Assembly (NCBI GenBank): GCA_016871615.1
Contig: VHCX01000035.1
Coordinates: 1 to 34,114 of the forward strand
Length of the DNA: 34,114 nucleotides
Reading direction: 5' to 3'
DNA from: Verrucomicrobiota bacterium
GTDB taxonomy: Bacteria; Verrucomicrobiota; Verrucomicrobiia; Limisphaerales; UBA9464
A program made the position numbers and the translations under genes. The number at the start of each line of letters is the position of its first letter. The first letter of the stretch is position 1. Shown here in pieces: positions 1 through 34,114 of the stretch. The notes beneath the pieces were generated by a model. The model ran no database searches and had not been told where the DNA came from. It was given only the letters and a program-made list of their open reading frames with translations.

Positions 1-1084
1 CCGGGTCGAACTTGTGGTCGTGGCAGGCCGCGCAGTTGGCGGTGAGGCCCAACCAGACCCACGACGTGGTGGTGACCCGGTCGTTGGCGTAGTTCGCGAG
101 GTTCTCCTCCTCGATGGTGCCACCCTCATTGGTGGTCATGTTGCACCGGTGGAATCCGGTGGCGACCAACTGGTCCTCGGTCGCCCCGGGCAGCAGGTCT
201 CCGGCGATTTGCTCCACCGTGAACCGATCGAAGGGCAGATTCCGGTTGAAGGCCCCGATGACCCAGTCCCGGTAGGGCCACATCTCACGGTAGTTGTCGA
301 AGTGCAGGCCGTGCGTATCGGCGTAGCGGGCCGCGTCGAGCCAGTAGCGTGCACGGTGCTCGCCCCACTGCGGGGTGTCCATCAGGCGGTCGACCCAGCG
401 CTCGTAGGCGTCGGGGCGCGTGTCGCGGACGAACTCCTCGACCCATTCGGGCCGGGGCGGCAGTCCGGTGAGGTCGAGGGCGGAGCGCCGGGCGAGGGTC
501 CGTCGGTCGGCCTCCGGGTTGGGCTTGAGCCCCTTGGCCTCGAGCCCGGCCAGGATGAACGCATCGATGCCGCCCCGAACCCAACCGGCGTTGTTCACCG
601 GCGGCAGCGGGGCCTTCTCGGGCTTCAGGAACGACCAGTGCGGCTGCCACTGGGCGCCCTCGAGGATCCACCGCTTCACGACCTCCTTCTGGGCGGCCGT
701 CAGGTCCTTGTGGGCCTCGGGCGGGGGCATGACCTCATCGGCGTCGGTGGTGACGAGGCGTTGCCACAGGGGGCTCTTGCCGAGGTCACCGGGCACGACG
801 GCCGGCCCGCGCTTGGCGGTGGCGGCGAAAAACCCCTCCTGGGTGTCGAGACGCAGGCCGGCCTTGCGGGTGCCGGGATCCGGGCCGTGGCAGTGGAAGC
901 AGGCGTCGGACAGGATGGGCCGGATGTCGCGATTGAACCCCACCGCCTCGGCCGCCTGGGCGGAGGCCCCGAAGAGGCCTCCGGAAAGGAGCGCCGCCAA
1001 GATCCAAGCCGGGGCCGAGGCGGAGACCGGACCCGAACCCGGGTGGGTTGCCACAGTAGGGACGACAGGGAGAGAGGGCTTCAT
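1..1084 (-). CDS. PSCyt1-DUF1549 (DUF1553 family) secreted protein, C-terminus beyond window
   Basis: Partial gene: 361 codons are visible and the frame is still open at the left edge. Residues 20-45 form a signal-peptide-like hydrophobic stretch ending in ASAQAA. A PSCyt1-type cytochrome c domain follows, with the haem motif CFHCH at residues 62-66. The DUF1549 domain starts around residue 150 with LDLTGLPPRPE, WLDAARYADT and RDWVIGAFNRNLPFDRF. A second CxxCH, CAACH, is at 351-355. DUF1553 is expected in the part outside the window. Such proteins are abundant in Verrucomicrobiota and Planctomycetota, usually beside a DUF1501 gene, and are thought to be periplasmic proteins of polysaccharide breakdown; their biochemistry is not settled. 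The start is the ATG read from 1084, the one that supplies a complete signal peptide. Confidence 0.9.
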   Translation of the reverse strand, partial: MKPSLPVVPTVATHPGSGPVSASAPAWILAALLSGGLFGASAQAAEAVGFNRDIRPILSDACFHCHGPDPGTRKAGLRLDTQEGFFAATAKRGPAVVPGDLGKSPLWQRLVTTDADEVMPPPEAHKDLTAAQKEVVKRWILEGAQWQPHWSFLKPEKAPLPPVNNAGWVRGGIDAFILAGLEAKGLKPNPEADRRTLARRSALDLTGLPPRPEWVEEFVRDTRPDAYERWVDRLMDTPQWGEHRARYWLDAARYADTHGLHFDNYREMWPYRDWVIGAFNRNLPFDRFTVEQIAGDLLPGATEDQLVATGFHRCNMTTNEGGTIEEENLANYANDRVTTTSWVWLGLTANCAACHDHKFDP

Positions 1085-1270
1085 GGTGGACTTCCTGAAA
1101 CGATAAGCCTCAAGACGTCCCGGTGCCAAAGACCATTCTGGCGGAGGACCCACCGGATCTGGCCACCCGGGAGCGCAAGATCAGGTGAGGCCGGGGGGCG
1201 TGAATGGATTCCAGGGGATTCGGAGGGACCTCTTGATTCACGGACGGTTTCCCGTACGCTTTCCTTCGAC

Positions 1271-1513
1271 ATGCTGAGTCTTCCGGCCACCCAAGCAAGA
1301 GCTTCCCTGTACACCCTCATGGATCAGGCGGCTGCGTCGCATGAACCCATCCAAATCACCGGGAAGCGGTCGAATGCGATCCTCGTCTCCGAGGAGGATT
1401 GGAGCGCAATCCAAGAGACCTTGTTCCTGCTCTCGATTCCGGGCATGCGCGAATCCATCCGCGCCGGGATGGTTACCCCGGTCGACCAATGCTCCACCCG
1501 ACTGGCATGGTAG
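1271..1513 (+). CDS. Type II antitoxin, Phd/YefM family
   Basis: An 80-residue protein with the Phd/YefM pattern: LPATQARASLYTLMDQA near the N-terminus (the DNA-binding part), then HEPIQITGKRSNAILVSEEDWSAIQETLFLLS. Members bind their own promoter and use the C-terminal tail to neutralise a YoeB/RelE-type RNase. The open frame extends far upstream, but homology begins at ATG 1271, right after a run of unrelated sequence. There is no obvious Shine-Dalgarno sequence. The stop overlaps the start of the toxin gene by 7 bp, so the two are probably translated together and autoregulated as a pair. Confidence 0.88.
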   Translation: MLSLPATQARASLYTLMDQAAASHEPIQITGKRSNAILVSEEDWSAIQETLFLLSIPGMRESIRAGMVTPVDQCSTRLAW

Positions 1514-1773
1514 CCTGGAGACTGGTTTACACAAAACAGGCCCAGAAAGACGCCAAGAAGCTGTCGGCCAGCGGCCTCAAGCCCAAGGCGATCCGACTCC
1601 TGGAGATCCTCGCGGAAGATCCCTTTCGCAACCCTCCACCCTTTGAGAAGCTGGTGGGTGATTTGTCGGGCGCCTACTCCCGACGAATCAACATCCAGCA
1701 CCGCTTGGTGTACGAGGTGTTTCCGGAAATCCAGACGGTGAAGGTTCTTCGGCTTTGGACCCACTACGAATAA
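1507..1773 (+). CDS. Txe/YoeB family mRNA-interferase toxin
   Basis: An 88-residue protein with the full Txe/YoeB layout: WRLVYTKQAQKDAKKL at the N-terminus, a central ILAEDPFRNPPPFEKLVGDLSGAYSRRINIQHRLVYEV, and the C-terminal WTHYE. The SRRI, HRLVY and terminal HY residues match the catalytic and RNA-binding positions of YoeB, a RelE-fold RNase that cleaves mRNA in the ribosomal A site. I chose ATG 1507 because homology starts with VAWRLVY and it overlaps the antitoxin stop; ATG 1489 is in frame and would add six residues. No disabling change is visible, so the module looks functional. Confidence 0.88.
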   Translation: MVAWRLVYTKQAQKDAKKLSASGLKPKAIRLLEILAEDPFRNPPPFEKLVGDLSGAYSRRINIQHRLVYEVFPEIQTVKVLRLWTHYE

Positions 1774-1829
1774 GGCAGGCCAACGGCAAAACTCCGGTTG
1801 GCCATCCGCGTGGAGGAAGCGGTCCCCCC

Positions 1830-1863
1830 TCAGAGCCTGTCTGAAAACTCAGACAGGCTCTCA
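1830..1863. repeat. Perfect 13-bp-arm hairpin flanked by TCA triplets (IS-end-like scar)
   Basis: Arms AGAGCCTGTCTGA (1832-1844) and its exact reverse complement (1849-1861) enclose the loop AAAC. Read another way, a 28-bp palindrome at 1833-1860 is flanked by the direct triplet TCA (1830-1832 and 1861-1863). The right TCA is the stop codon of the minus-strand secretin remnant. The first 23 bases (1830-1852) recur identically at 24511-24533. A palindrome with a 3-bp TNA-type flanking repeat would fit a minimal left-end/right-end scar of an IS5-like element. There is no T-run, so an intrinsic terminator is less likely. Confidence 0.7.
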
Positions 1864-2031
1864 GGGCTTCTGCGGGAACGTCGCAGGATCGAAGGGCGGA
1901 TGCGCCGGATCGTGGACAGGGCGGCCGGCGGCGTCGATGAGCGTCGGGGTCACCAAGACGAACAGGCGGCTCACCTGGTCTTGGGTGCCTTCCTTGCGAA
2001 AGAAACGGCCGACGAGCGACTCGACCTGCAT
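1861..2031 (-). pseudogene. C-terminal remnant of a type II/III-type secretin (GspD-like)
   Basis: The minus strand encodes 56 residues containing VGRFFRKEGTQDQVSRLFV followed by LVTPTLIDAAGRPVHD and a Pro-rich tail ending at a TGA read from 1863. This matches the end of the secretin core, where verrucomicrobial GspD/PilQ-like proteins carry a GxLFR element and then VTPTLIDPAG. The N-domains and nearly all of the beta-barrel are missing; upstream of about 2036 the sequence switches to an unrelated frame. The ATG at 2031 is only the first Met of the remnant, not a credible start. The stop codon lies in the hairpin scar. Confidence 0.75.
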
Positions 2032-2039
2032 CTTCTTTC

Positions 2040-2302
2040 ACTGCATTCAGTAAGCCCTGCAAATGGAATGCCTTAGCTTTGGCTGTGGCCAAAGATGCCT
2101 GCAGGTGGCTGACCTCTTCCAGCAACGCGTCACGGTCGTACAGGGTCCTCGAAATGACTTCGTCAAGATCCTGGAGCCCCTTCAGCTCTTGAATCCCTCG
2201 CGCCTTCAACTCAGCCACGAGGTTTCTGCGAAGTTTCTTCACCAACGAGTGACCCCGCTTCCTTGCTGCACTGAGGAGATTCGGACATGGAATGTGCCCC
2301 AA
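2040..2302 (-). pseudogene. Unidentified coding remnant joined to the secretin fragment
   Basis: The minus strand reads as believable protein for about 88 residues from an in-frame TTG at 2302, with a basic stretch (SAARKRGHSLVKKLRRNLV) and a long predicted helix (LDEVISRTLYDRDALLEEV, then HLQASLATAKAKAFHLQ). Beyond about 2040 the same frame runs into the secretin tail out of phase, so the natural C-terminus is lost. Another coding-like minus-strand stretch in a different frame (GHGIAVDRADLLKYRDER, then LLPLV and a stop, near 2320-2390) lies just upstream. I recognise neither. They look like pieces of one or two broken genes. Confidence 0.4.
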
Positions 2303-3728
2303 GAGGCCGTCCCGATCGGGCTTCAGACCAGCGGCAAGAGGCGCTCATCCCGATATTTCAGGAGATCGGCTCGATCCACTGCGATCCCGTGGCCGGGCGG
2401 GCACGGCTACTTCCAGGGCCGCCGCTCGTTCCGTGCCTCCGCCTCGCCGCCCCTTCGTCCCTCGGGGGCTCGCTTGGCTCCGCCACTCCTCTCGCTCATG
2501 CCCGGGGGACTGCTCTGAGGGCGAGGCGGAAGCCCAGGTGCATCGATGGGCCACCCGTGAGACTTCGGCCGCACCCTCGGAGTGGCAGGAGCGCTGCGAC
2601 TCCCTGGGTCGGCGACTGGGCCTCCGAAGCCAGGTCCCCCTGCGGGAGTCACCCCGCGTCCACGGGCCGCTCATCGTCGGGTGGTTCCGGCCGATGCTCG
2701 TGCTGCCGCTTGGAACGCTCCAAAGTCTGCCAGGCCTGCAGATCGAGGAGCTGCTGTTGCATGAGTTGGCCCACGTGCACGGGCGGGATCCGCTCATCCA
2801 CCTGCTGCAGCACGCCGTCGAGACCCTGCTCTTCTACCATCCGGCCGTGTGGTGGGTCTCGGAACAAATCCGCCGCGAGCGCGAGCATCGCTGCGACGAC
2901 CGGGTCATCGAGGCCCAAGGCCAAGGCCACTCCCTGGCCGAAGCCCTGGTGACGTTGGCCGAACGGGCGCACTCCGCCAAGCCCCTCGCACTGGCCGCCA
3001 CCGACGGCTCCGTGGCCTCCCGTGTCCGACGCCTGCTACAAGGCCGGCCGCCTGGATCCACGGGGACCACCGCCTTCCGCAAAGGCTGGGTTCGGAGGAC
3101 CCTCGTCCTGATGGTGGTCGGCCTCGGAATCGCCCTGGTTTCCATCGTCCTCGGCCCCCGCCTTTACGTCGCGACAGCCCGCCTGAGGCTGCAAATGGAA
3201 ACGCAAGATACCGATTCCCTGATGACGGCCATGCAAGAGATCCAATCTCCGGCAAGCCTGACCTCCGTATCGGAGATCCACGAATTGCCGAAGCGATGGT
3301 CGTTGGATCCGGCTGCCTGCGTCGATCGCCTCACGGACCGGACCCGGGTTTCGGAATTCCGCAGAACCGGAATCCTGGAGATCCAAGTGGCGAGCGAAGA
3401 TCCGAAACTGGCCGCCGCCCTGGCCGACTCGCTGGCCTCACTCGCGGACGACAGGGACTGGAGGAAACAGCATGCAAACGTTATAGCGAGGCGCGATTCG
3501 ACCCTGAGAATCGCCAAAGAATTGGCCGAAGCCAAACAGAGGCTTTCCCACTCGACCACCAATGACGTCAACGGTGTCCTGGCCACCAGCCAGATCAACG
3601 TCTATGAAGCCATGCTGGAAGGCGCCATTCGGGCCGATGCGGAGACCACTCTCTCCTCCCAAGCCGCAGTGCAGATCATCGACCCGGCCGTGCCGCCCAC
3701 CCGACGCAGCCGCTGGAGCGGAAATTGA
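2292..3728 (+). pseudogene. 5'-truncated M56 (BlaR1-type) metallopeptidase with C-terminal Wzz-like region
   Basis: Recognisable homology starts near 2560. From there the frame encodes RVHGPLIVGWFRPMLVLPLG, the zinc motif HELAH (H157, E158, H161 counted from ATG 2292), ETLLFYHPAVWWVS and EREHRCDD (196-203), all hallmarks of the M56 peptidase domain of BlaR1/MecR1-type receptors. The four membrane helices normally before it are absent; the first ~85 residues are Arg/Pro-rich filler, so the gene has probably lost its 5' end. A membrane helix (about 270-290) follows. The rest resembles the periplasmic part of Wzz/GumC chain-length proteins: RLRLQMETQD, a helical hairpin, then IIDPAVPPTRRSRW just before the stop. 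No BlaI-type repressor gene is adjacent. It may be a remnant, or a gene with a re-formed start. Confidence 0.6.
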
Positions 3729-3795
3729 TGCGCAGCCTAGAGCTGGCATTCCGTCAACCCGCTTGCTTCCGTCGCAACAGGTTCCCGACGCGGCC

Positions 3796-4036
3796 TCAAC
3801 TTCGAGACTCCGAAGTCGGCAGTCCGTCGAAAAAGGCGCGGAGCAACCGCCCGGCCGGCGTGCTCCAATCCACGTCACCGCGCCACCAGTCCCAGGTTTT
3901 GGTCGAACTCATGTTTGCGGTCTCCAATGCGGCGTCCCTGATCTCGGAGGGAATAGATTCCCGGTTGGATCAAGCGGTTGGTGACCTTCGGATCCAGGGC
4001 GAGCCGTCGACCGATGCGCTGGTCACGGGCCGTCAT
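3796..4036 (-). pseudogene. Small hypothetical gene with a single-base frameshift
   Basis: A minus-strand ATG read from 4036 is preceded by a strong Shine-Dalgarno sequence (AAGGAGG, about 8 bases upstream), one of the best in the window. The frame gives MTARDQRIGRRLALDPKV, then TNRLIQPG, but after about residue 26 the +1 frame becomes the convincing one: IPSEIRDAALETANMSSTKT, then WDWWRGDVDWSTPAGRLLRA and FFDGLPTSESRS before a TGA at 3798. Removing one G from the GGG near 3960 restores a single 79-residue frame. Without that change the product is 53 residues. I do not recognise the family. It could be a recent pseudogene or a sequencing error. Confidence 0.5.
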
Positions 4037-4185
4037 GCGACCGACCTCCTTCCGAAACAGGATGCGCGCCGCGAGGCGGGATTTCCGCCACGGTCGATCC
4101 GTATCGTCGCCCGGAATTCGCATGCCTCGACCAGCATGCCCGACATCGCCGATGATTTCAAACCGGCTCCAACGGCAGCATGGGC

Positions 4186-4581
4186 TCAGCGCTGCTCGAT
4201 GGATCCGCCGAACACGCAGTAGGCCAGATATTTCTGGATGCCCACCACGTCGGTGCCCCGCTTGAATTCCTTGGTGATTGGAAGACCGCCCCCCGACACC
4301 CAGATCTTGAGCTCCGAATCGGCGTCGAACGACCCCGCGGTCTCCACACTGAACTGGGTGATGTTCCGGTAGAGCACACTGTGGTAGCTGACCTTCGTGC
4401 CGGTGATCCCCTGACGGTCGATGAGGATGAGGCGGTGATCGGTGAAGATGAACAAGTCGCGGAACACCTTGAAACCGCGGCCGATGGTCTCGCCGGGCAC
4501 GAGCACCGGTTCGAGTTCGGCCTGGATCTTGGCGATGTCGACCTCGGACGCATTGCCGAGCAGGTTGCTGAGGAGTCCCAT
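4186..4581 (-). CDS. Bacterial PH-domain protein (bPH_1/DUF1696 type)
   Basis: A 131-residue cytoplasmic protein filled by one bacterial pleckstrin-homology fold. After an N-terminal helix (GLLSNLLGNASEVDIAKIQA) come strands with GFKVFRDLFIFTDHRLILID, KVSYHSVLYRNITQFSVETA and KIWVSGGGLPITKEF, ending in a helix (IQKYLAYCVFGG). The FTDHRLILID segment is the most diagnostic. Proteins of this family occur as single domains in many bacteria, and their ligand is generally unknown. The start is ATG 4581; upstream sequence in frame is not conserved-looking. The gene is divergent from rlmN across a 235-bp gap in which I see no clear promoter. Confidence 0.8.
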   Translation of the reverse strand: MGLLSNLLGNASEVDIAKIQAELEPVLVPGETIGRGFKVFRDLFIFTDHRLILIDRQGITGTKVSYHSVLYRNITQFSVETAGSFDADSELKIWVSGGGLPITKEFKRGTDVVGIQKYLAYCVFGGSIEQR

Positions 4582-4816
4582 GATGAAAGTTCGGTGAACG
4601 GTTGAAGTATCGGTGGGAAACCATGCAAGACTCCCAGCTTGGAATACCACGGGAACGATTCCAGAGACACTCCACTGAATCGCAGGAGCACCCTCGCTCC
4701 GATTCGACGCTGCCTGGCCCGACCGATCCGAAGCCTGTCGCCCGATGAAGGATTCACCGATGTGGTGGCCTAACCTTCCTTCCGCCGCGGGTTCCATTGC
4801 CCTAGGTTCGCGGCCG

Positions 4817-6010
4817 ATGTCCGAGGCCGAGGTGCAATCCGATGCTGAGATTCATCCGACAGCCAGCCCGGCAGAAGTGCTGGGGCTGACGCGGGCGGAG
4901 TGGAAGGCCAGGGCCAAGGCCTGGGGATTCGCCGAGGTGCATGCCAGCACGCTCTGGTACCAGCTCTATCAAGCCGGACTGCGCGAGTTCCAGACCTCGG
5001 ATCGGCTGCCGCCGCGCTTCGTGGAGCAGGTCTTGCGCGAACATCACCTCCGGTTCCCGGCCGTGCTGCGAGAGACGCGCTCCTCCGACGGCTTCACTCG
5101 CAAGTACCTGCTGGGACTGCCCGACGGCGAAGTCATCGAGACGGTGCTCATGCGCTACAGCGGGCGGACCACCGCCTGCGTGAGCTCGCAAGTCGGCTGC
5201 GCCATGGGCTGCGTGTTCTGCGCCACGGGGCAGCGCGGCTACACCCGCCACCTCACGGCCGGGGAGATCGTCGGACAGGTGCTGCACGTGGACCGGGTGT
5301 TGCGCGAGACGGCGCCCCGACGCGACCGATCCGACGCGACCGAGGCTCCTGAACCGCCCGCGCCGGCGCTGGCCAATCCACGGCACGCCTCGGTGTTCCA
5401 CCGGCACGAGCGGTTGCGCAACGTGGTCTTCATGGGCATGGGCGAACCGCTGCACAACTACGATGCGGTGATGCAGGCCATCGCCATCGTGCGCGATTCG
5501 GCCGGGCTGTCGCTGGGCGCCGACAAGATCACCGTGTCCACCGTGGGGGTGGTGCCGGGCATCCGTCGATTGACCGCCGAACGCCAACCGGTGCGTCTGG
5601 CGGTGTCGCTGCATGGGGCCACCCAGGCCGAGCGGGCCGCACTCATCCCCGTGGCCCGCAAGTGGCCGCTGGACGAACTCATGGACGCCTGCCGCGAGCA
5701 CACCGCGACGTTGGGCTGCCGGATCTTCTTCGAGTGGACGCTCATCGAAGGCCGCAACGACGGCCCTGACCATGCCCACGCCCTCGGCCGATTGCTGCAA
5801 GGCATCCCGTCGCAGGTGAACCTCATCCCGCTCAATCCCACCGAAGGATACGCGGGCCAGCCCACGGGCGGCACCGCCGCACGGGCCTTCCAGGACATCC
5901 TGCTCCTCTACGGACTGCCCAGCACCGTCCGTCAGCGGCGCGGCATCGACATCGCCGCCGGCTGTGGACAACTGGCGGCGATGACCACCAGCCAACCACG
6001 ACCCGGATGA
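4817..6010 (+). CDS. rlmN: 23S rRNA (adenine2503-C2)/tRNA methyltransferase, radical SAM
   Basis: A 397-residue radical-SAM enzyme that methylates C2 of A2503 in 23S rRNA, and in some bacteria A37 of tRNAs. The Fe-S cluster motif is CAMGCVFC (C128, C132, C135). The two cysteines specific to the RlmN/Cfr mechanism appear to be C121 in ACVSSQVG and C383 in AAGCGQL. GMGEPLHNYD, STVGVVPGIR and LAVSLHGA are further family signatures. Residues about 163-198 (RETAPRRDRSDATEAPEPPA onward) form a Pro/Arg-rich insertion absent from the E. coli enzyme. Start ATG 4817 (MSEAEVQ) fits family length; the open frame continues to 4745 with unlikely sequence. Confidence 0.95.
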   Translation: MSEAEVQSDAEIHPTASPAEVLGLTRAEWKARAKAWGFAEVHASTLWYQLYQAGLREFQTSDRLPPRFVEQVLREHHLRFPAVLRETRSSDGFTRKYLLGLPDGEVIETVLMRYSGRTTACVSSQVGCAMGCVFCATGQRGYTRHLTAGEIVGQVLHVDRVLRETAPRRDRSDATEAPEPPAPALANPRHASVFHRHERLRNVVFMGMGEPLHNYDAVMQAIAIVRDSAGLSLGADKITVSTVGVVPGIRRLTAERQPVRLAVSLHGATQAERAALIPVARKWPLDELMDACREHTATLGCRIFFEWTLIEGRNDGPDHAHALGRLLQGIPSQVNLIPLNPTEGYAGQPTGGTAARAFQDILLLYGLPSTVRQRRGIDIAAGCGQLAAMTTSQPRPG

Positions 6011-6068
6011 GGGTTCGTGGGATGCGTGGGCACCTTGAAAACCATTTTGATTCCATTACGGTTGTCCC

Positions 6069-6320
6069 ATGCCGACACTCACGTTGAAAGGCATCCCAAC
6101 GGCCTTGCACGAGGGACTCAAGCGACGCGCCCTGCGCAATCGGAGGTCATTGAACGGCGAGGTCATCGCCTGCCTGGAACAGGTCATCGCACCCACTGAG
6201 CGGAATGCCGCCGAGCTTCTCGAACAAATCCGCGCGTCACGCACACGTCTGGCTCAGGCGGGAATCGCACCACTGACGGATTCCTTTCTCGCGACGGCCA
6301 AGGACAGCCGACGTCGATGA
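6069..6320 (+). CDS. VapB/FitA-type ribbon-helix-helix antitoxin
   Basis: An 83-residue protein with an Arc-like ribbon-helix-helix N-terminus: MPTLTLKGIPTALHEGLKRR as strand and first helix, then RNRRSLNGEVIACLEQVI. The C-terminal half (LLEQIRASRTRLAQAG) is the toxin-wrapping tail. The antitoxin dimer should bind DNA upstream and repress the operon. TTGAAA at 6035-6040 with TACGGT 16 bp downstream is a possible promoter, but weak as evidence. The stop overlaps the VapC start as ATGA (6317-6320), indicating translational coupling. Confidence 0.85.
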   Translation: MPTLTLKGIPTALHEGLKRRALRNRRSLNGEVIACLEQVIAPTERNAAELLEQIRASRTRLAQAGIAPLTDSFLATAKDSRRR

Positions 6321-6721
6321 TCGTCGCCGATTGCAACCTCATCGCCTACCTGCTGTTGGCAGGTCCGCGGACCCGAGTGGCCGAAGCCGTGTTCCTGCAG
6401 GAACCTTCGTGGGCCGCACCTCTGCTGTGGCGCTCGCAATTCCGGAACGTCCTGGCCACCCAAATGCGGGTGAACCACCTTCCATTGGCCGAGGCTCTCC
6501 TCAAGATGACCGAGGCCGAAACCGTCATCGGCTCACAGGAACACCCTGTTTCGTCCGACGAGGTGCTGGAGGAATGCGCCCGTTCCGGCGTGAGTGCCTA
6601 CGATGCGGAGTACCTCGTGGTGGCCAGGAGGCTGCAGGTCCCGCTGCTCACGCACGACCGGCGACTCCTCGGCGCTGGAGCCCCCATGGCACGGACTCCC
6701 GAGGCATTCCTCGGCCGTTGA
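6317..6721 (+). CDS. PIN-domain VapC-like toxin with altered active-site residue
   Basis: A 134-residue PIN-domain protein. The first acidic residue is D5 (VADCNLIAYLL), the others are D96 (SAYDAEYLVVA) and D114 (LTHDRRLL). The conserved Glu of the fold, expected in the WRS-E-xRNVL element, is replaced by Gln41 (WRSQFRNVL). PIN toxins cut tRNA or rRNA with Mg2+ held by these acids, so the E-to-Q change may reduce or abolish activity. The protein is otherwise full length with no frameshift. It overlaps the antitoxin gene by 4 bp. Confidence 0.87.
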   Translation: MIVADCNLIAYLLLAGPRTRVAEAVFLQEPSWAAPLLWRSQFRNVLATQMRVNHLPLAEALLKMTEAETVIGSQEHPVSSDEVLEECARSGVSAYDAEYLVVARRLQVPLLTHDRRLLGAGAPMARTPEAFLGR

Positions 6722-6764
6722 TCCAGGCCCCACGAAGTAACACCCCGCCCCCCGGGGCTGGGAC

Positions 6765-9014
6765 TCAGAACTGCAGGGACAGGCCGGCGTACACGTTGCG
6801 CCCCACGGCGGGATCGATGCCGTTGGGGCGGACACGCGACCAGTAGTGGCGGTCGAAGGCGTTGTTGAGCCCCCCGAACAGGCGGGCCCGGTCGGGCCAG
6901 AATTCCCACTCGGCGGTGAGGTCCCAAACGGTGTAGCCCGGGATGCGGAAGTCGGCCGAGTTGTTGTCGTTGGCGAAATGGTTGTCCACGAAGGTTCCCA
7001 GCCAGGCCACCTTCACACGTCGACCCAGGCGGTAAATGAGGCCGGTACGCAGGATGTAGTCGGGGGCGTACTGCGGGGTCAGTCCCTCGAGCGGGCCGGA
7101 GACGAACTCGGCATCCAGCCACGACAGGTTGCCGTAGACGCTCAGGGATCCCCAATCCTCCCCATGGCGGGTGCCCCGCAACCGGTCGGACAAACCGATG
7201 AGATCCAGTTCGGTGGAGGCGTCCACGCCCTGGTTGATCGAACGGCCCACGTTCTCGAAACGGGTGACACCGCCGGAGGTCACCGACCCGAAACGGTCGT
7301 CGTAGTCGATGCGGAACACGCTCAGGTCGTAGTGCCAGACGTCGCCGGGGCGACCGCGGACACCCGCCTCGGCGGTCCAGGTGCGCCCGGGATCCAGGGT
7401 GCCGCTCACGGCCGTGTTGTTGCCCAGCGGGACGGCGTCGGCGTAGGTCTTGGCCTTGTAGCCCTCGCTGAGGTTGGCGTAGAGCTCGTTCTCGGGGGCG
7501 AGGGTCCAACTCAACCCGATCGCGCCCAGCGGCACGGTGTTGAGCCCGCTGTCCCGCAGCAGCGGCGAAGTGGTCTTGTCGAGGTTCAGCGTCTCGCGGA
7601 TGGACTGGTGGATGTTCTCGAGACGGAACCCGGGCGTGAGGCTGAGGCGTCCGATGCGGAAGACGTTCTCGGCGAAGACGCTGCCGGCAGCCGTCCGGCG
7701 CTCCGAACGCTGGCGCGGGGTGCCGGTCTCGGCGTCGGCCGAGGCCCCGCGGTCGACCTCGAATGGAGCCTCCGACGCGTAGGTGGAGACGCCGCCGACC
7801 AGCGTGTGATCGGCGTTCCAGGCCTGCCACTCGTGGCGCACCCGGGCCTCGGATCCGAAGGTGGCGTAGCGGTGCGTGTTGATCGTATTCGAGTCGATCA
7901 GGTTGCCGACATTGCCGAAGGCGCTTCCACCGGAATTGCGCTGGCGCAGCGACTGGCGCTCATAAGTGCCACCCCAAGCCCGGGCGGTCATCAGCGTGGA
8001 TTCGCCCCAGGCGTGTTCCAGGCCGACCGAGGGCTGGTAGCGCTCGACGCGGATGCGGTCATGCAGGTTCTGGGTGGCCCGGCGGTCGTCCTGGTAGTTC
8101 AGCAGGCCGGGCCCGGACCGGAGCGTCAGGCCTCCGGGTTCCCCGCTGTCGGCCGCCGTGGCATCCATGTCGAAGGACCAGCGGGTCCCGGGGACGGCCT
8201 CGTACACGAGCCGGATCGACCCGCTGTCGAGGCGGAAGTCGCCGTTGGCGCGCCGGAAGCTGTCGCCCTGCCGGTGGTCGAAGGACACCAGGTAGCCAAG
8301 CTTGCCGACGGTGCCGTCGAGCAGGGAGTGCGTCGTGTACAGCCCGTAGCTGCCCGCGACGTGCTGGGTGCGCAGCGCAACGGGCCGGTCGCGACGGGGC
8401 TGGTGGGTGACGTAATTGAGGGCACCCGAAGGCTGCGGCCCATACATCAGCGAAGCGCCGCCGCGGACGAACTCGAGCCGGTCGACCGACTCGAAGGGCG
8501 GCGCGAAGTACACGGTGGGGTAGCCGTAGAGATCGAGCACGAAGGGCAGTCCGTCCTTGAGCACCAGCAGGTTCTGGGACTCATGCGGGTCGCCGATGCC
8601 CCGGTAGCCGAGGCTGAGCAGGCTGGCATTCGGTAGCTCGCTGACCAGCAGGCCCGGGATCTGCGAGAAGGCCTGCCGGTAGTTGTCGTTCTGCATCTGC
8701 GGCAGGGTGTCGAAGTCGAGCAGGGTGACCTTCTTGCCCGCATACACCTTCGTGCCCTCGATCTCGGCGGGGAAGGGACGCGACACCACGTCGTCGGCGT
8801 CGGATTCACCGAGGATGGTCGTGCGCGGCAGCATGCCGGCAACCTCGGGGAAGACCGCCGGGGAAGGCCCCTGCGGCGCCCCGTCGACTCCGTCCTGAGC
8901 CGCAGCCGCCGGGACCAGCGCACAGGCCGCCGCCACCCACGGCAGGAGACCCATGAGGCCCATGCCCGGACCACCCGACCGCATCCCGCTTCCCGTCGAT
9001 CGCTTCCCAATCAT
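6765..9014 (-). CDS. TonB-dependent outer-membrane receptor (FecA/siderophore-like)
   Basis: A 749-residue outer-membrane receptor. ATG 9014 gives a signal peptide (LMGLLPWVAAACALVPAAAA), while the longer open frame up to 9233 adds unlikely sequence. The plug domain follows, with FSQIPGLLVSELPNASLLSL, DGLPFVLDLYGYPTVYFAPP and VDRLEFVRGGASLMYGP, a layout close to FecA-like receptors. The rest is a 22-strand-type barrel, with ELYANLSEGYKAKTYAD and DYDDRFGSVTSGG late in the sequence, ending in GLSLQF with the terminal Phe expected for BAM-dependent insertion. The substrate is probably a ferric chelate or another large nutrient. No fecIR, tonB or exbBD gene is nearby. It is divergent from the ThuA-like gene. 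Confidence 0.92.
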   Translation of the reverse strand: MIGKRSTGSGMRSGGPGMGLMGLLPWVAAACALVPAAAAQDGVDGAPQGPSPAVFPEVAGMLPRTTILGESDADDVVSRPFPAEIEGTKVYAGKKVTLLDFDTLPQMQNDNYRQAFSQIPGLLVSELPNASLLSLGYRGIGDPHESQNLLVLKDGLPFVLDLYGYPTVYFAPPFESVDRLEFVRGGASLMYGPQPSGALNYVTHQPRRDRPVALRTQHVAGSYGLYTTHSLLDGTVGKLGYLVSFDHRQGDSFRRANGDFRLDSGSIRLVYEAVPGTRWSFDMDATAADSGEPGGLTLRSGPGLLNYQDDRRATQNLHDRIRVERYQPSVGLEHAWGESTLMTARAWGGTYERQSLRQRNSGGSAFGNVGNLIDSNTINTHRYATFGSEARVRHEWQAWNADHTLVGGVSTYASEAPFEVDRGASADAETGTPRQRSERRTAAGSVFAENVFRIGRLSLTPGFRLENIHQSIRETLNLDKTTSPLLRDSGLNTVPLGAIGLSWTLAPENELYANLSEGYKAKTYADAVPLGNNTAVSGTLDPGRTWTAEAGVRGRPGDVWHYDLSVFRIDYDDRFGSVTSGGVTRFENVGRSINQGVDASTELDLIGLSDRLRGTRHGEDWGSLSVYGNLSWLDAEFVSGPLEGLTPQYAPDYILRTGLIYRLGRRVKVAWLGTFVDNHFANDNNSADFRIPGYTVWDLTAEWEFWPDRARLFGGLNNAFDRHYWSRVRPNGIDPAVGRNVYAGLSLQF

Positions 9015-9123
9015 CGCCACCGATCCTAGACGGTCTCCGTCGCCGCCCGCTGCCGGTGGGTTGCGGAAGTTTGCCGACGCCTTGCGGCGGCACGGCCACC
9101 ATTGAAACCGGCGGATCGGGAGC

Positions 9124-9170
9124 CGGGGTCGGCAACCCCGACAACCTCCGGACAACGCCTTGACCGGAGG
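9124..9170. promoter_or_regulatory. Two adjacent hairpins in the receptor/thuA divergent region
   Basis: Hairpin one pairs CGGGGT (9124-9129) with ACCCCG (9135-9140) over a 5-base loop. Hairpin two pairs CCTCCGG (9145-9151) with CCGGAGG (9164-9170) over 12 bases. They lie 30-75 bases before the thuA-like start and about 110-155 before the receptor start. They could be operators or 5'-UTR structure. I see no known riboswitch motif, including no cobalamin box. In DNA this GC-rich, such hairpins also arise by chance. Confidence 0.25.
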
Positions 9171-9199
9171 CGTCCCCGGGGAAAACATTGGGTTGATCC

Positions 9200-10123
9200 A
9201 TGAAACGACTCCTGCACGCCCTCCTCGCCGCATCGACGGTCCTGCTGCTGGCGACCCCGGCGATCCTCGAGGCCAAGGACGCCCCGAAGACCCGCCGCAT
9301 CGCCCTCATCGCCGGGCGCCCCAGCCACCCGGCCGGCATGCACGAGTTCCGAGCGGGATGCCTGCTCCTCCAAAAGGCCTTGGCCGGCGTGCCGAACCTG
9401 CAGGTGCAGGTGCATTCCAACGGCTGGCCCACGAGGGTCGAGGGCGTCAAGACGGTCGACGACAACGCGGCCCTTGAACGGGTCGATGCGCTCCTGGTCT
9501 ACGCCGATGGCGGCGGCGGCCATCCGGCGATCCGGCCCGAGCGCATGGCCTTCCTCGACCGTCTGGCCTCGCGCGGGGTCGGCCTGGGCTTCGCCCACTA
9601 CGGCGTCGAGGTGCCGGCCGGCGACCCGGGCGAGGCGATGATCCGCTGGATCGGCGGGCACTACGAGCACCTCTACAGCATCAACCCCATGTGGTCGCCG
9701 AAGTTCACGACCTTTCCCGACCACCCGGTGAGCCGCGGCGTGAAGCCCTTCTCCACCCGGGACGAATGGTATGTGAACATGCGCTGGTCGGAGAATGGCC
9801 GCCCGGTCACCTGGCTGCTCGACGACGCGCCCTCCGACGCGGTGCGCAAGGGACCCTACGTCCATCCCGCCGGACCCTACGCCCACATCGTCGCCGCCTC
9901 CGGCCGACGCGAGGCCATGATGTGGGTGCACGAGCGCCTCGACGGCGGCCGGGGCATGGGCTTCACCGGCGGGCACACGCACAAGAACTGGGGCGACCCG
10001 AACCAGCGGAAGATCTTCCTCAACGCACTGCTCTGGCTCGCCCAGATGGACGTGCCGGCCGGCGGGGTGGAGTCCTCGATCAGCGAGGCCGACCTCGCCG
10101 CCAACCTCGATCCCAAGAAGTGA
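9200..10123 (+). CDS. Secreted ThuA-like domain protein
   Basis: A 307-residue protein with a classic signal peptide (MKRLLHALLAASTVLLLATP) and a ThuA-like (type-1 glutamine-amidotransferase fold) domain. Visible features are RRIALIAGRPSHPAGMHEFR, VDALLVYADGGGGHPAIR, GVGLGFAHYGVEVP, TTFPDHPVSRGVKPF and GRGMGFTGGHTHKNWGDPN near the end. ThuA proteins are linked to trehalose and other sugar use, but in Verrucomicrobiota and Planctomycetota secreted versions are numerous and biochemically uncharacterised. The family lacks the glutaminase Cys triad. It starts 185 bp from the divergent receptor gene, which hints at shared regulation. Confidence 0.85.
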   Translation: MKRLLHALLAASTVLLLATPAILEAKDAPKTRRIALIAGRPSHPAGMHEFRAGCLLLQKALAGVPNLQVQVHSNGWPTRVEGVKTVDDNAALERVDALLVYADGGGGHPAIRPERMAFLDRLASRGVGLGFAHYGVEVPAGDPGEAMIRWIGGHYEHLYSINPMWSPKFTTFPDHPVSRGVKPFSTRDEWYVNMRWSENGRPVTWLLDDAPSDAVRKGPYVHPAGPYAHIVAASGRREAMMWVHERLDGGRGMGFTGGHTHKNWGDPNQRKIFLNALLWLAQMDVPAGGVESSISEADLAANLDPKK

Positions 10124-10130
10124 CCTGAAG

Positions 10131-10148
10131 AACCGGCGCGGGCCGGTT
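10131..10148 (+). terminator. Possible terminator hairpin after the thuA-like gene
   Basis: AACCGGC (10131-10137) pairs perfectly with GCCGGTT (10142-10148) over a 4-base loop, 8 bases after the stop codon. Only a short TTT follows, so it would be a weak intrinsic terminator. Its position directly after the gene is the main support. Confidence 0.4.
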
Positions 10149-10251
10149 TCTCCAGCGACTCCCGACCCTCCCTCGCCGCGCCCGGCGGCGAAATCCCCTC
10201 CCCGTCCTTGTCCCCGGAGCGGCCGGGCCTAGACTCAGGGCAATCGAACAC

Positions 10252-11304
10252 ATGGAGCAGACCGCACCCCAGAAAAAAGCCCTGAAGATGGTCTCGTGCC
10301 CGGCGTGCGGGGCCAAGCAGTTCATCCCGGGCGACCTGGCGCCACTGGACACGATGACCTGCACGAAGTGCCAGGCCACGGTGATGATGCCCATGATGCT
10401 CCGGCAGTATGAGCTGCGCTCGGAGATCGCCTCGGGCGGCATGGGCACCGTGTACCGCGCCTGGGACACCGCCCTGGGGCGCGAGGTGGCCGTGAAGCTC
10501 ATGAAGCGCGAACTGGCCGACGACCCCGCCGCCGTGACCGCCTTCGCCGTGGAGGCCCGGGCCTGCGCCCAGCTCAACCACACCAACATCATCCACATCT
10601 ACGCCTTCGACTACCACGAGGGCTACCGGTTCCTGGCCATGGAGGTCGCCGACGCCGGCAGTCTCGACAGCCGGATCGAGGCGGAGAAGACCCTGCCCGA
10701 GCTCGATGTGCTCGACATCGGCATCAAGGTCGCCGGGGCCCTGCAGGCGGCCCTGAAACGCGGGCTGCTGCACCTCGACATCAAGCCCGGGAACATCCTC
10801 TTCAGCTCGGACGGCGAGCCCAAGGTCGTCGACTTCGGGCTCGCCAAGAAGGCCGACGCCGACACCGACGCCTACGCACCGATCTTCGGCACGCCCTACT
10901 ACATCGCCCCGGAGCGGGTTCGCCAGGAGGGCGACACGTTCCTGTGCGACATCTACAGCCTCGCCGGCACCCTGTACCACGCGCTGACCGGCCACGTGCC
11001 CTTCGAGGCCCCGTCGGTGGAGGACGTCGTCGCGGCGCACCTGGCCATCCCGCTGCGGCCGGCCCGCGAGGTGAGTCCGGCCATCAGCCGGCCCACGAGC
11101 GACGCGCTGTCCAGGGCCATGGCCAAGAACCCGGGCGAGAGGTTCGCCAGCTACGACGAGTTCATCATGGCGCTGACGGCGGCCCGGAGCCAGGTGCTGG
11201 TCCGCCAGCTCACCGGGCGCAACGCCGAAACCGCCCCCGCGCCGGGCACCGCCACGCAGGCCGCCCCGCCCGCCTCGTCGGGCCGCAGCTGGTGGCGCCG
11301 CTGA
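10252..11304 (+). CDS. Ser/Thr protein kinase (Hanks type) with N-terminal zinc ribbon
   Basis: A 350-residue cytoplasmic kinase. Residues 16-40 hold two CxxC pairs (CPAC, CTKC) forming a small zinc ribbon before the kinase domain. That domain is complete: Gly-rich loop SGGMGTVY (61-68), Lys82 in VAVK, Glu101, catalytic loop HLDIKPGN (174-181; Leu replaces Arg of HRD), DFG at 194-196 and APE at 219-221. The missing HRD Arg places it among non-RD kinases, which are often not controlled by activation-loop phosphorylation. The short Ala/Pro-rich C-terminus has no membrane helix or sensor domain, unlike PknB-type kinases. It stands alone; the next gene is convergent across 145 bp in which I see nothing. 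Confidence 0.92.
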   Translation: MEQTAPQKKALKMVSCPACGAKQFIPGDLAPLDTMTCTKCQATVMMPMMLRQYELRSEIASGGMGTVYRAWDTALGREVAVKLMKRELADDPAAVTAFAVEARACAQLNHTNIIHIYAFDYHEGYRFLAMEVADAGSLDSRIEAEKTLPELDVLDIGIKVAGALQAALKRGLLHLDIKPGNILFSSDGEPKVVDFGLAKKADADTDAYAPIFGTPYYIAPERVRQEGDTFLCDIYSLAGTLYHALTGHVPFEAPSVEDVVAAHLAIPLRPAREVSPAISRPTSDALSRAMAKNPGERFASYDEFIMALTAARSQVLVRQLTGRNAETAPAPGTATQAAPPASSGRSWWRR

Positions 11305-11449
11305 CGGCCGCAATGGACCGGCGGGCAGCGCCACCGGACCAACGCGGTCGATCCGACACGACCGGGACAGCCCAGGGGCCGCACCGGAGCCAGGGCTCCC
11401 GTTGGGACTTCCCTTTCCCGGAGGACTCCCGCCGACGCAGGGCCGCTTC

Positions 11450-13267
11450 TCAGGCACCGCCCGACTGCAGCGCATGAAGCCGCGCGTAGGGCCCGCCGCG
11501 GGCGAGGAGCTCGGCGTGGGTGCCCTGCTCGGCGATCCGTCCGGCCTCCATCGCCACGATGAGGTCGGCGCGCTGGATGGTGGACAGTCGATGGGCGATG
11601 CACAGGGTGGTGCGTCCGACCATGAGGGTCTCGAGGGCCGCCTGCACGGCCCGCTCCGATTCGGCATCGAGGGCGCTGGTGGCCTCGTCGAGCACCAGGA
11701 TGGGGGCGTTGCGGAGGATCGCACGGGCGATGGCGATGCGCTGACGTTGTCCGCCGGAGAGTAAATTACCCCGTTCTCCGACCACCGTATCATAGCCTTG
11801 GGGCGTTTCGCGAATGAAGCCATCGGCATGCGCTGCCCGGGCCGCGGCCTCGATCTCGACGTCGGTGGCCCCGGGACGACCCATGCGGATGTTGGCCCGG
11901 ATCGTGTCGTTGAAGAGCACCGTATCCTGACTGACCAGCGCCATCTGGTCGTGGAGGTCTGAAGAACGGACCTCCCGCAAATCGACGCCACCGAGCCGGA
12001 TGTGACCGAGCTGCGGATCGTAGAAACGCAGCAGAAGATTGGCCACGGTGGTCTTGCCGGAACCACTCTCCCCGACCAGGGCCACCAGCGATCCGGTCGG
12101 GATGGACAACGAGAACCCGTCGAGAACCGGTCGGTCGGTGTACCGGAACGAGACATTCTCGAAGGAGACGGTCGCGCCCTGGGCACCCAAGGCTCGGGGC
12201 TGCGAGGGTTCCACAACCGAACTCGCCGTCGCCAAAATCGGGAACAACCGCTCACCCGCGGCCCGGCCTTGCTCCAGCTGGCTCCAAAGGCGGCTGAGAT
12301 TCTTGATGGGCTGATAGAGCATGAACAGCGAACCAACGAAGGAGGTGAAGTCGCCCGAGCTCGGTCGCTCGCCTTTGGGCAACCGCAGCACGTAGAGCAG
12401 CATGAGGCTGACGCCAACAGCCCCGAACGTCTCGATGACCGGACCCGGGATTTCGCTCCCACGCACAAACCGCATGAACTGACCCGTGATGCGCCGCGAG
12501 GTGGCACTGAAGCGCTCGGTCATGGTGGCCTCCAGGTTGAAGGCCTTGACCACACGGATCCCCGTGAAGGTCTCCTGCATGAGATCGCTCAATTCGGCCG
12601 TGTGGGTCTGGGCCGCCTTCCATGAACGCCGCACCTTCCGGCCATAGACCACCACCGGAACCACCACCAATGGAAACACGACCAGGGCCACCAGGGTGAG
12701 TCGGGTCTGCATGGAGAAGAGGAAAATCAGGATACCGACCACGGTCGCCGGTTCACGGGCGATGGTGGAGAACCCCTGGGCGATGCACTGCTGGATCGCC
12801 TGGGTATCGTTCATCAGCCGGGACTGGAGATCCCCCGTCCGGGCCGTCGTGAAGTAATCCAGCGATAGCCGCTCCAAATGATCAAAAATCCGAACCCGCA
12901 GGTCATGGATCGTCGCCGTGCCCACCCAGGTCATGCAGTAAAGGCTCAAGTAGGCCCCCCCGCCGCGGAGAACCATGGCCATCGGAACGCTGGCGATGAT
13001 CCAGGGCAGCGACCCTGTATCGACACGGCTGTGCAGGGATTCCATGGCCGCCAGCAGCGGATCCCGGAGCAGCGCCGGCAGCTTCCCGAGCGATTGAACC
13101 AAATCTCGGGCCCCTTCGGTGGGGAAGATGGCTTCGAGGACCAGCTTCACCGCCAGCAACAACAGGGAGCCTCCCAGCGCGTAGATCAGGCCCGACAAGG
13201 CTCCCGCCACCAACCGGCTGCTATGGGGGGCAACAAACGGCCAGAGTTGGCGAAGAAACGTGCCCAT
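11450..13267 (-). CDS. MsbA-like ABC exporter (fused permease and ATPase)
   Basis: A 605-residue half-transporter. Residues 1-340 contain six membrane helices of an ABC type-1 exporter domain, with the coupling segment LSLDYFTTARTGDLQSRLMND. The nucleotide-binding domain has Walker A GESGSGKT (399-406), signature LSGGQ (503-507), Walker B ILVLDE (523-528) and the switch His559 (AHRLST). The order and the family motifs match MsbA, the lipid A flippase that works as a homodimer in the inner membrane; a role with other lipids or glycoconjugates is equally possible. The start lies 28 bp after the FkbM-type gene on the same strand, so they are probably one operon. Confidence 0.92.
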   Translation of the reverse strand: MGTFLRQLWPFVAPHSSRLVAGALSGLIYALGGSLLLLAVKLVLEAIFPTEGARDLVQSLGKLPALLRDPLLAAMESLHSRVDTGSLPWIIASVPMAMVLRGGGAYLSLYCMTWVGTATIHDLRVRIFDHLERLSLDYFTTARTGDLQSRLMNDTQAIQQCIAQGFSTIAREPATVVGILIFLFSMQTRLTLVALVVFPLVVVPVVVYGRKVRRSWKAAQTHTAELSDLMQETFTGIRVVKAFNLEATMTERFSATSRRITGQFMRFVRGSEIPGPVIETFGAVGVSLMLLYVLRLPKGERPSSGDFTSFVGSLFMLYQPIKNLSRLWSQLEQGRAAGERLFPILATASSVVEPSQPRALGAQGATVSFENVSFRYTDRPVLDGFSLSIPTGSLVALVGESGSGKTTVANLLLRFYDPQLGHIRLGGVDLREVRSSDLHDQMALVSQDTVLFNDTIRANIRMGRPGATDVEIEAAARAAHADGFIRETPQGYDTVVGERGNLLSGGQRQRIAIARAILRNAPILVLDEATSALDAESERAVQAALETLMVGRTTLCIAHRLSTIQRADLIVAMEAGRIAEQGTHAELLARGGPYARLHALQSGGA

Positions 13268-13295
13268 GGTTCGGTCGGGTCCGGTTGATTTCAGT

Positions 13296-14285
13296 TCAGG
13301 CCTTGGGATGGGCCAGAAGGTATAACTGGGTGGGCAACGGCGGCGTGGCGGCGGCGGTGATCATGGACTCGAGGTCGGGGAAACGGCGTCCTCGATCCGG
13401 CGCGTATCGGGTCAGGCTCCGGAGGAATCCGATCGATCCGCGATCCGGGCTGAAGTCCCAGGCCTCGAGGTCATACGCCGGGGAAAGGAAGTCGACCACC
13501 TGCCGGACGCTGCCGCCGAATTGGGGCAGGAACTGGGGATGGACCTCGATCAGGAGGACGGGGCGGTCGCGGCGAAGCACCTCCCGGGCGCCCTCGAGGA
13601 TCCGCAGTTCATACCCCTCGCAATCGATCTTCAGGAGCGCGACCTCGGTGGCGGCCAGTTCCGAGTCGAGGGTGACCACCGGCACCGGGATGATGGGGCG
13701 ACGCCTGAGGGTGGTCTCGGCCGCGGCATCGAGGTCGGTCAGGGCGGTTCCCGCCGAAACCCTGTCGGCCGCGGCAGCCTCCTCGGACGAGACGATGTTG
13801 CCGTTGGGACCGCTCTGGAAGAGCACCTCGCCCGGGGCGTCGCCACAGGCCAACCGTCGCAGCTCGACCTTTGACAACCCGCTGTCGGCGACGCTGACGG
13901 CGGCCAGGCCGTGGAGGAAGGGCTGGGGTTCGAACCCCAGCACGGGCAGGTCCGTCTCGCGGCGGATCAACAGGGGAAAATAGCCGAGGTTGGCCCCGAC
14001 ATCGACGACGGTGCCCCGACGCAGCCCCCGCAGGATGGGGGCGATGAGGCCGAACTCGGGCAGGAGGTGCTCCCCGGCGACGAGCAGCGTGGCGATGGCC
14101 TTGGTCCAGGAGGCCGGGTGTGACAGCCGCCCGGCCCCGAACGGGACGGACACCAGCCCGGAGGTGCCGTTGATCCAGCCCAAGACGGGGTGGAGCTTGC
14201 GACCCAGGGGCAGGGCCCGGATCCATCCGGCGCCTCGGACCGGACGGGGCGTGGGGTTGGCGGCGGCGGTGGCTGGCATGGACAT
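13296..14285 (-). CDS. FkbM-family SAM-dependent methyltransferase
   Basis: A 329-residue protein with the SAM-binding motif VVDVGANLGYFPLLIRRETD, then VLGFEPQPF, and the FkbM-specific C-terminal block EVALLKIDCEGYELRILEGA followed by RPVLLIEVHPQFL. FkbM enzymes O-methylate sugars, polyketides or glycan ends. Directly upstream of an MsbA-like exporter, a substrate in a cell-surface glycolipid or glycan is plausible, but this is inference. The start is ATG 14285. A 16-bp palindrome lies 20 bases upstream. The gene is divergent from pyrD. Confidence 0.87.
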   Translation of the reverse strand: MSMPATAAANPTPRPVRGAGWIRALPLGRKLHPVLGWINGTSGLVSVPFGAGRLSHPASWTKAIATLLVAGEHLLPEFGLIAPILRGLRRGTVVDVGANLGYFPLLIRRETDLPVLGFEPQPFLHGLAAVSVADSGLSKVELRRLACGDAPGEVLFQSGPNGNIVSSEEAAAADRVSAGTALTDLDAAAETTLRRRPIIPVPVVTLDSELAATEVALLKIDCEGYELRILEGAREVLRRDRPVLLIEVHPQFLPQFGGSVRQVVDFLSPAYDLEAWDFSPDRGSIGFLRSLTRYAPDRGRRFPDLESMITAAATPPLPTQLYLLAHPKA

Positions 14286-14304
14286 GGGGTGCCTCCGGAT
14301 CGGA

Positions 14305-14320
14305 AGCGTCGCCCGACGCT
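14305..14320. promoter_or_regulatory. Perfect palindrome upstream of the FkbM-msbA operon
   Basis: AGCGTCG (14305-14311) and its reverse complement (14314-14320) flank CC, centred about 28 bases before the FkbM start codon in the 170-bp gap divergent from pyrD. The symmetry would suit a dimeric regulator. There is only one copy and no supporting context. Confidence 0.2.
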
Positions 14321-14455
14321 GCCAACCCCGGGGTCGTCAAGGAAGCGGCATTTTGGGCGGACCCCGGGGTCCGGTATGCCAGGGGGCCTTCGATGCCCCC
14401 TTGGGACAAAGCCCATTTGCCCGGGGCGCCGGGTTGCGTGCAGGCTCTCCGCCAC

Positions 14456-15559
14456 ATGAGCTGGCTCTACCGAAACCTCGCCCGGCCGTTCCTCTTCGCC
14501 CAGGACTCGGAGGCGGTCCACGACCGGACCCTCGGCCTGCTGGCGCGCGCCAGCCGCTGCACCGGGAGCCGGAAGCTGGCGCATGCGCTCTTCGAGACGG
14601 CGCCGCTGCCGGTGGAGGCCCTGGGCCTCAGGTTCCCCAACCCGGTCGGGCTGGCTGCCGGCATGGACAAGCAGGGCGCGGCCGTGCCCATGTGGGAGGC
14701 CCTCGGGTTCGGCTTCAGCGAGCTGGGCGGGGTGACGGGCCGGGCCCAGCCCGGCAACCCGAAGCCGCGCATGTTCCGGAGCGTGCCGGATGGCGCGCTG
14801 GTCAACCGGATGGGCTTCAACAACGGCGGGGCCGAGGCCCTGGCCCAACGGCTGGCCGCCTGGCGCTCCGAGGGGCTGTGGCCCGCCCACCCGGTGGGCA
14901 TCAACCTGGGCAAGTCAAAGGCCACCCCGCTCGAGGAGGCCGCCGGCGAGTACGCCCAGTCGTTCCGGACGCTGTGGCCCCTGGCCGACTTCTTCGTGGT
15001 GAACGTCAGTTCGCCCAACACCCCGAACCTCCGCCAACTGCAGGACAAGGCGGCCCTCGACGGGATCCTCGCCGCGCTCCAGGAGGTCAACGCCGGGCTG
15101 GCCGTCGGTCATGCACCCCGGCCGGTGCTGGTCAAGGTGGCGCCCGACCTGTCGTTCGACGCCCTCGACGAGATCGTGAGCCTCGTGGGCCCCCGCCAGG
15201 TGGCCGGGCTGGTCGCCACGAACACCACGCTGGCGCGGCCATCCCGGCAGGACCACCTGGCGCAGCGGATCTACCGGGAGGCGGGCGGCCTGAGCGGTCG
15301 GCCGCTGGCCGCGCGCAGCACCGAGGTGATCCGCCACCTGCATCGCCAGACCCGGGGTGCGGTGCCGATCCTCGGCGTGGGCGGGATCTTCACGGCGGCC
15401 GACGCCTGGGAGAAGGTCACGGCCGGGGCCACGCTGCTCCAGGTCTACTCCGGCCTCGTGTACGAGGGGCCGGGACTGGTGCGGGAACTGGTCGAGGGCC
15501 TGGCCGAGCGTCTCGGCGGGGGCCGCTGGAGCGATGCCGTGGGGAGCGCCGCTCGCTGA
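14456..15559 (+). CDS. pyrD: Class 2 (quinone-dependent) dihydroorotate dehydrogenase
   Basis: A 367-residue flavoenzyme of pyrimidine biosynthesis that oxidises dihydroorotate to orotate and passes electrons to the quinone pool. The N-terminal helices (MSWLYRNLARPFLFAQDSEA) are the membrane-associated part that defines class 2. FPNPVGLAAGMDKQGAAVPM, the FMN site, is followed by NRMGFNNGG, the catalytic-Ser loop VVNVSSPNTPNLRQLQ (about 181-196), VKVAPDLS, TNTTL, and the phosphate-binding ILGVGGIFTAADAWEK. ATG 14456 fits the family; the open frame extends 63 bases further without likely coding sequence. Confidence 0.95.
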   Translation: MSWLYRNLARPFLFAQDSEAVHDRTLGLLARASRCTGSRKLAHALFETAPLPVEALGLRFPNPVGLAAGMDKQGAAVPMWEALGFGFSELGGVTGRAQPGNPKPRMFRSVPDGALVNRMGFNNGGAEALAQRLAAWRSEGLWPAHPVGINLGKSKATPLEEAAGEYAQSFRTLWPLADFFVVNVSSPNTPNLRQLQDKAALDGILAALQEVNAGLAVGHAPRPVLVKVAPDLSFDALDEIVSLVGPRQVAGLVATNTTLARPSRQDHLAQRIYREAGGLSGRPLAARSTEVIRHLHRQTRGAVPILGVGGIFTAADAWEKVTAGATLLQVYSGLVYEGPGLVRELVEGLAERLGGGRWSDAVGSAAR

Positions 15560-15588
15560 CGGCACCCGCTCCGAGGACGATCCCCGCC

Positions 15589-16821
15589 ATGACGACCGCC
15601 CAGACCATCGCGCTCGCCCTCCCGGGCACGCTGGCCGTGCTCGGCTTCGGCATCGTGACCTGGCAGTTCCTGGCGGCGATCCGCTTCCCGCTGCACCGGC
15701 GCACGCCCGATGCCGACACCGGCCGCCCCTCCGCGCCGCCTCCCGGGGTCTGCCTGCTCAAGCCGCTCAAGGGACTCGACCCCGACCATTCGGAGCGGTG
15801 CCTGCGGAGCTGGCTCGCCCAGGACCACGCCGGGCCGCTGCAGTTCCTCTTCGTGGTGGCCGACGAGGCGGACCCGATCGTCCCGCTGGTCCGGCGGCTC
15901 ATCGCCGAGCATCCGCACCGGGACGCGCGCCTGCGGGTCTGTCCCGACCGGATGGGCGCCAACGCCAAGGTGTCGAAGCTGGCCCAGGTCGGGGAGGAAA
16001 TCGCCCACGGGCTGGTGCTGGTCAGCGACGCCGACGTGCTGGCCCCGCCGGACCTCGTCTCGCAGATGGTGCGGCCGTTGGAGGATCCCAAGGTGGCCCT
16101 CGTGCATTGCTTCTACCGGCTGGCCAACCCGGCCAATGCCGCCATGGAATGGGAGGCCACGGCCGTCAACGCCGACTTCTGGAGCCAGGTGCTGCAGTCG
16201 CGGACACTGGCCCCGATGGACTTCGCCCTCGGCGCCTCGATGCTCATCCGCCGGACCGCCCTTGAGGGCATCGGGGGCTTCCGTGCGGTGGCCGACCACC
16301 TGGCCGACGACTTCCAGATCGGCCACCGGATCGCCGCGGCCGGCGGACGCATCGAGCTGTGCCCGGTGGTGGTCGAATGCCTCGACACCCCGACCGGATG
16401 GCGGGCGATCTGGACGCATCAGGTGCGCTGGAACCGCACGATCCGGGTGTGCCGGCCCGCGCCCTATGCGGCCAGCATCCTCGCCAACGCCACCCTGTGG
16501 AACGCGCTCGCCGCCGCGACGGCCTGGGGGCACCCGGCCCTGCCGCCCGGCGTCCGGGGGGCGTGGGTGGGCCTCTTCATGGGCCTGGTCATCGCCCGGT
16601 CGGCCATGGCCCAGGCGCTGGCCTGGCGGCTGGCGGCCCTGCCGGGGCGACAGGCCCGGCGGGACGACGCCTTCGTGTTCGGCATGGCCGCGGTGAGGGA
16701 CCTGCTCGGGGCGGCCGTGTGGGTGGCGGCCCTCGGCGGCAACCGGGTCCATTGGCGGGGCATCGACTACCGGGTGGACCGGGAGGGCCGCCTGACGCCG
16801 CTGCCCAACGGTCGGGCCTGA
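15589..16821 (+). CDS. GT21-type glycosyltransferase (ceramide glucosyltransferase/HpnI-like)
   Basis: A 410-residue inner-membrane glycosyltransferase. An N-terminal helix (about 8-30) anchors a GT-A domain: D92/D95 (VVADEADP), GANAKVSKLAQ (123-133), the metal site SDADVLAPPD (146-155), ADDFQIGHRIAAAGG (239-253, catalytic Asp) and HQVRW (277-281, the (Q/R)xxRW position). C-terminal hydrophobic segments follow. This arrangement is that of ceramide glucosyltransferase and of HpnI, which transfers N-acetylglucosamine to bacteriohopanetetrol. No other hpn gene is nearby, so the lipid acceptor is open. The gene starts 29 bp after pyrD on the same strand and is probably co-transcribed. Confidence 0.87.
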   Translation: MTTAQTIALALPGTLAVLGFGIVTWQFLAAIRFPLHRRTPDADTGRPSAPPPGVCLLKPLKGLDPDHSERCLRSWLAQDHAGPLQFLFVVADEADPIVPLVRRLIAEHPHRDARLRVCPDRMGANAKVSKLAQVGEEIAHGLVLVSDADVLAPPDLVSQMVRPLEDPKVALVHCFYRLANPANAAMEWEATAVNADFWSQVLQSRTLAPMDFALGASMLIRRTALEGIGGFRAVADHLADDFQIGHRIAAAGGRIELCPVVVECLDTPTGWRAIWTHQVRWNRTIRVCRPAPYAASILANATLWNALAAATAWGHPALPPGVRGAWVGLFMGLVIARSAMAQALAWRLAALPGRQARRDDAFVFGMAAVRDLLGAAVWVAALGGNRVHWRGIDYRVDREGRLTPLPNGRA

Positions 16822-16945
16822 ATCCCCGGCCCGAACCCTCCGGCCACCCTCTCCGGCCAACCCTTCTGGCCCGCCTCACCCGACCTCGCCGCCCAGAGCC
16901 GCCGAGCTTGCCACCCGGCCCGGATCCTCCAGGTCAGGCGCGACC

Positions 16946-18097
16946 TCAGCGCGGCGCCGACACCATGGCCCAGACCCACGGGCCCAGCGCGAGCACGATG
17001 TAGGCCCAGGCCCAGACCTTGTCGAAGCGCCCCCAGCGGAACCAGGCGGCCACCGCGCCCAGGACAATGCCGGCGAAAAAGCCGCCGAGATGGGCCAGGA
17101 CGTCGGAGGACGGGTCCACGCCCAGGCTCAGGAAGAGAAAGCCGGCGGCCCCGAGGCTGATGCCCACCGGCCTGGAGGCGTGACGGCTGAGGCGCCACCA
17201 GACCACGGCATGGCCCGCCAGCAGGCCCAAGGTGGCCATCACCACGCCCGAGGCGCCCAGCGCCCGGGAGGCCGGCTCGCGCAGGAACAGGCCGGTCAGG
17301 TTGGCCAGGGTGCCGGCCAACAGGCTCAGGCACAGGGCCGTGCCGGGCCCATGACGCCCCATGGCCAGGCCGAGGGTGAGGCCGCCGGTGGCGACATTGG
17401 AGACCAGATGGGCCACATCGGCATGCAGCCAGGTGGCCGTCCACAGACGCCACCACTGCCCCTGCTGGCGCACGGCCGCCACCTCGATCCAGCCGAGGGA
17501 ACGAAGGGCCGGCGGCAGCAGGCCATGCAGGGCGCACACCACGGCCGCCCAGACGAGCGCCCCGGACGACCAGGAGAACGCCCCGGGCCCGATGGCGGTC
17601 CCCGCCCCGGCCCCCCGCGCCCAGTCGAAGCGCCGATCCTCCAGGCGGTAGGCCTCGATCACCGCCCGGGCGCGGTCGATGAGATGGGGTTCGACGCGCA
17701 GGTGCCAGATCACGGTGCGCGAGGACTCCGGCCGTCGGCGGGGCACGCGGGCCCGGTGACGGGGGCGGCAGGAGGGCCGTCGGCCGGATGGGCGCATCGG
17801 GCCGACGGGCGACGGCGAGGGTGACGGCGAGAAGGGCGGCGGTGGCGTCCCGTCGTCCGACAGGGCGACCTCGCAGGACTCCGACGCCCCGGCCGGACCG
17901 GACAGGTCCGGCTCCGCAAGATCGACCGGATCGCAGGACACCGGCGGATCCGGCGGCTCATCGGGTTGGACCCGCTCGATGACCGCCGGGATGCCCTGGC
18001 TGATGAGCACCAACCCCCAGTCCATCGCCTCCCTCCGGGAACCGGCCGTGAGGAACGCCGGGGCGCCCGGTCCGGGATCGGGGGAGGTCGGTGTCAT
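16946..18097 (-). CDS. Rhomboid-family intramembrane serine protease with interrupted N-terminal domain
   Basis: A 383-residue protein. The rhomboid domain (about 165-375) has WWRLWTATWLHADVAHLVSN with H225, H230 and N234, the nucleophile S283 in GASG and the catalytic H336 in LAHLGG, so it should be active. Before it, residues 25-45 (MDWGLVLISQGIPAVIERVQ) and 130-155 (IWHLRVEPHLIDRARAVIEA, then YRLED) look like the halves of one small cytosolic DUF2007-like domain. They are separated by about 85 residues of low-complexity Pro/Ser/Arg sequence. ATG 18097 is the first ATG; an in-frame TTG at 18133 is possible. It lies 102 bp downstream of the 18200-18871 gene. Confidence 0.87.
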   Translation of the reverse strand: MTPTSPDPGPGAPAFLTAGSRREAMDWGLVLISQGIPAVIERVQPDEPPDPPVSCDPVDLAEPDLSGPAGASESCEVALSDDGTPPPPFSPSPSPSPVGPMRPSGRRPSCRPRHRARVPRRRPESSRTVIWHLRVEPHLIDRARAVIEAYRLEDRRFDWARGAGAGTAIGPGAFSWSSGALVWAAVVCALHGLLPPALRSLGWIEVAAVRQQGQWWRLWTATWLHADVAHLVSNVATGGLTLGLAMGRHGPGTALCLSLLAGTLANLTGLFLREPASRALGASGVVMATLGLLAGHAVVWWRLSRHASRPVGISLGAAGFLFLSLGVDPSSDVLAHLGGFFAGIVLGAVAAWFRWGRFDKVWAWAYIVLALGPWVWAMVSAPR

Positions 18098-18199
18098 CGG
18101 GGGCGAATGTCGGGAATGCGGCCGGGAAATCAACCGGACCCCGGGGTCGCCGTCGGGGTCCTGCCCGCGATGGATCGCACGATTCCGGCCGGCGGGTCC

Positions 18200-18871
18200 T
18201 CAGCGGGAGATCTGCCAGAACCGGATGCCCACCGGCTCGACGTGGACGGGATCCACTTGGGAGGTCGGCAGCGGCGCATCGCCCCGGATGCCGAAGATGC
18301 GGGCCGAACGCTGCAGGTCGGTCTCGGTGTCCACCGGGGCCCTCGGATTGAAGAACGACCACAGCCGCGAGGCCTTGGGCTCCTTGAAGAAGCCCCGCAC
18401 CCAACCGCCTTGTTCCGGCACGGACAGCACCCGCGGCTCGGACAGACTGCGGCGCAGCATCCCGCCCTCAAGCCCCTTCAGCTCGTCCTTGGCTTGCTCG
18501 GCACCCACCGCCAGGACCGAGTTCTCGCCCAGGGGCACCGGCGAGGCACGCACCAGCAACAACCGCCGCGCCGATGCCGACCCCGGTTGATCCGGACTGG
18601 GTACGGGAGAGACCGCCGTCGGCGACGTCGCCGCAGGCAGCGCCGGATCGACCGGTGCGGCCGGACGCGACGACGCCGCATCCGTGGCGGTCGCGGGGCT
18701 GCCCGCCGTCGGCCGGGCCGAGTCGGGCACCTTGCCTTGGCCCTGAACCTCGGCCACCCACAGGATCCCCATCGACACCACGGCCACCCGGCACCTCCAC
18801 GGGGTCGCCCCACGCCGGGCCGGCGGACGGGACGCGGAACGATCGGGCAACGGACCGTGGAGGGTGTTCAT
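18200..18871 (-). CDS. Secreted or anchored protein of unknown function
   Basis: A 223-residue protein I do not recognise. After a basic N-terminus, residues 27-46 (CRVAVVSMGILWVAEVQGQG) resemble a signal peptide or anchor. Residues 47-110 are an Ala/Pro/Ser/Thr-rich linker. The C-terminal half looks folded: ARRLLLVRASPVPLGENSVL, SLSEPRVLSVPEQGGWVRGF, KASRLWSFFNPRAPVD and VEPVGIRFWQISR. The gene begins inside the stop of the HTH-MBL gene (ATGA overlap at 18868-18871), which strongly supports its being real and translationally coupled. Confidence 0.65.
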   Translation of the reverse strand: MNTLHGPLPDRSASRPPARRGATPWRCRVAVVSMGILWVAEVQGQGKVPDSARPTAGSPATATDAASSRPAAPVDPALPAATSPTAVSPVPSPDQPGSASARRLLLVRASPVPLGENSVLAVGAEQAKDELKGLEGGMLRRSLSEPRVLSVPEQGGWVRGFFKEPKASRLWSFFNPRAPVDTETDLQRSARIFGIRGDAPLPTSQVDPVHVEPVGIRFWQISR

Positions 18872-19692
18872 GGGAACCAGGGGTTGTTGGCCTTCTCCTG
18901 CTCCACGGTCGTGAGCGGACCGTGACCCGGGCACACCAGCGTGCCGGGAGGCAGCGAGAAGATCTGTTCGCGGACCTTCGTGCGTGCCAGCTCCAACTGG
19001 TCGCGCGCCCCGCCCATGGAACCGGCGAAGAGCGCGTCGCCGACGACGGCCACGTGCGGCGCATCCTCGGGCCAGTTGCCCACGATGTAGGTGACGCCGT
19101 CCTCGGCATGTCCCGGCGTGTCGCGGTTGGTGATGCGCAGGCTGCCGAGCATGATGAAGTCGTTGGGGCGGATGCGCTGCTCCACCGGCGCGTTCCTGGA
19201 ATTGGTGTGGATGCGCACCTTCGGGAAGCGCGCCCTCAGGCCCGCCAGACCGGCGACATGGTCGCCATGGGAATGCGTGATGAAGACGTGTTTGAGGTGG
19301 AGTCCGTGCTTGTCGATCAGCGCCAGGATGGGGGCCGCATCGAAGCCCGTGTCGAACACGGCGGCCTCGCGCGTCACCTCGTCCCAGACCAGGTAGGCGT
19401 GCACCGCCATGCCGTCGCCCTCGGTGGTGATGACCCGCAATTCGCACCACCCGGCGGTGGCCACGGGTTGCGGCAGCCAACCGTCGGCGATCCGCATCAG
19501 CTTGGCCCCGTCGAGCGACAGACGCGTCGCGAGGTCCTCGAGGCGGCAGCCTGGGGCCGGCCGGCCGGTCTCCTCCATGCGCTCGTAGTCCGCCAGTGGG
19601 AGCCCGGCCGCCTGCGCCGCGGCGGCGGCTTCGGTGTGGGTGGACGTGCGGGCCTTCCGGAGGATGTCGCCCAGGGAATCTTCGAGAGTCAC
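18868..19692 (-). CDS. Metallo-beta-lactamase-fold hydrolase with N-terminal HTH-like domain
   Basis: A 274-residue protein from a GTG start. Residues 1-75 resemble an XRE-type helix-turn-helix (DSLGDILRKARTSTHTEAAA, LADYERMEETGRPAPGCRLE, then DLATRLSLDGAKL). Residues 80-270 form a glyoxalase-II-like MBL domain: THSHGDH (139-145), H195 in DTPGHAEDG, D219 in VVGDALFAG and H257 in CPGHGP, which together supply both metal sites. MBL enzymes of this subgroup hydrolyse thioesters such as S-lactoylglutathione or related substrates. The pairing with an HTH is unusual and might be a protein-protein or DNA-binding module. The ATG-less start is chosen because the HTH begins there. Confidence 0.83.
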   Translation of the reverse strand: MTLEDSLGDILRKARTSTHTEAAAAAQAAGLPLADYERMEETGRPAPGCRLEDLATRLSLDGAKLMRIADGWLPQPVATAGWCELRVITTEGDGMAVHAYLVWDEVTREAAVFDTGFDAAPILALIDKHGLHLKHVFITHSHGDHVAGLAGLRARFPKVRIHTNSRNAPVEQRIRPNDFIMLGSLRITNRDTPGHAEDGVTYIVGNWPEDAPHVAVVGDALFAGSMGGARDQLELARTKVREQIFSLPPGTLVCPGHGPLTTVEQEKANNPWFP

Positions 19693-19808
19693 GTCTCAAC
19701 GGTGCGCAGCGACCGGCGGGTCCGCAAGTCCGCCGGGAGGTCCCCTCCCACCACCACGGACGCCCGACCCGTCCCGGGGGGATCCCGGCATGGCGCCGGC
19801 GGAGACGC

Positions 19809-21305
19809 TCAGAAGTACTTCTCGACGATCCAGCGGGGTTGCCAGGCGTCGGGCTTGCGCGGGTGGCCGGTGAGATCGCGCATCAGGGGCCGGGGATTCG
19901 GCACGGTCAGCGGCTGGGTGTCGCCCACCCTGGCCTGCCACTCGGCCATACGGGCCAGGAGGCCGGACACGATGGCGGCGTTGCCGGGATCGCCGGACAC
20001 GTCCACGCGCTCGTCGGGATCGTTCGCGAGGTCGAAGAGCTGGCGGTGGTTGACCGGCGGGTAGCAGATGAGCTTCCAGCGCTCGTCGCGCACGGCCCGC
20101 ATGAGCCCCTGGTAGGGCAGGAAGACCGAGTCCCGTACCCGGGCGCCCGGCGTGGTCCACAGCGGGCGCAGGTCCTGGCCGGCCAGGCCCTCGGGCACCG
20201 GCACCCCGGTCAAGCCGCACAAGGTCGGGAACAGGTCGAAGAGGTAGGTGAACGCCTCCGTGCTCCGCCCGGCCGGTAGGCCCGGCCCGGCGACGATCAG
20301 GGGGCAGCGCATGCTGTGCTCGTAGACGTTCTGCTTGCCCAGGAGTCCGTGGCTGCCCAAGGCCAGCCCGTGGTCGGCGGCGTAGACGATGATCGTGTTG
20401 GTGGCATGGGCCGAGCGCGCCAGGGCGTCGAGCACCCGCCCGATCTGGGCGTCCAGGTGCTCGATGAGTCCGTAGTATTCCCCGAGCTGGTCGCGGACCC
20501 ACTCCGGCGGCCGGGGCCACGGCAGGAGGTTCTCGTCGCGCAGGACCAGCTCGCCGTTGTCGAAGGGGTGCTGGGGCAGGTAGTTGCGCGGCAGGGGCGG
20601 GCGCTTCGCGGGGTCGGTCACCCGCCAGGCCTCCGGCGGATTGCGCGGATCGTGGGGAGCCGTGAAGGCCACATAGGCGAGGAAGGGCCGCTGCCCGGCG
20701 GGGCGACGGAGGAAGTCGATCGCTTCGTCGGCGAACTGTTCGCTCGAGAACTTCGGTGAGGGACGGCGCGGCGACCACGTCCCATCGGGCCCCAAGGTTT
20801 GGATGGCGATGCGGGTATGGTCGTCCATGCCGCCGAAGTGGACCGAGCGCCCGCGCTCGAAACTGCGCACGAAGGACGCCTCGCCGTTGTGCCATTTGCC
20901 GGTGGCGAAGGTCTCGTAGCCCTGCCGCCGCAGGTGCTCGGGCCAGGTCAACGTCCTGTCGAGATTGTGGGGAAGGCCGAACCAGGTCCGCCCGCTCATG
21001 AGCATCGCCCGGCTGGGGATGCACACCGCGCCGCTGTTGCCCCCGAAGCAGTAGTTGCCCCGGAAGCTGACCCCGCGGGCCGCCAGCCCGTCGATATGGG
21101 GCGTGCGGAGGTGGAGGTTGCCCCAGGCGCCGATCGTGTCGGCGCGCTGATCGTCGGCGAAGAGGAAGAGTACATTGGGCCGCCCGGCACCCGCGACCGC
21201 CGACCCGGCCCCATCCGCCGCCGCGACGACGACCACGACTGGCCTACGCAGGACCCACAGGGCCACGACGAGTCCGGCGAGCACACGGAGAGTCCGCGGA
21301 ATCAT
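19809..21305 (-). CDS. Secreted Cys-type (formylglycine-dependent) sulfatase
   Basis: A 498-residue arylsulfatase-family enzyme. An N-terminal hydrophobic segment is followed by the metal site LFLFADDQRADTIG (D51, D52). The modified Cys95 lies in CIPSR (95-99), the C-x-P-S-R signal converted to formylglycine by a sulfatase-maturing enzyme encoded elsewhere. TGKWHNGE, YVAFTAPHDPRNPPE and YAADHGLALGSHGLLGKQN are further signatures. Such sulfatases remove sulfate from algal or host glycans and are expanded in Verrucomicrobiota. ATG 21305 gives the signal peptide; the frame is open to 21833 with unlikely sequence. Confidence 0.93.
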   Translation of the reverse strand: MIPRTLRVLAGLVVALWVLRRPVVVVVAAADGAGSAVAGAGRPNVLFLFADDQRADTIGAWGNLHLRTPHIDGLAARGVSFRGNYCFGGNSGAVCIPSRAMLMSGRTWFGLPHNLDRTLTWPEHLRRQGYETFATGKWHNGEASFVRSFERGRSVHFGGMDDHTRIAIQTLGPDGTWSPRRPSPKFSSEQFADEAIDFLRRPAGQRPFLAYVAFTAPHDPRNPPEAWRVTDPAKRPPLPRNYLPQHPFDNGELVLRDENLLPWPRPPEWVRDQLGEYYGLIEHLDAQIGRVLDALARSAHATNTIIVYAADHGLALGSHGLLGKQNVYEHSMRCPLIVAGPGLPAGRSTEAFTYLFDLFPTLCGLTGVPVPEGLAGQDLRPLWTTPGARVRDSVFLPYQGLMRAVRDERWKLICYPPVNHRQLFDLANDPDERVDVSGDPGNAAIVSGLLARMAEWQARVGDTQPLTVPNPRPLMRDLTGHPRKPDAWQPRWIVEKYF

Positions 21306-21373
21306 TCCCCCGATGGAACCAGCCCGACGGCCCGGCCGACAACCCAAACCCCCGATCCCACGATCCCAGACGA

Positions 21374-23098
21374 TCAACCCGCCACCGCCGCGCTCCCGGG
21401 AGCCGGGGGCGACGGCTTCCGAAGCTTCCGCCCGTTGAGCATCGCGCCAACCCAGGTGTAGCGCACGCCCCACTCGTAGACGGCCAGGAGAAGGCCCGTG
21501 ACCGCGGCCGAGATCAGCAGGCACTTGAGCCATCCGGGCAGCGGCCAGTCGGCCATCGCGCCCTGGGCCCAGATGACCAGGGGCAGGTGGCCGAGGTAGA
21601 GCCAGTAGGCCGAGTCCGAGAGGTAGCGCACCCGGGGGCTCGCCGTTCGGACCCACTCCCGGAAGGCGCCGATACACCCGAAGGTCATGGCCCAGGCGTA
21701 GAGCCCTTGGAGCAGCACGGTGGCCACATGGAACAGGCCCGGCGGCAGCACGCGGTCGCGGAACCTGAGGTGGCCCGTGGCGGCCTCGACCCCGAGGGGG
21801 AGCAGCACCAGCAGGCTCACGGGAAGGAGCCACCGCCAGCCCCGGCCGAGCTCGCCCCGGGAATCGTCAGCCTCATGGTACAGCACGCCGAAGGCGAAGA
21901 AGAGCAGGTAATAGGCAAGGACATGCGGCATGGGCACAAGGCCCATCGAGGTGTCCGGACCGTAGGTGCCCTCCCAGGTCATGAAGGCCTGCGGCACCAG
22001 CACGAGCGGGACCCAGACCAGCCAACGGGCCGGGCCGAGCACCAGCCACCGTGGGGGCGCCCCCCATCCGAACCGGCGCGCCAGCCAAGCGTAGGCGGAG
22101 AACACCGGAAGCAGCCAGCAGAGAAACCACAGGAACCACACCACGATGAAGACCGGGGTGTCGATGAGCCCACGGAAGACCTCGGAGATCCGGCGGCCCG
22201 CCTCGCCTGTCCCCTGCCCGGCCGCCGACTCCTCCACGCCCAGGGCCGTCAGGCGTCGGACGGCCACGGCCCGCCCGGCCTCGACCTCGGCGCGGTCGAG
22301 CTTCACGCCGAACAGGCCGGCGATGAACTCAGTGGCGGCCCAGTCGGCCCGGGCGGGCTGCACGGTCGATTCGCCCGAGACGCTGCGGGCATGGACGTTC
22401 GCGCCCCGGGCGAGGAGCAGCTCCACCAGGCCCGTGCGTCCGAGAAAGACGGCGGCGTGCAGCGGGGTGTTGCCATCGCGGTTGGTCGCATGGACCGAGG
22501 CCCCGGCGTCGAGCAGCCGGCGGGCGAGGTCTTCGCGACCCTGCAGGGCCACCAGCGTCAGCGGGACGATGCCAGATTCAGGCTGCTGGACATCCAGGGG
22601 CGGCTTGCGGGCCAGCACCCGGTCGAGGGCGGCCACGTCGCCCGAGGCGAGAGCGCTCCAGACCGTGACGTCGGCGGTCGCGGTCCGGGCCGTTTCGGCG
22701 GCCTTCCGCAGGCGGAACCTGGCGGCCATGGCACTGCCCGAGGCCCAGCCCATGGCAGGCACCAGCGTGACGAGCCCGATCAGGCAGGGCAGGAAGATGC
22801 GCAGCAGGCGGTTCTTCCAGACGGCCGAGAGACCGCGTTTGCGCCAGAGCAGGGCCGTGAAGAACCCGCTGACCACGAAGAAGAGCGGCATCCGGAAGCC
22901 GTGGACGGCCGCCTGGAACAGGTAGAGCCCGGTGCTCCGGCTCGGGTCCTCGATCATCCAGCCGAAACCGGCGGCGTAGGCCAAGGCCGCGTGATACAAG
23001 ATGCCCAGCAGCATCGCCGCCGCTCGGAGCGCATCGAGGTCATGGCGACGCGGATCAGGCAGGGCGGGCGGATCGGCGGCGGCGGCGGCGGGGTTCAT
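21374..23098 (-). CDS. Acyltransferase-3 membrane protein with ankyrin repeats inserted between helices
   Basis: A 574-residue protein. Residues 18-115 are the start of an acyltransferase-3 (OafA/OPG-like) domain: HDLDALRAAAMLLGILYHAA with the family's conserved His36, then FRMPLFFVVSGFFTALLWRK and helix three. Residues about 144-245 are soluble ankyrin repeats (ASGDVAALDRVLARKPPLDV; GREDLARRLLDAGASVHATN; DGNTPLHAAVFLGRTGLVEL; LLARGANVHARS). From about 312 the membrane domain resumes with seven or so helices, ending in YWLYLGHLPLVIWAQG. The family transfers acyl groups to carbohydrates or lipids across the inner membrane. The frame is continuous and the junctions are clean. It lies 68 bp upstream of the sulfatase on the same strand. 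Confidence 0.87.
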   Translation of the reverse strand: MNPAAAAADPPALPDPRRHDLDALRAAAMLLGILYHAALAYAAGFGWMIEDPSRSTGLYLFQAAVHGFRMPLFFVVSGFFTALLWRKRGLSAVWKNRLLRIFLPCLIGLVTLVPAMGWASGSAMAARFRLRKAAETARTATADVTVWSALASGDVAALDRVLARKPPLDVQQPESGIVPLTLVALQGREDLARRLLDAGASVHATNRDGNTPLHAAVFLGRTGLVELLLARGANVHARSVSGESTVQPARADWAATEFIAGLFGVKLDRAEVEAGRAVAVRRLTALGVEESAAGQGTGEAGRRISEVFRGLIDTPVFIVVWFLWFLCWLLPVFSAYAWLARRFGWGAPPRWLVLGPARWLVWVPLVLVPQAFMTWEGTYGPDTSMGLVPMPHVLAYYLLFFAFGVLYHEADDSRGELGRGWRWLLPVSLLVLLPLGVEAATGHLRFRDRVLPPGLFHVATVLLQGLYAWAMTFGCIGAFREWVRTASPRVRYLSDSAYWLYLGHLPLVIWAQGAMADWPLPGWLKCLLISAAVTGLLLAVYEWGVRYTWVGAMLNGRKLRKPSPPAPGSAAVAG

Positions 23099-23147
23099 GC
23101 GTGGTGGCTACGGTGATGGGCCTTTTCCCGAGGGATCGGCGTAATTT

Positions 23148-23177
23148 CCGGACTGGACCGGACCGGACTGGACCGGA
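23148..23177. repeat. Tandem duplication of a 15-bp unit
   Basis: CCGGACTGGACCGGA occurs twice, head to tail (23148-23162 and 23163-23177), in the 146-bp gap between the acyltransferase start and the deoxyhypusine-synthase-like stop. The number of units may vary between strains. No function is evident. Confidence 0.7.
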
Positions 23178-23244
23178 CATCCGTCCGATCCGTCGGCCGA
23201 CCCGTCGCCCCGGAATGCCGGGCCACCGACGGGCGCGGGCCCGA

Positions 23245-24429
23245 TCAGGACCGCTTCTTCTTGAGGCCGATGGAGCTGGAACGTTTGGCCAACTTGCGGC
23301 TGGTGAGCACCTTGTCAACGGTGCCGGTCTTCAGGTACTTCGAGCGCACCTGGTCGAGGATCGCGTCGCGGTGGTCGTAGAGCCGCTTGAGCTTGCGGGG
23401 CTTGACCCGAGCCGTGACGTAAGCCGTGAGCAGCGGCAGCGCGATGGTGCTGTCGGTGTAGCAGACCACCGAATCGGGGAGCTTGTCGGGGTCGACCTTG
23501 CCCCAGCTGACCGCCTCGGCCGGCGTGGCTCCGCTGAGGCCGCCGGTGTCGGGGCGCGCATCGGTGCACTGCAGGAAGTAGTCGTGGCCCTTCTCCTGGA
23601 TGCCCATGACCTCCTGGATCTGCGGCTCGGTCTGCAGCATGAAGTTCTTGGGACTGCCGCCGCCCAGGATGAACACGCTGCTGGTGTGGCCCGTGCTCTT
23701 GGCGTGGTAGACGATGCCCGCGGTCTGGTTCACGTCGCGGTTCACGTCGGGCAGCAGCTTCGATCCGCGCAGCGACATGGCCGCGACGTTCATGCCGATG
23801 GAGCTGTCGCCCGGGCTGCTGGTGAAGATGGGGATGCCGCACTCGTAGGCCGTGGAGAGGATCGAGCTGTCGCGGATGCCCAGCGTCTTCTGGCGGGCGT
23901 GGACGTACTTGCCCAGGAGGTGGTGGAACTCGTCGGTGCCCATGGGCCGCTGGAACTCCGGCCCCTGGATGACCTCACGCACGAAGGCGTCGGTGTCGAG
24001 GAGCACGTTGTAGTCGAAGAGCACGTCGTAGATGCGGATGACCCCCTCCTCATGCAATTCCACGTCGTCGAGGAAGGGCGTTCCGCTGTGCAGGTGCATG
24101 TCCAGACCGAAGTGGAGGTCGTGGTACAGGTTGGCCCCGGTGGAGATGATCCAGTCCACGTAGCCGCCCTTCATCAGCGGGATGAGGCAGCTCTTGCCCA
24201 GGCCGGCCGGGGTGAGCGCGCCGGTCAACGACATCCCGATGAAGCCGTCGTCGGGAAGCATCTTCCTCGCGAGCAACTGGGCCGCCTCGCGCAACCGGCC
24301 GCCATTGTAGGCCAGCATCGACTGATCGATGAGGTCGGCAGCGGAGATGCTCTTGCCGATGGCGAAGGGGTTGAGCCGGGGATAGGCGGCGAATTTCTTG
24401 GAGATCTTGTGGGCGGAGGCGTTGCTCAT
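23245..24429 (-). CDS. Deoxyhypusine-synthase-like protein (probable polyamine enzyme)
   Basis: A 394-residue member of the deoxyhypusine synthase family. The NAD- and spermidine-site segments are visible: [54 protein letters not shown] with Lys261, and EAVSWGK with Lys311, which aligns with the catalytic Lys329 of the human enzyme. Bacteria lack eIF5A, and characterised bacterial members transfer the aminobutyl group from spermidine to small amines, for example making homospermidine. The product here is therefore probably a polyamine. ATG 24429 (MSNASAHK) fits the family start; a longer frame to 24474 exists. The C-terminus is very basic (SIGLKKKRS). Confidence 0.88.
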
Positions 24430-24510
24430 AGGGCCGGGTCGAGAGTGCCCGGAAACCGGAAATGAAAAACGCAAAACTGGTGGCTGGGCTCGGGGATCCG
24501 CCGGGACGAT

Positions 24511-24532
24511 TCAGAGCCTGTCTGAAAACTCA
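24511..24532. repeat. Second, half-length copy of the TCA-flanked element
   Basis: The 23 bases 24511-24533 are identical to 1830-1852. This copy has TCA at 24511-24513, the 16-base left half at 24514-24529, and TCA again at 24530-24532. It lacks the right palindrome arm. As in the first copy, the right TCA is the stop codon of a minus-strand gene, here the amidase. Confidence 0.7.
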
Positions 24533-25852
24533 GGGTATTTCCGGGCGCCCCAAGGCGGCCACCCATTCGGCGAACGACCACAGCAGGCCGTCGGCGCCCG
24601 GCGCGCCCAGGCACTGGAACCCCAGGCCCGGTTCGCCCGCCTCGATCCAGGGCACGGTGACCACCGGCAGCCCACCGAGGCTGGCGGGGGCGGTGAGACG
24701 GATCATCCGCGGCCGGGTGCCGGCGTGGTCCGCGCCCGCCTCGAGGATCCGCAGGGCGCTGGCGGGGGCCACCAGCACGTCGAAGCGGGCGAAGAGGGAC
24801 CCGAGCCCGCGACGGAACGCCTCGCGCACGGCCAGGAGTTCCGCATACCGCGCGGACGACACGCCACGCCCCAGCTCCAGCCGCGGGAGGATAGCCGGGT
24901 CATAGGCCCCGGCATGGTCGGCGAGGTATCGGGCGTGGGTGGCGTGGGCCTCGTGGGCCTGGATGGGCACGAAGCAGTCCACCGCACGGTCCCAGCCCAC
25001 GCCCTCGACCTCATCGATCCCGGCGCCGCCGTCCCGCAGGGCCGCCACGAACCGCTCGAGGCCGGCCAGCACCTCGGGCTCGGCCGGGGCGAGCCAGTCG
25101 CCGCGCACCACGGCGATCCGGGGCACGCGCCCGAGCCGGGGGGACGCCACGGCCGGCCGGAAGCTCCGGGCCACCCAGGGCAGGTCGACCAGGCGGCGCT
25201 GCAACCAGCCCAGCGTGTCGAAGGCATGGGCCAGCGGGAAACTGCCCGAGGCGTCCTCGCTGCCCAGACTGGCCCGGTACGAGACCAACCCGCACAGGGC
25301 GGCCGGAGCGCGCAGCGATCCCCCGGTGTCGGTACCGAGGGCGATGGCGGCCGCGCCCATCAACACGCTGGCGGCGGCCCCGGAACTCGATCCCCCGGTC
25401 AATCGACCGGGCCGGTCCGGCTGGGTGACGTCGCCGAACCAGCGGTTCTCCCCGGTGATCCCGTAGGCGAACTCGTTGAGGTTGGTCTTGCCCACCAGCA
25501 CGGTGCCCTGCGCCCGCCAACCGGCCACATAGGGGGCATCGGCCATGGGCACGGGCCGGGTGCCGGCGTAGAAGGGCGAACCGCAGGTCGTGGGCCATCC
25601 GGCCACGTCGAAGAGATCCTTCACCGACACGGGCAGGCCCCAGAGCGGCCCCCCGGGCCCGGAAGCCTCCAGCGCCGCCGCACGGGCCCGGGCACCGGCC
25701 TCGTCGACCATCAGGAACGCCCGCGACCTCGCACCGCGACGCGCGGCCTCCAGCGCCGAACCGGTCAACTGGCCGGGCGTCAGTTCACCGGAGTGCAGGC
25801 GGGCGGAGATCTCCTGCAGGGAGCCTTGGAGGAGCAATCGTTCGGGATTCAT
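24530..25852 (-). CDS. Amidase-signature (AS) family amidohydrolase
   Basis: A 440-residue cytoplasmic-looking enzyme with a complete Ser-cisSer-Lys triad: Lys78 in LPVSVKDLFDVAG, Ser155 in TGGSSSGAAAS and the nucleophile Ser179 in GTDTGGSLRAPAALCG, with the family's 24-residue spacing between the serines. ENRWFGDVTQP and ALRILEAGADH fill the variable part. It resembles AtzF/GatA-like general amidases. GatA itself is unlikely, because no gatB or gatC is nearby and the C-terminal domain is short. The substrate is unknown. ATG 25852 (MNPERL) is preferred over the longer frame to 25906. Confidence 0.88.
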   Translation of the reverse strand: MNPERLLLQGSLQEISARLHSGELTPGQLTGSALEAARRGARSRAFLMVDEAGARARAAALEASGPGGPLWGLPVSVKDLFDVAGWPTTCGSPFYAGTRPVPMADAPYVAGWRAQGTVLVGKTNLNEFAYGITGENRWFGDVTQPDRPGRLTGGSSSGAAASVLMGAAAIALGTDTGGSLRAPAALCGLVSYRASLGSEDASGSFPLAHAFDTLGWLQRRLVDLPWVARSFRPAVASPRLGRVPRIAVVRGDWLAPAEPEVLAGLERFVAALRDGGAGIDEVEGVGWDRAVDCFVPIQAHEAHATHARYLADHAGAYDPAILPRLELGRGVSSARYAELLAVREAFRRGLGSLFARFDVLVAPASALRILEAGADHAGTRPRMIRLTAPASLGGLPVVTVPWIEAGEPGLGFQCLGAPGADGLLWSFAEWVAALGRPEIP

Positions 25853-25981
25853 CGTGCCGGACTCGAGCAAACCACACGGGGCCGCGAACTCAACCCAAGG
25901 CCTCACCGCGGGAACGGCGCAAAGCCCGCGACCCGAAGACTCCCTCGCCCGGTCGTGTGAGGACTCGGACAGCCACCCTCC

Positions 25982-26461
25982 TCAGCAGCGGGCACCGTCC
26001 GACCGCGCCTGGTCGATGCGACCCTGGGCATAGGCCTCGAAGACCCTCCGGATCTCGTCGCGCACTCGGCGGAACTCCACCATCTGCTCCTCCTCGTTGC
26101 CCGGGGCATGGGCCGGGTCGTCGAAGGGCCAATGGTGGCGGTTCACCTGGCCCGGATACACCGGACAGACCTGGTCCGCATTCCCGCACACGGTGATGAC
26201 CGTCTCCACCGGCTGGTCGAGGAAGAGGTCCATGTGCTTGGAGGTGTGCCCGGCCAGGTCGATGCCGATCTCGGCCAGGGCCCGGATGGACAGCGGGTGC
26301 ACGAACCCGGCCGGCCGGCTTCCGGCGCTGGCCACACGGAACACGCCGCCCGAGGCCGCACGGAGGATGACCTCGGCCATGTGGCTTCGGCAGGAGTTGC
26401 CCGTGCACAGCACGAGGATGAGCGGCGTCCGGGGGACTTCGGGGGAGGGTTCTTGATTCAT
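25982..26461 (-). CDS. arsC: Thioredoxin-type arsenate reductase (LMW phosphatase fold)
   Basis: A 159-residue ArsC of the low-molecular-weight tyrosine-phosphatase fold. The P-loop CTGNSCRS (C19-S26) binds arsenate. C92 and C99 in [13 protein letters not shown] form the redox relay found in the Bacillus/Staphylococcus type, which is recycled by thioredoxin. The C-terminal [20 protein letters not shown] helix is typical. It reduces arsenate to arsenite for export. The start overlaps the upstream DUF6428 stop (ATGA at 26458-26461). No arsenite pump or ArsR gene is in view. Confidence 0.92.
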
Positions 26462-26934
26462 GGGAGAATTGATCGGGCCTTGGGAGGGATTTTGAACCCG
26501 ATGGCCTGCGGGGCCGGGGCCTTCGGCAGGCAACGGTCCTGCGCGAGGCAGTCGGTGTGGCGGAGGCCCAACTGCAGGTGCAGCTCCCCGTCCTGGACGG
26601 CCACGGACTCGAGCGGCATCTGCGTGACGAACCCGACCTCGATCTCGACATCGACCGCGAGGTCGTCGCGCAGGCCAATCGGCCCCGCCTTGCCGAGGAT
26701 GCCCAGCAGCTTGGCGGCGCTCAGCCGATGGTCGACGTCGTCGGCCACCCACGTCTGCAGCCGGCAGAAGGCATCGGCCCGGAGCACCCCGCCGCAATCG
26801 ATGTAGTGCTTCTCGACCCGTGCCACCTCCGAGACATGCGCATGGATCGGCAGGAAGGTTCCGTCGGGCCGTCGAAAGCGGAGAAGCGCCTCGGGCTGCC
26901 GCGCGAGCAAGGTTCGGAATTCGAGGAGGGTCAT
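26458..26934 (-). CDS. DUF6428-family protein, arsenic-associated
   Basis: A 158-residue soluble protein. The pattern [40 protein letters not shown] and [20 protein letters not shown] matches DUF6428, a family often encoded beside arsR and arsC whose function is unknown. His and Cys residues in HAHVSEV and IDCGG could bind a metal or metalloid. The C-terminal third ([33 protein letters not shown]) carries two more cysteines. Start ATG 26934 gives family length. It is coupled to arsC by a 4-bp overlap. Confidence 0.75.
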
Positions 26935-26997
26935 GGAGGCGAAGAATGAGAGGGCCAAGACGAGGGAAGGTTTCGAGGCCGCAGTCGGGAATCGGAA

Positions 26998-28137
26998 TCA
27001 ATGCCGCCTGACGGGCAAGCGCAGGGAGCGCCGCAGGTGGGGTTCCAGGCCGTCGGCGCAGTGCTGGAAGCCCAGCGAGTTGGGGTGCACGCCGTCCACC
27101 AGGCCCGATCCCTGCGAGGGAGAGAGCATGCCGAGGCCGTCCACGAAGGTGATGGCGCGATCGCCAGCCTTCCGCCGGGCGGCCACGAGGTCCCGGGCCG
27201 TCTTCCGCTTGGCTTCCTGCTGGGCGTGCAACGCCGACGAGCCCGCCTCGGCCGGGAACCAGAACGGGCCCGTCACCAGGATCGGCGTGCGCGGATGACG
27301 CCGTCGCACCGTGTCCACGAAACCCCGCAGCGCGTCGCGGTAGGCCTCGGGCGATGGGTTGGCCCAGAAGTCGAGCACGAAGGCCTCGGCGTCGATCTCG
27401 GCCACCGCCTCGGCCACGGCCGGTTCCCCGAGACCCGCACCGCTGAACCCGAGGTTGATGAAATCGAGGTTCAACGAACGCCCCAGGAGGGCCGTGTAGC
27501 TCAGGCCGGGATTCTCGGCACAACCTCCCTGCGTGATGCTCGACCCGTAGAACACCACGGGTCGCGGCCGGGCGAAGGACGACGGTGCCGACACCACCGC
27601 CCCGGGCTCGAGCACCAGGCGCTCAACCGTCACCGCCTTGTACAGCGGCAGGTAGAGCGTGACCTCCCGCAGGCGCCGGTCCTCGCCCAGCGTCCACTCC
27701 CGCTGGATGAGCCCCTTCGCATCGGGCCAGGCGCTGTTGCGGTACTGGCCATCAACATAGAGGTCGAAGCCGTTCTGACCCACGCTCGTCATGTGGTGCA
27801 TCGTCGAGGCGTCCGGGTTGCGGGCCACCAGGCCGAGGCGCGTCGAATCGGTGCGGAACCTCACCCGGGCCCCGGAGGGATGCTGTGCCAGTCCCCAGAC
27901 CGCCGGGCTCACCCGGTCCTTCAGGCGCGCCGGCAATCGTCGCAGCACCGAGGGCTCCTCCGCGAACCAACCCAACCCCGCCACCTGCACCGGCGCCTCG
28001 GACAAGTCCAGCGACCTCGCCCCGGGAAGATCCCACAGCGCGGCCCCAAACACCCCGGGCAAGAGGCATGACACCCCCAGCACCACGGGCAGGACGATCC
28101 GGCGCCAGGCCGGCGGGACGACAATTGGGAACGGCAT
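26998..28137 (-). CDS. Secreted SGNH/GDSL-type hydrolase
   Basis: A 379-residue protein with a signal peptide ([20 protein letters not shown]). Residues 45-190 are an N-terminal beta-sandwich-like region ([39 protein letters not shown]) that precedes the hydrolase domain in carbohydrate-esterase-like SGNH proteins. The domain has block [10 protein letters not shown] (nucleophile S200), the Gly block [12 protein letters not shown], the Asn block DFWANPSPE and block [12 protein letters not shown] (D348, H351). It probably deacylates glycans in the periplasm or outside the cell. It lies 63 bp upstream of the DUF6428-arsC pair on the same strand, but nothing links their functions. Confidence 0.87.
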
Positions 28138-28311
28138 GGCGGGAGCCTTCCCCGCCGCGCCCGGGGCTTCAATCCGGCAGATGGCGGAAAGGATGACCCG
28201 GGACGGTCTCCCGGAAGTCGGCCCACCTCCCAGCCTCCCCACCGCCCGCCTCCCGGCCTCCCGGTCGGGCCGCTTGCCTCCGGGGATTCCTGGGCGAGAC
28301 TCTCGCGCAAG

Positions 28312-28824
28312 ATGAAACCGCTCGTGACCGCCATGTTCCTCACCACCCTCTTCCCCTTCTTCGCCAGCGCCGCCGACAAGCTGGCCGTCGGTGCCAAGCT
28401 GCCGGCCGTCACCTGCAACGACCAGGACGGCAAGGCCGTCGAGCTGGCCAAGGCCGGTGCCGAGGGCTACCTGCTGGTCTACTTCTACCCCAAGGCCAGC
28501 ACCCCGGGCTGCACCAAGCAGGGATGCTCGCTGCGCGACGCCTGGGCCCAGTTGCAGAAGCAGGGCGTGAGGGTCTATGGCGTCAGCACGGACAACGAAT
28601 CCAGCCAGAAGCAGTTCAAGGACGAGCAGTCCTTCCCCTTCGCCCTCCTTGCCGACAAGGACAAGGCCGTGACCGAGGCCTTCGGCGTCAAGAACCTCAT
28701 CGGCATGGCCAGCCGCTCGGCCTTCCTCTTCAAGGATGGCGTCTGCGTCTGGGTCGACCCCAAGGGCTCGACCGCCGACCAGGCCGACCAGGTGCTGGCC
28801 TTCCTGAAGACCCGCAGCCGCTGA
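28312..28824 (+). CDS. Secreted Bcp/PrxQ-type peroxiredoxin
   Basis: A 170-residue peroxiredoxin with a signal peptide (MKPLVTAMFLTTLFPFFASA). The active site is FYPKASTPGCTKQGCSLRD, with the peroxidatic C67 and resolving C72 five residues apart, as in Bcp/PrxQ. VYGVSTDNESSQKQF and PFALLADKDKAVTEAFGV follow. It reduces hydroperoxides, presumably in the periplasm, with electrons from a thioredoxin-like partner encoded elsewhere. The typical Bcp is cytoplasmic, so export is the notable feature. Confidence 0.9.
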   Translation: MKPLVTAMFLTTLFPFFASAADKLAVGAKLPAVTCNDQDGKAVELAKAGAEGYLLVYFYPKASTPGCTKQGCSLRDAWAQLQKQGVRVYGVSTDNESSQKQFKDEQSFPFALLADKDKAVTEAFGVKNLIGMASRSAFLFKDGVCVWVDPKGSTADQADQVLAFLKTRSR

Positions 28825-28957
28825 TCCCGGCGGACTGCGCCAGATCGCCCAACCCTCCATGGGCCGGGCAGCCATCCTTGGAACCTGTCTCCATGGATTT
28901 CCATGCCGCTGCAAACCTTGAACTCGTCGAGTGCAAGGGATCCGGTAGCGTGATGTG

Positions 28958-29173
28958 ATGTCCACGACCTTGGAAGCCGTGTACGAGCAGGGTTGGCTCA
29001 AACCATTGAAGCCACTGTCGCCACCTGAGCACTCCCGCGTGCCGTTGACGTTGACGTCTGAGGTCGCTGAAGACGTGGGACGTCAAGAATGGCGCCTGCA
29101 CTCCGAGCGCTCCTCGATGCCGGTTTGGGACAACCCGGCGGACGATGTCTTCCATATGTCGCTCAAGAAATGA
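28958..29173 (+). CDS. AF2212/DUF104-type antitoxin
   Basis: A 71-residue protein with the family's N-terminal pattern STTLEAVYEQGWLKPLKPL, then PEHSRVPLTLT, and a C-terminal WDNPADDVFHMSLKK segment like those that pair with MazF- or PIN-type toxins. Start ATG 28958 directly follows an in-frame GTG at 28955. It overlaps the beginning of a broken MazF/PemK-type toxin gene, so it appears to be an orphaned antitoxin. Confidence 0.75.
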   Translation: MSTTLEAVYEQGWLKPLKPLSPPEHSRVPLTLTSEVAEDVGRQEWRLHSERSSMPVWDNPADDVFHMSLKK

Positions 29174-29379
29174 CATCGTTCCGCTGCCGACCCCCTTCAC
29201 GGATCTCAACCGCGTCAGGGTCCGGCCCGCCGTCATTTTGGGATTCGGTTCCTTTCCCGGGGGACCTCTTCGTGGCTCCCATCACGTCCCAAGCGTTCAA
29301 CTGGGAGGTCCCGCTCCAGGAATGGCAACCTTCCGGACTCAACGTGCCGAGTGGCGTGAAGGCGCAACTGGCGACGGTG
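29145..29379 (+). pseudogene. Frameshifted, truncated MazF/PemK-family toxin
   Basis: The N-terminal part, SRNDIVPLPTPFTDLNRVRV and RPAVIL, is in the frame of ATG 29145. The continuation DLFVAPITSQAFNWEVPLQE, WQPSGLNVPSGVKAQLATV is in another frame. Both match consecutive MazF/PemK segments (GDIV..PFPFTDL..RPAVVL; PITS; GL..SVVK). Dropping one G from the GGGGG at 29259-29263 joins the frames. The usual last 20-25 residues are missing: after position 29379 homology stops, within the region that encodes the end of convergent rarD. The protein should be inactive. Confidence 0.72.
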
Positions 29380-30247
29380 CCGCAACACCCGCCGCTGCCG
29401 CCCGCAGGTTGTCCACCGAGTAGATTCCCAGGGCCACCCAGATGAGCGCGAAGCCAAAGAGCCGCTCGCGCTGGACGGGCTCGTGATAGACCCAGACTCC
29501 GATCGCCCATTGCAGCGTGGGCGCCAGATACTGGGTGACTCCCAGCGTCGACAGTCGGATGCGCCGGGCCGCGTGGGCGAAGAGCAGCAGCGGGATCGCC
29601 GTGATCACCCCTGAACTGACCAGGAGCGCATGGGTGCCGACATCCAACCGGCCCAGCGCCCCGGTTCCCTGCGCCTGTTTCCACACCAGGAAGCCCAACG
29701 CCACCGGCGCCAGCAGCAGCGTCTCCACCGCCAATCCCGGGATGGCTCCGAGCGCCGACCGCTTCCTCATCACGCTGTAGCTGCTCCAACTGCCCGCCAG
29801 CGCCAGGGCGATCCAAGGCACCCGGCCCCCCTGAACCACCACCACCATCGAGCCCACCCCGAGCGCCGCCAGGCCCACCGCGATCCATTGCACCCGCCGC
29901 AGTTGCTCGCCCAACAGGAACCGGCCCGCCAGGACGCTGATCAGCGGCACCAGGAAATAGCCGAGGCTGGTCTCGAGGATGTGGCCGGTATTGACGCCCC
30001 AGACGTACACCAGCCAGTTGGTGGTCAAGAGCAGCGCCGCCACCAGCAGGCGGGCGGCTCCCCGGATCGTGGAAAGCGCCCCGAGCGCCGAGCTCCAGCC
30101 CTCGCCGGTGGCCACCAGCAACCCGCCCAGCAGCAACAGCGACCACAGGTGCCGGTGGGCGATGAGTTCCAGCGGATCGATCGCCGCCAACTGTTTCCAA
30201 TACAGGGGCACCAGCCCCCAGAGCAGGTAGCACCCCGCCGCCGCCAT
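29339..30247 (-). CDS. rarD: EamA/RarD-family membrane transporter
   Basis: A 302-residue inner-membrane protein with about ten hydrophobic helices in two EamA repeats. The RarD hallmarks are YLLWGLVPLYWKQL at the N-terminus, LIAHRHLWSLLLL, NWLVYVWGVNTGHILETSLG followed by YFLVPLISVLAG, and GVTQYLAPTLQWAIGVW near the C-terminus. RarD gives chloramphenicol resistance in some hosts when overexpressed, but its natural substrate is unsettled. ATG 30247 fits the family start. The last ~20 residues (AAPSPVAPSRHSAR) are low-complexity and overlap the toxin remnant antisense, so the 3' end may be newly formed. Confidence 0.9.
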   Translation of the reverse strand: MAAAGCYLLWGLVPLYWKQLAAIDPLELIAHRHLWSLLLLGGLLVATGEGWSSALGALSTIRGAARLLVAALLLTTNWLVYVWGVNTGHILETSLGYFLVPLISVLAGRFLLGEQLRRVQWIAVGLAALGVGSMVVVVQGGRVPWIALALAGSWSSYSVMRKRSALGAIPGLAVETLLLAPVALGFLVWKQAQGTGALGRLDVGTHALLVSSGVITAIPLLLFAHAARRIRLSTLGVTQYLAPTLQWAIGVWVYHEPVQRERLFGFALIWVALGIYSVDNLRAAAAGVAAPSPVAPSRHSAR

Positions 30248-30350
30248 CGCCCCTCCCCGGGCCTCAGCCCCCGGTGTCCCCGTGGTCCCACGCACCCGCC
30301 CACCCTGGGTCCAAGCCCACCCCGGTGACAACGCCGGAGCACAACCTAGG

Positions 30351-30708
30351 AACCGCAGCGGAGCGGGATCAGTCCGCGGCGAGCGTAGGAACGTCGACAT
30401 CCTGGTCCCCCCAGCGCGACAGCGCTGGAGAGCCCCTCCTGCCCCAACGTTCCCCGCGAGCGCGGACTGATCCCGCGGAGCCCACCCAACGTTCCCCGCG
30501 AGCGCGGACTGAGCCAGCGGAGCCCCTTCCAAACCGCAGCGGAGCGGGATCAGTCCGCGGCGAGCGTAGGAACGTCGACATCCTGGTCCCCCCAGCGCGA
30601 CAGCGCTGGAGAGCCCCTCCTGTCCCAACGTTCCCCGCGAGCGCGGACTGAACCCGCGGAGCCCACCCAACGTTCCCCGCGAGCGCGGACTGAACCCGCG
30701 GAGCCCAC
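30351..30708. repeat. Nested direct and inverted repeat cluster (REP-like)
   Basis: Two near-identical ~177-bp units start at 30351 and 30532 (period 181). Each begins with a copy of a ~35-base motif containing GCGGGATCAGTCCGCG, then a short palindrome (CCAGCGC-GACA-GCGCTGG), then two 42-base subunits holding the same motif inverted (CGCGGACTGANCCCGC; subunits at 30445, 30487, 30626 and 30668). That makes six copies of one motif, two in one orientation and four in the other. It fills the 504-bp gap between divergent rarD and the DUF1549/DUF1553 gene. Its frames lack a start, and I see no coding content. Confidence 0.9.
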
Positions 30709-30751
30709 TTGCACGATGGCGCGGACAATCGGCTTGAGGTAGGTTCCCAAC

Positions 30752-33301
30752 GTGATCCCCGGAGACCCGACCCGCGTCCTGGCAGGCATCCCCGCGATGG
30801 TGGGGATCCTCCGGCTGCTGCTCGCCGGACTCGCAGGTCCCTTCGCCCAAGCCGCCGTCCGGCCACCCGACAACGCCCGCGAGCACTGGGCCTTCCAGCC
30901 CCTCGGCAGGGTCGAGGTCCCGGAAGCCCGCACCCGAGCGCAACCGGATCACCCCATCGACCGGTTCCTGCAGGACCGGCTCGAGCGCGCGGGCATCGCC
31001 CCCGCACCCCCGGCCGACCCGCGCACCGTGATCCGGCGCCTCAGCCTCGACCTCACCGGCCTGCCGCCAGAGCCCGCCGAAGTCGACCGCTTCACCACCG
31101 AGGCAACCCGCGACCGCGCCGGCGCGACCGGACGCCTGATCGACCGCCTGCTCGCCTCGCCCAGGTACGGCGAGCGCTGGGGCCGGCACTGGCTCGACGT
31201 CGCGCGCTACTCCGACACCAAGGGCTACGTCTACGCCCGCGAGGAATCCCGCTTCGTCCACGCCAGCACCTACCGCGACTGGGTTGTGGGCGCCCTCAAC
31301 GCCGACCTTCCCTACGACCGGTTCCTGCGCCTCCAGCTCGCCGCCGACCAGCTCGTCCCGGCCGGCTCCCCCGACCTCGCGGCCATGGGGTTCCTCACCG
31401 GCGGACGGCGGTTCCTCGGCGTCACCCACGACATCATCGACGACCGCATCGACGTCATCACCCGGGGCACCCTCGGGCTCACCGTCGCCTGCGCCCGCTG
31501 CCACGACCATAAGTACGACCCCATCCCCACGGCCGACTACTACTCGCTCTACGGCGTGCTGCGGGGCAACGACGACCGCCTGGTCCCCCTGGACGAACCC
31601 GCCGACGCGGAGCTGGCGGCGCTGCGCAGGAAGTTCAGCGACCAGTTGGCCCTGCGACGTGGCGAGGCCACCACCCGGCTGCGTCAGCGCACCGGCGAGT
31701 ACCTGGCCGCCCAGCTCAACCCGAAGGACTACCCCGAAGAGGGCTTCGACCAGATCCTCTCCACCGCCGACATCATCCCCATGGCCGTGCGCCGGTGGCG
31801 CGACCACCTCAAGGTCGTGGCCACACCCGATCACCCCATCTTCGGACCCTGGCGGATCCTGGTCATGGACCTGGCTGCCCTGTCCGACACCGACTGGCCC
31901 GCCGCCGCCGCCCGCGCCCTCGACGCCCCCGGTCACCTCGCCCAAGGATGGAACCCACGGGTGGCGAAGGCCTTCTCGCGGGCGCCGTCCTCGCGCACCG
32001 AGGTCGCCCGGCGCTATGGCGAACTCTTCACCCGCGTGGAGAACGAGGCCCAGGCCCGCGCGGAGGCGCTGGCAAAGACCCCGAAGCCCACGGGTCCAGC
32101 GGCCCCGCCGACGCTCCCGCCCGACTCGGCGGACGAGGCGCTCGAGCGTTTCCTGCACGACCCGGCCTCGCCCACGACCGTGCCGGACACCGGCATGGTG
32201 AACACCGAGTACCTCTATCCCACCCAGGTCACCGAGGAACTCTGGCAGCTCCAGGGCGCGGTGGACCGCCGCCTCATCGCCCTGGGTGTGCGCGCGGCCC
32301 TCGTGCTGGCCGAGCGGCCCCCGGAACCCCTGCCCGTGGTCTTCCGCCGCGGCAGCCCCTCGCAGCCGGGGCCGGAGGTCCCACGCCGATTCCTGGAGGT
32401 GCTCTCCGGGCCCGGGCGCCGCCCCTTCGCCCATGGCAACGGTCGGCTTGACCTCGCGCACGCCATCGCCTCGCCCGACAACCCGCTCACCGCCCGCGTG
32501 ATGGTCAACCGCGTCTGGCACCACCACTTCGGCACGGGCCTCGTCAAGACGCCCAGCGACTGGGGCCTGCGCGCCGAGGCCCCGAGCCATCCGGAGCTGC
32601 TCGACTGGCTGGCCCGCCGCTTCATCGACTCGGGCTGGAGCCTCAAGGCGCTCCACCGGCTCATCGTCTCCAGCGACGCCTACCAGCGTGCCTCGGCCGG
32701 ACGGGCCCCGTGGTCCGACGAGGAGCGGGCCAGGATCCGCCAGCTCGATCCCGACAACCGCCGGCTCGCCTCCTTCCCGCTGCGACGGCTCGACTTCGAG
32801 CAGCTGCGCGACGCCCAGCTGGCCGTCACCGGCGAGCTTGAGGCCCGGATCGGCGGGCAGCCGGCGGGCCTGCTGGAGGCGTCGAATCGACGCCGTTCGG
32901 TCTATGGCCTGGTGGACCGTCAGTTCCTGCCCGGGGTCCTGCGCGCCTTCGACTTCGCCAATCCCGACCTGCACGTGGCGGTGCGCCACGAAACCACCGT
33001 GCCCCAGCAGGGGCTCTTCTTCCTCAACGGACCGTTCGCCGCCGACCGGGCCCGGGTGCTGGCGCGGACCGTGGCGCCGCTGTCGCCGGAGGACCGCATC
33101 CGGCACCTGCACCGACGGCTCTTCCAGCGCGAGGCCCGGACCGACGAGATCGCCGCCGGGCTGCGCTTCGTGAACGTCGCCGAGCGCGACCCCGACCGTC
33201 CGGTGCGGCCCGAGGTCGGACCGCCGCCCCCCCGGCTGGAGCCCTGGGAGCAGTACGCCCAGGTGCTGCTGCTCACCAACGAGTTCGCCTTCGCCGACTG
33301 A
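30752..33301 (+). CDS. DUF1549-DUF1553 secreted protein without PSCyt1 domain
   Basis: An 849-residue exported protein (hydrophobic MVGILRLLLAGLAGPFAQAA). DUF1549 occupies about 65-270, with LDLTGLPPEPAEVDRF, WLDVARYSDTKGYVYAREES, YDRFLRLQLAADQL and a CARCH motif (C247, C250, H251). DUF1553 occupies the C-terminal third: ASPDNPLTARVMVNRVWHHH, TPSDWGLRAEAPSHPELLDW, LDFEQLRDAQLAVTGEL and the closing WEQYAQVLLLTNEFAFAD. Unlike the gene at 1-1084 it lacks the N-terminal cytochrome domain. GTG 30752 has a GAGG 12 bases upstream; ATG 30797 is an alternative. It forms an operon with the DUF1501 gene, 11 bp downstream. Confidence 0.9.
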   Translation: MIPGDPTRVLAGIPAMVGILRLLLAGLAGPFAQAAVRPPDNAREHWAFQPLGRVEVPEARTRAQPDHPIDRFLQDRLERAGIAPAPPADPRTVIRRLSLDLTGLPPEPAEVDRFTTEATRDRAGATGRLIDRLLASPRYGERWGRHWLDVARYSDTKGYVYAREESRFVHASTYRDWVVGALNADLPYDRFLRLQLAADQLVPAGSPDLAAMGFLTGGRRFLGVTHDIIDDRIDVITRGTLGLTVACARCHDHKYDPIPTADYYSLYGVLRGNDDRLVPLDEPADAELAALRRKFSDQLALRRGEATTRLRQRTGEYLAAQLNPKDYPEEGFDQILSTADIIPMAVRRWRDHLKVVATPDHPIFGPWRILVMDLAALSDTDWPAAAARALDAPGHLAQGWNPRVAKAFSRAPSSRTEVARRYGELFTRVENEAQARAEALAKTPKPTGPAAPPTLPPDSADEALERFLHDPASPTTVPDTGMVNTEYLYPTQVTEELWQLQGAVDRRLIALGVRAALVLAERPPEPLPVVFRRGSPSQPGPEVPRRFLEVLSGPGRRPFAHGNGRLDLAHAIASPDNPLTARVMVNRVWHHHFGTGLVKTPSDWGLRAEAPSHPELLDWLARRFIDSGWSLKALHRLIVSSDAYQRASAGRAPWSDEERARIRQLDPDNRRLASFPLRRLDFEQLRDAQLAVTGELEARIGGQPAGLLEASNRRRSVYGLVDRQFLPGVLRAFDFANPDLHVAVRHETTVPQQGLFFLNGPFAADRARVLARTVAPLSPEDRIRHLHRRLFQREARTDEIAAGLRFVNVAERDPDRPVRPEVGPPPPRLEPWEQYAQVLLLTNEFAFAD

Positions 33302-33312
33302 CCCCTGCCGCC

Positions 33313-34114
33313 ATGTCCACCTTCCTCTCCTCCTCCTCGTCGTCATCGTCGCGGCCCCCTTCTTGGAACCGGCCTCGGGCGGCCCTGAGCCGCCGGGACT
33401 TCCTCACCCGCACCGGCCTCGGCCTGGGCGCCCTGTCGCTGCAGACCCTCGGCGACCCGGCCCCGGCCACCGGCACGCCCGAGGGGCTGTCCGGCCTGTC
33501 CCCGCTGGCACCAAAATCACCGCACTTCGCGCCGAAGGCCCGGCGGGTGGTCCACTTCTTCCTCAATGGCGGGCCCTCGCAGGTGGACACCTTCGATCCC
33601 AAGCCGGCCCTGGCGAAGTACGCAGGCCAGCCGCTGCCCGGCCAGTACCTGCGCACCGAGCGCAAGACCGGCGCGGCCCTGCCGTCGCCCTTCCGGTTCT
33701 CGCGCCACGGCCAAAGCGGCCTCGAGATCAGCGAGGTCTTCGCCCGGACCGCCGCCCATGCCGACGACATCGCCGTCATCCGCTCGATGCACGCGCAGGT
33801 GCCCAACCACGAGCCCTCGCTCATGCTGATGAACTGCGGCGACAGCGTGCAGCCCCGCCCCAGCTTCGGGGCCTGGACCCTCTACGGCCTTGGCACCGAG
33901 AACCGGAACCTGCCCGGCTTCGTGGCCCTCTGTCCCGGCGGCCTGCCCATCAAGGACTCCGAGAACTGGCAGTCGGCCTTCCTGCCCGGGGTGTTCCAGG
34001 GGACCTTCGTGGACCCCAAGCACCGGGAGGTGGACCGGCTCATCGAAGACATCCGCAGCCCGCACGCCACCCGCGACGTGCAGCGCCGACAACTCGACCT
34101 GCTGGCCTCGCTGA
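33313..34114 (+). CDS. DUF1501 protein with Tat signal, C-terminus beyond window
   Basis: 267 codons are visible before the right edge. The N-terminus has a Ser run encoded by TCC/TCG repeats, then a twin-arginine signal (LSRRDFLTRTGLGLGALSL, R27-R28). The DUF1501 domain starts with RRVVHFFLNGGPSQVDTFDP and continues through DDIAVIRSMHAQVPNHEPSL, SFGAWTLYGLGTENRNLPGF and SAFLPGVFQGTFVDP. DUF1501 has a sulfatase/alkaline-phosphatase-like fold and is nearly always the partner of DUF1549/DUF1553 proteins. Its activity is unproven. Tat export implies that it folds before crossing the membrane. Confidence 0.92.
   Translation, partial: MSTFLSSSSSSSSRPPSWNRPRAALSRRDFLTRTGLGLGALSLQTLGDPAPATGTPEGLSGLSPLAPKSPHFAPKARRVVHFFLNGGPSQVDTFDPKPALAKYAGQPLPGQYLRTERKTGAALPSPFRFSRHGQSGLEISEVFARTAAHADDIAVIRSMHAQVPNHEPSLMLMNCGDSVQPRPSFGAWTLYGLGTENRNLPGFVALCPGGLPIKDSENWQSAFLPGVFQGTFVDPKHREVDRLIEDIRSPHATRDVQRRQLDLLASL

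Follow-up and report, generated by a model that had tools for sequence, protein, structure and literature searches.

The window analysed here, a stretch of 34,114 nucleotides that makes up one contig of a Verrucomicrobiota genome, encodes a membrane acyltransferase of the AT3 family in which a capped ankyrin module sits between the third and fourth membrane helices. The same insertion is present at the same site in 99 non-redundant rows of our alignment of relatives, from records labelled with six phyla, and the module is predicted to lie on the periplasmic side of the membrane. The likely task of the enzyme is to acylate molecules outside the cell membrane. We give roughly even chances to the reading that this acyltransferase works in the envelope, where its periplasmic ankyrin module would dock a partner or an acceptor and thereby recruit it to the active site or gate that site. 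The parts of the gene and its neighbours are as follows.

21374..23098, minus strand: AT3-ankyrin membrane acyltransferase gene (574-aa open reading frame, Pfam, relatives)
22745..23044, minus strand: N-terminal part of the AT3 domain, TM1-TM3, residues 19-118 (Pfam, AlphaFold helices)
22991..23035, minus strand: DxxRx10H motif (D22, R25, H36; invariant in alignment A1, same letters in E. coli OpgC)
22799..22810, minus strand: RxxR motif (R97, R100) at the cytoplasmic end of TM3 (alignment A1, comparison with E. coli OpgC)
22385..22663, minus strand: three canonical ankyrin repeats, residues 146-238 (Pfam, AlphaFold, fold match)
22229..22384, minus strand: degenerate fourth ankyrin repeat or conserved C-cap, residues 239-290 (fold match to about 295; the cap aligns in AT3 and non-AT3 proteins)
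22145..22204, minus strand: stretch with a helix back into TM4, residues 299-318 (AlphaFold helix 299-313)
21431..22138, minus strand: C-terminal part of the AT3 domain, TM4-TM10, residues 321-556 (Pfam, alignment, AlphaFold)
19809..21305, minus strand: sulfatase gene (PF00884, SGSH_C; Pfam; starts 68 nt past the AT3-ankyrin stop; orthologues in the genus)
23245..24474, minus strand: deoxyhypusine-synthase-like homospermidine biosynthesis gene, upstream (NCBIfam PRK00770, 577 bits, cut-off 450)
24530..25906, minus strand: amidase gene, next upstream (Pfam; kept in the genus, 80-81% identical in sister species)

The acyltransferase gene is a single unbroken reading frame from ATG to TGA. Pfam recognises Acyl_transf_3 (PF01757) in two stretches, the better of which (residues 19-114) scores 87.9 bits, above the curated cut-off of 31, so the protein belongs to this family by sequence. 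The ankyrin family PF00023 scores 47.1 bits against a cut-off of 21.1, with Ank_2 over residues 151-238 and repeats over about 151-246; the repeat-family score and the solenoid fold together identify an ankyrin domain. The best NCBIfam model for the protein is PRK03854 (MdoC/OpgC), and since its 132.8 bits fall far below the equivalog cut-off of 338, we call the protein OpgC-like and not OpgC. The source genome (183 contigs, 95.6% complete, 3.5% contamination) contains no second match to the whole AT3-ankyrin protein.

An AlphaFold2 model built from 69 sequences (pLDDT 93.5, pTM 0.89) places the ankyrin domain between the third and the fourth of ten membrane helices. In this model TM1 covers residues 19-41, TM2 56-88 and TM3 90-110, which continues as a helix over 112-140; the ankyrin helices (146-262) are followed by helices 269-285 and 299-313, then by TM4 (321-343) and the rest up to TM10 (522-545), TM5 being short. 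The first-pass annotation had placed ankyrin repeats between helix three and the remaining helices in one frame, and Pfam, the reading frame and the predicted helices 90-110 and 321-343 bear this out. Its linker of about 65 residues behind the repeats must be redrawn: residues ~142-295 of the model superpose on solved ankyrin proteins (Z ~18, rmsd ~2), and because the fold matches extend that far, most of the supposed linker is read as a degenerate fourth repeat and cap following the three canonical repeats, with a short helix behind. All 50 rows listed by a pdb search with the whole model are ankyrin proteins or ankyrin fusions, and since ankyrin matches fill the list, it is uninformative on the AT3 part. 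A model of an ankyrin-free paralogue (pLDDT 79.0, from 15 sequences) matched HGSNAT (Z 14.9 over 294 residues, rmsd 4.9) and GWT1 (Z 10.6), the next row having Z 5.7 (VIA). These two were separated by the VIA second look only, Foldseek giving no match to the paralogue model at E ≤ 0.001.

The ankyrin domain is predicted to be periplasmic from loop charges, AT3 motifs and the AlphaFold model. We compared the mean number of K+R with that of D+E per sequence in the loops of 110 rows. The loops of cytoplasmic type are strongly positive (TM2-3, 3.67 K+R vs. 0.09 D+E; TM4-5, 1.64 vs. 0.22; C-terminus, 4.05 vs. 0.20), and those of outer type are not (TM1-2, 0.58 vs. 1.32; TM5-6, 0.22 vs. 1.37), while TM6-7 and the short loops TM7-8 and TM9-10 show little or no charge bias. 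As TM2-3, TM4-5 and the C-terminus are thus placed inside, the insert should be outside. Structure prediction, which the first-pass annotation had named as the way to settle the side of the membrane, agrees with the charges on a periplasmic position, and together the two predictions give the ten-helix, N-in topology of AT3/TmAT proteins. Published AT3 topology also puts the TMH3-4 loop on the periplasmic side, and the same source mentions a different topology proposed for OatA (PMC9833829).

The AT3 motifs are intact. D22, R25, H36 and R97 are invariant, and R100 is conserved in at least 90% of sequences, in a 69-sequence alignment (A1) of the window protein with 68 of 76 references; L019, with its long N-terminal extension, and seven others with fewer than 104 residues each in the ankyrin stretch (L088, L089, L093, L095, L103, L104, L105) were left out. 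The DxxRx10H motif in TM1 and the RxxR motif in TM3, characteristic of AT3/TmAT enzymes, are therefore both present in A1 as in E. coli OpgC. In AT3 enzymes the R-x10-H and RxxR residues are described as essential and as lining the acyl-CoA site (PMC9833829; PMC7448272), and the Asp of DxxR as dispensable in OacB (PMC12423673). A histidine at the start of TM4 is found in 18/18 ankyrin-free rows (OpgC included) and in 84 of 109 rows with the ankyrin insertion (Ank+). It is replaced by V or L in 25 rows, which form the window's own clade; the chemistry may therefore differ there.

OpgC/MdoC is an AT3-only enzyme that succinylates osmoregulated periplasmic glucans. The window protein and E. coli OpgC have the same letters at D22, R25, H36, H66, R69, R97, R100, H504 and R546. 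They differ at the conserved positions 380, 495, 498, 525 and 555 and, above all in length, in the TM3-TM4 segment, which has 33 residues in OpgC vs. 194 here (columns 119-312). A Pfam scan of eight window genes revealed no family of the opgG/opgH type.

We then considered how widespread this architecture is. The protein is matched at E ≤ 0.001 in 47 of 50 genomes of the same family, in many of them through ankyrin or AT3 parts alone, and the AT3-ankyrin arrangement occurs in at least about 30 of the 50 (among the matches listed). Also among the matches listed, verrucomicrobial MAGs come closest of the named relatives, with about 71-73% identity. A scan of genome contigs gave 195 relatives, and the record titles of the best 80 of them name Verrucomicrobia, Planctomycetes, Gemmatimonadetes, Latescibacterota, Armatimonadetes, Thermoanaerobaculia (Acidobacteriota) and others. 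The phylum labels are taken from record titles, mostly of MAGs. Some of these titles are doubtful, Akkermansia muciniphila standing in those of several relatives, and part of the phylum spread may therefore stem from errors in binning or naming. Matches as strong as E ≤ 1e-30 occur in at least 2 of 288 genomes of the window's own phylum and at least 10 of 294 of the phylum of Thalassoglobus, the centre genome counted; these are lower bounds, since at most four candidates were scored per genome.

The site of the insertion is fixed. The TM3-TM4 segment (query 119-312) has 31-39 residues in the 18 ankyrin-free rows and at least 159 in Ank+ rows, with no row in between. The ankyrin stretch itself (146-250) is of nearly constant length: 96 of 110 rows have 104-107 residues there, 11 have fewer and 3 have more; the longest, with 139 residues, has about one extra repeat. 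A tree of the AT3 parts only separates the 99 Ank+ rows from the 18 ankyrin-free rows by one change. It was inferred from 117 of 128 rows (one too gappy and ten more than 95% identical were omitted) and 339 columns under LG+G4, by a quick search with SH-aLRT supports alone. The separating branch has an SH-aLRT of 70; 97 of the 99 Ank+ rows group at 95, and two divergent ones stand outside. This single change gives modest support to one gain of the insertion without loss among the sampled rows, a sample that favours Ank+ proteins as the relatives were collected by similarity to an Ank+ query. Mean pairwise identity is 0.38 for the ankyrin repeats and 0.28 for the cap, against 0.60 and 0.49 for the two AT3 parts. 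The lower conservation of repeats and cap would fit varied partners and, equally, a loosely constrained spacer.

Related modules also occur on other proteins. The cap has the consensus D-W-x-x-T-x-F-I-A ... G-R, and a profile of module plus cap (query 141-290) matched 16 non-AT3 ORFs on the collected loci, several of these loci having been collected through their ankyrin match. Fourteen of the 16 cover the profile from position ≤8 to ≥143 of 150. By Pfam, they include a CotH-kinase protein with two modules (L057), a PQQ-propeller protein with a module (L089), a protein with a propeller match over the cut-off and a MauG match below it (L111), one with ankyrin and a sub-threshold MauG match alone (L113), and ankyrin-only proteins (L091, L039, L107). 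A simple threshold detects a hydrophobic segment in seven of the 16 module ORFs (L057, L107, L039, L025 and one each at L111, L112 and L114) and none in the other nine, whose export it does not support. At seven loci (L025, L039, L057, L089, L091, L093, L107) a non-AT3 module ORF adjoins the AT3-ankyrin gene, on the same strand in six cases; since L091, L093 and L107 are close relatives, these amount to about five independent cases. Searching 13 genomes for the module gave 17 spanning matches (position ≤10 to ≥143), 14 of which are at AT3-ankyrin genes, and in the source genome the one module match at E ≤ 1e-12 is the AT3-ankyrin gene itself. A recent local duplication as the origin of neighbouring modules is unsupported at L057, where they share 32-36% identity; no other locus has both its modules in the alignment. 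The module tree requires three changes between AT3 and non-AT3 modules, but its resolution is poor, with only 9 of 43 inner branches reaching ≥95.

We also looked at the genes around the acyltransferase at 101 distinct loci, of which 81 have at least 1.5 kb of flank upstream and 75 downstream. The first-pass annotation had drawn a hint of glycan modification from the sulfatase directly downstream. This adjacency is real in the window, where the sulfatase starts 68 nt beyond the acyltransferase stop; at all eight sister loci of the genus, however, a kinase gene follows the acyltransferase, and at four of them (L031, L032, L036, L037) a sulfatase orthologue, 80-81% identical, comes after the kinase. 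At the other four sister loci the sequence stops within the kinase or no more than about 2.2 kb from the kinase domain. By direct similarity, a same-strand sulfatase lies ≤1 kb downstream at 4 of the 101 loci, the window's own included, and longest-ORF picking found a sulfatase in 3 of 50 downstream neighbours, a set outside which the window's own falls. The sulfatase neighbour is thus conserved within the genus and rare elsewhere. It is rejected as a general clue to the substrate, and the argument for glycan modification is weak. The fullest locus of the genus (L031) has the order amidase, homospermidine-type gene, AT3-ankyrin gene, kinase and sulfatase; in the window only the kinase is missing from this order, and its homospermidine-type gene is also kept in the genus (~94-96% identical in sister species). 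No kinase relic was found between the acyltransferase and the sulfatase, the gap being those 68 nt and the best match to the sister kinase in the source genome having 40% identity over 211 of 996 residues. Scanning around the AT3-ankyrin gene for promoter and terminator consensus gave no site of the first type and a single one of the second, below the numbers obtained with shuffled sequence.

Regulatory genes are the other recurrent neighbours. A same-strand Ser/Thr kinase lies within 1 kb at 21 of the 101 loci (upstream at 13, downstream at 8), and two further kinases are three genes away from the AT3-ankyrin gene. The neighbours submitted to Pfam were greedy longest-ORF picks made without a gene finder; Pkinase was recognised in 13 of the 59 upstream ones and in 6 of the 50 downstream ones. 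With 70 kinases in the 7.4 Mb of a planctomycete genome and 4-9 per genome in four members of the window's genus, this adjacency exceeds that expected of a random neighbour. Ten of the 13 upstream cases come from one planctomycete clade, however, and the eight downstream ones are all from the window's genus. The order ECF sigma factor, kinase, AT3-ankyrin gene was found at four planctomycete loci (PF07638 confirms one sigma factor). A same-strand pair of ECF sigma factor and FecR adjoins the acyltransferase at seven other loci, downstream at L013, L016, L020, L021 and L024 (window's family) and upstream at L052 and L068 (planctomycetes), with FecR confirmed by Pfam for L016 and L052. Altogether, 28 of the 101 loci have a kinase or an ECF-FecR pair and 73 have neither.

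The general idea of an envelope acyltransferase with an accessory extracytoplasmic domain is already known from the AT3-SGNH proteins OafA, OafB and OatA. In those proteins, the extra domain is a C-terminal SGNH enzyme behind an 11th membrane helix, whereas here a module without match to an enzyme family lies within the TMH3-4 loop of a ten-helix protein. The window protein has no SGNH family match at E ≤ 1, its last long helix ends at residue 545 of 574, and it falls outside the AT3-SGNH group. The ten-helix fold of the ankyrin-free paralogue model resembles that of HGSNAT and GWT1 in the TmAT superfamily, with 10-15% identity; neither of the two is known to have an ankyrin insertion. Residues 142-295 resemble solved ankyrin proteins (DARPins, ankyrins, FEM1B), with the difference that here the module lies inside a polytopic membrane enzyme, on the predicted periplasmic side, and carries its own conserved cap. 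We found no description of the AT3-ankyrin architecture in the titles and abstract starts of the open-licence papers listed, and it may nonetheless be published; the word "ankyrin" does not occur in the main texts of PMC9558356, PMC12423673, PMC7448272 and PMC9833829.

The position of the module gains weight from what has been published on the TMH3-4 loop. In the OafB model this loop is partly buried in the membrane, occludes the pore and shifts to admit acetyl-CoA (PMC9833829); its residues co-vary with the SGNH domain, and it has been proposed as gate and contact (PMC7448272, PMC9833829). One serine of the loop is reported to be essential in OafA, while for the AT3-only enzyme Oac the same paper reports no functional residue in it (PMC7448272). 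From this loop, an ankyrin module would be in a good position to capture a partner or acceptor outside the cytoplasm and to link that binding to the gate. Recruitment of a partner or gating of the enzyme, which the first-pass annotation had suggested, is therefore plausible, gating by analogy with the published modelling of OafB.

From the computed architecture, the conservation with a single gain, the intact motifs, the predicted side and the neighbourhoods, we infer catalysis, donor, acceptor, partner and gating in the following scheme. The protein would be an inner-membrane AT3/TmAT acyltransferase, nearest to OpgC-like enzymes, in which the short periplasmic TMH3-4 loop was replaced, apparently once, by a capped ankyrin module of roughly 150 residues. 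Acyl-CoA would enter from the cytoplasm and be held by the DxxR/RxxR site, and the acyl group would be donated at the periplasmic end, near His36, to an envelope acceptor. Carried by the helix that extends TM3 and led back by a helix towards TM4, the module would stand at the mouth of the pore. A periplasmic protein or protein-borne acceptor might bind in its groove, and this binding would recruit the acceptor, move the pore-blocking loop, or both.

The module might instead be a structural lid or spacer that stabilises the pore mouth or a homodimer, with no separate partner. The helical connections on both sides, modelled with high confidence, the near-fixed length of the module and its lower conservation relative to the AT3 domain are all consistent with this. 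It would, however, leave unexplained the related capped modules on unrelated proteins, some of them adjoining, and ankyrin repeats elsewhere mostly bind proteins; we consider a mere lid or spacer unlikely. Similarly improbable, in our judgement, is that the acyltransferase serves chiefly in signalling and is, in many lineages, part of a membrane regulation of Ser/Thr-kinase or ECF-sigma/FecR type, as its sensor or effector outside the cytoplasm. The kinases on its strand, numerous given the kinase totals of the genomes, the additional ECF-FecR pairs and the four loci with the sigma factor-kinase order point in this direction. Yet these loci cluster by lineage (5 of the 7 ECF-FecR pairs, besides the two groups of kinases), the window itself lacks the kinase, and nearly three-quarters of the loci show neither kinase nor pair, although the flank is too short at some of them.

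Ankyrin repeats are commonest in cytosolic proteins, which would suit a cytoplasmic segment binding cytosolic partners. This would require an inverted AT3 domain, and the loop charges, the RxxR motif on the TM2-3 side and the published topology (PMC9833829) all say outside; a cytoplasmic module is therefore highly unlikely. An assembly or frame artefact that fused an ankyrin gene into an acyltransferase gene might be suspected in one contig of a 183-contig genome with 3.5% contamination. The first-pass annotation had stated that a misassembly, or absence of the segment from all relatives, would overturn its reading. The search for the same insertion in other acyltransferases answered this: the in-frame fusion recurs in many genomes from different projects and at one change on the tree, so that the relatives refute an artefact, whose probability we regard as negligible. 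The reading with a periplasmic docking module, at its even chances, is the one that we retain.

A bolder version of the docking reading would make these proteins a multi-phylum family of allosteric envelope acyltransferases. The capped periplasmic module, akin to those of CotH-like, propeller and membrane-anchored proteins in the same bacteria, would dock a common periplasmic partner and open the AT3 pore through the TMH3-4 gate, and kinase or ECF-FecR regulation inside the cell would be coupled to acylation outside; we regard this extension as quite doubtful. PMC9558356 and PMC7448272 name as open questions how AT3-only enzymes function in the absence of an SGNH domain and whether a partner is required. 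With a natural family whose proposed gate loop carries a protein-binding module, both questions become testable. If the predicted side of the membrane is right, the family would also provide a family-wide case of ankyrin repeats acting outside the bacterial cytoplasmic membrane.

In the alignment of acyltransferase-3 (AT3) proteins, TM4 position 319 is a His in all 18 ankyrin-free rows, OpgC included, and this residue is kept in 84 of the 109 rows with an ankyrin insertion. Every row of the window's clade presents V or L at residue 319 in place of the TM4 His, a replacement that may reflect a changed acceptor or chemistry.

Three other genes of the window were recorded:
23245-24474, homospermidine-type deoxyhypusine-synthase homologue, directly upstream of the AT3-ankyrin gene
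10252-11304, plus strand, separate Ser/Thr kinase-like gene
30752-33301, PSCyt2/PSD1 (DUF1549/DUF1553) protein, a kind common among planctomycetes and verrucomicrobia

The first is about 94-96% conserved at the same upstream place within the genus, and the second lies about 10 kb from the acyltransferase gene. The window also contains a tandem duplication at 30351-30706 (unit of 181 bp, 97% matches), in which 42-bp tandem repeats are nested (30443-30525 and 30624-30708); a repeat peptide of similar look was found in a sister genome (L036:5670-5963).

In some planctomycetes, the AT3-ankyrin gene is preceded by genes encoding an ECF sigma factor and then a Ser/Thr kinase, the latter with several hydrophobic segments at its C-terminal end. 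This order was found in four loci:
L055:3406-5824
L057:2656-5026
L072 and L087, same layout as in L055 and L057

In other members of the window's family, the AT3-ankyrin gene is followed by a same-strand pair encoding an ECF sigma factor and FecR (L013, L016, L020, L021 and L024). In another locus, from the same genus, a CotH-kinase gene without ankyrin (L018:2598-4049) stands immediately 5' of the AT3-ankyrin gene, the bounds of the two ORFs overlapping by about 15 nt.

Finally, several non-AT3 proteins (CotH, PQQ propeller, single-TM) bear a capped ankyrin module akin to that of the enzyme. ORFs with a related module are:
L107:1474-2808
L039:1225-2529
L025:696-1475
L057:7321-9723
L089:7616-9544
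L111:618-3941

The capped ankyrin module is possibly a general docking module in these bacteria.
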